From NCBI GenBank assembly GCA_019187105.1, contig JABAQM010000001.1, positions 1,798,001 to 1,862,000 on the forward strand: DNA of 64,000 bases, read 5' to 3'. This DNA is from Fimbriimonadaceae bacterium. GTDB taxonomy: Bacteria > Armatimonadota > Fimbriimonadia > Fimbriimonadales > Fimbriimonadaceae. The translations under genes and the position numbers were made by a program. The notes beneath the pieces were generated by a model. It had not been told where the DNA came from. It searched no databases and worked only from the letters and a program-made list of their open reading frames with translations. Every line of letters starts with the position of its first letter. Within the stretch, counting starts at the first letter, position 1. Of this stretch, positions 1 through 64,000 are shown piece by piece.

Positions 1-582
1 AGGCAGCATTCGACCCGACAGGAAGGCTTCGGGAAAGTAATAGAGTCGGAAGATGCTGAAGAATTCGGTTGTCCACAGCGTCACGAGCGACATGCAGTAA
101 GCGCAGAGAAAGGAAAGCGTGTGGGCAAGGATGATACTGAGGAAGAAGGCGAAGGAGAAATTTAGATCCTGGACTCGGATGCCCCCATATGCCCAGGCAA
201 CGATGAACAGCACGGGAAAGTAGAGCACCGCTTTGGTAACTCGCCACGACATGTTGCGCGAGACGGACTGGCGAAAGAAAGAAAAGGGCCGAACGATGAA
301 GGAGGAAAAGACACCCTCCCGAATGTCCCATGCGATGTCCCAGAGCAAGTGGCAAACGATGAATTGGCTGAGGGCACTGGTGACGAGATAGTAGGTGACG
401 ATCTCTTTGCCGTCGAATCCGGCGATCTGGCCACTGGGACCCATAGAAGCCAGCCAAACCGCAGGCAGGATCAACGCCGCCTGTACGTCGGCCACGACCC
501 AGATCATGGTCGCGGCAGGATAGGCGAAGCACTCCTTGAGATAAATGACAAAGATGCTCCAGTGCTTTTTCAAGCACAGCAT
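1..582 (-). CDS. ABC-2 family export permease, DUF990-like (3' end outside window)
   Basis: The minus strand is open from an ATG at 582 to the window edge, giving about 194 residues with no stop. The protein starts with a short basic stretch and has at least four hydrophobic segments. The region around residues 85-105, with REG followed by a run of F/S and an RPF motif, resembles the DUF990/ABC2_membrane_6 permeases of two-permease export systems (family knowledge; judged by eye). It probably forms a membrane channel with an ATPase and a second permease lying outside the window. The start lies 4 bases after the stop of the TrkA-like gene, so it is probably the last visible member of the sigma factor-glnD-trkA run. 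No strong Shine-Dalgarno sequence is visible. Confidence 0.7.
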   Translation of the reverse strand, partial: MLCLKKHWSIFVIYLKECFAYPAATMIWVVADVQAALILPAVWLASMGPSGQIAGFDGKEIVTYYLVTSALSQFIVCHLLWDIAWDIREGVFSSFIVRPFSFFRQSVSRNMSWRVTKAVLYFPVLFIVAWAYGGIRVQDLNFSFAFFLSIILAHTLSFLCAYCMSLVTLWTTEFFSIFRLYYFPEAFLSGRMLP

Positions 583-586
583 CTGG

Positions 587-1255
587 CTAGGTTCGGCTGC
601 TGAAAAGCAGATCCTTCAGGTCCTGCGCGTGACGCGTGGGTACCAACGCGACGAGTGAGTCGTCGACTTCCAGTCGGGTGTCCCCGTCCACCATGATGCC
701 TTCACCGTTGCGGATGATGTAGACGAAGTTGGTATGCGGTGGGAGGGTAAGTTCGCGGACCAGTTTGCCAGCCACAGGCGATCGAGAGCTTATGACCGTC
801 TCAAGCACCTCAATGTTTCCTTTTGCGAGGGCGCCAACCGGAATCATTTCGTCGACGGCAATCTGCTGTTCGAGCAGGGAAAAGATGATGCCCGTTGCGC
901 TGACGGTCTCGTCGATGCCGATCTCCTTGAAGATCCCTTCGTGACCAGGGTCGTTGACACGGGCGAGCACGCGGTCCACTTCCCAAATCAGCTTGGCCAT
1001 TTGGCAAACGACAAGGTTATCCTCGTCTTCACCGGTTACGGCCACGATGACATCGGCCCGTCCGAAACCCGCCGACTTTTGGGTTGTCACTTCACAGCCA
1101 TCACCGTGCATGACGTGTTCCTCGCCGATGAGCTGAGCAAGGTGCTGGGCGGTTCGACTGTCTTTTTCGAGCAAAAGGACTTCGTGGTCGCGGGCAATCA
1201 GCCGCTTTGCCAACTGGAGTCCGACATTCCCGCCGCCAATGAGGATCATGTACAT
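587..1255 (-). CDS. trkA: TrkA-type potassium channel/transporter regulator, RCK_N plus RCK_C
   Basis: This 222-residue cytosolic protein has a complete RCK architecture. The N-terminal Rossmann fold carries GGGNVG at residues 7-12 and a following acidic residue after the second strand. An RCK_C (TrkA-C) domain spans about residues 135-220. Such proteins bind NAD(H) or ATP/ADP and gate Trk/Ktr potassium uptake systems. The ATG directly follows the TAA of the upstream TrkA-N gene; a second ATG two codons later is an alternative start. No trkH/ktrB membrane subunit is in the window, so the partner is unknown. Two adjacent RCK genes suggest a heteromeric ring or a split regulator. Confidence 0.88.
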   Translation of the reverse strand: MYMILIGGGNVGLQLAKRLIARDHEVLLLEKDSRTAQHLAQLIGEEHVMHGDGCEVTTQKSAGFGRADVIVAVTGEDEDNLVVCQMAKLIWEVDRVLARVNDPGHEGIFKEIGIDETVSATGIIFSLLEQQIAVDEMIPVGALAKGNIEVLETVISSRSPVAGKLVRELTLPPHTNFVYIIRNGEGIMVDGDTRLEVDDSLVALVPTRHAQDLKDLLFSSRT

Positions 1256-1708
1256 TTAGAACTCCAGCTCCGGCGGCAGCTCATTGTAAGTGTCGAGGGT
1301 CTTGAAGGGCTCTTTCATAAGCCAGTCGCGCATGTAACCGGCAACGAGGCTGCTTGCCGTCACGCATTCGTACCCGAGTTTTCGATAAGCTTCGGCGCGG
1401 TGGGGGTCGGCGACCTTCACGCAAACGTAGGGGACCTTATACTTCATGCGCACGATCTGCGCAGCCATCAGGTTTGAGTTGTCCCCCCGGGTGACCGCGA
1501 AAAAGGCATCGGCGTTCTCGATGTTCGCGGCAAGCAGAACATCTTCGTCGATGCCGCTGCCGATGATGATTTCGCAGTTGTGGTTCTTACCCAATCGCTT
1601 TAGCGCGTCGGGATTCTGTTCGATGACCCAGACCTTGTGGCCGCGGGCAGCCAGCTGGAGGGCGAGCACCGAACCGGTTCGGCCACAGCCGAATATGACG
1701 ACGTTCAT
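1256..1708 (-). CDS. TrkA-N (RCK_N only) protein
   Basis: From the ATG at 1708 this is a 150-residue protein that begins directly with the Rossmann strand, with GCGRTG at residues 7-12. That positioning decides the start; the longer reading to 1840 only adds an unlikely leader. It covers the RCK_N nucleotide-binding domain and ends near residue 150, without the RCK_C domain found in its neighbour. It lies 13 bases after glnD and abuts the second TrkA gene. It probably acts with the downstream full-length RCK protein in potassium transporter gating. The half-size architecture is known from small TrkA/KtrA-like proteins, so it is not necessarily truncated. Confidence 0.85.
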   Translation of the reverse strand: MNVVIFGCGRTGSVLALQLAARGHKVWVIEQNPDALKRLGKNHNCEIIIGSGIDEDVLLAANIENADAFFAVTRGDNSNLMAAQIVRMKYKVPYVCVKVADPHRAEAYRKLGYECVTASSLVAGYMRDWLMKEPFKTLDTYNELPPELEF

Positions 1709-1721
1709 TGGAACCGCTCGG

Positions 1722-4091
1722 TTATACCTTCTGGGCCAGGGCTCGTTCGACCTGGTCGGACCCAATTGGCTCTCCGTCGGCCCGTTCGATATAGAATGCA
1801 GCGGTTCCATAGCCCGCCCATTGGCCAACTCGGGCGGCAAGCACGTTCCAACCTTCTCTCAGGATCATGTGACTGAGCCGGTAGGGCATGCCACGGCCCC
1901 GGGGGGCGGTGAATTCCAAGATTGCGGGATCTCCGGGCACGAATTGCCATCGAAAGTCCTCTTGCCGGCGGGCAGGGTCCTTTCCGTGCTCGGTCAAGAC
2001 CTCCTCCACGGTTCGGTCGCGGCTCAGCACGGCGAGCAAACCTTGGATGAAACGGGCCGCCGTAGCCTGGGGGATCGGACGGCCGGCAAAACTGACGCTG
2101 AAGACGTCGATCGCGATGTGTGGGGTCGATTGCGTCGTGCTGGCCCGCAAGCCGTGCAGGCTCAGGTCGAAGGCATAGATCACGCCAAGGATGCGGTTGA
2201 GGAGGCCGGATGCATCGGGGCAGCAGACGGTCAATTCAGACGATCCTGTCTCTGGCCTTGCCTGAAGGTCAAGGGATGGTTCGCCTTCGAGAGCCTTTCG
2301 ATAGAATCCGAAGTGTGAGTAGATCGTTGCGGAGTCGTTACTGAGCAGATAGTGGCCGGGCAGCGAGTCGACGAATTCTGCGAGCTTGGGGCCTTGGTCG
2401 TCAGGTTCTGCCGCTCGCCGCAGCCGCCTCCGGTATAGATCCGGGTCGGGGAGATCGGATGCATCGGATTCCAAGACCCACATGGTGCGGTCGTACAGCT
2501 CCTTGAGGAGGTCCTCCTGAACTGGCGTCCAGGCTTCTTCGGATACCGCGGCGATATCAGCCCACGTGAGGAGCGTCAGCATGCTGAGGCGCTCCGGCGT
2601 CCTAACGGTTTCGGCGAAGTCGTGGGCGGTGGCTTGGTGGTACACGTCGCGCAAGCGGATGACGTGCGACATCGTAAGATGCTCCCTGACCAGCCAGGCG
2701 ACGTCGTCGGCGATCGAGCGCTCCAGTCCCCATCGTTGCGAGACGTCCCGAACCAATTGTTCTCCCGTGATCGAGTGCCTCTCCCCGGGAATGGCTTTAC
2801 CGGCATCGTGCATCAGCGCCGCCAGGAACAGCACAGGGCTGGAAGCCAGATTGGCTCGAATCTCACTCAAGAAGCCTTCGGGTGGATTGTCGAGGTTCCG
2901 AACCACTCGCATCGAATGTTCATAGACGGTATAGGAATGGGAGCTGTCCGAGGGCATCAGATATCGGCAGGCTTGCAGCTCTGGGAGCATCGAAGCGAGG
3001 AGGCCGCATCGGTCAAGGGTGCGAAGCACATGCTCTCCCCGACTAATCGTCTGCAGCAACAGATTTCCTTTAGCCTTCTCCGAGCTTGGCACCTTGAAGT
3101 CGCCCGCCTCGATACCAATTTCAGCGGCGAGCGCGACCGCAACCGCAGCGTCACCCAAGGTCGGAACGTCATCAACGCGGAGCGAGCCGTTTGCCGCCCA
3201 AAGGTTTGGTCCAAGCTGAAATCGTCGGCCACGCAACTCCCGCACGGCATGCTGGTAAAGGTGGTCGTTGGACTCGAGATTCTCGGCCAGGGCCGAGGAC
3301 ATCGCCAGCATGTCGGCGCCGATGAGGTCGGCTACCTCAGCTTGTCGGGCGCGAGAAAACCGATCGTTGGCCCGCCCAGACGCCACATGGAGCAGGTTGC
3401 GGGCGCGGAGGACAGCTTCGTACGCAGCCGTGGGGCGTCGGGAGCGATCCCCGATCGCCATTCCCATCCAGTTGGCGGTATGGACGCATCTGAGTCCCCC
3501 GGCACCGACCTTTAGATCGGGCTCGACCGCGAGCGGCGTATCGTTCGTGCGCGTGCGGTCAGCTTCGCGTTCCCGCAGCTTTGCCACGAGGAAGTCGCCG
3601 GTCGGGAAGGTTTCCCAGAGCAATGCAAGCAATTGGTTCATCGGCTCCGCTTCGCCTGCCACGAGCCGAGCGTCGAGCAGGCTCGTCATGGACTCGGCAT
3701 CGAGGCCGGGAGCGTCGGCGATAAGGCGATACGCGTAGCCGACGGTGATCCCGAAGTCGTGGAAGGCGTCGTGGAGCCCACGGAAAATCAGGCGAATGGC
3801 GGAGTCGATTTCGGGGTCGTTTTCGTGGAGCGGAATGATGGTCAGATCCGCATCGCTGTAGGGCGAGAGCTCGGCTCGGCCATATCCTCCAGTGGCGACA
3901 ATGCTCATCGCCGGCAGGCCGCCGGTTTTCGCGGCCATCTCGGCGACGACGCCTCGAACGAGCTCGTCCGCCAATGCCGAGTGGGCCGAAGCCCACTCAA
4001 TGCCGCTGGAAAACGTTCGGCAGCGATCCAGCAAGGCTGCGCGATCGTGGCTCAGGCGAGCCACCAGGCGCTCATTCCCTGGTTCGGTCAT
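1722..4091 (-). CDS. glnD: [protein-PII] uridylyltransferase/uridylyl-removing enzyme-like protein
   Basis: This 789-residue protein has the GlnD layout. A nucleotidyltransferase motif lies at residues 68-83 (GGYGR, then PYSDADL). The NT/HD linker motif around 191-201 has GAGGLR. An HD phosphohydrolase domain has His-Asp at 428-429. Two ACT-like domains follow, one clear at about 616-690 and one diverged at the C-terminus. GlnD adds and removes UMP on PII proteins in response to glutamine. The reading frame stays open upstream to 4757, but the ATG at 4091 forms an ATGA overlap with the preceding gene and matches the family start. No glnB or glnK is in the window. Sharing a run with two potassium regulators is unusual. 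Confidence 0.88.
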   Translation of the reverse strand: MTEPGNERLVARLSHDRAALLDRCRTFSSGIEWASAHSALADELVRGVVAEMAAKTGGLPAMSIVATGGYGRAELSPYSDADLTIIPLHENDPEIDSAIRLIFRGLHDAFHDFGITVGYAYRLIADAPGLDAESMTSLLDARLVAGEAEPMNQLLALLWETFPTGDFLVAKLREREADRTRTNDTPLAVEPDLKVGAGGLRCVHTANWMGMAIGDRSRRPTAAYEAVLRARNLLHVASGRANDRFSRARQAEVADLIGADMLAMSSALAENLESNDHLYQHAVRELRGRRFQLGPNLWAANGSLRVDDVPTLGDAAVAVALAAEIGIEAGDFKVPSSEKAKGNLLLQTISRGEHVLRTLDRCGLLASMLPELQACRYLMPSDSSHSYTVYEHSMRVVRNLDNPPEGFLSEIRANLASSPVLFLAALMHDAGKAIPGERHSITGEQLVRDVSQRWGLERSIADDVAWLVREHLTMSHVIRLRDVYHQATAHDFAETVRTPERLSMLTLLTWADIAAVSEEAWTPVQEDLLKELYDRTMWVLESDASDLPDPDLYRRRLRRAAEPDDQGPKLAEFVDSLPGHYLLSNDSATIYSHFGFYRKALEGEPSLDLQARPETGSSELTVCCPDASGLLNRILGVIYAFDLSLHGLRASTTQSTPHIAIDVFSVSFAGRPIPQATAARFIQGLLAVLSRDRTVEEVLTEHGKDPARRQEDFRWQFVPGDPAILEFTAPRGRGMPYRLSHMILREGWNVLAARVGQWAGYGTAAFYIERADGEPIGSDQVERALAQKV

Positions 4092-5584
4092 GGTTGGATC
4101 AGATAATACGTCGGTTCGTTTTGCAGCAGCTTGGATATGGTGCCGCCAAGCTGCTGATCCACGTAGATGGCCAGGGGGCCAAGGAGGATCGCGAAGATCA
4201 GGTTGGAAAGGAACAGGACGCGTCCGAAATGCTGCAAGACTCTGCCGGCAGCTTGCCGGGGATCCTGCTGGCTCCTTATCGCGCTGAGGAAGGCTCCAAC
4301 CAGCAACAGGGCGATTCCGGCTACGGCGAAGCTGATAAAAATCAGGCTTGACCAGCGATAGCTCAGGGGAGGCCCGATGTAGGGGCGAAGCTCGATGACG
4401 GCAGCCGAGAAGCTGATAATGGAACACATCGCGGCCGCAGTCCAAACCATTGCGGCCACCGAATAGCCGAAACGAGCCAGAGTGGAAAGGCTCGGAAGCG
4501 ATTCGGAGACGGCCATCCAGGGCCAAAGGCTGCGAGAAGGACGGGGGCCGGGCGACCCTGCAGCAACATACGCCGGTCGAAGCTGGGGGACGGCTTCGCG
4601 CCGGGTCATGGCGAGCGACATGCCAATCCAGGCGATGGCGATTCCGAGGACCGAGATCACGAGAAAGCCACTGGGCAGAACGCCGAGGAAAAGAGAAATC
4701 TGGGTGAGCTGCCGCGCGTTTTCGTCGGTATCGCCTCGTCTCCCCAGGGCGATCCATGCGTCGTTGTCGTTGTAGGCGGCGATGACTTGGGCGCCGAGGT
4801 CCGCTCGATTCGCATCCCGGAGCCTGTGCATGAGGTCAAGCCGGGCTACGTGCACGACCCGAGGGCTTGCTCGGGGTTGGATCGCCCCGGCGGTTGCGGC
4901 ATCGTCGCCGATTTCGACGGCGACGTCGGCGATGGCGTTAGACCTTCCGCCTTCCCGCATCAACTTGGCGTTGATCACGCTCGCATATCGGGTCAGGAGA
5001 TCGGTCACACGGTCCCGCTCCGCAGCGCGGTGCATTTCCTTGGCCACACCCGCGATCTGGAGGGCTATGGCGTCGCTGCGGCGGTGGTAGGCGTAGGCCT
5101 GGTGCCACGACATCTTGGACCCTTCTTGCTCGTCGAGCTTGGCCGCGATGTGCTCGAGGCGACGGGTCTGCCAGTCGTTGTACAGCAAGCGCTGACTGGC
5201 TTCGAGCCAGAGCTCAAGGGCTTCGGCGCGTTCGTCGAGTTTCCACGCATACACCGCTTCCATCTGCTTCCAAAAGGAATTGAGGACGTCTTCCTTGGCG
5301 GCGTACTGGACCAGGAATTTCAGCTTGGTGACGTCCTCCCGCGACAGCTTGAGGCCATCGCTCTCTCTTTCGGCTGCGACGAGGACCCAATAGGCGACCT
5401 CGTGCATCGACTTGGGTGGGTGGAGGTCGGCTCGATTTTCCGGCAACCAAGGCGTTGAGGCGATGACCGGCGAGGTTCCGGGACGAAGGAGCGCGGTGAA
5501 ATAGCCCCGGGATTGGGGGTGGGCAACAAAGATCAGGAGTGCGCCAAGGGCCGCGCCAATGAGCGCGCGAGCCCAGAGATTCAT
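4088..5584 (-). CDS. Uncharacterised multi-pass membrane protein with helical soluble domain
   Basis: This 498-residue protein has a hydrophobic N-terminal segment (about residues 8-22). A long, charged, helix-rich region (about 60-300) resembles tandem helical repeats in which W and Y recur. Four or five transmembrane segments occupy about 300-480. I do not recognise the family. The gene overlaps the anti-sigma gene by ATGA at its start and glnD by ATGA at its end, so translation is probably coupled across all three. Its position right after an ECF sigma/anti-sigma pair suggests that the regulon includes it, but nothing in the sequence identifies a substrate or reaction. Confidence 0.7.
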   Translation of the reverse strand: MNLWARALIGAALGALLIFVAHPQSRGYFTALLRPGTSPVIASTPWLPENRADLHPPKSMHEVAYWVLVAAERESDGLKLSREDVTKLKFLVQYAAKEDVLNSFWKQMEAVYAWKLDERAEALELWLEASQRLLYNDWQTRRLEHIAAKLDEQEGSKMSWHQAYAYHRRSDAIALQIAGVAKEMHRAAERDRVTDLLTRYASVINAKLMREGGRSNAIADVAVEIGDDAATAGAIQPRASPRVVHVARLDLMHRLRDANRADLGAQVIAAYNDNDAWIALGRRGDTDENARQLTQISLFLGVLPSGFLVISVLGIAIAWIGMSLAMTRREAVPQLRPAYVAAGSPGPRPSRSLWPWMAVSESLPSLSTLARFGYSVAAMVWTAAAMCSIISFSAAVIELRPYIGPPLSYRWSSLIFISFAVAGIALLLVGAFLSAIRSQQDPRQAAGRVLQHFGRVLFLSNLIFAILLGPLAIYVDQQLGGTISKLLQNEPTYYLIQP

Positions 5585-6021
5585 CGGGTGAAGCTAGGCG
5601 GACTGGTGAAGTCTATCTCTGGAAACGAACCGTATGACGGCGGGGTGTTGCGCGCCTCAGAAGCGCCGAGGCCAGGTACCGGAACGATCGTGGAGTTGCG
5701 AATCAGCTGCAGCGCGACGATCGCGGCAATCGCCGCAACGGCCCCGCTGACCACGACCGGGGACCAGTAGCGAACGGGCGACTGGGGGGCCGGCTCGCGC
5801 AAGGCTTCGATAATCCTTCGCTCAAACGCATCGTGCAGGATAGGCTCCACTACTGGGGCAGCAAGCGTGCACCAGCCCTCTTCGAGAGCTTCCTCGGCGA
5901 GCCTGCATTCATCGCAGGTTCCACGATGGTGTTGAAGAAAACGGCGTTCCCAGTCGCGAAGGACACGGTCCCGCTGGACGTGAGAGAGCTTCCAAAACAA
6001 TGAGCATTTCACGCGATACAA
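5581..6021 (-). CDS. Membrane-anchored zinc anti-sigma factor
   Basis: This 146-residue protein has an N-terminal ZAS-type zinc motif, H-x3-C-x2-C, near residues 31-40 (HRGTCDEC). One transmembrane helix lies at about residues 88-106, followed by a short Pro/Ser-rich periplasmic tail. This matches zinc-binding anti-sigma factors that hold their cognate ECF sigma factor at the membrane until a signal releases it. The gene overlaps the end of the upstream sigma gene by 13 bases and the next gene by ATGA. It is much shorter on the outside than RsiW/RsgI-type proteins, so the extracytoplasmic sensor is minimal. Signal and release mechanism are unknown. Confidence 0.82.
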   Translation of the reverse strand: MYRVKCSLFWKLSHVQRDRVLRDWERRFLQHHRGTCDECRLAEEALEEGWCTLAAPVVEPILHDAFERRIIEALREPAPQSPVRYWSPVVVSGAVAAIAAIVALQLIRNSTIVPVPGLGASEARNTPPSYGSFPEIDFTSPPSFTR

Positions 6022-6581
6022 GGCGAATCACCTACTTGTTCAATCCAGAGTTTCCGGAACCGTTCGCGTGCCGTGTGTAGCCTGGATCGGACGGTACCCA
6101 CGGGAACGTGCATCACGTCAGCTACTTCCTCGTAACTTAGCTGCTCAATTTCGCGAAGAACCAAGGTCGTTCGCAGGTCGGGGGTCAACTCGGAGAGAAT
6201 GCGCTCTACCGCCAGGCGATTCTCGATATGCCTACCCTGACTTTCCTCGACACGATCGAACTCGGCCGGTTCGGCGCGCTTTGCGCGCAAACGGTCCATG
6301 CAGAGCCGCACGCAGATTCGATAAAGGTAGGAAGCGAAAGCGCGGTCATCGCGCAGTCGACCGAGCTCTCTAAAAACCTTCAAAAACGCCTCTTGTGCGA
6401 CATCTTCTGCCTCATGTGCATCCCGAAGAATATTCTTGGATGTCCTTATCAGCCGGCTCCGGTGGCGAGAAATAACCACCGCGAGGGCGGATTCGTCGCC
6501 TGCCCGGCATCGAGCGAGCCAATAAGACTCATCATTGAGTACCTCTGTCGGGTGCTGCGATAGGGCTTTAGTCCCAAACAT
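6009..6581 (-). CDS. ECF-family RNA polymerase sigma factor
   Basis: The protein has a region-2 core with an EAEDVAQEAF-type segment followed by region 2.4. It also has region 4 with the sequence SYEEVADVMHVPVGTVRSRL, the helix-turn-helix that reads the -35 element. These are hallmarks of group IV (ECF) sigma factors. I prefer the ATG at 6581, about nine bases after GGAG; an ATG at 6599 and a GTG at 6620 are in frame but lack a ribosome site. It is followed by its anti-sigma gene and heads the minus-strand run. It is divergent from the LptD-like gene, with an inverted repeat between them. Autoregulation is plausible but not shown. Confidence 0.9.
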   Translation of the reverse strand: MFGTKALSQHPTEVLNDESYWLARCRAGDESALAVVISRHRSRLIRTSKNILRDAHEAEDVAQEAFLKVFRELGRLRDDRAFASYLYRICVRLCMDRLRAKRAEPAEFDRVEESQGRHIENRLAVERILSELTPDLRTTLVLREIEQLSYEEVADVMHVPVGTVRSRLHTARERFRKLWIEQVGDSPCIA

Positions 6582-6638
6582 TGTCGTGCTCCATATCATA
6601 CGACAGTTTTTTGGTGACAATCGTTCGCTCGATATTTG

Positions 6639-6652
6639 TACCGGTTTCGGTA
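6639..6652. promoter_or_regulatory. Short inverted repeat between divergent sigma factor and LptD-like genes
   Basis: TACCG and CGGTA flank a four-base GTTT spacer in the divergent intergenic gap, 13 bases before the LptD-like start. It could be an operator or part of a promoter. The symmetry is short, so chance is possible. Confidence 0.3.
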
Positions 6653-6665
6653 GACTTCCTCACTT

Positions 6666-8195
6666 ATGATCGGATTCGGCGTGGCCAAGGTGATCGCCTT
6701 GGCAGCAATCTCCGGTCAAGACCCCCCGCAAGTTACCGTCGAGGCGATTAGCAAGGAACTGGTAATCGAGTGGCGTCGCAAGAAGGTCGACCTCGACACC
6801 CGGGTCATGACCTTTGAGGATGGTGCGACCGCCTACTACGGTCCGACCGTGGTGGTGGCCGACCGAATCGTCATCGATGCGCAGAACGAAACGGGCACGG
6901 CGACCGGAAATGTGCAGGTACGGGATCCGATCGGCACTTTGACGTGCTCCGATTTGTACTTCGACTATCGCAACCGGTCCGGTCGTGCCCGCGGCGTCGA
7001 CGTCGTCGTGGACGGCGCCAGGCTACGGATCAAGTCGGTCGACATCAACCCGATCCGCTGGGAAGTATCGGAGGTACGGGCAGGGCTTTTTGGCAATATT
7101 GCGCCGCACTGGGAAATCGGCAGTCCCAAGGTTACGCTGACCCCGGGGGCTTCGGGCACGATCCAGCGACCCGCCCTGTATGTGGACAATGTTCCGAAGA
7201 TCGTGTTGCCCTCGACGAAGTTCAGCCTGGACCGCCGGGCCACGGGATTGCGACCACCGTCCGTCAGTCTCCGCGACGGCAAGATTGGCGTCACGACTTT
7301 CAATAGCCTGCTGATCACGGCTCAGAGCGCGGTTTCCTTCTACAATCGCTTCGCCAAGGGCCAGCTGCCTTCGACCTCGCTGGAATACACGTGGAGTTCG
7401 GTGCCCGCGGGCCGGGCGGAGTCGTTAATCGCTCCGCGGTCCGACCTCGACGAGCGTTTTGTCGATTCGTATGTCGATAACATCACGGTACCGAGCCGAC
7501 AGGTCGAGCTGGATCAGCTGCGGGCTCCAAGGCAGTCGATCGGAATCGGCACGGCTTGGACCGTGGGGACTTCGGGGAGGCCGGTCGATTCTTCGGATAT
7601 CTCGAAACTGTACGAGGCAACAGTCGAGGTGGGCGACGACCTGGGCTTCGCGGGCGGCTACGCACAGGGAAGGATTCAACGCATTCGTCCAGACCGGCAC
7701 ACCAGCTTTCTGACCCGCGGCAACTTCCTCGGCACGCTGACGAGCGATCCCTTCCCGATCGGTAAGAACCTGACGGGTCTGCTACGGCTGGACGGTGGTG
7801 TGTATTTGGCGGGCTCTACAAAATTTGGTTGGGCACGCGGGCTGGGCGCGGTGGACTGGCGACCACATCCCAATCTATCGCTTTCGGCGGGCTACGCCGG
7901 TACCGGAAGCTCCGGGACGATGCAGTTTGCGTTTGACGGCGTAAGGACGGGACACGCTTTCCTTTCCAGGCTCGACATGCGGTCGGGGCCGTATGCCGCC
8001 GGCGTCATCCTCAAGTTCGATCCGCGAACGAGAAAGATTTTTGATCATCAATACCAGTTCAGCTTCTTTGCCGGGGCGTTCGAACCTTTCTTGGTGCTTC
8101 GCCAGAATCCGAAGACGGTGACGTTCGGTGTTCGTCTCCGGCTGGACAGTTTAATTCGACGTTTGCAGAACCGCGACTTTGTTCGTGGACGTTGA
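6666..8195 (+). CDS. LptD/OstA-like outer-membrane protein
   Basis: This 509-residue protein has a probable signal peptide (residues 1-18). An OstA/LptA-like beta-jellyroll region follows at about 45-120: a pattern of G-A-T-A-Y-Y-G-P, a V-V-A-D-R-I strand, then a G-T-A-T-G-N-V strand. This fold binds lipopolysaccharide-like lipids. The remainder (about 170-509) is rich in alternating hydrophobic strands and Gly/Tyr/Phe, as in beta-barrels, and ends in a charged tail. It is shorter than the roughly 780-residue E. coli LptD and lacks the usual LptD cysteines. It may be a reduced lipid-assembly porin or only related in the N-domain. It stands alone, divergent from the sigma factor. Confidence 0.6.
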   Translation: MIGFGVAKVIALAAISGQDPPQVTVEAISKELVIEWRRKKVDLDTRVMTFEDGATAYYGPTVVVADRIVIDAQNETGTATGNVQVRDPIGTLTCSDLYFDYRNRSGRARGVDVVVDGARLRIKSVDINPIRWEVSEVRAGLFGNIAPHWEIGSPKVTLTPGASGTIQRPALYVDNVPKIVLPSTKFSLDRRATGLRPPSVSLRDGKIGVTTFNSLLITAQSAVSFYNRFAKGQLPSTSLEYTWSSVPAGRAESLIAPRSDLDERFVDSYVDNITVPSRQVELDQLRAPRQSIGIGTAWTVGTSGRPVDSSDISKLYEATVEVGDDLGFAGGYAQGRIQRIRPDRHTSFLTRGNFLGTLTSDPFPIGKNLTGLLRLDGGVYLAGSTKFGWARGLGAVDWRPHPNLSLSAGYAGTGSSGTMQFAFDGVRTGHAFLSRLDMRSGPYAAGVILKFDPRTRKIFDHQYQFSFFAGAFEPFLVLRQNPKTVTFGVRLRLDSLIRRLQNRDFVRGR

Positions 8196-8222
8196 GCTTG
8201 CGCAGGTAACGTCTGGGTGGGG

Positions 8223-10151
8223 ATGGTCTACCGACTCAACGAGGCCGCTTGCCGCAATTTGGAGGTTGGCTCTCGCCGCGAATGGCTGCTGACCAACGGG
8301 ATTGGGGGCTTTGCCATGGGGACCGCGAGTGGGGCCAACACCAGGCGGTATCACGGGCTCTTGGTTGCGGCAATCCACCCGCCTGCCCACCGGATGGTGC
8401 TTCTGGCCAATGTAGAGGCCTTCATTGAAACGGACGGCCTTCCGATCGGGCTAAGCACCAACTTTTACCAGGGAAGCGTGTATCCGGAAGGGTATCAATT
8501 TTTGGATTCCTTTGCCGTCGGCGATCATGCCGAGTGGAACTTCCGCGTGCAGGGGGCCAAAGTAAGGAAGCGCATTGGATTACACCAGGGCGTCAACGCG
8601 GTTACGCTGGCCTTTGACAACACCGGAGACCGACCGATTGCGCTGACCCTGAGACCGCTGGTTTGTCACAAGTACTACCACGACAACTTTCGGGTCCACG
8701 ACGGCTATCCGCACGTTCTCGCTTTCCCACGAGAGCGATCCTTGGTCGAGCACGATGGAATACCGATCAACATCGCTCACCCGGGAGCGCAGCGGGCGCC
8801 CTCATCTGGCTGGTACTACCGGTTTCTGTTCGATCGGGAAATCGAACGGGGGCTGGACGGTCGGGATGACCTCTTTTGTCCCTGTGAACTGCGTTATGAG
8901 CTCTCCCCCGGAGAGGGAGCAACGATCGTGGTTGGCGATGAGGACCTGCCTGGGCCAATGCAGTTCTCAGATTTGTCGGCGCCTGCGGGGCCGCCGGATA
9001 CGGAGGCGGTACTTGGCGATGCCACCCGCTACTTCTTGGTCAAGGCGGGCGACCGGTCCACCGTCATTGCGGGCTATCCATGGTTTACGGATTGGGGCCG
9101 CGATACGATGATCGCCTTGCCCGGGCTTTGCGTCTGCATGGGCCGGTTGGCGGAGGCGAAGGACATCCTCGATTCGTTCGCGGGTGTGATGAATCAGGGC
9201 TTGATACCCAACCGGTTCCTCGAGTTGGATCGTGAGCCGGAGTACAACACGGTCGATGCGACGCTGTGGTTCGCGAATGCGGTGTATGAGGTGTTGCGGA
9301 CGGAATGGGATCCGGAGTTTGCGGCTCGGATGAAGCCTCGCCTCGATGAGGTGTTCGAGTGCCACACGAAAGGCACGCGCTTCGGCATCAAGGTCGACGA
9401 GGCAGATGGACTGTTAACCCAAGGCGAAGACGGGGTTCAGCTGACGTGGATGGACGCCAAGGTCGGGGAGTGGGTGATCACGCCAAGGCGCGGCAAGGCG
9501 ATCGAGATCTGCGGGCTATGGATTCATGCCCTCGGTGTGATGCAGTGGCTAGCCGACCGACTATCGGCTCCCTCGGATCGGTACGCAGCACAACGATCGA
9601 AGGCGATGGCATCGTTTCACAGGAAGTTCTGGAAATCCTCGCTCGGCTATTACTTGGATGTTGCCGACCCCGACGATGCCTCGCTGCGACCCAATCAGAT
9701 GATTCCGTTTTCTTTGGAATTCGGTCCGGCGCCGACCGAGGATTCCAGGTCCGCGCTAAAAGTCGTTACTCGAGAGCTGCTGACGCCGGTCGGCTTGCGG
9801 ACCCTTGCCCCGTCCGACACGATGTATTGCCCGCGATTTGAGGGGCCGCTAAGGGATCGCGATGCGGCGTATCACCAGGGAACCGTTTGGCCGTGGCTGC
9901 TGGGTCCATTCTGGATGGCCCATATTCGGATGACCGGCGATACGAAGGAGCCAAGGCGGCACCTTAAGAAGGTTGTCGAAAGTCTGCACGAGTGTGGCTT
10001 GGGGGGCTTTTCGGAAGTGTATGACGGCGACGAACCGCGACGACCAGGGGGATGTCCCTGGCAAGCCTGGAACATAGCCGAGATCCTCAGGGTTTGGAGA
10101 CTGTGCAACGAGATGGCATCCGCAAGGCCTTCGGATTTAATCCACTCTTAA
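8223..10151 (+). CDS. Glycogen debranching enzyme, amylo-alpha-1,6-glucosidase (GDE_C type)
   Basis: This protein of about 642 residues has an N-terminal GDE_N domain, beginning near residue 15 with a WLLTNGIGGFA-type motif and then RRYHGLL. It also has a C-terminal (alpha/alpha)6-barrel GDE_C domain from about 280. The segment PWFTDWGRDTMIALPG carries the conserved GRD motif, and YHQGTVWPW lies near residue 546. The family hydrolyses alpha-1,6 branch points in glycogen or other alpha-glucans in the cytosol. No other glycogen genes are adjacent. The start is uncertain: a GTG at 8217 is two codons upstream and has an AGG-containing ribosome site, while the ATG at 8223 sits directly after a G-rich run. 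Confidence 0.9.
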   Translation: MVYRLNEAACRNLEVGSRREWLLTNGIGGFAMGTASGANTRRYHGLLVAAIHPPAHRMVLLANVEAFIETDGLPIGLSTNFYQGSVYPEGYQFLDSFAVGDHAEWNFRVQGAKVRKRIGLHQGVNAVTLAFDNTGDRPIALTLRPLVCHKYYHDNFRVHDGYPHVLAFPRERSLVEHDGIPINIAHPGAQRAPSSGWYYRFLFDREIERGLDGRDDLFCPCELRYELSPGEGATIVVGDEDLPGPMQFSDLSAPAGPPDTEAVLGDATRYFLVKAGDRSTVIAGYPWFTDWGRDTMIALPGLCVCMGRLAEAKDILDSFAGVMNQGLIPNRFLELDREPEYNTVDATLWFANAVYEVLRTEWDPEFAARMKPRLDEVFECHTKGTRFGIKVDEADGLLTQGEDGVQLTWMDAKVGEWVITPRRGKAIEICGLWIHALGVMQWLADRLSAPSDRYAAQRSKAMASFHRKFWKSSLGYYLDVADPDDASLRPNQMIPFSLEFGPAPTEDSRSALKVVTRELLTPVGLRTLAPSDTMYCPRFEGPLRDRDAAYHQGTVWPWLLGPFWMAHIRMTGDTKEPRRHLKKVVESLHECGLGGFSEVYDGDEPRRPGGCPWQAWNIAEILRVWRLCNEMASARPSDLIHS

Positions 10152-10251
10152 CCCGGCGGGGGAAGAATCAATCGGGGAGCACGAGAACATCGGAAGTTCC
10201 CAAGCATTGGCGACGAGTCAGATCGGTTGGCCCTTGGTACGTCTAGGTCGG

Positions 10252-10282
10252 GCAAAAAATTTTGCTCATTGGACTGTTGACA
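10252..10282 (+). promoter_or_regulatory. Palindrome plus TTGACA box upstream of secreted protein gene
   Basis: The 216-base gap 10152-10367 contains a GCAAAA-AA-TTTTGC palindrome at 10252-10265. A perfect TTGACA hexamer follows at 10277-10282. No convincing -10 hexamer follows at 17 bases, so this is only a candidate promoter/operator. Nothing else recognisable is in this gap. Confidence 0.3.
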
Positions 10283-10367
10283 GCGGTGCGATCCTTGATC
10301 CAACTCTGCCACAATTCTGGTGGACCTGTTCTGGCTCCCAGAGCCGAAATTCTTAACGAGGAGAGAT

Positions 10368-11666
10368 ATGCAAAAACTCATACTGTCGCTTGGCGCAGCG
10401 GTCCTTGCTGCTGCATCGTGGGCGCAATCCAGCCCATTCATCAGCGAATTCCTGATCAACCCGACGGGCACCGACGAAGGATTGGAATCGATAGAGCTGA
10501 CCGCTCCGGCCAGCTTCGACTACAGCAGCAATGGCGGCTGGTACTTTCTGTCGATCGAAGCCGACGGAGGTAACTCGAATACGGGCGAGATCGACAATAT
10601 TATCGACCTGACGGGGGCCACCGCCGGTACGAACGGCCTTCTGCTTATCCGTGACAACTTGGCAAACGTGCATTTTCCCGCGCCGGATCCGCTAACCGCC
10701 ATCATTGACCGAGGCGCTGAGATGACTCCAGACCTCGAGAATGGCGCGCAGACCTGGGTGCTCGCACACGGCACGAAGCCGGCGCTGAAGTTCGACTTCG
10801 ACACCAACAACGACGGGGTTGTGGACCAAACGCCTCCTGGCCTGACCATCGTTGATGCGGTTTCCTATATCGCGGAAGCCGGCACGGGCTACAGCTTCGG
10901 CGGCCAACTTGGCGGCTTCGACTTTGGCCAGTGTTTCGGCACGGGCGGAATCACTCCCTTTACGCCGGATGCCGGCTACCGGGTTCTCGACTGCGATGGC
11001 GATCCGGCCGGATGGACGGTTTTGGACGTGTTCGATACCGGTGGCGGCGGACTCGGGCCGTGGGGCGTCCGAGCCAGCGCAGGCACGTACTTCCAGGTCG
11101 GTATGGAGGCCTTCGGCATCGACTACACGGTCTTCACGCTGGACCTCGGCACGCGCAACATCGAATTCTGCGAGGGCGGACCGATCGAGCTAGCGCCGAT
11201 CAGCTACACGCTTGGCCCGCAAGGTTCCGAGGAAGGCGCGAACGATGTGACCAAGGTTACGACCAGCGACGACATTCGCGCAGTGGCGTTCAACACCACG
11301 GTCGCCAACAACAACATTCCGTCGATCCGGTTCACGTTCTTCTTCACTTCGCCGGTGACGAACGGTATCACGGAGCTGAACGCATCGGTGGAGCTGCAAT
11401 CACAGTTCCTCAACCATGAGCGCCGCGTTGAATTTGTCAATGCGACGAACAACAATGCGTTCTTCCAGGTGGCTCTCGACGTCGCCACCGCGCCGAACGT
11501 GGACGTGACCCTCACGGGCTCGTTGACCAACGCCGCCGACATTGCGGCGGTTGTGGCCGGCGACGGAACGGTCAAGACCACCGCACGCGGTCGAAAGGTC
11601 GGCGTCATGCCAGCCCAGAAGCACCGGCTTCGCGTGGATATGGCGAAGCTTGTGGTCTCGCAGTAA
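10368..11666 (+). CDS. Secreted protein with lamin-tail-like N-terminal domain
   Basis: The ATG at 10368 follows a clear AGGAG ribosome site (CGAGGAGAG). The 432-residue product has a signal peptide ending near AQSS. The next roughly 170 residues begin with a pattern like ISEFLINPTG...LESIEL, which resembles the lamin-tail domain found in secreted bacterial proteins. A D-x-N-x-D-G-x-x-D stretch (about residue 145) looks like a calcium-binding loop. The C-terminal half is strand-rich and ends with a basic KHRLRVDMAKL segment. Function is unknown; a surface or matrix role is inferred. It is monocistronic, closed by the terminator at 11686. Confidence 0.7.
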   Translation: MQKLILSLGAAVLAAASWAQSSPFISEFLINPTGTDEGLESIELTAPASFDYSSNGGWYFLSIEADGGNSNTGEIDNIIDLTGATAGTNGLLLIRDNLANVHFPAPDPLTAIIDRGAEMTPDLENGAQTWVLAHGTKPALKFDFDTNNDGVVDQTPPGLTIVDAVSYIAEAGTGYSFGGQLGGFDFGQCFGTGGITPFTPDAGYRVLDCDGDPAGWTVLDVFDTGGGGLGPWGVRASAGTYFQVGMEAFGIDYTVFTLDLGTRNIEFCEGGPIELAPISYTLGPQGSEEGANDVTKVTTSDDIRAVAFNTTVANNNIPSIRFTFFFTSPVTNGITELNASVELQSQFLNHERRVEFVNATNNNAFFQVALDVATAPNVDVTLTGSLTNAADIAAVVAGDGTVKTTARGRKVGVMPAQKHRLRVDMAKLVVSQ

Positions 11667-11685
11667 GGCTGACTCACAAAAAGCA

Positions 11686-11712
11686 AAGCCCCGCCCGGAT
11701 CGGGCGGGGCTT
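11686..11712. terminator. Strong bidirectional intrinsic terminator
   Basis: A perfect 12-bp GC-rich stem (11686-11697 with 11701-11712) has a three-base loop. T-rich tracts lie on the right for the plus strand and on the left for the minus strand. It sits between the convergent secreted-protein and lipoprotein genes and can end both transcripts. It is the only clear intrinsic terminator I see in the window. Confidence 0.9.
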
Positions 11713-11728
11713 GTTTCTGTTTGCTTGC

Positions 11729-11863
11729 TTACTTCGTTTCTTCAGTACCGGCCGTTGCGCCAGCGGTGGTGCTTTCGCCGCCGCCCTCTTCAGCCTTGGC
11801 GCAACCGCTAACGGCAACGCCGAACGCACAAACGACGAGAACCAAAGCCAGAATTTTCTTCAT
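11729..11863 (-). CDS. Very small lipoprotein (44 aa)
   Basis: The ATG at 11863 lies a few bases after a strong GGAGGTG ribosome site, which decides the start over an upstream in-frame ATG. The product has a Lys-Lys N-terminus and a hydrophobic core. The lipobox-like AVSGC gives a predicted lipidated Cys at residue 21. Only about 23 residues follow, a Gly/Ser/Thr/Glu-rich disordered tail. It resembles entericidin-type or other tiny lipoproteins in size and layout but has no recognisable domain. It should be anchored in the inner or outer membrane. The leader contains an 8-bp hairpin just after a TATAAA box, which could affect mRNA stability. Confidence 0.75.
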   Translation of the reverse strand: MKKILALVLVVCAFGVAVSGCAKAEEGGGESTTAGATAGTEETK

Positions 11864-11916
11864 ATCTTGTTTACACCTCCAGAGTGTCGCGTAAGGTTGG
11901 CGTGAGCTACCCCTCA

Positions 11917-11948
11917 CTACGAGAGACGATCTCGTAGGGCAATTTATA
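11917..11948 (-). promoter_or_regulatory. Candidate -10 box and leader hairpin of the small lipoprotein
   Basis: On the minus strand a TATAAA box (11948-11943) is followed after five bases by a perfect 8-bp inverted repeat, CTACGAGA/TCTCGTAG, with a 5-base loop (11937-11917). The hairpin would sit at the 5' end of the leader. No good -35 box is seen. Confidence 0.4.
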
Positions 11949-11980
11949 CCCCGCTCGCCTCACAAATACGTATCGAGGCC

Positions 11981-11998
11981 TGAAACCGCGTGGTTTCA
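11981..11998. promoter_or_regulatory. Inverted repeat TGAAACC/GGTTTCA upstream of the MoxR/ABC cluster
   Basis: A perfect 7-bp inverted repeat with a 4-base loop lies about 40 bases before the first gene of the 12040-25384 cluster. A TAAAAT box (12009-12014) lies between it and the start. It could be an operator for the cluster. The rest of the gap 11864-12039 shows nothing else. Confidence 0.35.
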
Positions 11999-12039
11999 AA
12001 ATTCGAACTAAAATAGCGTTCATTGGAAACCAAGTCGCG

Positions 12040-13950
12040 ATGCTGCTGCACCCAGCCCCTTTGAAACGGTTCGTTCATAGCGCCGTTTTTGTGTGTCTTG
12101 CCCTTGCAGCGAGCGCTCAAATGGAAAAGGTTTCGTTGCGGGCGCGACCGTTGTTCGAGGGATTTTCCAATAGCACGCTGGCCCAACCCATTCGGATCGA
12201 AGTGGGCAACACGGGGGATTCCACGGGCGGGGTATTGACCGTTCGCAACGGCAACCAGGACATCAAGATTCCGATCGAGCTTCCACGGGGAACCACCAAG
12301 GCCGTTACCGCCTATCCGGTTGGACAGAGCTTTCTGGGTCTGGAGGTCGTGCTCGACACCCTCTCCGGCCGCAAGATTGCGCAGGTGGAGTCGAACATGT
12401 CGTGGTCGGACGGAAGCCACACGCCGGGTGCGGTGATGATCACCACGTCGCCTGGTGCCTTGGCCTTCTTTCGTACCAAGTCCGAGGACCGAGACGATAG
12501 GATGCCGCGTCGCAGTACCGTTCGGGACGGGTACTGCACTCCGGAGCTTGCCCCCGACCGGGCGATCGGCTACTCCGATGTCGACATCGTCGTTCTCGGA
12601 GAAGGCTCGGAGCGGCTTTCTGATCAGGCGGTCCGGGCATTGCAGCGTTGGGTGATGCTTGGCGGCAAGCTGATCATCCCTGGTGGCGCGTCCACCCCCA
12701 TCCTCGCGGACGACCGGTGGGTACCTGTGTTGCCCATGACCAACGCAAGGACCCGGTCAGTGGCCGACCTCCCGCATCTGCGATCGGAAGTATCGGTTAA
12801 AGAACCGACCGGCACCGTAGCCGTCACCACCGGCGAGCTGGCGCCCCCGGGAGAGGCCATGCGGGACACCTCGGGAATTTGGAAAGCGACCCGGCAGGTC
12901 GGCCTTGGCAAGGTCATCCAATGGTCGTTCAATCCCTTTGAAAAGCCCCTGAGTTCGGAGAAATACGCCGAGGTTCTGCTCAAAGCCGAAATCGAGACAG
13001 GCGACACTCGAAAGAACCTGAGTTGGCTGGTCGGCGAAACCCAGGACATGAGCGATCCAATGACGAGCTCATTCGAGGTTTCCAGTGAACCAAATCCCTT
13101 CGAGACCAAGATTCCAGCTGCGGAAAAGATCTTCGGGACCCTGCTGATCTACTTTATCATCGTGATCCCGCTGAACTTTTGGATCCTGGGGCGGCTGGGC
13201 CGCTCGGAACTGGCTTGGTTTACAACTCCCCTCCTGAGCATCGGATTTGCCGCCGTATTCTTCAGCTATGCGGGAAGTCTTTACACCACGGAGCAGGCGG
13301 TGTCCTACCGCGGCGTGCTGGTGGCGTCTGAGAGCCAGCCGGACTCGATGTTCGTGGGTGGGACGCAGCTTTTCTTTCCCCGCGGCGGGGCCTATGATCT
13401 GAGAATGACGGGAGTCGAGTCGGCGTACCCCAGGCTAGGGCAATACCAGCGCTACGTCGGCGCCTCGGAGTTGGTCAGGAAGGACCCGCTCTCGTTAGTG
13501 GACATCGGTGAGATCAAGGGAGCGGTCGACGCCTCGAATCTCACCTTCGAAGAGTTCGATTTTTGGCAGGCGTGTCCTGCGATCGGAATGGGCGCAAAGG
13601 TCGCCTGGGGGGACCGTACCAAAAGCACGCTGAAGGGCGAGCTTGCCAATCGGTCTCAGTATCCGATGAAGAACGTAATCGTGATGTATCGCGGGCAGGC
13701 GTACTCGGTGGAAGGGGTTCTGGAGGCAGGCGAGACCAAGACCTTCTCCGCGCGAAGAGCAAGGTCAGGTGGCCCAGCCACCGTCACCGGTCTCCAGTCG
13801 CTGGCCGGCATCCTCGGAGTTAACACGCCGGTGATTTTCGCCGATCTGGCAGGGTTCCGGCCGGGTCCGCAGGTCGGGAAGGAATCGAAATCGACGCGGA
13901 GCGTTCAGATTGCCTACGTTTTGGATAGGACGACGGTGAAAGGACCTTGA
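12040..13950 (+). CDS. Secreted/membrane accessory protein of ABC-MoxR cluster (GATase-like fold)
   Basis: This 636-residue protein starts with a signal peptide ending near ASAQ. A beta-rich exported domain follows. Around residues 185-225 the pattern SDVDIVVLGEG...ALQRWVMLGGKLIIPGG resembles the glutamine-amidotransferase-like fold of the DUF4350/GldG-type accessory proteins of ABC-2 transporters. Two transmembrane helices lie at about 365-385 and 395-420, and another long exported domain follows to the C-terminus. Most of the protein should lie outside the cytoplasmic membrane. It overlaps the next permease gene by TTGA. The likely role is as a periplasmic partner of the ABC complex encoded downstream (context inference). 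Confidence 0.7.
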   Translation: MLLHPAPLKRFVHSAVFVCLALAASAQMEKVSLRARPLFEGFSNSTLAQPIRIEVGNTGDSTGGVLTVRNGNQDIKIPIELPRGTTKAVTAYPVGQSFLGLEVVLDTLSGRKIAQVESNMSWSDGSHTPGAVMITTSPGALAFFRTKSEDRDDRMPRRSTVRDGYCTPELAPDRAIGYSDVDIVVLGEGSERLSDQAVRALQRWVMLGGKLIIPGGASTPILADDRWVPVLPMTNARTRSVADLPHLRSEVSVKEPTGTVAVTTGELAPPGEAMRDTSGIWKATRQVGLGKVIQWSFNPFEKPLSSEKYAEVLLKAEIETGDTRKNLSWLVGETQDMSDPMTSSFEVSSEPNPFETKIPAAEKIFGTLLIYFIIVIPLNFWILGRLGRSELAWFTTPLLSIGFAAVFFSYAGSLYTTEQAVSYRGVLVASESQPDSMFVGGTQLFFPRGGAYDLRMTGVESAYPRLGQYQRYVGASELVRKDPLSLVDIGEIKGAVDASNLTFEEFDFWQACPAIGMGAKVAWGDRTKSTLKGELANRSQYPMKNVIVMYRGQAYSVEGVLEAGETKTFSARRARSGGPATVTGLQSLAGILGVNTPVIFADLAGFRPGPQVGKESKSTRSVQIAYVLDRTTVKGP

Positions 13951-14798
13951 GGGACGCCTTGGGAGAGCTGTTGTGGGACAACCCGATGAAGGTCGAGATC
14001 GTTCGGGCCATGAAGAAGTTTGGGACGCTCAACCGCAACAACTCCACGAACGTCGTCATGACGGCGCTGGTGGGCGTGATCTATCTCATCATCGTGGCTT
14101 CGAATTTTGTATTCCGGGATGCGATTCCCAGCTTCGTTCCCGTGTACATCGCGCTCGTGCTGATTACGCTCACCGGGCCGATCGGCAACTACCAGGCAAT
14201 CGCGGGCGAGCGGGAGAAACGAACGTGGGAGCTCCTCGTCGTTTCTCCGGTAACCAAAGCACAGATCGTCACCGGGAAGTGGATGGGAGCGATCTTGCTA
14301 TGCCTGTTGTGGATCGTGCTGTCTTGGCTGCCGATTCTCGTGCTCTCGATCCCATCCGATTCTCCGTTTACCGGCGGTGAGGAGCTCCGGCTGAGCATGG
14401 GGGAGTTCCTGATGTCCCAGGCCGTGCTGGTGGTCTTTTCCCTCTTCTCGACGTCGCTGACCGTTTATTTTTCGGCACGGTCCCAGCGTTCCCTGAACGC
14501 GCTCGGACTCACGCTGAGCGTAATGTTCGTCCTCCTCGTCCTGATTCCGGTCGTGCTTTCGATCGTGGACATGAACCCAGACACGACGGCGATTCCTATT
14601 CTGCAGGCAACGAATCCGTTCTTCCTGATTTGGTCGATCGTCGAAAATCGGCGCTCTGCTGCCGATCTCGTCCCGAATTTTGGAATCTTCTGCGTCCTCT
14701 ATCTGGGCCTTTCGGTCTTGCTGATGGCCCTTGCGATAGCCTGGCTGAACCGGGCAGACAACGAGTCGCTTCCACCAACCCGCCAAACCCATGCTTGA
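13947..14798 (+). CDS. ABC-2 type transporter permease
   Basis: The 283-residue product has six hydrophobic segments. The cytoplasmic loop REKRTWELLVVSPVTKAQIVTGKW near residue 95 is typical of ABC-2 permeases of the GldF/YhaP kind. The likely start is the TTG that overlaps the preceding stop as TTGA, although the ATG at 13986 (residue 14) would also give a whole protein. It overlaps the ATPase gene by 8 bases. It should pair with the ATPase and the second permease as one exporter. Confidence 0.85.
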   Translation: MRDALGELLWDNPMKVEIVRAMKKFGTLNRNNSTNVVMTALVGVIYLIIVASNFVFRDAIPSFVPVYIALVLITLTGPIGNYQAIAGEREKRTWELLVVSPVTKAQIVTGKWMGAILLCLLWIVLSWLPILVLSIPSDSPFTGGEELRLSMGEFLMSQAVLVVFSLFSTSLTVYFSARSQRSLNALGLTLSVMFVLLVLIPVVLSIVDMNPDTTAIPILQATNPFFLIWSIVENRRSAADLVPNFGIFCVLYLGLSVLLMALAIAWLNRADNESLPPTRQTHA

Positions 14799-15720
14799 AG
14801 TTAAGAACCTTCGGAAAGAGTATTACGGTCTGGTTGCCGTATCGGACGTGAGTTTCCGGCTCAAGCCTGGGGACGTGTTTGGATTCATCGGTTCCAACGG
14901 CGCCGGCAAGACGACCACGATCAAGATGATCGCGACGCTTCTAGAACCGACGAGCGGGTCGGCAACGATCAACGGGGCGGATATCAACTCCGATCCGATC
15001 GAAGTTCGCCGGCAGATCGGCTATATGCCGGACTTTTTCGGTGTTTACGACGACGTTCGGGTCTGGGAATATCTCGACTTCTTTGCGACGATCTACAAGG
15101 TTCCCCCCAAGCAGCGTCCCGAGGTGATCGACAACGTCTTGGAACTCACCGACCTGACGGTCAAGCGGGGCGCCTTCGTCCAGTCGCTCTCGAGAGGCAT
15201 GCAGCAGCGGCTGTGCCTGGCCCGATGCCTTGTCCACGACCCCGCTTTGCTGCTGCTGGACGAGCCGGCTTCGGGACTCGACCCCCGCGCGCGGGCCGAG
15301 TTGAAGGAGTTGATTCTCGAACTCGGTCGAATGGGGAAGATCGTAATCGTCTCCAGCCACATCCTTCCCGAGCTTGAGGGCTTCTGCAACACCGTCGGCA
15401 TCATCGAGCGCGGAGAACTGCTTGCCTGCGGCCCGGTTTCGGACATTATCCGACAAGTCCAGCAAGGGCGAATCATCGCGCTAAAGGTACTGGAAAGACC
15501 CGGGGAAACGATTGGATTCCTCGGAGAGCAGCAACATGTCGGCCATGTTGAGCAGCCTGTAGAGAATGAGATACGGTTTGAGTTCAGAGGCACGTTCGAG
15601 GATCAGGCGGAGTTGTTAGCGACGCTGATTCGCGCGGGTTACCGGCCAATCGAGTACCGCGAGTCGCAAGCGGACCTGGAGGACGTCTTCCTCAAGCTAA
15701 CGACGGGGGCAGTGAACTAG
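14791..15720 (+). CDS. ABC transporter ATP-binding protein
   Basis: This 309-residue ATPase has Walker A GSNGAGKT at residues 34-41, signature LSRGMQQR near 136, and Walker B LLLLDEP near 158 followed by the D-loop. A switch histidine lies in the SSHILPELE segment. It is of the DrrA/GldA/CcmA-like class that powers ABC-2 permeases. The C-terminal 90 residues form the extra domain common in this class. It is translationally coupled to the permeases on both sides and energises the exporter. Confidence 0.95.
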   Translation: MLEVKNLRKEYYGLVAVSDVSFRLKPGDVFGFIGSNGAGKTTTIKMIATLLEPTSGSATINGADINSDPIEVRRQIGYMPDFFGVYDDVRVWEYLDFFATIYKVPPKQRPEVIDNVLELTDLTVKRGAFVQSLSRGMQQRLCLARCLVHDPALLLLDEPASGLDPRARAELKELILELGRMGKIVIVSSHILPELEGFCNTVGIIERGELLACGPVSDIIRQVQQGRIIALKVLERPGETIGFLGEQQHVGHVEQPVENEIRFEFRGTFEDQAELLATLIRAGYRPIEYRESQADLEDVFLKLTTGAVN

Positions 15721-15722
15721 CC

Positions 15723-17312
15723 ATGGCAAGCGAGCCTTTGCTGCAGAGGCTTTCTTCGCTTTACCTGGACAATGCCGCCGCCACGCGGGACTACCGGGCA
15801 CAGATGCGAGGCAAGAAGTCGGCGGCGCTGTGGGGCGTTTACCTGGGCCTTCTGATCATGATCGGGTGGCTGGTGTATGCGCAGAGCGCGGGGCCGGCGG
15901 TCATGTCGATTTCGGCCGCTCAAAGCAAGCTACGGCTCTTCTATGGCTTTGTGACGGGGAGCCTGGCCACCGCCATCATCCTGATCACTCCTGCCATGAC
16001 GGCGACGGCGATCGTCGCGGAACGTCAGCGCAAGTCGCTCGACATGGTGTTTTCCGCACCCGTCGATCCCCATTACTATTTGGTGGGGAAGATGATCGCC
16101 GGCTATCGGTCGATCTGGATGCTCCTGGTGCTGAGCCTTCCGGTGACGTCGGCATGCGTCGTGTTGGGGGGTGCGACCTGGTCCGACGTGCTCCTGACTT
16201 ACCTGTGTCTATCCATCCTGGGGCTGTTCTATACGGCGTTGGGGCTGCTGATTTCGACGACGAGCCAGAAGCCGACGGGCGCGATCTCGCAGGCATACGC
16301 AGTGGCGTTCGTTTACACCTTCGTCACGTTCGGAATCGGGATGATGTCGACGGGCCTCGGCTCGACTCTACCAAGTCAAGAGCGTTCGTTCCTGCCGCTC
16401 ATCAATCCGTACCTCGTCCCCCACTCAATCAGTACCTTCACGAGGATCGGGCCATGGGACGTTCCCAACTGGATTCTCGCCTGTGTTTTTGTCCTGATGC
16501 TGGTGCGGATCACCGTACTCGCCGCTGCATCGGCGCTCAGTACGTTCGAGAGCCGCGAGACCGCCATGCTCCGTATCCACGGCCTCGTCTACTCATTCTT
16601 GCTCGCGCTTTGGATCGCCTCAAGTTTCGGAGGGGCAGGGGTTGCCGGGATTTTCTCGGCCAGCAGCTCTTCGCTTGGGTCGGCCATGGGTTGGCTGGCG
16701 TTCGTAATTTCGATCATCATGTGCCAGATTGCCTGTTTCGGGCAAGACCTGGATCGAAAGTTCCGGTACGACGGCTTTTGGTCCTTGCGACAAGCCATTC
16801 GGGGTACTCCTGCGGGTTCGCTCCCTTACTATCTGATGATATGGGCTGCGATCGTCGTCGGCGGGGCGCTTGGCTTCAGGCTTGTCGCGGGCCAGTTTCC
16901 CGATGAGCGATATCTGGCCTTCGCGGCCTGGATCTTGGGCTGGTTTGTCTTGAACTGGGGTCTCGGTGCGATGATTTCGACGGCCAACCGCTTCCTGAGG
17001 ACCTCGCGGGCTGCCGTTTATATCCTGCTCGTCGTGCTGATCGCCCTGCCGATTCCGATTCTTTCGTACATTAGTGCAGCGGGGATGGCGGGCGTCGATA
17101 ATCCAAATGTCTGGATCTGGCATTTATGGGTGCTTTATCCGCTCGTGGCCGATGAACAATGGAGGCATCTCAGCGCGTGGGGTGCAGGCGGAGTGATGCT
17201 GGCCACGGGGGCAATATTCGGATACTTTGCCACCAAAGAAATGAAACGACGTAGAGAGTTTGAAAGAGAGCGGTTCCATGCAAAAGAACATCCCCAACAT
17301 CCAGCAGTTTAG
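15723..17312 (+). CDS. Large ABC-2 type permease (second permease)
   Basis: This 529-residue protein has about twelve predicted membrane segments, twice the usual six of an ABC-2 permease. It includes a typical cytoplasmic loop, VAERQRKSLDMVFSAPVDPHYYLVGK, near residue 100. The ATG is two bases after the ATPase stop. The C-terminus is a basic/acidic cytosolic tail (KEMKRRREFERERFH). The doubled size suggests a fusion of a permease with a second membrane domain. It overlaps the next gene by 35 bases. Substrate is unknown. Confidence 0.8.
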   Translation: MASEPLLQRLSSLYLDNAAATRDYRAQMRGKKSAALWGVYLGLLIMIGWLVYAQSAGPAVMSISAAQSKLRLFYGFVTGSLATAIILITPAMTATAIVAERQRKSLDMVFSAPVDPHYYLVGKMIAGYRSIWMLLVLSLPVTSACVVLGGATWSDVLLTYLCLSILGLFYTALGLLISTTSQKPTGAISQAYAVAFVYTFVTFGIGMMSTGLGSTLPSQERSFLPLINPYLVPHSISTFTRIGPWDVPNWILACVFVLMLVRITVLAAASALSTFESRETAMLRIHGLVYSFLLALWIASSFGGAGVAGIFSASSSSLGSAMGWLAFVISIIMCQIACFGQDLDRKFRYDGFWSLRQAIRGTPAGSLPYYLMIWAAIVVGGALGFRLVAGQFPDERYLAFAAWILGWFVLNWGLGAMISTANRFLRTSRAAVYILLVVLIALPIPILSYISAAGMAGVDNPNVWIWHLWVLYPLVADEQWRHLSAWGAGGVMLATGAIFGYFATKEMKRRREFERERFHAKEHPQHPAV

Positions 17313-18870
17313 GAAGCAGGTCAGGCTGGCCACGATATGGCGACAATCGGCCATCGGCCTCGGGTTGGCGGGACTGGTTGCCCTCATCCTTGCCGGTCTC
17401 GATGCTTTGGGTTGGATTTACGTCGAGCCCATGTGGGCGGTATCGGTCCTTGCGGCTGGACTGGCGGCCGGCGCGTTGTCGGGCTGCCTGAAGAAGATTC
17501 CATCGGAGGCGATCGTTCTCTCGGTGGACCGACGTGCGGGCTTGCAGGACCGCTTGGCGACCGCTTACTCTGATCACGAGTCGTTGTTCACACCGGAGCT
17601 CCAGGCGGATGCGCAAGATCGAGTTGCGGCGCTGCAACCGCGCCGTCTGTTCCCATTGACTTGGAGCCGGTGGCACACTGCAGCCGCCGTGATGCCCGCT
17701 CTTTCGGGATTGCTGCTCTTTCTGACGGCCAGCGGCGCCTTGCTCGGCGAGGATGCGAAGAGGGACAAAGAAACGATGCAGCAGCAAGGCGAGGCGATTG
17801 ATCGGGTTGTTGCACCGATAAAGGAGCCCCAACTTGCTAAAGATCTCAAGCCCCAGGAAGCCGGTTTGGCCAAGGAACTGGAGACGTTCAAGAAGGAGCT
17901 CGATAAAGGGCGGATGAAGAAGGACGAGGCCCTGGTCAAGGCTAATGAGCTCATGGAAAAGGCCGATCAGCTGGCCAAGAGCCGGTTCCAAGAGGCGGAA
18001 AAGACAACGGAGACCGTTGAAGACAAGCTCAGGAACGCAAAGGAAGAAGCTGATAAATCGAGCGGAATGACCACGGAACAGCGACGCCTGCAGGAAGAGC
18101 AGCAGAAAAAGCTCAGCGAGGCTCTCCAGCGACAGATCGACGATTTAAAAAGGCAACTGGAACAGGACCAGCGTAATGGCGGAGCAAACCAATCTGAACT
18201 CAAGCAGCAGCTTCAGCAGGCGCAGAAAGAATTGCAGCAGCTCCAGCTCTCCAAGGAGGCACAGAAAGCGTTCGAGGACCTTATGAAGAGCACGGAGTAT
18301 CAAGAGCTTCTTGAGATGGCTCGAAAGCTGGCTGCGGAGAGCAAGCAGGCATCGGAAAACGGCACTCCACAGTCCCAGATGTCGAAGGAGCAGTTGGAGG
18401 AGCTCAGGAAGCAACTTGAGGAGTTGGCGAAAAAGCTCAAGGACGATGCCTTTGCCAAGGAGATGATCGAGCAAATGAAGAAGGCCCTGAAGGAGATGAA
18501 GGCTGGCCAATGCATGGGTGGGGCTTGCGTCGGACTTATGAATCTGTTCGGCCTGCCGGGCAAGGGAGGCGTTTCAAAGGACCAGTTTTTCGCGAATACG
18601 GGACGGATTAACAAGCACGAGGAGGAGCAGGACAGCAAAGGAAAGACCAGCGTGACCTCCATTTCCGGCCTTCGTCGCGAGGATCAGGGCGAAGAGGCAT
18701 ATATCGAAGTCAGGGGTCCGGCATCGATCGGCGAGCGATCCAAGGTGCCGTACATCAAGGTATTGCCCAAATACCGTAGCCAGGCCGAGGCCGCCATGCG
18801 CAAGCAGAAGATTTCACGCGAAAACGAGAAGCGGGTCAAGACCTATTTCCAATCGCTCGGAGGCAACTGA
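17278..18870 (+). CDS. Membrane-anchored coiled-coil protein (DUF4175-like) of MoxR cluster
   Basis: From the ATG at 17278 (after GAGAGCGG) the product has 530 residues. Two transmembrane helices lie at about 25-75, followed by a domain with the RRAGLQDRLATAY pattern. A third helix lies near 145-160. A very long, highly charged Gln/Lys/Glu coiled coil covers about 170-410. A Gly/Cys-containing linker (CMGGACVG) and a basic C-terminal domain follow. Coiled-coil proteins of this type recur beside MoxR and DUF58 genes. It overlaps the permease gene by 35 bases and ends directly at the MoxR start. It probably scaffolds the ATPase at the membrane (inference). Confidence 0.7.
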   Translation: MQKNIPNIQQFRKQVRLATIWRQSAIGLGLAGLVALILAGLDALGWIYVEPMWAVSVLAAGLAAGALSGCLKKIPSEAIVLSVDRRAGLQDRLATAYSDHESLFTPELQADAQDRVAALQPRRLFPLTWSRWHTAAAVMPALSGLLLFLTASGALLGEDAKRDKETMQQQGEAIDRVVAPIKEPQLAKDLKPQEAGLAKELETFKKELDKGRMKKDEALVKANELMEKADQLAKSRFQEAEKTTETVEDKLRNAKEEADKSSGMTTEQRRLQEEQQKKLSEALQRQIDDLKRQLEQDQRNGGANQSELKQQLQQAQKELQQLQLSKEAQKAFEDLMKSTEYQELLEMARKLAAESKQASENGTPQSQMSKEQLEELRKQLEELAKKLKDDAFAKEMIEQMKKALKEMKAGQCMGGACVGLMNLFGLPGKGGVSKDQFFANTGRINKHEEEQDSKGKTSVTSISGLRREDQGEEAYIEVRGPASIGERSKVPYIKVLPKYRSQAEAAMRKQKISRENEKRVKTYFQSLGGN

Positions 18871-19872
18871 TTGGAAGGCGCCCAGTCCGCAACTTGGTTC
18901 CGCCAGACTTTCGAAGCGATTCGCGCCGAGGTCGGCAAGGTTATCGTCGGTCAAGCCGACATCGTCGAGGGTGTTCTCACCGGTCTTGCCGCAAACGGCC
19001 ATGTACTCCTCGAAGGGCTGCCGGGTCTCGGCAAGACACTGCTGGTGCGGTCCGTTGCCGATGCCGTTGGTTTGACATTTGGACGCATCCAGTTCACACC
19101 GGACATGATGCCGGCCGACATAACGGGTACCCAGGTGCTGACCGGGAGCGCAGAGGCGCGGGCATTCGAATTTCGCAGGGGCCCGATCTTCGCCCATCTC
19201 ATCCTTGCTGACGAGATCAACCGGGCAACGCCGAAAACCCAGTCGGCGATGCTCGAAGCGATGCAGGAGCGGTCGGTGACGGTCGCCGGCGTGAGGCACG
19301 CGCTGGAAGAGCCTTTTTTGGTGATGGCGACTCAGAATCCGATTGAGCAGGAGGGCACCTATCCGCTTCCGGAAGCCCAACTCGATCGGTTCTTCCTCAA
19401 GCTCAACGTCGGTTATCCGACCAAGGATGAGCTAGCTGAAGTGGTCGGCCGGACGACGGGCGTTAGGGCACCAACGGCCTCGTCGGTTGCGACGCGAGAG
19501 GATATCTTGAAGATGCGGCAGATTATCCGGGAAGTGCCGGTCGCCGATAACGTTCTCGATTACGCCCTCCAGATTGTGGTCGGCACCCATCCTGAGGGTG
19601 AAGGCGCCTCCGACACGGTGCAGAAGTACGTACGGTTCGGGTCTAGCCCCCGGGGCGCACAGGCGATCATCACGGCGGCGAAGGTAAAGGCCCTGCTGAA
19701 CGAGCGCTACAACGTCAGCAAGGAGGATGTGGTGCGTTCCGCCCACGCCACCCTGCGACATCGGCTCCTCTTGAATTTCGAGGCCGATGCGGACGGGGTT
19801 ACGGTCGACAACGTGCTCGACGGCGTCCTGCAAGTCGTTGAGCGAAAGGATCGCGATCCGATCGGGGTGTAG
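18871..19872 (+). CDS. MoxR-family AAA+ ATPase
   Basis: This 333-residue protein has Walker A GLPGLGKT at 49-56, Walker B ILADEINR at 111-118, and sensor 1 in VMATQNP followed by EQEGTYPLPEAQLDRF, all typical of the MoxR (AAA_3) family. The start is a TTG immediately after the upstream TGA, with GGAGG 8 bases before it. MoxR ATPases act with vWA-domain partners to assemble or activate protein complexes. The next three genes supply such partners (DUF58 and two vWA proteins). Confidence 0.95.
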   Translation: MEGAQSATWFRQTFEAIRAEVGKVIVGQADIVEGVLTGLAANGHVLLEGLPGLGKTLLVRSVADAVGLTFGRIQFTPDMMPADITGTQVLTGSAEARAFEFRRGPIFAHLILADEINRATPKTQSAMLEAMQERSVTVAGVRHALEEPFLVMATQNPIEQEGTYPLPEAQLDRFFLKLNVGYPTKDELAEVVGRTTGVRAPTASSVATREDILKMRQIIREVPVADNVLDYALQIVVGTHPEGEGASDTVQKYVRFGSSPRGAQAIITAAKVKALLNERYNVSKEDVVRSAHATLRHRLLLNFEADADGVTVDNVLDGVLQVVERKDRDPIGV

Positions 19873-19877
19873 CGACC

Positions 19878-20750
19878 ATGCCGATTTCGCTCGTTCCCTC
19901 CGAGCTCAAGTTGCTGGATCGTTTGCGGCTGCAGCCCAAGCGATCGTTCGCCGGTCGGGTCCACGGTGACCGCTTGACGCGCCAAAAGGGCATCAGCACC
20001 GAGTTCGACGACTACCGAGACTATGCCGATGGAGATGACCTGCGGCACCTAGACTGGAATGTCCTGGCCCGGCTCGATGTGCCGGTTGTCAAAACGTATC
20101 GCGACGAGGAGGATCTCTGCCTTCACGTTCTCATCGACGATTCCGCTTCAATGGATTTTGGTTCTCCAACCAAGCTCGAGCTTGCGGGCAGACTCGGCTT
20201 GGCGCTGAGCTATATTGCAGTGAATGGTGGGGATTCGGCGCAGGCACGCGCCCTGAGCGATGCTTCTCCCACCCCATCGCTACGCGGTCGGGCGTCTTAC
20301 CCTCGGCTGCAATCACGGATTCCGGAATCTGCGCTGGAGACCGTGCGCCCTATCGCGGAGTCATTGCGGCGCTGGCTGGCAACCGGACCACGGCCAGGCA
20401 TCGTCTGCCTGCTCAGCGACGGCTGGGATCCGGACCTCCCCGCCGTAATCGGCACCTTTGCCGGACGGTCCTACGAATTCTGGCTGATGCAGGTGGTCGC
20501 TCCCGAGGAGGTTGATCCCGACCTAGAGGGCGACCTGCGCCTCATCGATGCCGAGTCTGGGCAGCCGATAGAGGTGACCGCGAATCTGGCGACGTTGGAG
20601 GCCTATCAGATTGCCGCCGAAGGTCACATGCGGGCCCTCGCGACCTCCTGTCGAAGAATCGGTGGCCGGTACCGGCGAATTCTGAGTGACCAGAATCTGG
20701 AATCCGTTTTGGCGGACCTCGTTCGAGAACACGAGGGGGTTGCGGCGTGA
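19878..20750 (+). CDS. DUF58 (vWA-like) protein
   Basis: This 290-residue protein has the DUF58 signature FDDYRDYADGDDLRHLDWNV near residues 45-65. A vWA fold with a metal-ion-dependent adhesion site, DDSAS, follows near 90. It has no membrane segment. DUF58 proteins nearly always follow MoxR genes and are thought to be substrates or adaptors of the ATPase. It starts six bases after moxR and overlaps the next gene by ATGA/GTGA. Confidence 0.92.
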   Translation: MPISLVPSELKLLDRLRLQPKRSFAGRVHGDRLTRQKGISTEFDDYRDYADGDDLRHLDWNVLARLDVPVVKTYRDEEDLCLHVLIDDSASMDFGSPTKLELAGRLGLALSYIAVNGGDSAQARALSDASPTPSLRGRASYPRLQSRIPESALETVRPIAESLRRWLATGPRPGIVCLLSDGWDPDLPAVIGTFAGRSYEFWLMQVVAPEEVDPDLEGDLRLIDAESGQPIEVTANLATLEAYQIAAEGHMRALATSCRRIGGRYRRILSDQNLESVLADLVREHEGVAA

Positions 20751-22567
20751 CATTCCAGAATCCCGGCGCCTTGTGGTGGTTCCTACCGGTGGGCGGCGTG
20801 ATTCTCGCGTTGTACTTCCTCAAGATGCGGCGTCAGGACTTTCGGGTGCCGGCGGTTTTTCTCTGGCCCGAGCGAGTCGACGAGGTCCGCGCCAACTCCC
20901 TGTTTCAGAAGTTGCGACCGAATTGGCTGCTGTTCCTCCAACTGCTGGCAGCTGCGGCCGTTATCGTGGCCTTTGCCAGACCGATGAACCGCCAGTCGGG
21001 CTTCATCGGCGACGTGACCGTGATGGTTTTGGACTCTTCGGCCAGTATGGGAGCTACCGACGTGTCGCCGAGCCGTTTCGACGATGCCAAGCGACAGGTA
21101 CGGCACGCAATCGATTCCGCCAATTCCGGGGACCGGCTGGCGCTTATCGAGGCAGGTCCGTATCCAAGGGTGATCTTCCCTCTTGGCAACAATCCGGCTC
21201 TCCAGCGGCAGGCTCTGGACCGGGTGCGCCAAACCGATGCGGAAGGCAGCATGGGCGAGGCGTTACGGTTGGCAGCAGCGATCGTCGCGCAGCAGCCTTC
21301 GGGCCGGATTGTCGTGCTTTCGGACGGAATCTTTGCCGACGTCGCCAACTTCAGCCCGGGCAAGGCCCAGCTCATCTATCGAAAAATCGGGCTGTCCGAC
21401 AAGAATGTGGCAATCCAGAGTTTCGCCTCTGGTGAAACCACTGCCGGCAGAAAGCTTTTCGTCAGTCTTAAAAATTTCGGCGAGTCCGAGGGCCGCGGGA
21501 GGCTTCGTCTTTACGCCGAAGGCAAGCTCATCAACGCGTTTGATGTCCGGATTGCCGGTCGTGGAGAGTGGAGCCAGACCCTTGGGTTGCCGCCATCAGC
21601 CAAGTTGCTGGAGGCCCGCTTCGAGGGGCGGGACATGCTCGCCGCCGATAACTACCAAGCCGACGTGGCGGAGACCGGCGCGCGAATTCGTGTTCTGCTC
21701 ATCACCAGTGGCAACCCGTTCTTGGAACGGGCGCTGGCGATTGACCCCCGGGTGGTCCTGGACAAGACGTCGTCGGTGCCAGCCGCTGAAAGAGCGGGAA
21801 CGAACGGGGTTTCCAACTACGATATCGTCGTCTTCGACGAAGGGACGCATCCTGCGGTCAAGTGCCGTCGGACCCTTTCCTTCGGCGCGAGCTCCCGTGG
21901 GCTTGCCGCGGAAGTCAGCGGCAAGGGTTCGCGTGGATCGTTCGTGACCGCCACCGCTCATCCGGTGATGGCCGGCGTGGACCTCGAGACGGCTTATATC
22001 CAGTCCGTCGTTGCGGCGACGCCTGCGCCAGGATCGGAGATCGTCGCCGAATCCACGGCCGGACCCCTCATCGTTGTTCGAGAACGCAGCAACCCGAGCA
22101 TCGTGGTCGCGTTCTCGCCGATGAAATCAGACTTCCCCCTTCAGATCGGCTTTCCCATTTTCATCGGCAACGCGCTGACCTTCTTGATGGGGACGCAAGG
22201 CTCCACGGCGATAAAGGTCAAGCCGGGGGTGCCGTTCGCCTTGGCATCGGAATCCCAGGTCGAGGTCTCCGGCGCGGACGGCGTGATTGGAAAGGCGGAC
22301 GCGGAGCAAGGGTTTGCCCTCGTCCGGGGCATCGACCGAGTCGGTCGGTATGGCATCAAAGGTTCCGAAATGTCCAAGACCGTCGTGGTCGCGATGCAGA
22401 GTCCGGACGAGTCGGCGATCGCTCCGAGAGATCGCCTGAACCTGGGCGGATCGACGGTGGCTGCGGTTCGAGCCCCTAGCCGGCTATCGGATCTCTGGAA
22501 GCTGGCGGTCGGATTGGGCTTGATCGTTCTCGTCGTCGAGTGGTGCGTCTTCATGCGGAAATCCTGA
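20747..22567 (+). CDS. BatA-like membrane protein with one vWA domain
   Basis: The 606-residue product starts with the BatA N-terminal domain: a helix at 8-25, the pattern LYFLKMRRQDFRVPAV, and a second helix near 65-80. A vWA domain with an intact MIDAS, DSSAS, begins near residue 97. A long exported-type region follows, and a C-terminal helix (about 580-600) completes it. The start is GTG or the overlapping codon at 20747, coupled to the DUF58 stop. Together with the next gene it resembles aerotolerance-operon BatA/BatB proteins, in which the vWA domain faces the periplasm or cytosol and works with MoxR. Confidence 0.85.
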   Translation: MTFQNPGALWWFLPVGGVILALYFLKMRRQDFRVPAVFLWPERVDEVRANSLFQKLRPNWLLFLQLLAAAAVIVAFARPMNRQSGFIGDVTVMVLDSSASMGATDVSPSRFDDAKRQVRHAIDSANSGDRLALIEAGPYPRVIFPLGNNPALQRQALDRVRQTDAEGSMGEALRLAAAIVAQQPSGRIVVLSDGIFADVANFSPGKAQLIYRKIGLSDKNVAIQSFASGETTAGRKLFVSLKNFGESEGRGRLRLYAEGKLINAFDVRIAGRGEWSQTLGLPPSAKLLEARFEGRDMLAADNYQADVAETGARIRVLLITSGNPFLERALAIDPRVVLDKTSSVPAAERAGTNGVSNYDIVVFDEGTHPAVKCRRTLSFGASSRGLAAEVSGKGSRGSFVTATAHPVMAGVDLETAYIQSVVAATPAPGSEIVAESTAGPLIVVRERSNPSIVVAFSPMKSDFPLQIGFPIFIGNALTFLMGTQGSTAIKVKPGVPFALASESQVEVSGADGVIGKADAEQGFALVRGIDRVGRYGIKGSEMSKTVVVAMQSPDESAIAPRDRLNLGGSTVAAVRAPSRLSDLWKLAVGLGLIVLVVEWCVFMRKS

Positions 22568-22570
22568 ACG

Positions 22571-25384
22571 ATGCGCTTCACCGAACCGGCTTATCTGCTA
22601 CTAGCAATTCCACTTCTGGCGGGCCTGCTGTGGAGCTTTCGCCGTCTTCGTGGACTCCAGCGGGGCAGGAGGCGCTTCGCGACGATCCTGCGAGGAATTC
22701 TCGTTGGCCTACTCATCATCGCACTCGCGGGACCGCAATCCATGCGGGAAACCGATGGCACCTGCACGATCTTCGTGCTCGATGGCTCGGCGTCCATTCG
22801 CGACAACGAGCGGCTGCGAGCGGAGCGATTCGTGGACGAAGCGATGCAGCGTCTGACAGGCGAAGATCTTGCCGGCGTCGTTCTGTTCGGCAAGGATCCG
22901 GTCGTGGAATCGACACCCTCGCTGCAGCGATCGATGCCGCGTGTGATGGCAAAGGTCGAGACCTCGGCGAGCGATCCCGCCGCCGCCGTCCGGCTTGCAT
23001 CGGCAAGCTTTCCCGATGGCAAGAATAAACGCATCGTGCTGATCACCGACGGGAACGAGACGGACGGCGACCTTCGTGCAGCCGCTGAAGTCGCTGCTCA
23101 GGACAAGATTCCAATCGAAGTCGTTCGACTCGGAACGGACACCGCTCGCTCAGAGGTCTCGATACTGGAACTGCAATCGCCATCAGAGTCGCGCAAGGGC
23201 GAACCGTTCGAGCTGCGGGCGATTCTGGACTCCTCGAAGGCGACGTCGGGTCGCCTGGTGGTCGACCGGGATGGAGTCGTGGTTTACAACCAGCCGGTGA
23301 GCCTGCGACCCGGCCGGAACGCGATCGTCGTCAGCGACAAACTCGACGATCCCGGGTTTATGCGCTATCGGGCCACGTTTCAGGCCACCGAAGACGGCGA
23401 CTCCCGCAATAACGTCGGGTTGGGTTTCGTTGGCGTGCGCGGTGAGAGTCGCATTCTGGTGATGCAGGAGTCGCGGACACCGGGAACGCTCACCGATGCA
23501 CTGCGCCGGAAGGGGCTCAAAGTCGATGTGCTTACCCCGGGCCGCCTCCCGCTCAAGGCCGAGCAGCTTCAGCCTTATGACGCGATCATTCTGAACGACC
23601 TGAATGCCGACAAGTTCTTTGGCGGACAGATGGAGATGATCCGCTCGGCCGTGCGGGACTCCGGCATTGGTCTGGCGATGATCGGCGGGGAGAATAGTTT
23701 TCTGAGCGGCGGTTATTACGGCTCGCCCATTGCAGATGCCCTGCCGGTCGACCTTGACGTTCGCCAAAAGAAAGTTTTTCCCAGCACCTCGATTCTGATC
23801 CTGGTTGATGCCTCCGGCAGCATGTCGGTTCCGGAGGACGGCATCCCCAAGATCCGGCTAGCTGCGAAGGCAGCCGAGGAAACCGTCAACCTGCTGTCGG
23901 CTCGAGATCGAGTGGGCGTAGGGGGTTCGACCGACGGTATCGAGCTCGTCGCGCCGATGGCATCGCTCACGGATAAGGCGGCGGTGATTTCACAGGTTCG
24001 CAAGCTCGATGTGGGAGGCGGGGGTATCTACATCGAACCGACGATGCGGCTGGCGATGGAAGTCCTCATGAAAGAACCGTCGCGGGTTCGCCACCACATT
24101 CTCTTGGCGGACGGAAACGATGCCGATTCGCAGGAAGGCGCGATCCCGATCGCTTTGGCGATGCGGTCCAAGCAGATCACCACGACAGTGGTTTCGATCG
24201 GCGGGGGCAAGGACGTCGCGTTTCTTCGGCAGTTGGCGGCGGCGGGTGGTGGACGCTTCTATCTCGCCGACAAGGCCAGCAAATTGCCGGCGATCTTCAC
24301 GCAGGACACGGCGATCATGGGCCGATCGGCGATCGAGGACGGCGTGTTTCTTCCCAAGATCGCCCAAGGCGAGCCGATTCTGAAGGGCATCAATTCGAGT
24401 GGGATCCCCGCCCTGCTAGCGTACTGTTTGACCGAAGCCCGGCCCCTGGCCCGGGTTGGGATGCGAACTCCAAAGGACGATCCGCTCCTGGCGTCGTGGA
24501 CCTATGGTTTGGCGGAATCGCTGGCCTTCACGAGTGACGCCCAGCCACGATGGGCGGCGAAATGGGTTGAGTGGCCGGGATTCGACGCGTTTTGGAGCCA
24601 GGCCGCGCGAACGCTGCTGCGACGCTCCACGCGCAATGCCTACGACGCCCGAGTAGAGGGCGAGGGCGGCAAGGGAAAGGTCGTTCTCGAAGCCGTCGAC
24701 TCGCTCGGCAACCCAGCGACGCAACTAGAGGCGAAGGTGACGGTGTCGTCGCCGAGCGGCGATGCCGCACCGGTAACCATGATCCAGACGGGTCCAGGCA
24801 AGTTCGAGGGAGCATTTTCGGCTTCAAATGTCGGCAGTTACATCGTCTCAATTGCCGAAACCGACGCGGACGGCAAGCCGCGAGTGAGCACGCACGGTTT
24901 TTCGATCCCCTATCCGCCCGAATACCGTTCATTCCGGACCAATACGCCGCTGCTGGAGAAAACGGCGAGCCTAACGGGTGGCAGGCTCTTGACCAAGCCG
25001 GAGCAGGCGGCGGCGCCTCTTCCCAAGCGGCAGAGTTCCCTCACCGACCTCTGGACCTACTTCGTTTTCGCGGCCGCGCTGCTTCTGCCGCTCGATGTCG
25101 CGGTCAGGCGGATAGCCTTGCCTGTTCACGCGATTTGGTCCGGCTTCCTCGGCTTGTTCCGACGACGGCAGCAAAAGGTCGAGGTGACGGTTTCGATCGG
25201 TCGGCTGTCGGCAGCGAAGCAGCGGGTGGCCCATCGCAGCGCGCCTCCCGCCGCTGCGGGGGAGGCACGCAAGGTGGAGATGAGTGCGCCGGATGCGAGT
25301 CGGGAGCCGGCCGGAGCGGCGAAGAAGCCGGGCGGACAAACCGCCAGCCAGCTCCTGGATGCAAAGCGAAAGCGGAAAGGCTAG
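22571..25384 (+). CDS. Large membrane protein with two vWA domains and a GATase-like domain
   Basis: This 937-residue protein has two N-terminal helices (about 7-22 and 38-56). A first vWA domain carries MIDAS DGSAS near 72. A glutamine-amidotransferase-like domain lies at about 295-390 (LRKKG-type start, then MIGGENSF). A second vWA domain carries MIDAS DASGS near 415. Strand-rich modules follow, then a helix near 840-860 and a basic, Ala-rich cytoplasmic tail. This is the DUF4159/YegL-like architecture often seen at the end of MoxR clusters. It begins three bases after the BatA-like gene and ends tail-to-tail with the next gene, sharing CTAG. Confidence 0.85.
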   Translation: MRFTEPAYLLLAIPLLAGLLWSFRRLRGLQRGRRRFATILRGILVGLLIIALAGPQSMRETDGTCTIFVLDGSASIRDNERLRAERFVDEAMQRLTGEDLAGVVLFGKDPVVESTPSLQRSMPRVMAKVETSASDPAAAVRLASASFPDGKNKRIVLITDGNETDGDLRAAAEVAAQDKIPIEVVRLGTDTARSEVSILELQSPSESRKGEPFELRAILDSSKATSGRLVVDRDGVVVYNQPVSLRPGRNAIVVSDKLDDPGFMRYRATFQATEDGDSRNNVGLGFVGVRGESRILVMQESRTPGTLTDALRRKGLKVDVLTPGRLPLKAEQLQPYDAIILNDLNADKFFGGQMEMIRSAVRDSGIGLAMIGGENSFLSGGYYGSPIADALPVDLDVRQKKVFPSTSILILVDASGSMSVPEDGIPKIRLAAKAAEETVNLLSARDRVGVGGSTDGIELVAPMASLTDKAAVISQVRKLDVGGGGIYIEPTMRLAMEVLMKEPSRVRHHILLADGNDADSQEGAIPIALAMRSKQITTTVVSIGGGKDVAFLRQLAAAGGGRFYLADKASKLPAIFTQDTAIMGRSAIEDGVFLPKIAQGEPILKGINSSGIPALLAYCLTEARPLARVGMRTPKDDPLLASWTYGLAESLAFTSDAQPRWAAKWVEWPGFDAFWSQAARTLLRRSTRNAYDARVEGEGGKGKVVLEAVDSLGNPATQLEAKVTVSSPSGDAAPVTMIQTGPGKFEGAFSASNVGSYIVSIAETDADGKPRVSTHGFSIPYPPEYRSFRTNTPLLEKTASLTGGRLLTKPEQAAAPLPKRQSSLTDLWTYFVFAAALLLPLDVAVRRIALPVHAIWSGFLGLFRRRQQKVEVTVSIGRLSAAKQRVAHRSAPPAAAGEARKVEMSAPDASREPAGAAKKPGGQTASQLLDAKRKRKG

Positions 25385-26814
25385 AAGTCGCCGCCGCCGA
25401 AGTCCCCGCCGCCTCCGAAATCTCCTCCACCGAAATCGCCGCCTCCGCCTGAATCACCCCAGGAACCGCCAAAGTCGCCTCCGCCAAAGTCACCGCTGGA
25501 GTCGATCTCGCTGAACCCGCCACCCGTATCGGATTGGCCTCCGTGAGAGCCCGAGTCGTGATAGTGGTGGTGTCCGAATCCGCCGAAGCCGTATCCAAGT
25601 CCCCAGCCAAACGGATTAAACATGCTGCTTATGGCTGAGATGGCCATCATGTCGAAGAGGAAGCTGCCGGTACCGTAATGGAGGTTCGGGTTGTAGCCCT
25701 GGACACCGTACCAAGGGACAAATCGCCCGTTCTGATTCATGCCGCGCAGGCGGGGTTCGTGGCCCGTCCGCAGGTCCTCCATGTCTTCGGGGCAAACGAG
25801 AACGGTCTTCTTTTGCCCATCGATGACCATGGTGACGGGGGTCAAGTCGCCTCTTCCTGGTCGCGAGCAGAAGAAGCACACGTTCGCAACCGGCTGATAG
25901 ATCGAGGAATCGCCGGAATAGTCCTGCTGCGGCGCGATCGGTGGAACCGCGTAGGCCACTTTGGACCCGCCCGTGGCAGCGAGGATGTGCTGCTTGCCCA
26001 GCTCGATGTCGTGAAGTGCGTCACGGTAGATTTGGCCGACCGGCTGAAGCTCTTCCGGCCTTTTGGCCTCCTGCGTGGTGGCGGAAGCCTGCTCATAGAG
26101 GCCATAGGCCCGCTCCCGGTAGCTTTTGACCCGATCGGCGTCCTCGCCGGCGGGAAGCAGGTCGGCATAGTTGTCGAGGTAGCCGATTCCTTCGAGGACC
26201 TGCTGGCGAAGCGCTTCAACGCGGTTTCGCGCCTGGCTGAGCGCCAGTTTCTTCCGTCCAACCGTCGCCACCCAAATCGCAGCGCCGATTCCGACGGGAA
26301 TAAGAATGAAGGCCGCGGTAGCGGTCGTCTTGGTGGTCGAGGCCGTCCTGGCGTTTTTGGCGCCTTCTTTGGCGAGCCAGGTGATCGCAGGCGTGAAGTT
26401 ATTCTGCTGCGCGTACTTGGTTGCCTCGTTATTGAGACGGGCAAGCTTGGAATCGGCGATGCGGTCTGAATAGGAGCCGATGCCGTTCTTGGTGAAGATG
26501 ATGACGAGACCGTTTTTGATCGTCAGCCGATCTTCAAGAAGCCACTTGGCATACGAGCCGCGCATTTCCCGTCCGTTCTTAACCCACTTCTGGCCCAAGG
26601 AGGGCACGACCAAGACCTTCAGCTGCATCGGCTCGATGTCTTTGGCTGCCGCCTGGATCGCGGGAACGTCGACCATCTTCGCCGCGGAAGGATGAACCCA
26701 GATCGGGCCCTTTGCGAGAGCTTCGTAGGCTTCCTGAGTTTGGTCGGTCTTCGCCTGCGGCCAACCGATGGCGACCGCTCCGATCGCTGCGACTACCGCG
26801 AGTAAGTGCTTCAT
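25381..26814 (-). CDS. TPM-like secreted/membrane protein with zinc-knuckle and Gly-rich tail
   Basis: From the ATG at 26814 the product has 477 residues with a signal peptide. An N-terminal domain at about 25-145 looks like a diverged TPM/YgcG domain: LKVLVVPSLG, later KNGLVIIFTKNG. A membrane helix lies near 150-172, followed by a helical region. A Cys-containing segment (CFFC, then CPED) near 310-345 may bind zinc. The last 60 residues repeat GGDFGG units, like the Gly-rich C-termini of TPM proteins. The DNA encoding the tail is a degenerate tandem repeat. It is convergent with the vWA gene. TPM proteins have roles in envelope maintenance; the assignment is tentative. Confidence 0.6.
   Translation of the reverse strand: MKHLLAVVAAIGAVAIGWPQAKTDQTQEAYEALAKGPIWVHPSAAKMVDVPAIQAAAKDIEPMQLKVLVVPSLGQKWVKNGREMRGSYAKWLLEDRLTIKNGLVIIFTKNGIGSYSDRIADSKLARLNNEATKYAQQNNFTPAITWLAKEGAKNARTASTTKTTATAAFILIPVGIGAAIWVATVGRKKLALSQARNRVEALRQQVLEGIGYLDNYADLLPAGEDADRVKSYRERAYGLYEQASATTQEAKRPEELQPVGQIYRDALHDIELGKQHILAATGGSKVAYAVPPIAPQQDYSGDSSIYQPVANVCFFCSRPGRGDLTPVTMVIDGQKKTVLVCPEDMEDLRTGHEPRLRGMNQNGRFVPWYGVQGYNPNLHYGTGSFLFDMMAISAISSMFNPFGWGLGYGFGGFGHHHYHDSGSHGGQSDTGGGFSEIDSSGDFGGGDFGGSWGDSGGGGDFGGGDFGGGGDFGGGDF
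25384..25500. repeat. Degenerate tandem repeat encoding GGDFGG units
   Basis: Short units of about 15-21 bases rich in CCGCC and AAGTC/AAATC recur here. They lie within the 3' end of the minus-strand Gly-rich protein and encode Gly-Gly-Asp-Phe motifs. Copy number may vary between strains. Confidence 0.7.
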
Positions 26815-26881
26815 TCCACCCAAATGTACGCCAAAAGGCCCCTTCCCCGATGCGATTATCGCAGGGATATGCTCGGTTGTG

Positions 26882-27280
26882 ATGCTAATGAGAGATTTGC
26901 TGCTCGTTGGGGCAGGCGGGGCAGTGGGGTCGATGTGCCGGTATGCCGTGTCCGTCGTCTTGCAGCCCTGGATGACCTCGTCCGGCTTTCCTTGGTCGAC
27001 GCTGGCCGTGAATGGGATCGGGTGTTTTCTGATCGGCTTGCTGCTGGGTCCTGGCGCTGCCCAGCAATCGGGATCGCGATTGATGCTGCTGTTGGTGGGG
27101 GTCGGCTTCCTGGGTGGCTTCACGACGTTTTCCGCCTTCGGCTATGAGACGATCAGCCTCCTGAGAGGCGGGAAAGTGGGATTGGCCGGTGTGAACGTGC
27201 TGGCTCAGATCCTTCTGGGTGTTGCGGCGGCGTGGATTGGAGTTATGGTGGCTTCCGACCGTTCGCCGGGTACCCTTTGA
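26882..27280 (+). CDS. crcB: Fluoride exporter CrcB/Fluc
   Basis: From the ATG at 26882 the product has about 132 residues and four membrane helices. It carries the Fluc family marks: an early Arg in CRYAVS, Asn in the VNGIGCF segment, and the GGFTTFSAFGYE motif that lines the fluoride pore. It acts as an inner-membrane dimeric fluoride channel that protects cytosolic enzymes. An in-frame ATG two codons later (26888) is an alternative start. It is divergent from the TPM-like gene with only 67 bases between. No fluoride riboswitch consensus was recognised in that gap. Confidence 0.92.
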   Translation: MLMRDLLLVGAGGAVGSMCRYAVSVVLQPWMTSSGFPWSTLAVNGIGCFLIGLLLGPGAAQQSGSRLMLLLVGVGFLGGFTTFSAFGYETISLLRGGKVGLAGVNVLAQILLGVAAAWIGVMVASDRSPGTL

Positions 27281-27328
27281 TTTCCATTTTCGTTGACGCT
27301 TTTTGCCGCGCCAGCGACCGTATCCGCT

Positions 27329-28624
27329 ATGTCCACCATGCAAGTCACCCGCGAAGAGCTGAATCCCTGCACGATCAAGCTCGACATCGTCTGTTCGCCC
27401 GATCAGGTCACCGAGGGCTTCGGCAAGGCATACAAGGCCTTTGCGAAGCGCATGAAGGTTCCCGGCTTTCGTCCTGGATCGGCGCCAAAGTCGATGCTCG
27501 AGAAGATGGTTCCGAAAGAGGAGCTCTACAACACCGCCGCCGATGAGATCGTGCGCCTTTCGCTGAAAAAGGCCATCGATGAGCAGAAGATCGAGCCCAG
27601 CGATGCTCCATCGGTGCGGATGTCGAAGCTGGAAGAGGAGCCGGCGGCTTGCGAATTCTCCGCCAAGGTTCCGCTCAAGCCGATCGTCGAGCTCAGCGAA
27701 TACACCGGTTTGTCTGCCGAAAAGCCGGTCGTGGAAGTGGCTGACGACGAGGTTGACCGGCAACTCGACGAGCTTCGGCGGCGATCGGGTGATTCCGAAG
27801 CGATCACCGACCGCGGCGCCGAGGATGGAGATATTGCCGTGGTCAACATTCGGGCGGATGGCCAAGAAGGCGACGGGCGCACCTTCATGTCGATCGTGGG
27901 CCAGACGTTCCCGGAGCTCGATCGGGCATTGCACGGCATGGTGGCTGAGGAGATGAAGAAGCTTGAGCTCTCGTTCCCGAAAAGCTTCCAGGAGAAGGAT
28001 TGGGCGGGGAAGAAGCTGAGCTGCCAGGTTACGCTGCGGAATCTCAGTGCGGTGAGGCTGCCTGACCTTACGGACGAGTTTGCGCAGAAGCTCTCGACGG
28101 AGAACGTGTCGGACCTGAAGGGTCGCGTTAAGGATGCGATTGTCGCGGCCAAGGAGAACATGTCTCGCGACTATGTTCAGGAGCAGTTCTTCGATCAAAT
28201 CATGGCCAAGAGCACCGTTCACGTTCCCGATACGATGTGGGAGCCGGTGGCGGCAAGGCGCCTGAACGACATTCAGATGGAGCTTTCCCAGCAGAAGAAA
28301 TCAATTGAGGACTATGCGAAGGAAAACGGCATGACGGTGGAAAGCCTGGTGGAAGCGTGGCAGCATGAAGCCCACATGCACGTCAAGCGAGCTGTTGTCA
28401 TTCGAGAGATTTTTGCTAAAGAGGGAATGCGCCTCAACAATCAAGATTTAAACCGCGAACTGCTCGATATGGCAAACGAGTACAAGATGCACCCGAAGGA
28501 GCTGTTCGAAGCAATGAAGAAGAATCGGTCGATTCACGAGTTGGAGTTCCGCGCGATCTTTCGCAAAGTGATGGACTTCCTTCATGAAAAGGCCAACATA
28601 ACCGAAGTGGCTGCGAAAGCCTAA
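27329..28624 (+). CDS. tig: Trigger factor, ribosome-associated chaperone and prolyl isomerase
   Basis: This 431-residue protein has the ribosome-docking motif GFRPG near residue 42. An FKBP-type isomerase domain spans about 150-245 (DGDIAVVNI, then FSIVG/MSIVG-like strands). A long helical C-terminal arm follows. It binds at the exit tunnel and shields nascent chains. The ATG at 27329 is favoured; another ATG lies three codons on. It precedes clpP and clpX, the classic tig-clpP-clpX order, and is probably co-transcribed with them. Upstream a TTGACG hexamer at about 27292 lies in the short gap after crcB. Confidence 0.95.
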
Positions 28625-28662
28625 ACGAAACGCCGACTATAGAGCGTATCAGGAGACTAAGG

Positions 28663-29247
28663 ATGGGAGTTCCGTACGTAATCGAGCAAACGGCGCGCGG
28701 TGAGCGCTCCTACGACATTTGGTCCAGACTGCTCAAGGACCGCATCGTCTTTTTGGGTTCACCCGTCGACGACTATGTCGCGAATCTGCTCGTGGCCCAG
28801 TTTCTTTTCTTGGAGAAGGAAGATCCCGATAAGGAAATCGACTTCTATATCCACAGTCCCGGCGGCAGTGTGAGTGCTGGACTGGCGATCTACGACTGCA
28901 TGCAGATCATCAAGCCCGATGTCGCGACGATCTGTGTGGGTCAAGCCGCATCGATGGGCGCGGTTCTACTGGCCGGCGGAGCCACCGGTAAGCGATTCTG
29001 CCTGAAGAATGCCCGGGTGATGATTCACCAAGGCAGTGCGGGAACCCAGGGAACGATCACCGACATGAATGTTGCGCTTGCCGAGTTCAACCGCAACAAC
29101 GAGTCCATTTTTACAATCCTCGCCCAGCACACCAACAAACCGATCGATCAAATCCGTAAGGACTGCGACCGCGATTACTTTATGTCCGCAGAAGAAGCAG
29201 TTGGATACGGAATTGTCGATAAAGTTCTTGAACCGGGTGTACGATAA
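28663..29247 (+). CDS. clpP: ATP-dependent Clp protease proteolytic subunit
   Basis: This 194-residue protein has the full catalytic triad, Ser97 in AASMG, His122 in MIHQG and Asp171 in DRDYFM. These are at the same numbers as in mature E. coli ClpP. The N-terminus is short, with no long propeptide. It forms the tetradecameric degradation chamber used by ClpX. An AGGAG ribosome site lies shortly before the ATG. It lies 38 bases after tig and 36 before clpX. Confidence 0.97.
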
Positions 29248-29283
29248 CTAAAGCAGGGTCTTACTAAAAGGCCAGAAACCAGG

Positions 29284-30594
29284 ATGGCTAGAACCGTGGA
29301 GCGACGCGATCATTGTTGTTTGTGTGGAAAGTCGAAGGAGCAGGTTAAGAGCAAGCTCATCGTCGGTCTGCACGGCGCCGTCTGTGCTGACTGCATCGAC
29401 CTGTGCAACGACATTCTTCAGAACGACGTGGACAAGGTGCCGGCAGCCGAGCCGGCGCTGCCCAAAGCGAGACGAGGAGCCGCCGCGCCGGCCGACTTGC
29501 TGGCGGGGTCGAAGGTGCCCAAGCCCAAGGAGATCGTCCAGTTCCTGGATCGCTATGTGATCGGCCAGGATTCGGCCAAGCGGGCGATGTCGGTGGCGGT
29601 TTACAACCACTACAAGCGGATCAACGACGCCAAGAAGGATGATGTCGAGCTCCAGAAGAGCAACATCCTCATGGTCGGACCAACCGGGTCGGGTAAGACG
29701 CTTCTGGCTCAGACGCTGGCAAGAATGCTGGAGGTCCCGTTCGCGATTGCGGATGCCACCACGCTGACGGAAGCCGGCTATGTGGGTGAGGATGTCGAGA
29801 ACATCCTGCTCAAGCTTTACCAGGCGGCCGAGGCGATGGACGCCAAGCGCGCCAAGGAGCTTTGCGAGCGCGGCATCATCTACGTCGACGAAATCGACAA
29901 GATCGGCCGCAAGAGCGAGAACCCGTCGATCACCCGCGACGTGAGCGGCGAGGGCGTTCAGCAGGCGCTCCTGAAGATTTTGGAAGGCACGACCGCCAAC
30001 GTTCCGCCGAGCGGCGGCCGCAAGCATCCGCAGCAGGAATACATCCAGGTCGACACGTCGAACGTGCTGTTCGTCTGCGGCGGAGCCTTCGAGGGCCTCG
30101 AGGAGATCATCCTGCGTCGCCAGCGCGAGAACGTCATGGGCTTCCGCGCCGATGTGCAGAGCAAGGAAGAGCGCAAGAAGGACATCCTGAGCAAGGTGTT
30201 GCCGGAAGATCTCTTGAAGTACGGCCTTATTCCCGAGTTCATCGGACGGCTTCCCGTCGTTACGACGCTCGACCAGCTGGATCAGGAGACGCTGGTGCGG
30301 ATCCTAACCGAACCGCGCAACGCGCTCATCAAGCAGTATGCGAAGTTTTTCGAACTGGACGGCGTGGAGCTCGAGTTCCACCCGGCTGCGCTGGAGGAAA
30401 TCGCTTCCGAGGCGCTCAAGCGCAAGACCGGCGCCCGCGCGCTGCGTGCGATCATCGAGCAGGTGATGCTCGAGGTGATGTTTGAAGTCCCGAGCAACGA
30501 GTCGATCAAGAAGGTCGTGGTGCCGGAAGGCATCTTCACCGAATCGCGCCAGCCGATCCTATTGACGGAAGAGCAGCTCAAGCAGGCGAGCTAG
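29284..30594 (+). CDS. clpX: ATP-dependent Clp protease ATP-binding subunit ClpX
   Basis: This 436-residue protein has a zinc-binding N-domain with Cys at 11, 14, 34 and 37. Walker A GPTGSGKT is at 132-139, Walker B is in [10 protein letters not shown], and an [19 protein letters not shown]-like segment and sensor/arginine motifs follow. It unfolds tagged proteins and feeds ClpP. The gene is intact. Its last 78 bases (30517-30594) are repeated, with only synonymous changes apart from the first codon, at 32736-32813, which marks an insertion boundary. Confidence 0.97.
30517..30594 (+). repeat. clpX 3' end, copy A of a 78-bp direct repeat
   Basis: This is the native terminal 25 codons and stop of clpX. 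It matches 32736-32813 in the same orientation at 73 of 78 positions. The four differences after the first codon are all at third positions and silent. Confidence 0.95.
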
Positions 30595-30657
30595 TCGAAA
30601 CCCCGAGTTTTGCGTAGAAATTGGTGGAAGCTCCTGTAAAATGGACACAGGAGAGCA

Positions 30658-32676
30658 ATGCGTACTTCCATTACTCGCGTACTGTCACCTTTGCTGGCCG
30701 CTGCGGCTGTTAGCTGCTTCGCTGAAGGTCCGCCCGTCCCCCGTCCGGATGCCTTTGCCATGCGCGACGGCGTAATACAATCCTTCAAGACTCTGGCGAA
30801 TGACAAAGACCCTGATCCCTACGATGTTTTGACCGTCAAGTCGGTCACCCAGCCTGCGCATGGGCAAGTAACGATCGACTCAAGCAAGCGCTTTATTCGG
30901 GTCGAACCCAACGCCGGCTTTAAGGGCAACCTTGACTTTCAGTATCAGGTGACCGATGGCAAATACACGGTGGCTAGCTCGGTCACGGTCGAAGTCGTCC
31001 CCCTGCCGATCCAGTTTCAGTTCACCATCTTTGATTTTGAAGAGCCCTTTTATACGAATGACTCGGCTCCGACACTAGACGGCGGCACGTTGTTATGTGC
31101 AACGAGGCAGTCCGACAAGGTAGGCCTCTTGATTCGGCTGGACTCTGCGGGTCAGGAACTTTGGCGTAAGGTTGGAGCCGGTGGACAGGTGGTCGATGAG
31201 ATGCCTTCTGGCGATATCGTAATCGCAGGCGCCGGCTCAGATAAGTCTGTAAGCGTTACGATCCTCGATCAAGTCGGTAACGTTAAGCTAACAAAGGAAG
31301 TTCTAGCTGGTGGGACCAGAGAGCATGTTAGTGATCTGAAGGCCAGCTCACATGGAATCTTTATAGCCTGTCGGCGAACCCATATCGACTTTGAGAACCA
31401 AGGCTATGCTGTCCTATGCCTTTCAAGTAGTGCAACGTTAAAGTGGCATCGATACGAGCACTACAATGGCTCCTACTACTACCCGACCGCGATAACGATC
31501 GATTCGAATGGTAACTCTGTTGTCTTTGGGTACCATGTTGACAGCAACAGCGGATACCTTCCGTTTGCAGCACGATTTGATCAAGACGGAAACCAGAGGT
31601 ATTCCAAGTTCTTTGGAGGTTATCCATGGAATAGAAATGAAATTGGTACAAGAGATGTTGCCTTTGATGCGAACTCGAACAATTTAGTCCTAACGGTTGA
31701 ACGGCAGGATGACGACGATCTTCCAATTTACACCACTCTGCATAAGGTTAGCGAATCTGGAAATATTCTCGGAACCTTGAGGATCTTCGAGCCGATCGAG
31801 ACCGACAGTGCCAGGATGGCCATAGGAACTGGCGGTGACATTATCGTCGCCGCGCGGGACAGGAAAAGTCCCGACGGACTCTACTGGGTGGGCCGGGTAG
31901 CACGGAATCTTGATCGTGTGAAGTGGCAACGTAGTTTTAGCAATGGTCACCATACAGCGATAACCGCGCCAACGGTTGTACATGATGGATTGAATAGCGC
32001 GATGATCGGCGTTTTTGACTACCGGTTTCCCGAAACCAGGGTGGCAACGTGGTGCCTTCGGGATTCCGATGGGCTACTGCTAGGATGCGAGGAGGCAGTG
32101 GCAGTTATGCCGGGAACCGTTCGCAATGTTGCTCTGGCCAAGAATGTGGTTCAAACTTCCGTAATCACCGAGAATCAGAATAGTGACCATTACTCGGCAG
32201 TATGGTCGGCGAAACCACGATGGCCTAGTTCCGTGCTGAGTTATGCGTTGTTTGGACTTCGGCCCTTCTATGGAAACTTAGAGTCGCTGAAGCGACCGGA
32301 CTATGACAGCATGCTGCTTGGTTCGGCTCCAATGTCTGGCCTTGGCAAGTACTCGCCACCGAGATCAATGGAGGTGGCACTTAGGCTGAACCAATCTGCT
32401 TTTAGTATTTTGGAGACTCGGTTTCGGGTGATGGCAGATCGGAATACTCTTCGAATGCGAGTGACCCCGTACGACTTTGATGTCAAGAAATTCTGGTCCC
32501 AGGATAGCGTAGAACTCCCGCTCTCGGATATCTACGCCTTCTACCGACCCACATTTGCCGACCCCGCACGGTTTCAGGATAGCCAATCGCAGGTCCGACT
32601 GCGGCTGGAGTTCATCGGCCTACCCCAAGACATAGGTTGGGTCGATATCGATGAGGTCCATATCGAGGGATTCTAG
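30658..32676 (+). CDS. Secreted protein: cadherin-like/Ig domain plus beta-propeller-like repeats
   Basis: This 672-residue protein has a signal peptide (about 1-22). A domain at 28-117 matches the bacterial Ig/cadherin-like pattern: NDKDPDPYDVLTV, then QPAHGQVTI, then YQVTDG. From about 120 to 480 it has repeated strand blocks with D-S-N-G-N and D-A-N-S-N motifs, like SBBP-type beta-propellers. The C-terminal 190 residues are unclassified. An AGGAG site and a TAAAAT box (30637-30642) precede the ATG. The body (about 31100-32300) is visibly more AT-rich than clpX or pepF and uses codons such as AGA and ATA more. It lies between the two clpX 3' ends, so it is an accessory gene. Confidence 0.7.
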   Translation: MRTSITRVLSPLLAAAAVSCFAEGPPVPRPDAFAMRDGVIQSFKTLANDKDPDPYDVLTVKSVTQPAHGQVTIDSSKRFIRVEPNAGFKGNLDFQYQVTDGKYTVASSVTVEVVPLPIQFQFTIFDFEEPFYTNDSAPTLDGGTLLCATRQSDKVGLLIRLDSAGQELWRKVGAGGQVVDEMPSGDIVIAGAGSDKSVSVTILDQVGNVKLTKEVLAGGTREHVSDLKASSHGIFIACRRTHIDFENQGYAVLCLSSSATLKWHRYEHYNGSYYYPTAITIDSNGNSVVFGYHVDSNSGYLPFAARFDQDGNQRYSKFFGGYPWNRNEIGTRDVAFDANSNNLVLTVERQDDDDLPIYTTLHKVSESGNILGTLRIFEPIETDSARMAIGTGGDIIVAARDRKSPDGLYWVGRVARNLDRVKWQRSFSNGHHTAITAPTVVHDGLNSAMIGVFDYRFPETRVATWCLRDSDGLLLGCEEAVAVMPGTVRNVALAKNVVQTSVITENQNSDHYSAVWSAKPRWPSSVLSYALFGLRPFYGNLESLKRPDYDSMLLGSAPMSGLGKYSPPRSMEVALRLNQSAFSILETRFRVMADRNTLRMRVTPYDFDVKKFWSQDSVELPLSDIYAFYRPTFADPARFQDSQSQVRLRLEFIGLPQDIGWVDIDEVHIEGF

Positions 32677-32685
32677 GAAACCTAG
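32673..32685. repeat. Perfect inverted repeat CTAGG-AAA-CCTAG
   Basis: A 5-3-5 inverted repeat overlaps the stop codon of the 672-residue protein gene, 51 bases before the clpX remnant. It is too short for an effective terminator and lacks a T tract. It may mark the junction region. Confidence 0.5.
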
Positions 32686-32735
32686 TCCGGGTTAGGAGGA
32701 ACGGCGATCAATGGCTGGTGTTTGCGTGTTAACCC

Positions 32736-32813
32736 ATGGTGCCGGAAGGGATCTTCACGGAATCGCGCCAGCCGATCCTATTGACCGAAGAGCAGCTCAA
32801 GCAGGCCAGCTAG
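32736..32813 (+). pseudogene. Displaced, diverged clpX 3' end (copy B)
   Basis: This segment encodes the last 25 residues of ClpX and a TAG stop, in the same orientation as clpX but 2.2 kb downstream, with no clpX body before it. Five of 78 bases differ from the native end: the first codon is ATG instead of GTG, and there are silent changes at a Gly, two Thr and an Ala codon. Homology stops abruptly on both sides. Silent-only divergence means the copy spent time as part of a working clpX in another lineage. It is best read as the left end of an imported segment. Confidence 0.92.
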
Positions 32814-32886
32814 CGGCGTAGGCGCCGGGGTGGTTTGCCCACCTTGGGCGTAAGTTTCCTCTGATGCCTTCGGGTAGAGTAGATAT

Positions 32887-34163
32887 ATGCTTGCGCGATC
32901 CTCGACAGGAATCTTGCTGAGCTGGTTGTTATCCAGGTTTCTGCTCAGAATCGCGTCCAGTTCAATGAAACGACCCGGGTCAAAGGGATGGAGCCCGTTG
33001 CCGCAGGGCAGTCACCGACTCGCCAGGCTGCAACCTATAGCGTAACGGCAATCTATACTCCGCCGTCAGGACACTCGGTGGTCGAATACATCTGGCAGAA
33101 CAAAATATCCACCCGACCCCGGGCAAGGCATCCTCGATGGCAGGCTTGCCGTGGTCTCGAATATTTACAGTCCCAGTGCGACCGCACGGGCGTTTAAGCC
33201 TGGTGAGTACGAGGCAGTATGCGGAATCCGGTTGCAGTATCCTGACGGCTCGACGGACCTATCGGCCAACCCAGCGAGTTCGTTGTTGGGACTTGCGCGG
33301 CGATCGGAGGCGTCCTTAACGTTACGGTTCAAGGCGCGGCGCATCCTACTTACGAACAGGATCTCGGTTTGCCAACGGGCGCATACTATCTACAATACTT
33401 CAATTACTCCCACGCTGCGCCTCGTCCACCTGCTGCTCAGGTAACTCAGTATGCATACTGCTCGGTTGATACGCAGCCTGCGGATACGGTTGTTTCGTGG
33501 ACTATACCTTCTTCCTTATACAGCCTTATCATCGAGGAGATAGACGAGAATAGCCATCTTATTGATTTGTCAGCCGAAACGGCCGTGAAGGATGCGGAGG
33601 TTCGTGCCAATTATGCGCTAAGTTTTTTGGCGGATGACGGCGTAATGTATTTCGGTGAAGCAATCGACATAACCACTGAAGTGCCCCAAGGTTTGTTGTC
33701 GAGTCATATGAAGGTCAGACGGTTCTCTGGGCACCTGCCATCCGCACTAACCCTACCCGCAGTTTTCGAACAGGAAAGGTTGCTTTTTCCGAACGATCCC
33801 GATACATGGCAATGTGGTCGCGAATATAAGTATAAGCTTGTCGATACGTTTGGCGAAGACTGCCCTGGCGTTAGAATACAGGAGAGGTATACGACGCCAA
33901 TACCTAGCGGCTTTCATGCTAACGGCGTAAGTGAGTTTTGGATAACAGTACTAGATCCTGCAAACAAGCGCGCTTGGTTCCACGATACCGACTGGATTCG
34001 ATACGCCTGGCCACCGAGCACTAACCAGCCGCCGAATATCGTGTTGCAGCATCAATACTACGCCGGGAATACGGCAACGACCGGGACGAGCGGTGTTCCA
34101 TTACAACTCTTTACTATGACGTTAATAGCTGGGAAGCCAGGTGCGGTTATCCACAGTCCTTAG
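32887..34163 (+). pseudogene. Frameshifted gene for a secreted protein of unknown function
   Basis: Coding potential runs along this stretch but changes frame. One frame gives a hydrophobic leader from an ATG at 32887. A second carries ATYSVTAIYTPPSGHSVVEY to about 33105. A third reading (frame of 33151) continues GILDGRLAVVSNIYS to about 33245. The earlier frame then resumes with FVVGTCAAIGGVLNVTV and stays open to the TAG at 34163. At least two, perhaps three, shifts of one base are needed to join these. The longest intact piece is about 264 residues from 33369. No known domain is recognised. Base composition is AT-richer than the flanks. It sits between the clpX and pepF remnants. Sequencing error cannot be excluded. 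Confidence 0.65.
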
Positions 34164-34171
34164 GAGGCAAT

Positions 34172-35320
34172 ATGAATTCAATTGCAGTAGGTTTAATTGT
34201 GGCCACTTCCTGTGGCATTTCCACTGAGGCTTATTTGAGGCCGCTATTTCTTGACGACCTATCTCCGATTCGACTGAGCGGTATCTACGAGGCCGTGTCA
34301 AAACCTTCGATCGTGGTGAGGCCACATACCGTCGACCAGGGCACAAGCCGAGAATTCCAAACGCAGCGCTTTCGAATTCTGGACTTGGCGACTGAGGGTC
34401 GGTCGGGCGAACTTTCGGTTCTCTTCTCGCAAAGCTCAGTCAATACTTATCCGCAATTCGAGCCCGGAGCGCGGGTCCTTCTTTTCCTCGCGCCCAAAGT
34501 GAACGGGCGACTATCGGTTCGCAACGGTTCGCGCCAAGGTTGGGAGGATGGTGTGGATTGGCATGCTGCGGAAGAGGATGACGGTTGCGCATGGTCTTGG
34601 CTCCCTATAATGGCGACGAAAATTCCTGCGGGCCAGACCCCAGAAGTACGCCTGTTTCGGTGTTTGTTGGAGGAAATAGCCGTTGCGAGTGAGGCAAACA
34701 AGAATCGCATTCTTGAGTTTTTTCACCAATGCCGTTACCCCGGAGCGAAGGCACACTTCCGTTCGAAGGGTGGTGAGGCGACCGAATTTCACGAAGCCGT
34801 ACGGACGCTCGCGGCAAAAGTCGATGGCGAAACGTCGGCAAGGCTCCTTTGGCTCCTCAACGATTGGTGCATTCGCGGATCGGCACGGTGGTACCTCGAT
34901 GCCGTTATGAAGCTCGCATCGGCGCCGACCGTTTTCGCTTCCTGGGTGGAGATTCCGCCCGTCAGATTTTGGGAGGAGCCGGACCCGCTGACGGGCAAGG
35001 GTCGATCCTTCGAGTTGCCTAATCCCAACGATTGGGCGGTGGTTGCTGCCACAAGTAAGAACTTGAAGGTAACAGCTTTCGTTCTCTCGCAGCTGGGTTT
35101 CATGAAACCCGATGAGGCTCATGAAAAGCTGATGGCGCCGCTGCTGGATAGTCCAGATGCGGAGATCCGCTACTACCTTGCGCGCCATTACGCGATGGCG
35201 CAGGACGTCCCAGAGCACCAACCCAGCCGAACGGTTCTCACCGAACCAAGATTCGTTATCGAATATAGCGGCCTCCAAGAGGCCGTCGCATTCTGGAAAA
35301 ACTACTGGAAAGTCGAATAA
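34172..35320 (+). CDS. Predicted secreted protein of unknown function
   Basis: The ATG at 34172 follows a strong TAGGAGG site that overlaps the stop of the frameshifted gene upstream, so the two were probably translationally coupled. The 382-residue product has an N-terminal signal-like segment (about 1-19). A strand-rich domain contains a G-A-R-V-L-L-F-L segment near residue 100. A helical C-terminal half is rich in Trp. I recognise no family. It lies inside the segment bounded by the clpX and pepF remnants, so it is an accessory gene, probably acquired from a related strain with its neighbour. Confidence 0.6.
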   Translation: MNSIAVGLIVATSCGISTEAYLRPLFLDDLSPIRLSGIYEAVSKPSIVVRPHTVDQGTSREFQTQRFRILDLATEGRSGELSVLFSQSSVNTYPQFEPGARVLLFLAPKVNGRLSVRNGSRQGWEDGVDWHAAEEDDGCAWSWLPIMATKIPAGQTPEVRLFRCLLEEIAVASEANKNRILEFFHQCRYPGAKAHFRSKGGEATEFHEAVRTLAAKVDGETSARLLWLLNDWCIRGSARWYLDAVMKLASAPTVFASWVEIPPVRFWEEPDPLTGKGRSFELPNPNDWAVVAATSKNLKVTAFVLSQLGFMKPDEAHEKLMAPLLDSPDAEIRYYLARHYAMAQDVPEHQPSRTVLTEPRFVIEYSGLQEAVAFWKNYWKVE

Positions 35321-35362
35321 AGATGGCTCAAGACCATCCTCTGTCCGCCCTCTGAGATTGGA

Positions 35363-35494
35363 TTACCCGCTGACCCGTGCCAATTCCGCCTCCATGGCTC
35401 CAACCACATCCTTCATCGTCGCCCCGTCGATCGCAAACCGAGCCCCGCGGCAGCGAACAGCTCCGGCAGCAGTCGGCTGCCGCCAAGGCGCCAG
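35363..35494 (-). pseudogene. Displaced, decayed pepF 3' end
   Basis: On the minus strand this stretch encodes a variant of the last roughly 43 residues of PepF and its stop (TAA instead of TAG). It aligns with 36521-36650 at about 80 percent identity by eye. The last codons differ mostly silently; two changes, Thr to Ala and Thr to Ser, are conservative. A two-base deletion and a one-base insertion further in break the frame. The full pepF gene lies 1 kb downstream in the same orientation. It forms the right end of the segment whose left end is the clpX remnant. Confidence 0.85.
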
Positions 35495-35507
35495 GTAGCA
35501 TCGCCTC

Positions 35508-36524
35508 ATGCGGTGGCGAGTTGCGTTTCTTTCGGCATCAATGATCCTAGCCGCTCATGCTGCAGCGGATGCCTTGATGGTCTCGGCGAGAGACCTGACC
35601 GATAAGGAGAAGGACTGGTACACACAGGCGTTCCTGGCTACGGGAGCGACCAGAGCCGAGGTGTTTGCCAAGCTGTCGAAGGAAGTCACCGAGGCCGGCG
35701 GCGTGGTCTTTCTCCGTGGCGAGACCATCATGATCGCGTCGCCCTCGCTTGCAAAGCTAAAGGCTAAGGAGCGGAGGCTCTCCGGCTATGAAGCCGTGCC
35801 CAAACTCTTCAGCAGCGGCAGCCCGATGAAGAAGTTCGGCGACCTACCCAAGGAGCTTCAGGAGATCGTTACCGATCTGACCAGCCAGATCAAGAAGCCC
35901 GAAGGCAAAACCTTTATCCCCGAACAAGGAACCGCGGTGTTATTCGGTGCGGGTTTCCAATGCCGGCTTACCGATGGCGACAAGGTGATCGACTTTGTGA
36001 GGAGCCCTGCGGACCATTCAGAGCATTCGAACCAGCTTGCCGCCGCGCCGCTTGCATTCGACACGAGGAACCCAAGTCCAGAGGAGCAAGCCCTGAGGGA
36101 CGATTCGATCAATGGTGACCGGCTCATTGGACCGAAAATGCAACTCTCGATCATCGGGAGGAACCGGGCAGGTCAGGCCAAGAGCTTCGCCGACTTTTGG
36201 GAGGAGTTTGCCAAGTGGGAGGCGGACTTCGAAACCAAAACCGCGGCGGCAAGGCGCTTGGCCATTCAGGCAGCCGCCATCGCATCCGGCGCGCCAGATT
36301 GGATGAAGGAAGATCATCAGGGCAAGCGCATCAGCGAACTGCCTCCGGAGATGAAGGCAGAGCTGGAAGCATGGGTAAAAAAACGGATGTCCTTGTACGG
36401 ACTTAAGAACGACGCGGAAGTGAACGCGTTCCTTAGCCGAGCCACCGTATCGAGCCAGTTGCCGAGGGTGACCGTGACCTATGGATTGCCCAAGCCGTAC
36501 GGCGCCGCCGGCGCGGGCTTCTAG
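35508..36524 (+). CDS. Predicted secreted protein of unknown function
   Basis: The ATG at 35508 lies only 13 bases after the pepF remnant. The 338-residue product has a signal peptide (cleavage near AHAA-AD, about residue 20). It is otherwise a charged, Ala/Lys-rich soluble protein with no recognised domain and a Pro/Gly-rich C-terminus. It ends tail-to-tail with the intact pepF, sharing the bases CTAG. Composition is closer to the GC-rich flanks than that of the genes to its left. Its promoter must lie within or upstream of the remnant. Function is unknown. Confidence 0.6.
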   Translation: MRWRVAFLSASMILAAHAAADALMVSARDLTDKEKDWYTQAFLATGATRAEVFAKLSKEVTEAGGVVFLRGETIMIASPSLAKLKAKERRLSGYEAVPKLFSSGSPMKKFGDLPKELQEIVTDLTSQIKKPEGKTFIPEQGTAVLFGAGFQCRLTDGDKVIDFVRSPADHSEHSNQLAAAPLAFDTRNPSPEEQALRDDSINGDRLIGPKMQLSIIGRNRAGQAKSFADFWEEFAKWEADFETKTAAARRLAIQAAAIASGAPDWMKEDHQGKRISELPPEMKAELEAWVKKRMSLYGLKNDAEVNAFLSRATVSSQLPRVTVTYGLPKPYGAAGAGF

Positions 36525-38221
36525 CCCGTAACCCGCGCCAGTTCCGTCTCCATCGCCCCGACGACATCCTTCATCGTCGCGACGTCGAAGGCAAACCGCG
36601 CGCCAGCCGCGGCGAACAGCTCCGGCAGCGGCCGGCTGCCGCCCAGCGCCAGCGCGTGCCGGTACTGGGCGATCGCCGAGCGGCGGTCCTTCTGCGCGTT
36701 GCGCCAGACCTGAAGCGCGCCGAGCTGGGCGAGGCCGTATTCCACGTAGTACAGCGGCACAACGTGGATGTGGAGCTTGCGGTGCCACCCGTTCGCCTTG
36801 TCCTCTTCGAGGCCGGTCCAATCGACGCCGGGCATGAACCGATCCCAGAGGAGAGACCACTCGTGGTCGCAGGCTTCGCCGACGTGGGCGATATCGGGAT
36901 TGGCGTACACCCAGTGCTGGAAGGCGTCGACGACCGCCATGTAGGGCCAGAAGGTCAGGCACCGGGTGAGGTGGTCGGCAATGGCCCGGTTCGCATCGGC
37001 TGCCGAGTAGAAGCCTCCTTCGCTTTCGCTCAGATAGGGCGCAGAAAGGTGCTCCATGCTCATGGATGCGACTTCGGCAAACTCGGTGTTCACGTTCGTC
37101 AGGTGCTCCAGTCGCTGCAGTCGCGACTCATAGACATGGAAGGCATGGCCGCCTTCATGGAGCAGGGTCAGCACGTCGTCGTGAATCCCGACCGCGTTCA
37201 TGAAGATGAAGGGGGTTCGAATCTTGGAAAAGGTCTCGCAGTAGCCGCCCGGCGCCTTCCCTTTGCGATTGTCGAGGTCGAGCAGGCCGAGACGCCGCAT
37301 GTCCTGGTAGTACTGGCCGAGCACGGGATCGACCCTTTCGAACACCCTCGCCGCGCGTTCGTCGAGCTCCTGCACGTTCGCGAACGGCTTTAGCGGTGGC
37401 CGCCCGTGGGGATCGACATCGAGGTCCCAAGGTCGCAGGGAGTCGTATCCCAGTGCCTTTCGCCGCTCCTCATAGAGCCGCGTGCAGACCGGCACCACGA
37501 CTTCTTCGATCGCCTGGTGAAACGAGAAACAATCCTCCGGTGTGTAATCGAACCTCTGGAACTCTGCCCATCGAAAGGCGCGGTAGTCGCGACCGAAGTC
37601 GGCGTTTTCCGCCATCTTCAGCCGGACATCGAGAAACCGCTTCCAAAGGGCGTTGACCTTTTCACGGTCGGCCAGCTGACGGTTCGAAGCCAGCCGCCAT
37701 GCCGCTTCGCGGCGAGCACGATCAGCTTCCTGATAGATCGGCTTCAGGCCGGTGAGGGTCTTTTCCTCTCCGTCCCATTTGACGGTTTGGGCGCCCATGA
37801 TCTCATCGAACTCCATGCCGAGCTTCGACTCTTCGGCGTGCAGCGGCAAGTTGGCTTCGCGGAAGAGGGCAGCTTCGGCTCGCATATTGCGCAGCGGAAC
37901 CTCGAATCCGACCGGCTCCAACCCGGAATCCAGCAGCTTTTGCTTCAGCTTCTGTTCCCAGGCCGCCGATTGTTGCTGCGTGGTGTCCAGGTATTCGGTG
38001 AATCGCCCCTTTGCATCCTCGTCGTTCGTGTCGACCGACGTCATGACGTAGAGTCGGCTGCCCTGCTCGCGGACCTCGCTCAGGAGATCCGACCACTTCT
38101 CCAGCCACTCATCGAGGTTTCGCTGATCGAGGGCTTGCTCGGCCAAGGCGATATAGCGAGGCTCAAAATCCGCCCAGGAGCGGCTGATGAGAGGCGAGTC
38201 GGCAATTCGGTCGGCGATCAT
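36521..38221 (-). CDS. pepF: M3-family oligoendopeptidase F
   Basis: This 566-residue zinc metallopeptidase has the active-site motif HEGGH at 355-359 (HExxH). A downstream helix with N-T-E-F-A-E supplies the third zinc ligand. The length fits the M3B oligoendopeptidase F group, which cleaves peptides of roughly 5-20 residues in the cytosol. An AGGTAAGG ribosome site precedes the ATG. The tRNA-Arg gene is just upstream on the same strand, so co-transcription is possible. Its 3' end is partly duplicated at 35363-35494. Confidence 0.93.
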   Translation of the reverse strand: MIADRIADSPLISRSWADFEPRYIALAEQALDQRNLDEWLEKWSDLLSEVREQGSRLYVMTSVDTNDEDAKGRFTEYLDTTQQQSAAWEQKLKQKLLDSGLEPVGFEVPLRNMRAEAALFREANLPLHAEESKLGMEFDEIMGAQTVKWDGEEKTLTGLKPIYQEADRARREAAWRLASNRQLADREKVNALWKRFLDVRLKMAENADFGRDYRAFRWAEFQRFDYTPEDCFSFHQAIEEVVVPVCTRLYEERRKALGYDSLRPWDLDVDPHGRPPLKPFANVQELDERAARVFERVDPVLGQYYQDMRRLGLLDLDNRKGKAPGGYCETFSKIRTPFIFMNAVGIHDDVLTLLHEGGHAFHVYESRLQRLEHLTNVNTEFAEVASMSMEHLSAPYLSESEGGFYSAADANRAIADHLTRCLTFWPYMAVVDAFQHWVYANPDIAHVGEACDHEWSLLWDRFMPGVDWTGLEEDKANGWHRKLHIHVVPLYYVEYGLAQLGALQVWRNAQKDRRSAIAQYRHALALGGSRPLPELFAAAGARFAFDVATMKDVVGAMETELARVTG

Positions 38222-38275
38222 GTGAGTACCTTACCTGTGACCCCGGTTCAGGGTTCCCGGTTCAGTCCGTCTCCG

Positions 38276-38351
<76 letters not shown>

Positions 38352-38447
38352 GGACGCCGGTCCGAGGGTACCCAATTGAGTTCAGGCGCCCTGCCGCAAG
38401 CCGGTGTCGTCGGTTGGGATGTCTCGCCCCATGTAGACTCTAGGGGC

Positions 38448-40328
38448 GTGAAGCGGGATTTCGACGTCATCGTCGTGGGCGCCGGTCATGCCGGCATCGA
38501 GGCAGCCTTGGCTGCGGCTCGCATGGGCGCTTCTGTCGCCTGCGTCACCCTCAATCCCGACCGCATCGGCCATCTGCCCTGCAACTGCAGCATCGGCGGC
38601 CCCGCCAAGGGCCATATTGCCAGGGAGGTGGATGCTCTCGGCGGCCAGATGGGGCTGACGACCGACGCGACGATGACCCACATCCGGAAGGTCGGCACCG
38701 GGAAGGGGCCCGCGGTTCAAACGGCTCGGGCCCACGTCTGCAAGCACCACTATCCGCAGGTGATGCAACACGTGCTGGTCGATCAGGCGAGACTCACGAT
38801 CATCGCCGGAGTCGCCCTCTCGGTGACCGGATCGGATCGAGTCACCGGCCTCAGGGTGGAAATCGAGGGGCGAGAGGTGTACCTGGTTGCTCGAAGCGTG
38901 GTCCTGACGACGGGCACGTTCTTAAACGGCCTGTGTCACATGGGGCGCGAAAAAACGATCGCCGCGCGAAACGGCGATCCTGCGGTTTCCGAACTGTCGA
39001 CGTATCTCAAGGACTTGGGCGTGCGCAGTAGGCGCTTCAAAACCGGTACTACCCCGCGATTGGACCCGGCAACGATCGACTGGGTGGCCTGTGAAGTGCT
39101 GGATAGCGAGCCGGAGGCCGCGCCATTCAGCTTTATCGGGTCCCAACCCGATACGACGAAACTCCTTCCGTGCTGGAAGACGCACACCAACGAGGAAGTC
39201 CACGGCATTCTCAGGGACAATCTGCAGGAAAGTCCGATGTATTGCGGCGAAATCGAAGGTACCGGCCCACGATATTGCCCAAGTATCGAGGACAAAGTCG
39301 TCAAGTTCGCGTCAAAAGACCGGCATCCCGTCTTTTTAGAGCTTGAGACGTGTTCGGAAGACAGTGTTTACGTCCAAGGGTTTTCGACATCGATGCCGGT
39401 GGAGATACAGGAACGAGCGCTTCGGCTGATTCCCGGGCTCGAACGGGCCACGATGCTGCGACCGGGATATGCGGTCGAGTACGACATGGCGGATCCGACC
39501 CAGCTCGATGGCACGCTGATGTCCAAGCTTCTGTCCGGGCTCTTCCTGGCGGGGCAGATCAACGGGACATCGGGCTACGAGGAAGCGGCCGGCCAAGGCA
39601 TCGTAGCGGGAATCCAGGCGACGAGATGGGCTCAGGAGGAAGGGCCGGTGCCGTTCCACCGCGACCAATCGTTTATCGGCGTGATGATCGACGACCTCGT
39701 GACAAAGGGCGTCGAGGACCCCTATCGGATGCTGACGGCTCGAGCGGAGCACCGGCTTTTGTTGCGCCATGACAATGCCGACCGTCGGCTCACACCCCTT
39801 GCCCGGGAGATTGGACTTTGCGGCGAAGATCGCTGGCGCGCCTACAGCGAGAAGCAGGAGCTCATCGAGCGGGACGTTAAGACCGTGGATGCGACGTACC
39901 TCTACGCCTCAGACAACGACTGGCTCTCCGAGCTGTACACGACTCCCGTGCCGAACCGGCTGAGCCTGATGGAGTACCTGCGGCGCCCGGAAGCGGATTT
40001 CGAAGCGATCGTGGCGAAGCTGGCCCAGCTGGATCGCTGTCCGGACGTTTCCGACCGTGGCGACGTTCGGGAGCAAGTAGCGCTCGCCGCCAAGTACCAG
40101 GGCTACATCGAAATCCAGCAGCGGCAGGCCGAGCGGCAGCGCAAGCTGGATACCATGCCGATTCCGGCGAATTACGACTTCGAAGCCATGAAGGGCCTGA
40201 GCTTTGAAAGCAAGGAAAAGCTGACCCGGTTGGCGCCTCGATCGATCGGACAGGCGTCGCGGATCCCTGGGGTGCGGCCAAGCGACATCGCGCTATTGAT
40301 CGGACATCTGCGAAAGCGCACGGCCTAG
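38448..40328 (+). CDS. mnmG: tRNA uridine-5-carboxymethylaminomethyl modification enzyme MnmG (GidA)
   Basis: From the GTG at 38448 the protein has 626 residues, close to E. coli MnmG (629). It has an FAD-binding Rossmann motif [11 protein letters not shown] at the N-terminus. The conserved [12 protein letters not shown] follows near residue 50, with a second nucleotide-binding and C-terminal helical domain. With MnmE it modifies wobble U34 in tRNAs reading A/G-ending codons. Longer in-frame starts upstream would overlap the tRNA gene, so they are rejected. A TAGACT box lies 8 bases before the GTG with no clear ribosome site, which suggests a leaderless start. The 3' end overlaps the next, convergent gene by 36 bases. 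Confidence 0.95.
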
Positions 40329-42005
40329 CTCCGCAAGCTTCTTGAGGCGTGGGCTATCCGGAAACCGAAGCGCCAGCCACGCGATGCAGCGCCAAGCAAG
40401 CTCGCCCGCCGGCAACGGCAGATCGCTCGGAAGATTCTCGGCAGCCCGGACGTGAATAGCGGCTTCTGTGACTTTGTTTGCGCCATCGCCAAGCCGCCAG
40501 GCGGCGAAGTAGCGCAGCAAGGCGAGGTCTTGGTGCCGCAGGGCTTCATCGATCCACCGGATGGCGTCATCGTCGAGACCGGCATCGATTAGCCGTGCTG
40601 CGCCCTCGACTAGGGCATCTCCGTTCTGCCCGATTGGACGAATGATCGCCGCCGGCTCGCTTCCGCCGGGGGGCTGCCGAAGGAAGGATTCGATTCGGAG
40701 GAGCGGTTCAAGGGGGGCCAGATAGTGTGCGTTCGTTAGGCTTTGGGACTCGCCGATTCCGGTGCGGCGCTCGACGACCGCGCGCAGCCACCACAGGATA
40801 TGGTCATCGCCGGCATAGAGTAGGGCCTCATCGATCCTCTCGAGAGCCATATCCCAGTTCGCGGTCCGCATCGCTTCGAGCGCGCCCTGATGCCAACCTG
40901 CAGCGCGCATGGCCGCGGATTTCGTCCACTCCTGCCAGGAGCCGGATAGGGGGGCTTCCTCGGTAGGGCCGTGGTCGAGTGGAGCGGTGGTCCACTCGAG
41001 GGGAAGGAGGTCGCTTTCGGCAAGGACCTTGCGGTCGGAACCGACGAGGGCGACCTTCACGACGCGCTCCTCCACCGCGGACAGGTCGAACTCCCGGATT
41101 ACCTCCGGCATGAGGCTGACGGACGTTTCCAGCGTCTCCTCATCTTCGGTGAGCAGGAACAGCTTCGCCGCGTCGGCAGCAGCCGACTGGACCCGGAGGG
41201 TGGTGTTCGACAACGACATGGCTGCGTTGCGGGTCAGTGCGACCGGCGCCGGCATTCCCGAGAATGGCGTGAGGTCGACTTGAAAGGAAATCGTCTGATG
41301 CGGCGCCAGATGTCCGGCGAAGTACCAAAGGACCTCGCTATCGTCGCCGGAACTGGCCAGAAAGTCGCCGCCGACCTCAACCGAGACCAGCCAGACGTTA
41401 TCCCCGATCCTGGCGGCCAGTCGTCCCTTTCCGTCCCAATGTCCCTGCGCTCCACCGATGTGCAAGCCAATTGGAGCGGCTACCGGTGACTTCGAGCGGT
41501 TGAGTGCCCGAAAGTCGAGTGATAGCCGAGCTTGATTCGATGCAAGGGTCCACGTGGCGTGCCACGACAGGCCATCGGACATTTCGAGTCCGTGAAAGAG
41601 GACCGAGGCGCCGCCGTCTTCCCATTCCCGAACCAGGTAATCGATCGGACCAAGGCTGTGCAGGGCACGTCCAACGACCGGCAATATTCCATCCGGCAAT
41701 CCCGCACCCCGCGGCCAACTGCCAGAGAGGCGAAGCTGATCACGCTCGGGAAGCAGCCTCGATTGCGTTCGCCGATCGAAACAAGTCAGCAGGCGGCCGC
41801 CAAGCTGAGGGGCGAAGGACGCCTGGAGATAAGCATTTTCCAGCACGACGACCGGCGTCACCACACCTTGGATCGATCCAGAGGGCGCGAGCGTCGGCAG
41901 CGGGTACCGAACCAGACTCTCGGGTTTGGAGGGGTCGATCGGTTGAATCGAGGCGGACTCGCATTGCAATTCAACACGGTCTTCGAACACCTCGACACGG
42001 CTCAT
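40293..42005 (-). CDS. DUF5107 domain protein with C-terminal helical repeats
   Basis: This 570-residue protein carries the DUF5107 pattern near residue 55: V-V-L-E-N-A-Y-L, then [18 protein letters not shown], as in proteins with a galactose-mutarotase-like fold. A beta-sandwich continues to about 330. TPR-like helical repeats follow ([21 protein letters not shown] and later [16 protein letters not shown]). DUF5107 proteins are often long carbohydrate-related proteins. This one has no signal peptide and may act in the cytosol. A TATGAT box lies 11 bases before the ATG. The 3' end overlaps mnmG by 36 bases. Confidence 0.75.
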
Positions 42006-42051
42006 GGGGCGTCGGGATCATACCCTTCGGCTAAAATGGTTGATATAACCA

Positions 42052-42585
42052 ATGAGTTCCGGCGGCAAAGTTGCCTTGTTTCTGGTGAAGTGGATCGTGG
42101 TCCCGGTCGGATTTCTACTCGTCGGGTTCTTCCTTATCGGTCCACGGATCGGCGCGCCGGTGAAACCCTCGTTTGCCGATGCTTCGAAGGGCGGGCAAAC
42201 GGCCTCCAATGCCACGACTTCGGCTGCGACGGATGAAGGCGGCCGCAAGCGCAACGAGCCGGTGGTGGAGATTTCTGCCAGCGAACTGACCCAGGAGGAT
42301 CGCGATCGCCTTCGTCGGGAGAACGCACCGCGGGTCGCCCCCTACGATCCGTCGACGCCGCGGCGGTCATCCACACGCCGAAAGTCGGAGGAGCCAGCCC
42401 CACCACCGGAGGAAGAGACGATGCTGCCTGAAGAGCCGATTGACGAGGGTGGCAGCGCCGGCGGCGCTGGCCTTACGGGAGGCGACGAGGGCGGAACGAC
42501 CGATACGACCGGCGGTGAAACCGGTGGCGACACGGGTACCACGGACGGTGGCGGCGGAAATCCCACCGTGGACGGGGTTAGGTAA
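42052..42585 (+). CDS. Single-pass membrane protein with disordered Gly/Thr-rich tail
   Basis: This 177-residue protein has one N-terminal helix (about residues 8-32). A basic/acidic linker follows, then a Pro/Glu-rich region and a low-complexity tail rich in Gly, Thr and Asp. No domain is recognised. It is divergent from the DUF5107 gene across only 46 bases and overlaps tatD tail-to-tail by 8 bases (TTAGGTAA). A TAAAAT box lies 14 bases before the ATG. It is probably a cell-envelope protein. Confidence 0.6.
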   Translation: MSSGGKVALFLVKWIVVPVGFLLVGFFLIGPRIGAPVKPSFADASKGGQTASNATTSAATDEGGRKRNEPVVEISASELTQEDRDRLRRENAPRVAPYDPSTPRRSSTRRKSEEPAPPPEEETMLPEEPIDEGGSAGGAGLTGGDEGGTTDTTGGETGGDTGTTDGGGGNPTVDGVR

Positions 42586-43339
42586 GGCCAAAAAACCGAT
42601 TCGCGTTTTCGGTCGTGGTCTTGGCTACCGTCGTGCTATCGGTATCCCAAAGCATGGCCACGGCGTCGCGGATGTAATGGAGCCTGCACGGGTGGTTGGG
42701 CCGGCCTCGGAACGGATGCGGTGACATCCACGGGGCATCCGTTTCCAGCAAAAGCCGATCCCTTGGCACGAGTTTGATCGTTTCCCGCAGCGAATCCGCC
42801 TTGGGATACGTGATGGGTCCGTCGACGCCGATCATGGCGCCCAGCGCAAGAGCCTTCTCCAAATGTTCAGGGGCGCCACCGAAACAGTGAAGCAGCAATC
42901 GCGGGCTCTTGCGTTCTTCAAGGATGTCCAGCAGGTCGTCGTAGGCTTCCCGGCAGTGGAAAACGGTCGGGGCGTCGAGCCGCTCGGCAAGGTCTAGCTG
43001 GCCGTCAAGGGCGCGGAACTGCTCATCACGCGTCGCGTAGTCCCAGTGGTAGTCAAGGCCGATCTCGCCGAGGGCGATAGCCCTTTGGTGGCCATAGAGT
43101 CTCTCAATCTCGGCTACCGTCGATTCCTCGAACTTGGCCGCCTCGTTTGGGTGGAGGCCAACGACCGCATAGACTCCCTCAAACCGGTCTGCCAGCTCAA
43201 GGGCGTACCGGCTCGACTCCACGTCCGTGCCGACGACGATTAGCCGTTCCACGCCGGCTTCCCGCGACTCGGCGACGATGGCTGCGGGATCGGGAAATGC
43301 GTTGCGGTCGTTGAGGTGGCAGTGGGTGTCGATCAGCAT
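42578..43339 (-). CDS. TatD-family metal-dependent DNase
   Basis: This 253-residue TIM-barrel protein has the TatD motifs in order: DTHCHLN at residues 3-9, GEIGLDYH near 92, FHCREA near 128, LHCFGG near 150 and ETDAPW near 203. These residues bind two metal ions. The family acts as a 3'-5' exonuclease/hydrolase. It lies two bases after the DUF374 gene in the yebC-rhomboid-DUF374-tatD run. Confidence 0.95.
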   Translation of the reverse strand: MLIDTHCHLNDRNAFPDPAAIVAESREAGVERLIVVGTDVESSRYALELADRFEGVYAVVGLHPNEAAKFEESTVAEIERLYGHQRAIALGEIGLDYHWDYATRDEQFRALDGQLDLAERLDAPTVFHCREAYDDLLDILEERKSPRLLLHCFGGAPEHLEKALALGAMIGVDGPITYPKADSLRETIKLVPRDRLLLETDAPWMSPHPFRGRPNHPCRLHYIRDAVAMLWDTDSTTVAKTTTENANRFFGLT

Positions 43340-43341
43340 GG

Positions 43342-44007
43342 TCAGCCCTTGTGTCCCATTCTCTCTTCAGCCACGGATTCGAGTCGATGCAGCTCGGCTT
43401 CGAGCTGTTTTCGGACGTCTTCAACCTGGACTTCCGAAGCGTCGCACGGCACGTATATCGGATCGCCGAAGACCATGATCGCCTTCGCGAAGGGCTTCGG
43501 TATGAGATAGCGATCCCACGCCGGGTAGATCCAGCGGCGGGAGGCAGAGACCCCGACGGGAATGAGCGCCGCGCCCGACTTTTGCGCCATCAGCAGAATT
43601 CCGTTCTGCACGACACCACTCGGGCCGCGTGGGCCGTCCGGTGTGAAGGCCATGGTGACGCCTTCTCGGAGAACCTTGATCGCTTCGACTGCGGCCCTAA
43701 CGCCCCCTCTTCCCGTGGATCCGCGGATCGTTTTGAATCCCAGCCGGCGAAAAATCCGATTCTGCATATCGCCGTCGTTCGACTGGCTGATGATTGTCCA
43801 GACCCCCTTGCCGCGAAAGACGATGGCAGCGACAAAGGTGCGGCCGTGCCATCCGGCCAACACCTTGCCACCGGGAAGCTCGCGGACCCGGTCATAACCT
43901 TCCAAGGTGATTCGAAGGGTCGCGCCTATCAACCGCACGAGAAGGTAGATCGGAATCGCGAGCACGCGGGGGCGAATCGCTCGCCAGCGCGCCTTTAAGC
44001 TAGCCAA
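43342..44007 (-). CDS. DUF374 lysophospholipid acyltransferase-like protein
   Basis: This 221-residue protein has an N-terminal membrane-associated helix, a W-H-G-R motif near residue 54 and FTPDGPRGP near 120. That is typical of the DUF374 branch of the LPLAT superfamily. The G-R-G-G-V segment near 100 fits the acyl-CoA/ACP pocket. Such proteins are suspected to acylate envelope lipids; the substrate is unproven. It overlaps the rhomboid gene by 13 bases. Confidence 0.88.
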   Translation of the reverse strand: MASLKARWRAIRPRVLAIPIYLLVRLIGATLRITLEGYDRVRELPGGKVLAGWHGRTFVAAIVFRGKGVWTIISQSNDGDMQNRIFRRLGFKTIRGSTGRGGVRAAVEAIKVLREGVTMAFTPDGPRGPSGVVQNGILLMAQKSGAALIPVGVSASRRWIYPAWDRYLIPKPFAKAIMVFGDPIYVPCDASEVQVEDVRKQLEAELHRLESVAEERMGHKG

Positions 44008-45071
44008 CCTTTGGTCCTCGCGACTTCGGTGGCGGCATGGAGCGGATAGGACCGTTCGAGGATCGTCATCAGGGCCTCGAACCGCGACTGGTCAGATTCG
44101 CGAACTGCCGTTGCAAGAGCCAGAACGGCATCGGGCCGCTGGACGTCGTCCCGCTGGGATACGATGCTTTCGAGCAGGCGGATTGCCAGGTCCGGCTTGG
44201 ACGTGCCAAACCGGTCGGCGAGCATGGAGCGGCGGAGGGAGGGAAGCTCGGCCAAGGCCTCAAGCTCGTCGAGGCGCTCCAGGTGAGGCACCTGCTGTGA
44301 CTCGGGAAGACTCTCGATCAGGCGCAGCCGAACCACGATCTCGTTCGTTTCATCGGTTGCATCCCGATATGCTTCGGCCAGCTCCGCCCAGGCCTTGAGG
44401 TCGTTCGGGAACTTCGCCAGGTGCTCCTTGGCTGCGTGAATCCTAGCTTCCGGTGACTTCTCCGAGAGGGCGGACAGCACGATGTGGCCATGCCTTCTCT
44501 GGGCTTCAGCGGGCGCCTTGAAGAGGATGCTCAGGAGGATGCCTGCCGAAAACCCACCCACATGGGTCCAGAAGGCAGTTCCACCGGAATCGCCGAGGCG
44601 GACGATCGCGCCCAAGGCCTGCAAACCGATCCAGATAGCGGCGACGGACCAGATCGGTACTTGAAGGCGCGGAGCCAAGGGGACCCGCATATTGGGATAG
44701 GCGGCACAGTAGTAGGCGACCGCCGCGGCAACGCATCCGCTCGCGCCGATCACGATGCCATGGCGGATAAACAGCGAGTGCATCAATAGTCCGATCAGGC
44801 CGCCGACGAGATAAAGCGCGACCAGCCGGACCGAACCTGAAAGCGATTCGACGGCGGGGCCGACGGCAGCGAGAAAGATCATGTTGCCGCCGAGGTGAAT
44901 GATGTTGGCGTGCATGAAGATCGATGAAACGGCGTCCCGAAGAGACGGGGCATTGGGACGGAAGCCGAGCCGATCGATGAGGGAGGGTTCCCATTGGATG
45001 GCAAAAGCCACCGCGATGTTCAGCGCGATTAGGATCAAGGTGGCAATGGGACCACCCCGCGCCGTCATCAA
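43995..45071 (-). CDS. Rhomboid-family intramembrane serine protease with C-terminal helical domain
   Basis: This 358-residue protein has six helices in the first 200 residues, including the catalytic serine in GASG (near residue 110) and the histidine in THVGGFSAG (near 170). FMHANIIHLGGNM (near 52-64) is the H-x(5-6)-H-GN loop of the family. Rhomboids cleave membrane-protein segments. The C-terminal 150 residues are soluble helical repeats rich in Leu, Arg and Glu, possibly TPR-like. It overlaps yebC by ATGA and the DUF374 gene by 13 bases. Confidence 0.92.
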   Translation of the reverse strand: MMTARGGPIATLILIALNIAVAFAIQWEPSLIDRLGFRPNAPSLRDAVSSIFMHANIIHLGGNMIFLAAVGPAVESLSGSVRLVALYLVGGLIGLLMHSLFIRHGIVIGASGCVAAAVAYYCAAYPNMRVPLAPRLQVPIWSVAAIWIGLQALGAIVRLGDSGGTAFWTHVGGFSAGILLSILFKAPAEAQRRHGHIVLSALSEKSPEARIHAAKEHLAKFPNDLKAWAELAEAYRDATDETNEIVVRLRLIESLPESQQVPHLERLDELEALAELPSLRRSMLADRFGTSKPDLAIRLLESIVSQRDDVQRPDAVLALATAVRESDQSRFEALMTILERSYPLHAATEVARTKGWLA

Positions 45072-45811
45072 GCCTCCTGGTAGATCGCTTCCGGAATCTC
45101 GACGTTGACGTATGTTTCTTGGACGTCGTCGAGATCGTCAAGGGCGTCCAACAGCTTTACCAATCGGCGCATATCGTCCTCGCTGGGGTTGGCAAAGTTC
45201 GTGGCAATCCTGGTTAAGGCGACTTCCTCGGTCTTCATGCCTTCGGCCACGAGAGCATCGTTAACCTTGTGGAGGTCTCCGATTTCGGTCTCGATCGTGT
45301 AGAACTCCTCATCGCTCGCGATATCTTGTGCGCCCGCGTCCAGGGCCAGCAGCGTCAGGCTTTCCTCATCGACGCCATCCTTTGGCACGAGGATCTGGCC
45401 CACGTGCTTGAACTGCCAGCTGACCGAGCCGTTCTCACTTAGGTTGCCGCCATTCTTGCTAAAGGCATGGCGCAGGTCGGGCACGGTTCGGTTTCGATTC
45501 TCGGTGTAGACCTCTACCATGACCGCCGATCCGCCCGGCCCATAGCCTTCGTAAACGACTTCCTCATAGTCGGCGCCCTCGATCTCTCCGGTGCCGCGCT
45601 GGATTGCGCGTTTGATGTTGTCGGCGGGAACAGAGTTTTCCTTTGCCTTATCGATCGCCACCCTCAGTCGCGCGTTCGTCGACGGGTCACCGCCGCCTGA
45701 TTTGGCCGCGATAATGATTTCGCGACTGAGCTTGGTGAAGATCTTGCCGCGGATGGCATCCTGCTTCCCCTTGCGAATACGGATGTTCTTCCATTTGGAA
45801 TGGCCGGCCAT
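45068..45811 (-). CDS. yebC: YebC/PmpR-family regulatory protein
   Basis: The ATG at 45811 gives MAGHSKW, the invariant start of this family, and rules out the longer reading to 45871. A GAGGG ribosome site precedes it. The 247-residue product matches the three-domain YebC fold, with KGKQDAIRGKIFTKL near 17-31 and FSKNGGNLSENGSV in the middle. Members act as transcription regulators and, as recent work shows, in translation of difficult (proline-rich) sequences. It heads the four-gene minus-strand run. Confidence 0.95.
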   Translation of the reverse strand: MAGHSKWKNIRIRKGKQDAIRGKIFTKLSREIIIAAKSGGGDPSTNARLRVAIDKAKENSVPADNIKRAIQRGTGEIEGADYEEVVYEGYGPGGSAVMVEVYTENRNRTVPDLRHAFSKNGGNLSENGSVSWQFKHVGQILVPKDGVDEESLTLLALDAGAQDIASDEEFYTIETEIGDLHKVNDALVAEGMKTEEVALTRIATNFANPSEDDMRRLVKLLDALDDLDDVQETYVNVEIPEAIYQEA

Positions 45812-45942
45812 ATAGCCCTCATTTTGGCATGTAGGCCGATGGGCCCAATGCGGGCCGAGTGACCCGGGCAAAGGTCCCGGTTATGTTGCCGGCCTTCCAT
45901 ACCCTTGGTGGTACGGCACACGCGCCGGCCTTGGAGGGCAAT

Positions 45943-46749
45943 GTGAACAAATCTCGAACTCAAACTCGCCACAGAGCGTTTACTCTCACCGAACTGCTCA
46001 TGGTCATGGCCATCATCCTGATCCTGACCGCGATGAGCTTTCCGCTTATCTCGAAGGGCCGCGGTGTCGCGGCTCGGCACCAGGCCATCAACTCGTTGAA
46101 GAACGTGAACTCCGCGTTTTCGATGTACGTCGCCGACTCCGATGAGCGCTTCGCACCGGCAATGTATCAGCGCCAGGATGCGGCGCTACAGATGTGGTGT
46201 GGCGCCAAGCTCCCGGACGGGCAGATCGACGCCCACCAGACGCTCCTCGCCAGCTACGGCAGGGGAAAGGTCACCGCCGACCCGACCCATCAGGCAGTCG
46301 CCTACATGGGCGATATGTCGGGCTTTGGCTACAACTGGGGCTTCTTAGGCAGCGACATGCACCACACACGGGACTACTCCGCCTTTCCGAACTGCCTTAA
46401 TCCGGCTCGGCAATCGGATGTTGCTTTGCCCAGCGGCACGATTGCCTTCGCGACCAGCAGCTACTATGCCGCACCTTGGGCGCGTGGGGATGGCGACGTC
46501 AAGGACTTTGGCTTCATTGACCCACCCGCCGAATGGAAGGGCAACCCAAACGTCGACTTCCGCCACGGCGGTGGTCGCGTGGTCGATCGCCAGACCAAGA
46601 CCATTACCATGACCGGCTCGGCAATTGTCCTGTTCGTCGATGGACACGCCGGCACGATGCGCTACGCGGAAATGAAGGACGACCATTTCAACCCGCGTCC
46701 TGCGGACGACAGCCCGGCCTGCTCGCTGGGCGAGCCTTGCAGCGACTAG
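45943..46749 (+). CDS. Type IV pseudopilin-like protein (N-methylation and H-X9-DG type)
   Basis: The GTG at 45943 follows a GGAGGG site and gives 268 residues. The N-terminus has basic residues, then RAFTLTELLMVMAIILILTAM, a class III prepilin cleavage and methylation site with the cut after Ala and Glu at +5 of the mature protein. The C-terminal part has a FRHGGG and later FVDGHAG pattern, like the H-X9-DG processing-associated proteins abundant in Planctomycetes, Verrucomicrobia and Armatimonadota. It is likely secreted or part of a pseudopilus. It is convergent with the WD40 gene, sharing CTAG. Confidence 0.85.
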   Translation: MNKSRTQTRHRAFTLTELLMVMAIILILTAMSFPLISKGRGVAARHQAINSLKNVNSAFSMYVADSDERFAPAMYQRQDAALQMWCGAKLPDGQIDAHQTLLASYGRGKVTADPTHQAVAYMGDMSGFGYNWGFLGSDMHHTRDYSAFPNCLNPARQSDVALPSGTIAFATSSYYAAPWARGDGDVKDFGFIDPPAEWKGNPNVDFRHGGGRVVDRQTKTITMTGSAIVLFVDGHAGTMRYAEMKDDHFNPRPADDSPACSLGEPCSD

Positions 46750-47756
46750 GGCTGTGGTGTCTTTTTGAACAGCCCGGCAGAGCTCTTAGCCATGATCAGC
46801 TTGCCTCGGAACGTGCCATAGGCAAAATCGGACGTTCCGGGGCGAAAGCTCGAACCGAACACGAAATCGCTGCTTCCCGTAACGCCATCCCACATCCGGT
46901 TGCGGACCGCGGTGCGGTGGTTCCATGATTCGATCTCTTGCTGGCCGCCGAGGCCGCCAAAGATCACCTCTCCCTTTGGCGAGGCCGTTGCGGAATAGCA
47001 TTGGCTGATAACCGTCGACTTGACAACATGTTGCAGGGTCTCAAGATTGAGGAACGCGGCTTGTCCAAAGGCCACGGCGGTCGCACAGCGGCCGTCGGGC
47101 GTGATCACCATCGAGGAGAACACGGAGTGCAGGGAGGTCGGGATCGTGGCGAGCGGTTCCAGGTGGGCCGTAAACAGCTTGAACTCGCCCGAGAAATCAA
47201 GGGTGAGGATCCTCCCGTCGGGCAAGTACTCGACGTCCATGGTGGGCCATTGGAATTGCGACACACTGACGCTGCCGGCCGGCAGCCAGTCGCCTGTTCG
47301 CCACGTGCGCAGGGTTCCGTCCCGCCCCGCGCCGGCGATCATCGAGCCGTCGGGCGAAAAGGCCACGGCCTGAACGTCGCTCGTATGTCCGAGAAGCGTT
47401 GCCACCAGGCTGAGGTCTCCGGCCCGCCAGATGCGAATGGCGTGGTCGTTCTGAATCTCCAAGCCTTCATGTACGAAGTGCGCAGAAGCAATCAGCCGGC
47501 CGTCCGGCGAGTACCGAGCCGTGCCGACGGGAAAACCGAGCCCGGTCAGCTGTCGTCGGAGGGCGCCGGTTTCCGCGTCCCAAAACTTGATCGACTTATC
47601 CTCGCCGGCGGTCACGAGTTCGCTTCCATCCGGGGAGAAGTCGATGTCCTGGACGCGCCAAACGTGGGCATCGATACTCCAAATTATTGGCGGCGTGCCC
47701 TGGGCACGAGCACCGGCAACGGTCATGAGACCCAGCAAGGCAAACCAGCAGCGCAT
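46746..47756 (-). CDS. Secreted WD40-repeat protein
   Basis: This 336-residue protein has a signal peptide ending near ARAQ. WD40 repeats show the pattern DIDFSPDGSELVTAGEDKSIKFWD, then VQAVAFSPDGSMIAGAGRDGTLRTW, and others less regular, enough for a five- to seven-bladed propeller. The last third is diverged. No enzymatic domain is present; a protein-binding role outside the cytoplasm is likely. A TACCAT box lies 6 bases before the ATG with no ribosome site, suggesting a leaderless mRNA. It is convergent with the pseudopilin gene. Confidence 0.85.
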   Translation of the reverse strand: MRCWFALLGLMTVAGARAQGTPPIIWSIDAHVWRVQDIDFSPDGSELVTAGEDKSIKFWDAETGALRRQLTGLGFPVGTARYSPDGRLIASAHFVHEGLEIQNDHAIRIWRAGDLSLVATLLGHTSDVQAVAFSPDGSMIAGAGRDGTLRTWRTGDWLPAGSVSVSQFQWPTMDVEYLPDGRILTLDFSGEFKLFTAHLEPLATIPTSLHSVFSSMVITPDGRCATAVAFGQAAFLNLETLQHVVKSTVISQCYSATASPKGEVIFGGLGGQQEIESWNHRTAVRNRMWDGVTGSSDFVFGSSFRPGTSDFAYGTFRGKLIMAKSSAGLFKKTPQP

Positions 47757-47852
47757 AGCCTAATGGTACGACGATTTGAGGGCAGCGCCCAGTGGTATTG
47801 AGCGGGGTCCGCTTCCCGATCCTGGATCAGGGGGTTAGGTACTCTTCGTCCA

Positions 47853-48350
47853 ATGCCGGAAGACTTGCCCGAAGAGGGCGGTGAATTCGAACGGCCACCT
47901 TCGTTCTTCCCTTACGAAGAGGCCGAAGAAGCTGAGCAACCGATCGACCTGGGAGAGCCTATCGAGGTTACGGTCGAGGGGGTGTTCGCAACCGAGCATG
48001 CCGGCCAGATTCAGCGCTTCGTCCTCGTCACCGATGGGGAGCGGAAGCTGCCGATCCTCATTGGTCCGTTCGAGGCACAAGCGATTACATTGCCAATGGA
48101 AGGCACGCTGCCCGATCGGCCGCTGACCCATGATTTGATGAAAACCATGCTTGACCGCATGGATTGCGTTGTGGAGAAGGTCGTCATCGACGACCTCTGG
48201 AGTACCACCTTTTACGCAAAGCTCCATATCCGGCGAGGCGAAGAGGAGCTCATTATCGACAGCCGGCCGAGTGACGCGATCGCCATGGCGGTCCGATTCG
48301 ACGCGCCTATCTTCGTGGCCGACGGAATCTTAGAACAGGGCTCGATCTAG
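47853..48350 (+). CDS. Bifunctional nuclease (BFN/DUF151) family protein
   Basis: This 165-residue protein has an acidic N-terminal extension (about 1-35). A DUF151 domain follows, with RKLPILIGPFEAQAI near 63-80, the RPLTHDLM segment near 90, and SRPSDAIAMAVR near 140. Members of this family include plant bifunctional nucleases and bacterial proteins of uncertain activity. A TACTCT box lies 7 bases before the ATG, with no clear ribosome site. Its 3' end overlaps the HAD gene by 21 bases. Confidence 0.93.
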   Translation: MPEDLPEEGGEFERPPSFFPYEEAEEAEQPIDLGEPIEVTVEGVFATEHAGQIQRFVLVTDGERKLPILIGPFEAQAITLPMEGTLPDRPLTHDLMKTMLDRMDCVVEKVVIDDLWSTTFYAKLHIRRGEEELIIDSRPSDAIAMAVRFDAPIFVADGILEQGSI

Positions 48351-49106
48351 CCAGTCAAGAACGGCGAGCAGATTATCCGTCATCAGGTCGGGCGGCGGAG
48401 CCCCATCGGGACGGTCGTCAAAGGAACGCGGTCCGGAGCCGGTCGGAGCGCTTGGCGGCACGTCGCTGGGTCGTCGGATCCAGGCCGTCCGCCATCCTGC
48501 CTCGATCGCGGGCGCAATGTCGTGGGCATAGCTGTTTCCCACGAAAAGGATTTCCGATCCGGACAGGCCAAACTCCCGTTCGGCTCGCCGGAAGACACCC
48601 GGCTTGGGCTTGCCCTCCCCCATTTCGCCTTCGATAAGGACTGCGTCGAAGTATCGCTCGATGCCCAGCGTAGCGATTTCCTGCCGCTGAATGTCGGCGG
48701 GTCCGTTTGTGATGAGGCCAAGCTTGTAGCCTTTCTCCTTTGCCCGGTCGAGGAACTCAAGGGACTCGGGAAATAGTTTGAGGTTGCGGTCGCGTGCCGC
48801 GCCGTACGCATCGCCCAGCGTTCGTGCCAATTCCGAATCCTCGATGCCGATCTCAGCCAGCGTGCGCCGCATTTGCTCGGTACGGGTAGGTTCGCCGAAC
48901 TTCAAGTAAGTTTCATACCAGCCGGTGTGTTTCAAGCTGGGGCTGAAGTCGCGAAACGCCTGGGCCCAGGCGCCGATCATGTCGTCGACGGTGAAACCAG
49001 GCGGGCCATGAGCGTCGAAGGTCTCCCGCAGGGCCAGCTTACTGGCATCCCAATACGCGCAGAGGGTGTCGTCGAGGTCGAGATAGATGCCGTGGATGAC
49101 ACCCAT
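48330..49106 (-). CDS. HAD-superfamily hydrolase (subfamily IA)
   Basis: This 258-residue protein has motif I DLDDT at 10-14, motif II in LITNG near 133, motif III Lys in GEGKPKPGVF near 165, and motif IV in FVGNSYAHDI near 190. A helical cap lies between motifs I and II. The family dephosphorylates small phosphorylated metabolites; the substrate is unknown. The ATG directly follows the trpS stop, so it is coupled to it. A Pro-rich insertion lies near the C-terminus. Confidence 0.92.
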   Translation of the reverse strand: MGVIHGIYLDLDDTLCAYWDASKLALRETFDAHGPPGFTVDDMIGAWAQAFRDFSPSLKHTGWYETYLKFGEPTRTEQMRRTLAEIGIEDSELARTLGDAYGAARDRNLKLFPESLEFLDRAKEKGYKLGLITNGPADIQRQEIATLGIERYFDAVLIEGEMGEGKPKPGVFRRAEREFGLSGSEILFVGNSYAHDIAPAIEAGWRTAWIRRPSDVPPSAPTGSGPRSFDDRPDGAPPPDLMTDNLLAVLDWLDRALF

Positions 49107-50111
49107 TCAGTGGAGTTTCATCGCTCCCCGCACATCTTCCATGGTCTTTGTCGCGAAGTCGCGGGCCCTTCGGGCGCCATCGGCCAGGATGTCTTCGAGG
49201 TCGTGATCGGAGATTGCCGCTCGCCGCTCGCGCAGGGGTCGCAGGTATTCGTTTAGGATTTCGATGAGGTCCTTCTTATTCTGCATGCACCCGCGCTCTC
49301 CACGGCGGTCCTCTTCCCACTGCGTTTCCCAATTGGGGCTAAAGAGCTTGAGATATTGGCAGACCGCGCAGCCTTCGGGAATGCCGGGATCGGTCTTGCG
49401 CAGCTTCGTGGGTGTCGTGAAGGCGCTCATGACCTTCTGAGCCGTTTCCTCCGGCGTTTCGTTCAAGTAAATGCAGTTGCCGTAGGATTTGGACATCTTG
49501 CGCAGATTGCCATCCTCATCGGCGTCCAGCCCGGGCACCTTGGATCGCAGTTCGTCCTCATCGATGATGTTGACGAACTCGGGGAACACGTCGCCGTAAA
49601 GGTTGTTGAAGCGCCGGGCGATCTCCCGCGAGATCTCAAGGTGGGGCGCCTGGTCCTTACCGACGGGGACTCCGTAGGGCTTGTAAAGCAGGATATCGGC
49701 CGCTTGCAGGACGGGGTATCCGAGCAGGCCGTAGGATTCGCGCGAGTTCGTCAAGTTGTCGCGCTTTTCCTTGTAGGTCGGAACACGCTCGAGCCAGCCG
49801 AGCGGCGTCACCATACTCAGCAAGAGGTGGAGTTCGGCATGCTCCTTCACGTGACTCTGGATAAAGCAGATCGATTTAGCGGGATCGATCCCGGCCGCCA
49901 GATAGTCCTTCATCACTTCGCGCGAGTTATGGCTGATCTGCGAGGGATCTTCAGCCATCGTGGTTAACGCGTGCCAGTCCACGACGCAGCAATACAGCTG
50001 GTTCGACTCTTGGAGCTTGACCCACGGTCTAAGTGCTCCCTCGTAGTTGCCAAGGTGCAGCTTTGGCATCGTCGGCTGCATGCCACTGAGAATCCGCTTC
50101 GGTTCGCTCAC
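49107..50111 (-). CDS. trpS: Tryptophanyl-tRNA synthetase
   Basis: This 334-residue class I synthetase has a HIGH-type motif in KLHLGNYEG near residue 17 and the KMSKS motif near 195 (RKMSKSYGN). It charges tRNA-Trp. The start is GTG, preceded by the stop of the M50 protease gene three bases earlier. It continues directly into the HAD gene. The CAVC and later RGCMQNKKDL segments fit the bacterial TrpS C-terminal domain. Confidence 0.95.
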   Translation of the reverse strand: MSEPKRILSGMQPTMPKLHLGNYEGALRPWVKLQESNQLYCCVVDWHALTTMAEDPSQISHNSREVMKDYLAAGIDPAKSICFIQSHVKEHAELHLLLSMVTPLGWLERVPTYKEKRDNLTNSRESYGLLGYPVLQAADILLYKPYGVPVGKDQAPHLEISREIARRFNNLYGDVFPEFVNIIDEDELRSKVPGLDADEDGNLRKMSKSYGNCIYLNETPEETAQKVMSAFTTPTKLRKTDPGIPEGCAVCQYLKLFSPNWETQWEEDRRGERGCMQNKKDLIEILNEYLRPLRERRAAISDHDLEDILADGARRARDFATKTMEDVRGAMKLH

Positions 50112-50114
50112 GTT

Positions 50115-50789
50115 TTATCCCAACCCCAGAAGGAAACTAAATACCCGAACGACGATTGGGAAAAGGACGGTGCCGATGATATCGAAGGGCGTAAACCATC
50201 CCAGAATCAGGATGCCGAAGAGTACAAAGGTTCCCGTGCTTCGGTTCCAGATGTACCAGGCGACCCGGTTGCGCTCGTTCATAAACGTCCCCAGGAGCCA
50301 GTGACCGTCGAGAGGTCCCAAGGGGATCAAGTTAAAGAAGCACAGGGAAAGATTCACGAGAACGCCAAAGACGAGGGTGGCCAGCAAGTAGTTGCTTCCG
50401 TTTAGCATTTCGGCGATGTCGATGTGGACCATGGAGCCGAGATACAGGCGCAGGATGATGGCGTAGGCCGCCGCCTGCAGGAGGTTCATCAGCGGGCCGG
50501 CCAGGACGCTCCAGAAGTGGTCCCAGCGCGGATTGCGCATCTTGTCTGGCCGCACCATGACCGGCTTGCCCCAACCGATGCCGAAGCCGGCTATGGCGGT
50601 GAAGATGATCATGATGGTCCCCATCGGATCGAGGTGGGCAATCGGGTTCAAGGTGACTCGTCCCATCATCCGGGGGGTCGGGTCGCCGGCTGCGTCGGCA
50701 AGTTTGGCATGGCCGAATTCGTGGAGCGCCAGCGCCAACAGGACCACCACGATGCGGAGAAGGAACAGGATGGGATCGTCGATCCGCAA
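50115..50789 (-). CDS. Site-2 protease family membrane metalloprotease (M50)
   Basis: The TTG at 50789 lies 8 bases after GGAGGGG, the strongest ribosome site in this region, and follows the lysA stop by one base. That choice gives 224 residues; a longer reading to 50855 lies inside lysA. The zinc motif HEFGH is at residues 23-27, and GPLDGH near 165 supplies the third ligand. Five to six helices are predicted. This compact type (like YwhC/SpoIVFB-like) lacks a PDZ domain. Substrates are unknown. Confidence 0.9.
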   Translation of the reverse strand: MRIDDPILFLLRIVVVLLALALHEFGHAKLADAAGDPTPRMMGRVTLNPIAHLDPMGTIMIIFTAIAGFGIGWGKPVMVRPDKMRNPRWDHFWSVLAGPLMNLLQAAAYAIILRLYLGSMVHIDIAEMLNGSNYLLATLVFGVLVNLSLCFFNLIPLGPLDGHWLLGTFMNERNRVAWYIWNRSTGTFVLFGILILGWFTPFDIIGTVLFPIVVRVFSFLLGLG

Positions 50790-50790
50790 G

Positions 50791-52077
50791 TTACAGCCCC
50801 TCCGGCAGTACTTCCCGTTCGAAAAGCTGGTCCCACGTCTCCCGTTTCTGGGCAATGTGGGGTTCGCCGATGTCGTCGAGGACGACTGCGGCAGGGCGCG
50901 GATAACGGTTGTAGTTGTTGGCCATCGCCGCGTTGTAAGCGCCGGTGCAGAGCACTTGTAGAAGATCCCCGGACCGCAGGTTCTCGGGTAGCTGCAGGTT
51001 CGGAAAGAGTTGGTCGGTCTCGCAATGCTTGCCGCTTACGGTAACGGTTGTCGACGGGCCGTCGCGGAAGGCCAGGACGGTATAGCGGCTTCCGTACAGC
51101 GCCGGTCGAGGGTTGTCGCTGAGGCCACCGTCGACGGCCACGAAGCGCTTCGAATCTCCGTTGGCAAGTGTGACGTCTTTGATCGGGCCGACTCGATAAA
51201 GGGTCACTCCGGCCTCCGCGATCAGGGAACGGCCGGGTTCCTGTCCCAGGGTAGGGGTGACGCCGACCGGGTCGAGAACGGCTTTCAGGGCTTCGACGAG
51301 CGCTCGATTGTAGTCCGAGATTTCCATTGGTTGATCGCCGTCGGTGTAGCGCACGCCGAGGCCGCCTCCCGTGTTGACGTAGCGGAGCTCGAATCCGTGG
51401 CGTTTGGCCATCGCAACTCCAAACTCGGCTACGGCGACTCCCCCTGAAATCTGAGCGAGCGGATCGAGCAGCTGCGACCCGACGTGGCAGTGAAACCCGG
51501 CAAGGTCGAGGCGGTGGTCGAGGGCGACGTTTACCGCTTCCTCAGCGTGGCCCCCAACGATTCCAAACCCAAACTTGGTGTCGGCCTGCCCGGTGCTGAT
51601 CTTCTCATGCGTGATGGGATCGACGCCGGGGGCGAGTCGGAGGGACACCGGCAGTCTGCAACCCAGATCATCAAGCATGGCAAGTTCAAGGAGGCTGTCG
51701 GCGACGATTTGCCCGACTCCGACTTGGAGCGCGAACTCCAGTTCTGACCGCTGCTTGTTGTTGCCATGAAAGTGGCACCGGTTTGCGGGGACGCCGGCGG
51801 CGAGGGCTGCCCTAAGCTCGCCTTCGCTCGCCACATCGATCATCAAACCCTCGTTGCAGGCGATTCGGAGGATCGCGAGCGTTGAATTCGCCTTCGACGC
51901 ATAGGAGAGCTCGGTCTTGGGCCAAAGACCGGCGAATGCATCCCGATAGGCTCGAATGCGGCGCTTCAAGCTCGGTGCATCGATCACATAGAGTGGGGTT
52001 CCAAATCGGGAAGCCAGATCTGCAGCTTGCTGGCTCGACAGCTTGAATCGCGTATCGAGAGACTCGGCAACTGACAT
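50791..52077 (-). CDS. lysA: Diaminopimelate decarboxylase
   Basis: This 428-residue PLP enzyme has the Schiff-base lysine in YASKAN (near 63). HVGSQ (near 201) and NTGGGLG (near 240) form the phosphate site, EPGRSL follows near 285, and the catalytic Cys is in GKHCETD (near 350). It converts meso-diaminopimelate to lysine, the last step of the pathway. A CATAAT box lies 11 bases before the ATG. It is the first gene of lysA-M50-trpS-HAD. DapB, an earlier enzyme, is at 60305. Confidence 0.95.
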   Translation of the reverse strand: MSVAESLDTRFKLSSQQAADLASRFGTPLYVIDAPSLKRRIRAYRDAFAGLWPKTELSYASKANSTLAILRIACNEGLMIDVASEGELRAALAAGVPANRCHFHGNNKQRSELEFALQVGVGQIVADSLLELAMLDDLGCRLPVSLRLAPGVDPITHEKISTGQADTKFGFGIVGGHAEEAVNVALDHRLDLAGFHCHVGSQLLDPLAQISGGVAVAEFGVAMAKRHGFELRYVNTGGGLGVRYTDGDQPMEISDYNRALVEALKAVLDPVGVTPTLGQEPGRSLIAEAGVTLYRVGPIKDVTLANGDSKRFVAVDGGLSDNPRPALYGSRYTVLAFRDGPSTTVTVSGKHCETDQLFPNLQLPENLRSGDLLQVLCTGAYNAAMANNYNRYPRPAAVVLDDIGEPHIAQKRETWDQLFEREVLPEGL

Positions 52078-52119
52078 GGGTAGGCCGAATTATGGCAGAA
52101 GCCGCTAGAATCTCCCCCG

Positions 52120-53250
52120 GTGAAGCGCGTCGCGATTCTTGGTTCGACCGGCAGCATCGGAGTTCAAACTCTCGACGTCATTTCGCGGCTTCCCGACCGG
52201 CTAAAGGTGGTTGCGCTGGCCGCTCATTCCTCGGGTGAGAGGGTGTTGGCCCAGGCGCGCGAATTCAGCGTATCGAAGGTCGCGCTGTGGGACGAATCGG
52301 CGGCGAACCACTTCAAGGTCCAAGGTGGGGAGGCGGCAGTTGTGGATCTCGTCACAAGCGACGAGGTCGACATTGTGGTCGTTTCCGTCTCCGGCGCCAT
52401 CGGGCTGATACCTACGCTGGCTGCTATCGGGGCCGGCAAGATGATCGCCCTCGCGAGCAAGGAGGTCCTGGTTTCGGCGGGGGAAATCGTGATGCCGCTC
52501 GTCCGAAGCCGGGATGTCGTTATGACGCCGATCGACAGTGAGCACAGCGCGATTTTTCAGTGCGTTCGCGGCTACGGCTCCGAGGCGATCGCCGGCATTA
52601 TTCTCAGCGCGTCGGGTGGCCCATTCAGGGGCCGTTCCCGGGCCGAGCTGAGCAGGGTAACGGTGGAGGAGGCGCTCAACCACCCGACGTGGCGCATGGG
52701 CGGCAAGATCACGGTGGATTCCGCCACGCTGATGAACAAGGGTTTGGAAATGATCGAGGCGCGGTGGCTGTTTGGTCTGGAGCCGGCTCAAATCGAGGTC
52801 GTGATCCATCCGCAGAGCATTATCCACTCCTATGTGCGGCTCCGCGATGGCAGCGTTCTGGCCCAGCTTGGCTGGCCGGACATGCGGCTGCCGATTCAGG
52901 TGGCGCTGCTCCACCCCGACCGGATCGAGTCTGGGCTGCCGCGGTGGAATCCGGCGGATACTCCAGAACTCACCTTCCACCCAACCGACGACGAGGCGTT
53001 TCCGGCCCTGGGGCTGGCTCGGTCTGCGATGGAGACGGGCGGTACCATGGCTTGCGCGATGAACGCCGCAAACGAAGAAGCCGCAAACGCTTTTCTCCGT
53101 GGAGAATGCGGATTCTTGGACATTGCCGAGTGCGTAGAAAAGGTCATGACGCGCCACGACTCGATTTCGCCCACGCTGGAGGCGATAATAGAGGTGGACG
53201 CCTGGGCACGTGCAACGGCCCGAGAGCTCCTTTCGTCAAACAGAAACTAG
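52120..53250 (+). CDS. dxr: 1-deoxy-D-xylulose 5-phosphate reductoisomerase
   Basis: This 376-residue enzyme has the NADPH site GSTGSIG at 8-14, the substrate-binding SEHSAIFQ near 140, and NKGLEMIEA near 205. It catalyses the first committed step of the MEP isoprenoid pathway. The start is GTG at 52120. A TAGAAT box lies 8 bases before it and no ribosome site is seen, so a leaderless start is likely. It is followed by rseP four bases on, a common arrangement in bacteria. Confidence 0.96.
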   Translation: MKRVAILGSTGSIGVQTLDVISRLPDRLKVVALAAHSSGERVLAQAREFSVSKVALWDESAANHFKVQGGEAAVVDLVTSDEVDIVVVSVSGAIGLIPTLAAIGAGKMIALASKEVLVSAGEIVMPLVRSRDVVMTPIDSEHSAIFQCVRGYGSEAIAGIILSASGGPFRGRSRAELSRVTVEEALNHPTWRMGGKITVDSATLMNKGLEMIEARWLFGLEPAQIEVVIHPQSIIHSYVRLRDGSVLAQLGWPDMRLPIQVALLHPDRIESGLPRWNPADTPELTFHPTDDEAFPALGLARSAMETGGTMACAMNAANEEAANAFLRGECGFLDIAECVEKVMTRHDSISPTLEAIIEVDAWARATARELLSSNRN

Positions 53251-53254
53251 CCCC

Positions 53255-54346
53255 ATGACTTTCACGTCGATCCTCGTCCTGCTGCTGATGCTCAGCATCT
53301 TGGTGGCTGCCCATGAGCTTGGCCACTACTTGTTTGCTCGGATGTTCGGCATGGACGTCGAGGAATTCTCGATCGGATTCGGGAGGCCGAAGTGGTGTTA
53401 CTTCCGCAATAAAGCCGGTACCGAATTCACCATTCGCCCGATACCGTTGGGCGGCTTTGTGAGAGTAAAGGGCATGGTGCCCGAGGAAGACGGTAGCGAG
53501 GTCGAGATTCCAAACGGCTTCTACAGCAAGTCGCCGATGGCGCGATTCTGGGTACTGGCCGCGGGACCTGCCTTCAGCATTCTCTTTGGGGTTCTGCTGT
53601 TGGTCGGGGTTTATACGTCGGTCGGAATCGACAAGCCAAACCTGGAACCGGTCATTGGCATGGTCAATCCGGGAGGCGAAGCCCAGAAGGCTGGACTGAA
53701 GCCAGGGGACCGCATCACCAGACTGGACGCCAAGCCGGTCGGCTCGTTTTACGAGGTTTTGGTTTACGTTCGCGATCGAGCCGGGCAGCCGATCCGAATC
53801 GAATTCGAGCGCGGGGGCAAGACACAGTCTCTGATGGTGACCCCAAAACTCGACGAGAAGGAGACACCCGTCATCACATCGGAGCTCGAGCTCGGTGTGG
53901 AGCGAAAGCGGCAGGGCAAGATTGGGGCGCGATGGGAAGTCAAGAAGCAGCCACTGTCGTTTGGAGAAGCCATCAAGGAGTCGTTTACCGCTCCCTTAAA
54001 GATGGCTTCGAACCTGCTGGCATCCTTCAGCCGGCCGGCCAACTTTACCGAGGATCTCGGTGGACCCGGCACGATCGCGGTCTATACGAGCGCGGCCGTT
54101 CAGGAGGGGCTGGAGACGGTTATCATTCTCTCCGCCGTGCTGAGCATGTCGCTTGGGTTCATGAACCTCTTGCCGATTCCGATCCTCGATGGTGGCCAGA
54201 TGGTCGTCGCCGTGGTGGAGATGTTGCGGCGAGGCAGAAGGCTGTCGTATAGCGTCCAGAACGCCGTCAGCCTGCTGGGCATGGCTTTGATGGTTGCGAT
54301 GATCGTTGGCGTCATCATCCTGGACGTGAACCGATTCAACCGATAG
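53255..54346 (+). CDS. rseP: RIP metalloprotease RseP (site-2 protease with PDZ domain)
   Basis: This 363-residue protein has HELGH at residues 20-24. PDZ residues lie at about 120-205 (GLKPGDRI). The second active-site segment MNLLPIPILDGGQM lies near 305. Three or four helices are predicted. It cuts anti-sigma factors and leftover signal peptides within the membrane. Only one PDZ domain is present, as in Gram-positive and many other phyla (E. coli has two). It lies four bases after dxr. Confidence 0.95.
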   Translation: MTFTSILVLLLMLSILVAAHELGHYLFARMFGMDVEEFSIGFGRPKWCYFRNKAGTEFTIRPIPLGGFVRVKGMVPEEDGSEVEIPNGFYSKSPMARFWVLAAGPAFSILFGVLLLVGVYTSVGIDKPNLEPVIGMVNPGGEAQKAGLKPGDRITRLDAKPVGSFYEVLVYVRDRAGQPIRIEFERGGKTQSLMVTPKLDEKETPVITSELELGVERKRQGKIGARWEVKKQPLSFGEAIKESFTAPLKMASNLLASFSRPANFTEDLGGPGTIAVYTSAAVQEGLETVIILSAVLSMSLGFMNLLPIPILDGGQMVVAVVEMLRRGRRLSYSVQNAVSLLGMALMVAMIVGVIILDVNRFNR

Positions 54347-54358
54347 ACCCCTGGATGG

Positions 54359-54364
54359 GATAAT
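54359..54364 (+). promoter_or_regulatory. Candidate -10 box of metallophosphoesterase gene
   Basis: GATAAT lies 34 bases before the ATG at 54399, and a GGGAGGAG ribosome site follows. A weak TTCAAC lies about 18 bases upstream. It implies a promoter within the end of rseP. Confidence 0.4.
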
Positions 54365-54398
54365 GTCTCCTTGATCCTTTGGGAGGAGACTGACCGCT

Positions 54399-55988
54399 AT
54401 GCGCATCGCCTATGTTGTCGCCGCACTGACCCTTGTCGCCGTTTGCGACGCCCAATCAAGAAGGCCGGAGAATAATGCCGGCACCGCATCCGGCACTGTC
54501 TTCGAAGACAAGAACGGCAACGGCAGGCGCGATGTTCGCGAACGGGGTTTGGCGGGCATCTGGGTTAGCAACCAGCGAGACTTCGTCCAGACCGATCGCC
54601 AAGGCCGCTGGAAGCTGCCGCACTGGAACGACACGGTGTTTTACGTCGTCAAGCCGCGCAACTGGATGACCCCCGTCGATCACCACCAGGTGCCGAAGTT
54701 TTTCTATGTTCACAAGCCTGCGGGCTCGCCGCCTTCGCTGAAGTTTGCGGGCGTCAAGCCGACAGGTCCGCTTCCCAAGTCAATCGACTTCGCGCTGCGC
54801 CGCCGACCGGAGCCCGAGACTTTTCGGGCCCTCTTCTTTGGAGACACTCAACCGCGGGACGTCCGCGAGGTCGATTACATCTTCAGGGACATTATCGAGC
54901 CGCTCCTTCACGGGAAGGAGAAGTTCGAGTTTGGGGTGACGCTTGGCGACGTTGTGTTCGACGATCTCGATGTCATTCAGCCGCTAAAGGAAGGTATTGC
55001 GCTGCTGGGTCTTCCGTGGTACTACGTCCTCGGCAACCACGACATCAACTATGACTCCCACGATGACCGTGATTCGGACGAGACATGGCACCGCCACTTC
55101 GGTCCCAACTACTACTCGTTCGACCACGGTCCAACCCACTTCGTGGTCTTGGACAACGTCGAATGGATTGGTCGAGACAATGCGAAGAAGGAAGATCCCA
55201 ATCGGAACAACGGTTACTACCGGGCTGGTCTGGGCGCCACGCAGATGCAGTGGCTGAAGGCCGATCTTGCGAAGGTGCCGGCGAAGCAATTGGTGGTCTT
55301 GCTCATGCATATACCGATGACGGAGATCCGTGAGAGGGCTGAGCTGTACAAGCTGGTTGCCCAACGGCCCTATGCGTTGAGCGTTGCCGCCCACACCCAC
55401 ATGCAGGAGCACCGCTTCATAACCCAGAAGAACGGGTGGCCGAAGCCGACTCCGCACCACCATGTCATCAATGTGACGACGTGCGGGTCCTGGTGGACGG
55501 GATCGCCTGACTCACGCGGAGTTCCCCATACGACGATGCGGGATGGGGCGCCGCACGGCTATTCGGTCTTTTCGTTTGACGGCAACCAATATTCGATCCA
55601 GTATCGTGCGGCACGAAGACCGTTCGACTACCAGATGAACATCATCGCCCCCGACGTCCTGCCCACCGGAACGAACCTTTCAACCGTCTTCCATGCCAAC
55701 GTTTTTGGTGGTAGCGAGAAGAGCAAGGTCGAGTTCAGCTTTGCGGGGAGCGGCTGGAAGCCAATGACCCGGGTGCTGGCCAAGGATCCGCTTTTCATGG
55801 AGACGGTGGAGCGGGATAAGGGCTTGCAGCGACCCTACCGACCCCTGCCGGGCGCGGACATTTCGACCCACCTCTGGCAGGCCAAACTGACCGGGAGTTA
55901 CAAGCCGGGAACCTATGGCCTCCACGTCCGAACGATCGATATGTTCGGACAGCAGTACCTATCGACTCGGGCGATTCGGATTCGCTAA
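54399..55988 (+). CDS. Secreted calcineurin-like metallophosphoesterase with N- and C-terminal accessory domains
   Basis: This 529-residue protein has a signal peptide (about 1-19). An N-terminal beta-sandwich follows, with the pattern GTVFEDKNGNGRRDVRERGLAGIWVS (MetallophosN/SdrD-B-like). A metallophosphatase domain at about 145-365 has FFGDTQP (metal ligand D), TLGDVVFDD, LGNHDI, HTHMQ-type (AHTHM) and related motifs. A MetallophosC-like domain lies at 380-529. It should hydrolyse phosphoesters outside the cytoplasm. A GGGAGGAG ribosome site precedes the ATG. It ends two bases before the convergent zinc-ribbon gene. Confidence 0.93.
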   Translation: MRIAYVVAALTLVAVCDAQSRRPENNAGTASGTVFEDKNGNGRRDVRERGLAGIWVSNQRDFVQTDRQGRWKLPHWNDTVFYVVKPRNWMTPVDHHQVPKFFYVHKPAGSPPSLKFAGVKPTGPLPKSIDFALRRRPEPETFRALFFGDTQPRDVREVDYIFRDIIEPLLHGKEKFEFGVTLGDVVFDDLDVIQPLKEGIALLGLPWYYVLGNHDINYDSHDDRDSDETWHRHFGPNYYSFDHGPTHFVVLDNVEWIGRDNAKKEDPNRNNGYYRAGLGATQMQWLKADLAKVPAKQLVVLLMHIPMTEIRERAELYKLVAQRPYALSVAAHTHMQEHRFITQKNGWPKPTPHHHVINVTTCGSWWTGSPDSRGVPHTTMRDGAPHGYSVFSFDGNQYSIQYRAARRPFDYQMNIIAPDVLPTGTNLSTVFHANVFGGSEKSKVEFSFAGSGWKPMTRVLAKDPLFMETVERDKGLQRPYRPLPGADISTHLWQAKLTGSYKPGTYGLHVRTIDMFGQQYLSTRAIRIR

Positions 55989-55990
55989 AG

Positions 55991-56707
55991 CTAACCGTTA
56001 ACCGCGTGAAACTCGGCCACGCCGTGGTGCATGGACAACTGCGCCTTCAGCATTTCGGCCTTCTTGCGGGGAATGCCGGTGAGCAAGGTCGTGGGCAGCT
56101 GGGTCAGCATGTCCTTCACCTGATTCCGGTTCAAGGCGAGCATGTGCTGCAAGCAGTTGATCAGGTCATCGGTGTGGTGATCGTGCGCGATTAACACGAG
56201 CTCATACAGTTGCGAATCCTCTTGAACCGCGTACGTCGACATAGTCTTGGACGGGGCGCCGGAGGCGGTGGCGATTGGTATCTCGTGGTTGCAGCTTTCG
56301 CAGAGCAGCCCCTCCGATTTTTCGGAATACCAATTCAGCTCGTTACAGAAGCCGCATCGAACCTGAAAGACGCGGAGGATCCGGCCGTCCTGTACGGGGA
56401 CGAGGCGGTGGCATTCCCGGCATGTGAAGTCCCGGTCGGGCTTTGCCGTCAACCGATTGGCTTTGTGGCAATAGGGACAATCCACGGGATAGCTGTCCAC
56501 CTGGCGGGCCTTCGAGACTTCGAACAGTGCATAGACAATGCCGGCAACTCCGGCAACGGCGAGGACAACGCCAAGTCCGATACCCATTCCACCGTAGTAC
56601 AGGAGCACAGCACCCACACCGACCGCGACGACACCCCCGATCCCCGCGAGAATCGCGCGTTCCGAGAACGCTTCGACGACATCCGAACTACGCTGCACGT
56701 CGGCCAT
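55991..56707 (-). CDS. Membrane protein with zinc ribbons and an L7/L12-like C-terminal domain
   Basis: This 238-residue protein has two N-terminal helices (about 18-65). Cys pairs follow (CPYCHK, CRECHR, CGFCNE, CESCNH), giving two treble-clef or zinc-ribbon units at about 75-145. The C-terminal 65 residues have the spacing of a ribosomal protein L7/L12 C-domain: a long helix with INCLQHMLALNRNQVKDMLTQLP, then KAEMLKAQL, then GVAEFH. That resemblance is by eye. A good promoter (TTGGCA-17-TATACT) and an AAGGAAGGAG ribosome site lie upstream. Confidence 0.7.
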   Translation of the reverse strand: MADVQRSSDVVEAFSERAILAGIGGVVAVGVGAVLLYYGGMGIGLGVVLAVAGVAGIVYALFEVSKARQVDSYPVDCPYCHKANRLTAKPDRDFTCRECHRLVPVQDGRILRVFQVRCGFCNELNWYSEKSEGLLCESCNHEIPIATASGAPSKTMSTYAVQEDSQLYELVLIAHDHHTDDLINCLQHMLALNRNQVKDMLTQLPTTLLTGIPRKKAEMLKAQLSMHHGVAEFHAVNG

Positions 56708-56754
56708 CTTATCTTGCTCCTTCCTTTTTGGATTCTTGGTCTTCGGTACGAATC

Positions 56755-56783
56755 AGTATAGTGAATCGCCGCAAAAATGCCAA
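56755..56783 (-). promoter_or_regulatory. Sigma-70-type promoter of the zinc-ribbon protein gene
   Basis: On the minus strand TTGGCA (56783-56778) and TATACT (56760-56755) are separated by exactly 17 bases. The start codon lies 47 bases further on, after an AAGGAAGGAG ribosome site. This is the best promoter match in the window. Confidence 0.75.
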
Positions 56784-56802
56784 GACCCTTGGAGCCCTCA
56801 GA

Positions 56803-57150
56803 CTATCGGCGCTTTTTGCGTTTGGCCTGAGCGGCTACCTCAACCGCCTTGTCGACCCAGACCTTGAGCTCCTCAGGCTGGTCGATGACACCGGGAGGGA
56901 GCTCCCAATAATGCATCGGTTTGGGTTCGTCGAAGGGATAGAACGGCTTCATGCCGGCTGATTCGTAATCGCTGCGATTCAGGTCCGATACCTTCAGATA
57001 CAGCTTGTCTTCGGCGATGAGGGCGAAGAAGAGATCGTCGGCGTAAATCCCGACACCGCCGAACATGGCTTTCGTGCGTATCGGAATGACGGCCGAAAGC
57101 TTGTCCTCGACCTCGGCGCGGTATTCGGGCGAGAAGGCCATGCTTCCCAT
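56803..57150 (-). CDS. TfoX N-terminal domain protein
   Basis: From the ATG at 57150 the product has 115 residues; an ATG at 57141 is also possible. It matches the TfoX N-terminal domain: RTKAMFGGVGIYADDLFFALI, then D-x-L-Y-L-K-V, then YWELPPGV. The C-terminus is a basic KRKKRR tail. Stand-alone TfoX-N proteins are common and of unclear function; the full-length protein is a competence regulator. It is divergent from the M28 peptidase gene. Confidence 0.88.
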   Translation of the reverse strand: MGSMAFSPEYRAEVEDKLSAVIPIRTKAMFGGVGIYADDLFFALIAEDKLYLKVSDLNRSDYESAGMKPFYPFDEPKPMHYWELPPGVIDQPEELKVWVDKAVEVAAQAKRKKRR

Positions 57151-57221
57151 TTTGGGCCGACGTGTAAACTCGCGGGCAAAGGCGGCGGTTGGTATGGTCC
57201 ACCGTCGATCGAGGCACCGAT

Positions 57222-58370
57222 ATGTTGGCTTGCGCATTGGCAGCGGCGATGATGACTACCGAAGACGTTTCAATCAAAGTCGATAAGGATCGACTGAAGG
57301 CGATCGTGACCCGGCTGGCCGAATGGCCCAACCGCAACACCAACAATCCAACGCTCACGGAGTCTGCCGAATGGGTTGCGGCGGAATTCAGGAAAATTCC
57401 CGGCGTCGAGGTCGAGATGATGGCCTACACCCTTCCCAAGAGCGGTCGCGTTCCCGAGGAAAAGCAGGTCGTCCAGGTGGTGGCAACTGTCAAAGGCACG
57501 TCGGGGCGGATGCTCATCATGGGCGGTCACCTCGATACGATCAACATGGTGGAGGGAGGCCTGGACTCGATTGCGCCCGGTGCCAATGACGACGCTTCCG
57601 GTGTCGCCGCCACGATGGAATGCGCCAGGATTTTGGCTGGCAGCAAGCCCAAGCACTCCCTGGTCTTTGTCGCTTTTTCGGGTGAGGAGCAAGGGCTCTA
57701 CGGTTCCAAAGCGCTCGCCGCGAGAGCCGTCAAGGATGGCTGGAAGATCGACGCGGTGCTTAGCAACGACACGATTGGCGCCAGCGAGAATCTCATCGGC
57801 CAGAAGGATAAGGCCAGGGTGCGGATCTTCAGCACCGATCCAAGTACGGAGCTTGGTGGCGGCAGCCGCGAACTGGCGCGGTGGATCGAGTACGTCCAGC
57901 GGGGGAAGGTGCCTGGATTCGGCGTAAAACTGGTGCTGCGTAACGACCGCTTTGGCCGGGGCGGTGACCATACTCCCTTCATGCAGGCCGGCTTTGCCGC
58001 CGTGCGATTCATCGAGGTTTTTGAGGAGTACGCGCGCCAGCATACGAAGGAGGATCTCGCAAAGTATGTGGACTTCGACTATGTGGCCAAGGTGACCGAA
58101 GTGAACGCAATCGCCCTCGCCGCCCTGTCGCAGGCCGGAGAACCTCCGACACGCGTTCGGATTGGACGTTCGCAGGGCCATGACACCACGATTTCCTGGG
58201 AAGGTAGCCCGGACGCCGAGTACGAGGTCTTTTGGCGAGACTCGGCGAGTGCGACGTGGCAGGGCTCGTTGAGAACAAAGGGCAATCGGGCAACGGTCAA
58301 GGGGATCAACAAAGACGATCACGAGTTTGCGGTGGGGGCGTTCGGCGGCGTTCCCGTGCCGGCGAGATGA
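57222..58370 (+). CDS. M28-family zinc aminopeptidase with C-terminal fibronectin-like domain
   Basis: From the ATG at 57222, after GAGG, the product has 382 residues. M28 zinc ligands are visible: GGHLDT near 103, NDDASG near 124, GEEQGLYGS near 158, the Asp in SNDTIG near 185 and the His in GGDHTPFM near 248. The C-terminal 80 residues have the strand pattern of an FN3 domain. The N-terminus may be a short signal peptide. It overlaps the RraB-like gene by ATGA. Confidence 0.92.
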   Translation: MLACALAAAMMTTEDVSIKVDKDRLKAIVTRLAEWPNRNTNNPTLTESAEWVAAEFRKIPGVEVEMMAYTLPKSGRVPEEKQVVQVVATVKGTSGRMLIMGGHLDTINMVEGGLDSIAPGANDDASGVAATMECARILAGSKPKHSLVFVAFSGEEQGLYGSKALAARAVKDGWKIDAVLSNDTIGASENLIGQKDKARVRIFSTDPSTELGGGSRELARWIEYVQRGKVPGFGVKLVLRNDRFGRGGDHTPFMQAGFAAVRFIEVFEEYARQHTKEDLAKYVDFDYVAKVTEVNAIALAALSQAGEPPTRVRIGRSQGHDTTISWEGSPDAEYEVFWRDSASATWQGSLRTKGNRATVKGINKDDHEFAVGAFGGVPVPAR

Positions 58371-58867
58371 TCGCCACGGCAATCAGCCCGGAGGGTCGCC
58401 TACTCCTCTTTTCAGCGGGCCTCGTGGCTTTGGTGTCGCTCCTTCTGTTGATGTCGAAGTGGGGCCGGTCGTCGCCCCTCCATGAATGGACACGGCTTCG
58501 TCCCATCGATGACGAACCCGAACAGAATGACGAGCGCGACTTCCTCACCATCGAGCGGATCCGCGAGGCAGGCGCCGACCTCTCGGCACTCCATCGCGTC
58601 GACTTCTTCTTGATCTTCAAGGACCGGGAGGCGGCCGAACGGGCGCAAGCCGACCTTGGTGTTGAGTACGAGGTTTCCATCAGCCAGGCCGTGAGCCGGG
58701 AGATTTGGTGCACCGCTACCGTGGAGATGCTGATCTATCACAGCCTTATCCGCGAGCATGGCGAACGGATGAAGGCGCTGGCGGCCAAGTACGGCGGAAA
58801 GTACGATGGCTGGGGGACAAGCTTGGAGCGGGGCGATCCGCAACCACAGGCCGCAGATGAAGAGTAA
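58367..58867 (+). CDS. RraB-like (ribonuclease E inhibitor B family) membrane-anchored protein
   Basis: The start is the ATG overlapping the M28 stop as ATGA. The 166-residue product has one N-terminal helix (about 12-30). An RraB-type domain follows, with the pattern VDFFLIFKDREAAERAQADL, then YEVSIS, then KYDGWGTSLER. RraB binds and restrains RNase E in Proteobacteria. The membrane anchor is unusual, and no RNase E is in the window, so the function here is uncertain. Confidence 0.8.
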   Translation: MIATAISPEGRLLLFSAGLVALVSLLLLMSKWGRSSPLHEWTRLRPIDDEPEQNDERDFLTIERIREAGADLSALHRVDFFLIFKDREAAERAQADLGVEYEVSISQAVSREIWCTATVEMLIYHSLIREHGERMKALAAKYGGKYDGWGTSLERGDPQPQAADEE

Positions 58868-58879
58868 TAAGGCGGGCGG

Positions 58880-59479
58880 ATGACCAACGAGCAATTTCGG
58901 GACGTGTTGGCGCGTGCGGAAGAAATCGACATGCAGCGGGCTCTTCGGCTCGAAGAGACCAACGAGACCAACCAGCTCATCCAAGCGGCAGAAGAGGCGG
59001 GCCTCTCGCGGGAGGCGGTGTTGACGGCGCTGCGAGAGCGCATCAGCCTAACCGAGCACCCGCTATCCGAAGGCGATCTCGTCTTTGCTCAATCAGCCGA
59101 CGATCGTCACTATGTGGCCAAAGTTCTCAGCGTTGAGGGCGGGATTCTGCACGTTCAGTTCTTGAACGGCGCGGATTCCGCCGTGGATCGAGCCAAGTGC
59201 AGGCCGTTTCAAGCCGTGCCAGGGTCGAGAATGCAGGCGCAGTGGCCAGGATGGGGGTGGTGGACTTGCAACGTCATCGCCTACGACAGTCGAAACCAGA
59301 AGGTCCAGCTTAGCGATGGTTGGAGCGAACAGCGGTGGTTCCATGTCTCCGACGTCCGGCTCGACCTTCGTAAAGAGGGCCGTGGGGCGCCGAGAGGGAT
59401 GCAGGCCCTGATTTACGCGGCTCTGATGGTGGGTGGCGGCGTTATCGGCAGCTTGCTCACGTGGCTACTGACTCGGTGA
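58880..59479 (+). CDS. Tail-anchored protein with Tudor-like SH3 domains
   Basis: This 199-residue protein has a short N-terminal helical domain (NEQFRDVLARAEEID, then LSREAVLTALRER). Two SH3/Tudor-like modules follow, each with a Y/W-rich strand pattern (LSEGDLVFAQ...YVAKVLSVEGG; MQAQWPGWGWWTCNVIAYD). A C-terminal helix (about 180-197) should anchor it in the membrane. A GGCGGGCGG ribosome site precedes the ATG. It follows the RraB-like gene by 12 bases; function unknown. Confidence 0.7.
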   Translation: MTNEQFRDVLARAEEIDMQRALRLEETNETNQLIQAAEEAGLSREAVLTALRERISLTEHPLSEGDLVFAQSADDRHYVAKVLSVEGGILHVQFLNGADSAVDRAKCRPFQAVPGSRMQAQWPGWGWWTCNVIAYDSRNQKVQLSDGWSEQRWFHVSDVRLDLRKEGRGAPRGMQALIYAALMVGGGVIGSLLTWLLTR

Positions 59480-59501
59480 TCGCGTCTGGTTAACTGGAGC
59501 C

Positions 59502-60308
59502 GTGATCGAGGAACGGGTTCGAACGGCTTGGCGGAAGCGATATGGCGATGTCGAGCCACCGGAGTTCCCCTCGTCCTTGGCGCCGTTTCTTGAGCACCGG
59601 AGCGTCCGCCGGTTTTCGGACCGTCCGGTTGATGAATCCCTGATTACCGGTTTGGTGGCAGCCGCGCAGAGTGCCGCCACGAGCAGCAATCTCCAGCTAT
59701 GGTCGGTGATCTCCGTCCAAGATCCCAGCCGACGGCAGGAACTCTACGAGTCGTGTTCGAGACAGCAGCAGGTTTTGGATGCTCCCTGGTTTTTCGCGTT
59801 TCTTGCCGATCATAACCGGCTCCGGATGGCAGCCAATGCCGTTGGCGAATCTGCGGCCGGGCTCGACTTCACCGAATTTTTCGTTATGGCCTTGATCGAC
59901 GTTGCTTTGGCGGCCGAACGCATGGTCTGCGCGGCTGAGGCGCTCGGGTTGGGCATCTGCTACATCGGCGCTCTGCGCAACGATGCCGAGGCGGTGCGGT
60001 CGATCCTAAACTTGCCGCCAGGAACCTTCGGCGTTTTCGGGCTCTGCCTTGGCTACCCGGCGGAGGGCTTGAAAGCAGACATGAAGCCTCGCCTCGACAT
60101 CGATTCGGTCTGGTTTCGGGAAACCTACCCCTCGCAGATCTCGGTGTCGGCTTACGATGAGCGGATGCGAGAGTTTTACGGCGAGCAGCAGATGAAGGGT
60201 GAGGTGACCTGGTCGATGCGAAGCGGTCGCAGAGTGGACGAGCACCATCTTACGGGTCGAGAGAAGCTCCGAGCGTGGCTCGAGGAGCAGGGATTCCTGC
60301 GGCGCTAG
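59502..60308 (+). CDS. FMN-dependent nitroreductase/NADPH oxidoreductase (NfsA-like)
   Basis: This 268-residue protein has the nitroreductase pattern: HRSVRRFSDRPVDE near 31-44, AAAQSAATSSNLQLW near 53, an aromatic dimer-interface region near 120, and LGICYIGALRND near 149. The G-L-C-L-G-Y-P motif near 185 is typical of the NfsA/FRP group. It reduces quinones, nitro or other electrophiles with NADPH. The start is GTG. The 3' end shares CTAG with dapB. Confidence 0.92.
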   Translation: MIEERVRTAWRKRYGDVEPPEFPSSLAPFLEHRSVRRFSDRPVDESLITGLVAAAQSAATSSNLQLWSVISVQDPSRRQELYESCSRQQQVLDAPWFFAFLADHNRLRMAANAVGESAAGLDFTEFFVMALIDVALAAERMVCAAEALGLGICYIGALRNDAEAVRSILNLPPGTFGVFGLCLGYPAEGLKADMKPRLDIDSVWFRETYPSQISVSAYDERMREFYGEQQMKGEVTWSMRSGRRVDEHHLTGREKLRAWLEEQGFLRR

Positions 60309-61075
60309 TTGTTCAGCAGGTGCTCCATCCCGACCAAGAATCCATCCAGCGATCGAACTTTGTCGAGACAAAGCTTGATGCCTTCCATGAAGCTGGCCCG
60401 GCTGGTCGAGTCGTGGCGGATGGTCAGGGCCTCGCCGGCCCCACCAAACAGCACGGCTTGATGGGCGAGGTACCCGGGCAATCTGACGGAATGCACGCGT
60501 ACGTCGTCGACCTGGGCGCCCCTGGCCCCTTCTGCCTTGATATCCCTCGTGGGATCGTCGGGGACATGGGATCGAGCCGCGGCAATCATTTGGGCGGTAC
60601 GCAGGGCGGTGCCCGAGGGGGCATCCTGCTTTTGGTCGTGATGCAGCTCAAGGATTTCGACCGCAGGAAACCACTTGGCCGCTTGCTCGGCAAACTGCAT
60701 CATGAGGACCGCTCCGATCGAGAAATTCGGAACCCAAATGCCAGGGGTGTGGCTGGAACGGCTAACGTCGGATAAGCGGGCAATGTCGGCGGGGAGAAGT
60801 CCGCTTGCACCAATGACGCAAGCAATCCCGTTGGTGAGTGAGGCTTCAGCGTGTCGAATCGCACTCTCCGCATGGGTGAGCTCAAGCATCGTGTCGACGG
60901 TTGTGGCGCCCACGATCGCTTGAAGCGATTGGGCCTTGGCGGGGAGGGCGGAAAGGTCATCCGTCAATTGCTGGTCGACAAGCGCGGCGACCTCGAATCG
61001 AGGGTCGGCTTCCAGCGTTCGCGTCGCCTCGGTGCCCATCCGCCCCGAGGCTCCTACAACAACGACACGGTTCAT
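60305..61075 (-). CDS. dapB: 4-hydroxy-tetrahydrodipicolinate reductase
   Basis: This 256-residue enzyme has the NAD(P)H site VGASGRMG near 7-14. The family signature E-L-H-H-D-Q-K-x-D-A-P-S-G-T-A lies near 145-160, and the C-terminal strand pattern G-A-x-G-A-Q is present. It acts in lysine/diaminopimelate synthesis. It overlaps the preceding gene by ATGA. LysA is at 50791. It is convergent with the nitroreductase gene, sharing CTAG. Confidence 0.95.
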   Translation of the reverse strand: MNRVVVVGASGRMGTEATRTLEADPRFEVAALVDQQLTDDLSALPAKAQSLQAIVGATTVDTMLELTHAESAIRHAEASLTNGIACVIGASGLLPADIARLSDVSRSSHTPGIWVPNFSIGAVLMMQFAEQAAKWFPAVEILELHHDQKQDAPSGTALRTAQMIAAARSHVPDDPTRDIKAEGARGAQVDDVRVHSVRLPGYLAHQAVLFGGAGEALTIRHDSTSRASFMEGIKLCLDKVRSLDGFLVGMEHLLNN

Positions 61076-61698
61076 CTGGAGAGCCTCTGGAAGATGACTC
61101 CCTTGGATTCCAAACGAATTGGCATTCCGTATTGATCCAGCAGTACGGAATCTTCATCGAGTTGAAGATCGTATGCCCTTATCGTTTGGTTTCCGATCCG
61201 AACGGTTTTGGTTCCGACGTAAATTGCGGATCGCTGGACCCAACCCGGCGGCGAGAGTTCGAACGACATAAAGGTTGACTTGGTGCCGGGCTTTGGCAAC
61301 TGGGTCAGAAACCAGGCCATCGTTGGATCCTTGCGCGGCCACTTTTCTTCAAGGTCGTATCGCTTGACGTCGCGCTTTGCGCCAATCTCCGTGACCAACT
61401 GAGCACCGGCAGGTCCGAAGTCGGCCACGAGGTAGCCGATCCGTTTGCCTTTGGCATCCAGGGTTTCCATCGTCTTTCGGACAGGTTCGAACTTGGCGTT
61501 GGTGATCGATTCCGCTCGTACCTTGATCTTCTTGCTTCCCGACTCCAATTCGATCGCCATCATCGTTACCCATCCCCCTTCCGGCCCGGGCTTGCGGGTG
61601 GTGCGGGCGACGCCGGTCTTGCCGTCGGGATAGGTCACGCGAAGCTCGACCTGATGGGATTGATTGCCCGCTGCGATGAGGAGAAGGAGCGGGTTCAC
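61072..61698 (-). CDS. Putative secreted protein of unknown function
   Basis: The GTG at 61698 overlaps the upstream stop as GTGA and follows GGGAGG. The 208-residue product has a short hydrophobic N-terminus (about 3-11), probably a signal peptide. It is otherwise strand-rich with no recognised domain. It overlaps dapB by ATGA. It is likely coupled to the FAD gene and dapB, but its role is unknown. Confidence 0.65.
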   Translation of the reverse strand: MNPLLLLIAAGNQSHQVELRVTYPDGKTGVARTTRKPGPEGGWVTMMAIELESGSKKIKVRAESITNAKFEPVRKTMETLDAKGKRIGYLVADFGPAGAQLVTEIGAKRDVKRYDLEEKWPRKDPTMAWFLTQLPKPGTKSTFMSFELSPPGWVQRSAIYVGTKTVRIGNQTIRAYDLQLDEDSVLLDQYGMPIRLESKGVIFQRLSR

Positions 61699-62690
61699 GC
61701 TGCCTCCCGCTGCTGCTCAATCATCAGCGCGGCCTTGACGCCGGCTTCGAACGCGTACTCCACTCGCCCGGCCATGACTCCATCGCTTGCCACGATCACC
61801 CGGTCGCCGGAGCGGTTTACGGAATCGAACTGGGCGGTTGTTTCCGGCTGGCTGAAGAGCCACCTCGTGACATCCGAGACGACCGCACTCGAGAAGGAGG
61901 ATCCGAAAAGCCTTTGGACGTAGTCCAAGGTTTCGTCGATGATCCGCTCGTCCGACGACTCGAACCGTTGCCGACTGAAGGCCGGGCTCATCTGGGCGAC
62001 CATGGCGGTGTGACCCTCTGGCGCGCGGTCTGGGGACTTCACGTTCTCGATGCTGACCCATGTTAGCGGGTGGCGTTGATCGGGATCCACGAAGGCATGG
62101 TACGGGAGCGGCTCGACCGGCTTGTCAAAGCCAAGCGAGACGCTCAGGCAAGGGCGGTACACGCAGTTGGCAAGGCCCCGGCCTTCTCCGAGCGCTCTCA
62201 GCATCTCAATGGCCTTGGTCACAGGAGGGGTTACCACCACGTGGCTGAAGTGATCTCCGGCGATCTCAAAATCCCGTTTGACGAGGATGTCATTTGTGTC
62301 GATTGGAGAGTTCAGGCGGATTTGCAGCCCTTGTGCGAGCAGTTTTGGAAATGTACCGTTGCCGGATCGATAAATATAGCGATCGATGGCGCCGCGCGTC
62401 GCATCCCCGGGCATGATCCGGCCGAACTGGTGGACGTAAATCGGCTTTTCGACTTTGACCAGGTCGCTTGGGTCCAATTCCCTGAGCATTGCGTGGGCCG
62501 CTCGCATGTTTCGCGGGGCGATACTGGTCGCCCCGGTATCGAAGACATAGGGCCCGATTTGGCGAGTGATACAACGGCCGCCGACCTCATCGGCAGCTTC
62601 AAAGACCACCGACTCGATTCCGAGCTGAGCAAGGGTGCGGCCGCAGGCCAGCCCAGCGACACCGGCGCCAATGATGCCGACCTTTACCAG
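61695..62690 (-). CDS. FAD-dependent amine-oxidase-like oxidoreductase, apparent CTG start
   Basis: The frame is open from 62768, and the flavin-binding motif (GAGVAG) lies near residues 7-12 if translation begins at CTG 62690. A GGAGGAG ribosome site lies 8 bases before that CTG. No ATG, GTG or TTG occurs in frame between the upstream stop and it. The first standard start, GTG 62609, would delete the dinucleotide-binding motif. The 331-residue product has the second amine-oxidase segment, FEAADEVGGRC near 32-42, and a C-terminal FAD loop (VIVASDGVMAGRVEYAFEAGVKAA). It resembles renalase-like NAD(P)/FAD oxidoreductases. Confidence 0.82.
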   Translation of the reverse strand: MVKVGIIGAGVAGLACGRTLAQLGIESVVFEAADEVGGRCITRQIGPYVFDTGATSIAPRNMRAAHAMLRELDPSDLVKVEKPIYVHQFGRIMPGDATRGAIDRYIYRSGNGTFPKLLAQGLQIRLNSPIDTNDILVKRDFEIAGDHFSHVVVTPPVTKAIEMLRALGEGRGLANCVYRPCLSVSLGFDKPVEPLPYHAFVDPDQRHPLTWVSIENVKSPDRAPEGHTAMVAQMSPAFSRQRFESSDERIIDETLDYVQRLFGSSFSSAVVSDVTRWLFSQPETTAQFDSVNRSGDRVIVASDGVMAGRVEYAFEAGVKAALMIEQQREAA

Positions 62691-62768
62691 ATGCGGTTCT
62701 CCTCCGGGGTGGGGATCCCTGCGTTGATCGCCATTGGGAAGGCAGTTTATCCCTACCTGACCCGCCGA

Positions 62769-63050
62769 TTACTGCCCGTTCATGCCCAGGACCGCGGAAT
62801 CGACGACGCCGACGATCCAGTCCCCCAGATCAGACTCCGGCCGTTCGTGCCAGTCATAGAGGTAGCCCTCCACGAGTGGCACCGAACAAAGCGATGACAC
62901 CAAGTTGTGTCTCGGCACCATCATCTGCGCGAGAATTGGATAGCACGATGAAGGTAATGGAGTTTCGAGAAAGCGATAATCGTCGGTCACATCCACGACC
63001 ACGAGTTTCGCCAGGTTGTATTCCCAGAGATTTCCTGTAATTTCAGCCAC
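62769..63050 (-). CDS. Small protein of unknown function
   Basis: The start is a GTG at 63050, with GAGG about 11 bases before. The 93-residue product has a strand-like KLVVVDVTDDYRFL segment and a mixed, slightly acidic remainder with several Cys. No domain is recognised. It ends 78 bases before the FAD gene, with which it shares strand and frame. It is divergent from the truncated gene to the right. Coding is likely but not certain. Confidence 0.5.
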   Translation of the reverse strand: MAEITGNLWEYNLAKLVVVDVTDDYRFLETPLPSSCYPILAQMMVPRHNLVSSLCSVPLVEGYLYDWHERPESDLGDWIVGVVDSAVLGMNGQ

Positions 63051-63119
63051 GTCCGTGTCGCCTCAATGGGAGGACGATTGAAGCTAAGTTGAAGTCGCTC
63101 GTTGTGTCAAACTCAGCGA

Positions 63120-64000
63120 GTGGCGTTGCCGGCGTTTGAGCTTCCGCGACCAGACAAACGGATGCCGTCGGCCTGGTTCCTCCTATTTGGTCTGCTTGGA
63201 CTTTTGACCCTGGGGTCGGTGCTCGTGAGCTTCCAGCCGGCTTCAAATGCGACCCCTTCAGTTACCTTGGAAAGGGCGCGAATCAAAGAATCGATTCTTC
63301 AGTCCAGCCTTGATCCGACCGCCCGCGTCAAGCTGGACCGGTCGGACTTCGCCGAGATTGCATCCGAATTGGCCGACGAGTCCTTGCAAGGTGACCGCGC
63401 CTCTCTCTACTTGGCCTGCAAGTGGCTCGCCGGCAAGGAGATTACCGACGAAGACATCGACTTGATGACGTCCGACGCACCTGCAGACCAGGCACTCTAT
63501 GACATCGTGTTAGACGAGGCTGGCGACCGTGGCCAGCTGCTCGCGTTGAGGCCCGTACTCGAGCAAGGATCCATCGAGCACCAAGTCGTTGGCGCCCAAG
63601 CGTTGGCCGATTTGGGTGACACGTCCTGGTTGCGGCAACTGGTTCCAACCGGTGAGGTCGTTGGCTACTGGGTACTGGGTGGCCTCTTCATCGTCGCGCT
63701 TGTGCTGTCTCCCGGCTTGTGGCTCTTTTACAGCCTCCAGCGGGTATCGGGAAAGCTCAAGCCTCATGGCGGGACGATGCCGTTCGTTTCCAAGGCGCAG
63801 GCCGACGGTCTCGCCCTCAGGGCCTTTCTTGGTCTGATCGCGATGTTCCTCTTCGTTGAGCTCGTCTCGCCGTTCGGTGGCGTGGTGCCTCGAGAGATCT
63901 TGCTGGCCATTGGGATGCTGGTTGGCTTTGTGGCGATTTCGCTGCTGATTAGGGTTCCCGTTCGCGGTCATCGGATCGATGTGCTCACTGTCATCGGGAA
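63120..64000 (+). CDS. Membrane protein of unknown function (3' end outside window)
   Basis: The plus frame is open from GTG 63120, or ATG 63162 as an alternative, to the window edge, at least 279-293 residues. A first helix begins at about the ATG. A soluble domain of about 150 residues follows, rich in Leu, Asp and Ala. Helices lie near 63660-63730, 63810-63870 and 63890-63960. This layout resembles CPBP-type intramembrane proteases before their active-site helices, but no motif is visible, so it stays unassigned. No clear ribosome site is seen. Confidence 0.6.
   Translation, partial: MALPAFELPRPDKRMPSAWFLLFGLLGLLTLGSVLVSFQPASNATPSVTLERARIKESILQSSLDPTARVKLDRSDFAEIASELADESLQGDRASLYLACKWLAGKEITDEDIDLMTSDAPADQALYDIVLDEAGDRGQLLALRPVLEQGSIEHQVVGAQALADLGDTSWLRQLVPTGEVVGYWVLGGLFIVALVLSPGLWLFYSLQRVSGKLKPHGGTMPFVSKAQADGLALRAFLGLIAMFLFVELVSPFGGVVPREILLAIGMLVGFVAISLLIRVPVRGHRIDVLTVIG

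Follow-up and report, generated by a model that had tools for sequence, protein, structure and literature searches.

Displaced gene tails suggest that two versions of one locus lie stacked between clpX and an M3-family peptidase gene in a Fimbriimonadaceae genome

Analysis of the gap between clpX and a convergent M3-family peptidase gene revealed a 2.5-kb segment (X) that is bracketed by a copy of the clpX 3′ end (clpX′) and a copy of the peptidase 3′ end (M3′). The order of the elements is clpX-A-clpX′-X-M3′-B-M3 (Table 1). The window, that is, the whole 64-kb stretch of DNA analysed, corresponds to 1.80–1.86 Mb of the 3.30-Mb chromosome contig, and the closest relatives that bear a name belong to the Armatimonadota (Fimbriimonadaceae and allied MAGs). 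The sequences of the two tails support the derivation of the outer genes and of X from two versions of one locus. In our ranking the addition of A and B on either side of an older X stands first, with about an even chance of being correct, and the import of X as one piece stands second. The direction, the mechanism and the number of the events are what we infer from this architecture.

Table 1. Features of the clpX–M3 peptidase gap, in positions of the window.
Feature	Position	Strand	Basis
Complete clpX	29284..30594	+	ORF, repeat, homologues in 58/61 family genomes
Outer copy of the repeated clpX tail (last 77 bp of clpX)	30518-30594	+	
Unit A: one intact 672-aa gene (30658-32676) and its 3′ flank	30595..32736	+	
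clpX′: displaced clpX 3′ end, 95% identical, silent differences only	32737..32813	+	
X1: broken secreted-type gene	32814..34163	+	Three-frame translation
X2: intact 382-aa gene	34172..35320	+	
M3′: displaced M3 peptidase 3′ end, ~84% identical	35363..35494	-	
Unit B: one intact 338-aa gene (35508-36524)	35495..36524	+	
Complete M3-family oligoendopeptidase gene (TIGR02289)	36521..38221	-	

The two displaced gene ends

The clpX′ copy begins inside clpX and terminates exactly at the stop codon. It is identical to the end of the complete gene at 73 of 77 nucleotides, with an E-value of 1.7e-27 in the whole-genome search. M3′ was found in the same kind of search with an E-value of 2.1e-28 and 83–84% identity over ~130 bp. 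It has the orientation of the full peptidase gene, possesses a stop codon of its own (TAA, versus TAG in the full gene) and carries two indels that shift the frame; its similarity may continue for a few bases past the limits given in Table 1. A preliminary description of this DNA had reported both copies, oriented as they would be in an intact clpX-X-M3 locus with the complete genes outside, and our analysis confirmed all of this. The name pepF, which it had given to the peptidase gene, has to be abandoned, as the gene scored above the cut-off of TIGR02289 ('M3_not_pepF') but far below that of pepF.

No similarity past the tails was detected on any side. The sequences 3′ of the two clpX stop codons are unrelated to each other, and so are those 3′ of the two M3 stop codons, which is what two versions of the locus with different cargo would lead one to expect; a tandem duplication was rejected on the same ground. 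The whole-genome search found no further copy of either tail, and within the 64-kb window the two pairs are the sole direct repeats of at least 45 nt lying within 12 kb.

Four of the 24 codons of clpX′ differ from those of clpX, each by a silent change (GGC/GGG, ACC/ACG, ACG/ACC and GCG/GCC; p = 0.004 under neutral drift). In M3′ about 15 of the ~20 changed codons are silent (p = 4e-6 under neutral drift). This indicates that both tails diverged for the most part under selection, while they belonged to functional genes. The prevalence of silent changes in both supports the assignment of the tails to a second version of the locus that evolved separately. The preliminary description had held that the clpX copy diverged while functional in another lineage, and the mainly silent changes in both tails agree with this. 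It had also called the M3 tail decayed, which is apt for the two frameshifting indels but too simple for a tail in which silent changes prevail.

Genes carried in the gap

The A gene showed matches to Big_9/cadherin-like and SBBP-type propeller families, while searches of X2 and B against Pfam, NCBIfam and PHROGs gave none. None of A, X and B matched PHROGs, and a phage origin of these parts was rejected for lack of such matches. No recombinase was found in A or B. Starts resembling signal peptides were recognized by eye in the sequences of A, X2 and B, that of A being graded as probable. Single-sequence structure predictions of X2 and B reached a pLDDT of only 38–39, too poor for use. X1, which had been described as a frameshifted gene, is indeed broken, but about three frame changes, all within its first third, are needed to read it; it is open from position 33369. 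The GC content is 52% in A, 54% in X and 59% in B, compared with 61% in clpX and 63% in the peptidase gene. The stop codon of the B gene overlaps that of the complete peptidase gene.

In the 3′ flank of A (window 32694-32736), the motif AGGAGG is followed ~11 nt later by an ATG at ~32711, and the resulting reading, MAGVCVLT, is cut at the joint with clpX′. This cut-off start could, as a weak indication, belong to the former neighbour of A, that is, to the end of an incoming fragment.

Relatives of X1 and X2 lie side by side in two other genera (G025 and G014), at loci unrelated to the clpX–M3 gap. These relatives are distant, those of X2 sharing about 24–31%. As judged from these sequences, X is a scattered accessory module, and X1-X2 seems to be a two-gene module whose first gene is prone to decay. 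The pair of G025 occupies ~8261-10312 of its locus (L224) and includes a 478-aa X1-like ORF. That of G014 occupies ~6752-8079 (L223), with only a short X1 piece before the X2-like ORF, which lies upstream of an apparent proS.

Relatives, donor and conservation of the locus

We compared the locus with 60 other genomes of the family or order, the genome studied here being the only one of its genus in the set. The DNA of the segment gave no informative match in these 60 genomes. All 24 residues encoded by clpX′ are identical to those of the native clpX, versus at most 15 of 24 for any relative, so the donor would be very close and undescribed. The preliminary description had looked to a related strain as the source; none of the 60 genomes has tails that match better together with the intervening genes, and as far as the databases reach clpX′ is closest to this genome's own clpX, an outcome that the description itself had named as speaking against its reading.

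The four silent clpX sites were also compared with 35 loci of relatives, some organisms being represented twice. The native codon was favoured at two sites and the remnant's at one, and the fourth was nearly even; this comparison was rejected as a means of finding the native clpX tail, the relatives being too distant to inform on it.

The clpP-clpX order is kept in 15 named relatives, and the order 3′ of clpX is unrelated between genera. The M3 gene is present in 13 of the 61 family genomes, including the source genome, and never stands beside clpX in the other family genomes that carry it. As relatives thus lack the clpX–M3 adjacency, the exchange hotspot proposed in the preliminary description stays hypothetical. 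A tRNA-Arg(TCT) gene, the only tRNA gene of the window, is located at 38276-38351 on the minus strand, just upstream of the M3 peptidase gene, which stands between it and the scar. Genes for tRNAs often serve as insertion sites.

Proposed insertion of A and B on both sides of an older segment

In the favoured explanation, one chromosome would carry, stacked, two versions of the clpX–M3 interval that stem from two lineages within one genus or species. Of these, the inner one, clpX′-X1-X2-M3′, would most likely be the older resident, and A and B would be newcomers of one gene each, A having arrived on a fragment with the 3′ part of clpX and B on one with the 3′ part of the peptidase gene. On one side of each fragment, the conserved gene would have served as the anchor for recombination; the other side would have been joined without homology, inside the last 77 or ~130 bp of the resident gene. 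The outcome would be an added gene, a complete anchor gene, and the old tail of the resident pushed beyond the insert.

A and B each consist of one intact gene, whereas X1 is broken and M3′ carries its two indels; this fits X as the older part without proving it, and against it X1 might have decayed after an import. ComEC and DprA families are present in the genome, which is compatible with natural transformation, and both occur in many bacteria without known competence.

The clpX–M3 gap may also be viewed, on a tentative and rather unlikely reading, as a two-sided gene-stacking site of this genus with cargo genes for secreted-type proteins. Genes would then be added singly from both ends, anchored in the last ~100 bp of the flanking gene, and every arrival would leave behind, in register and dated, the tail of the allele that preceded it.

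Comparison with known recombination systems

Homology-facilitated illegitimate recombination (HFIR) combines homologous recombination at one end with illegitimate recombination at the other, inserts about 1 kb, and as a rule involves loss, not duplication, of recipient DNA (PMC3240628). In an E. coli test of HFIR, most recombinants had a duplicated part of the anchor gene, for which a single crossover with a recircularised fragment was held responsible; duplications by HFIR or single crossover have been described in S. pneumoniae, A. baylyi, P. stutzeri and E. coli (PMC3240628). The present scar resembles HFIR in that A follows the complete clpX and B adjoins the complete M3 gene, as with a homology anchor at one end, and in that ~1 kb of foreign DNA would have been added. 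No similarity was seen across the joints; the non-homologous end in HFIR often has a microhomology of 3–10 bp. Unlike HFIR, the scar has duplicated tails with no recipient DNA lost, and occupies both sides of one gap; moreover, what is seen at clpX–M3 is only the footprint of the event. By this comparison the scar would work like HFIR or a single crossover, and would not be classical HFIR.

In Vibrio T6SS/Rhs loci, displaced effector 3′ ends and orphan immunity genes are found beyond a newly inserted module (PMC5361080). There, as proposed here, the anchor gene next to the newcomer is complete, and the former 3′ end of the resident has moved to the far side of the insert. However, the T6SS/Rhs tail is variable and the anchor protein changes, while at clpX–M3 the tail is conserved and the anchors are housekeeping genes. 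The e14 prophage of E. coli leaves a displaced 163-bp end of icd, with the gene restored (PMC6379469). The likeness is that the incoming DNA supplies a 3′ end that keeps the gene whole, with the original end lying beyond the insert. However, e14 is a 15-kb integrase-driven element, while A and B each consist of a single gene and lack a recombinase. Neisseria minimal mobile elements hold alternative cargo between conserved genes. They are similar in having, from lineage to lineage, different cargo between the same conserved genes, exchangeable through the flanks, and differ in that one cargo replaces another, both being kept at clpX–M3. Because HFIR and single-crossover duplications, the T6SS/Rhs loci and e14 place the complete gene beside the newcomer and make the displaced tail that of the older resident, we prefer the direction in which X is older.

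The scar was probably left by ordinary gene uptake. As a recombination scar it is of a known kind, and a legible one, and does not represent a new system. What distinguishes it is that it is unusually readable, in a poorly studied group: since both flanking genes left a tail, the direction, order and donor should be readable from a few sister strains. It also shows that accessory genes can join housekeeping genes without breaking them.

Alternative explanations

The preliminary description had proposed that X was imported as one piece from a relative and inserted between A and B. Its second version of the locus is retained here; the parts that lack support are X as the newcomer and a single event. 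In this explanation the resident arrangement would be clpX-A-B-M3, and one fragment, clpX′-X-M3′, would have come from a related strain. We regard this as possible, though clearly less probable than the insertion of A and B. One event would account for both tails around the same segment, and no other clear tail was found in the 1.66 Mb sampled; with displaced tails otherwise absent from that sample, two independent events in one gap would require a hotspot, a point in favour of one event. Both tails are mainly silent in their changes, and their silent divergence (4 of 24 codons in clpX′ versus 15 of 42 in M3′) does not differ significantly (p = 0.16). On the other hand, the import would need two non-homologous joins and yet land between the fragment's own home genes, and the collections searched contain no donor relative. 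The total divergence of the tails differs (p = 0.017), which leans against arrival in one piece but is not decisive, because clpX and M3 genes evolve at different rates. Visible decay is confined to M3′, where 7 of 43 codons are altered or shifted, versus 0 of 24 in clpX′ (p = 0.044); when the decay of clpX′ is predicted from that of M3′, p ranges from 0.015 to 0.30, according to the share of the M3′ change that is called decay. Tail divergence was rejected as a date for the two sides, as the overall and the silent comparisons disagree.

A single event that retained both versions is a serious rival. In it, a clpX-A-B-M3 donor and a clpX-X-M3 recipient would have recombined through pairing of the donor strand at the two outer genes, and the resident middle, with its tails, would have been kept between A and B. 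It gives the same architecture from one event, homology explains the location, and the two tails are compatible with it in their silent divergence. Multiple nearby discontinuous donor segments are reported for transformation of B. subtilis (PMC13344027). But two template switches in one event are required, and the predicted adjacency of A and B was observed nowhere; the short possible ORF after A does not continue into B when the two sides are joined across the gap. We consider this course of events quite unlikely.

Site-specific integration into gene 3′ ends, by an element that supplies a replacement gene end as e14 does in icd, would have the same-looking outcome and is very improbable. As noted above, A and B possess neither a recombinase nor a match in PHROGs; in addition, the nearest gene of the Phage_integrase family is about 0.5 Mb away, and the 77 bp of clpX and ~130 bp of M3 show no sign of a common enzyme core. 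Least probable of all is a duplication of the gene ends inside this genome followed by drift, which has in its favour that both copies lie in one genome with no outside donor known, but neutral drift would not yield 4 of 4 and 15 of 20 silent changes, and the sequence past the stop codons was not duplicated.

Displaced gene ends elsewhere in the genome

About half of the genome (1.66 Mb) was sampled with head, middle and tail probes of 1205 genes of at least 150 aa, and no other clear displaced gene tail was found there outside paralogue arrays. Among the candidates rejected, those at L132, L136, L152 and L176 were intergenic or upstream repeats or spurious ORFs, and those at L158, L198 and L199 were located in paralogue arrays. 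At L193, a 196-aa gene (2645-3235) is followed after ~60 bp by a degraded copy of its final ~60 bp (3294-3354; 61–63 bp, 81%), which is possibly a third displaced gene tail. At L144, positions 683-1032 and 2434-2783 form a 350-bp direct repeat of 96%, identical in its last ~150 bp, which spans the 5′ part of a 585-aa gene and a 111-aa fragment. From its sequence this appears to be a displaced gene head, the mirror image of the finding at clpX–M3.
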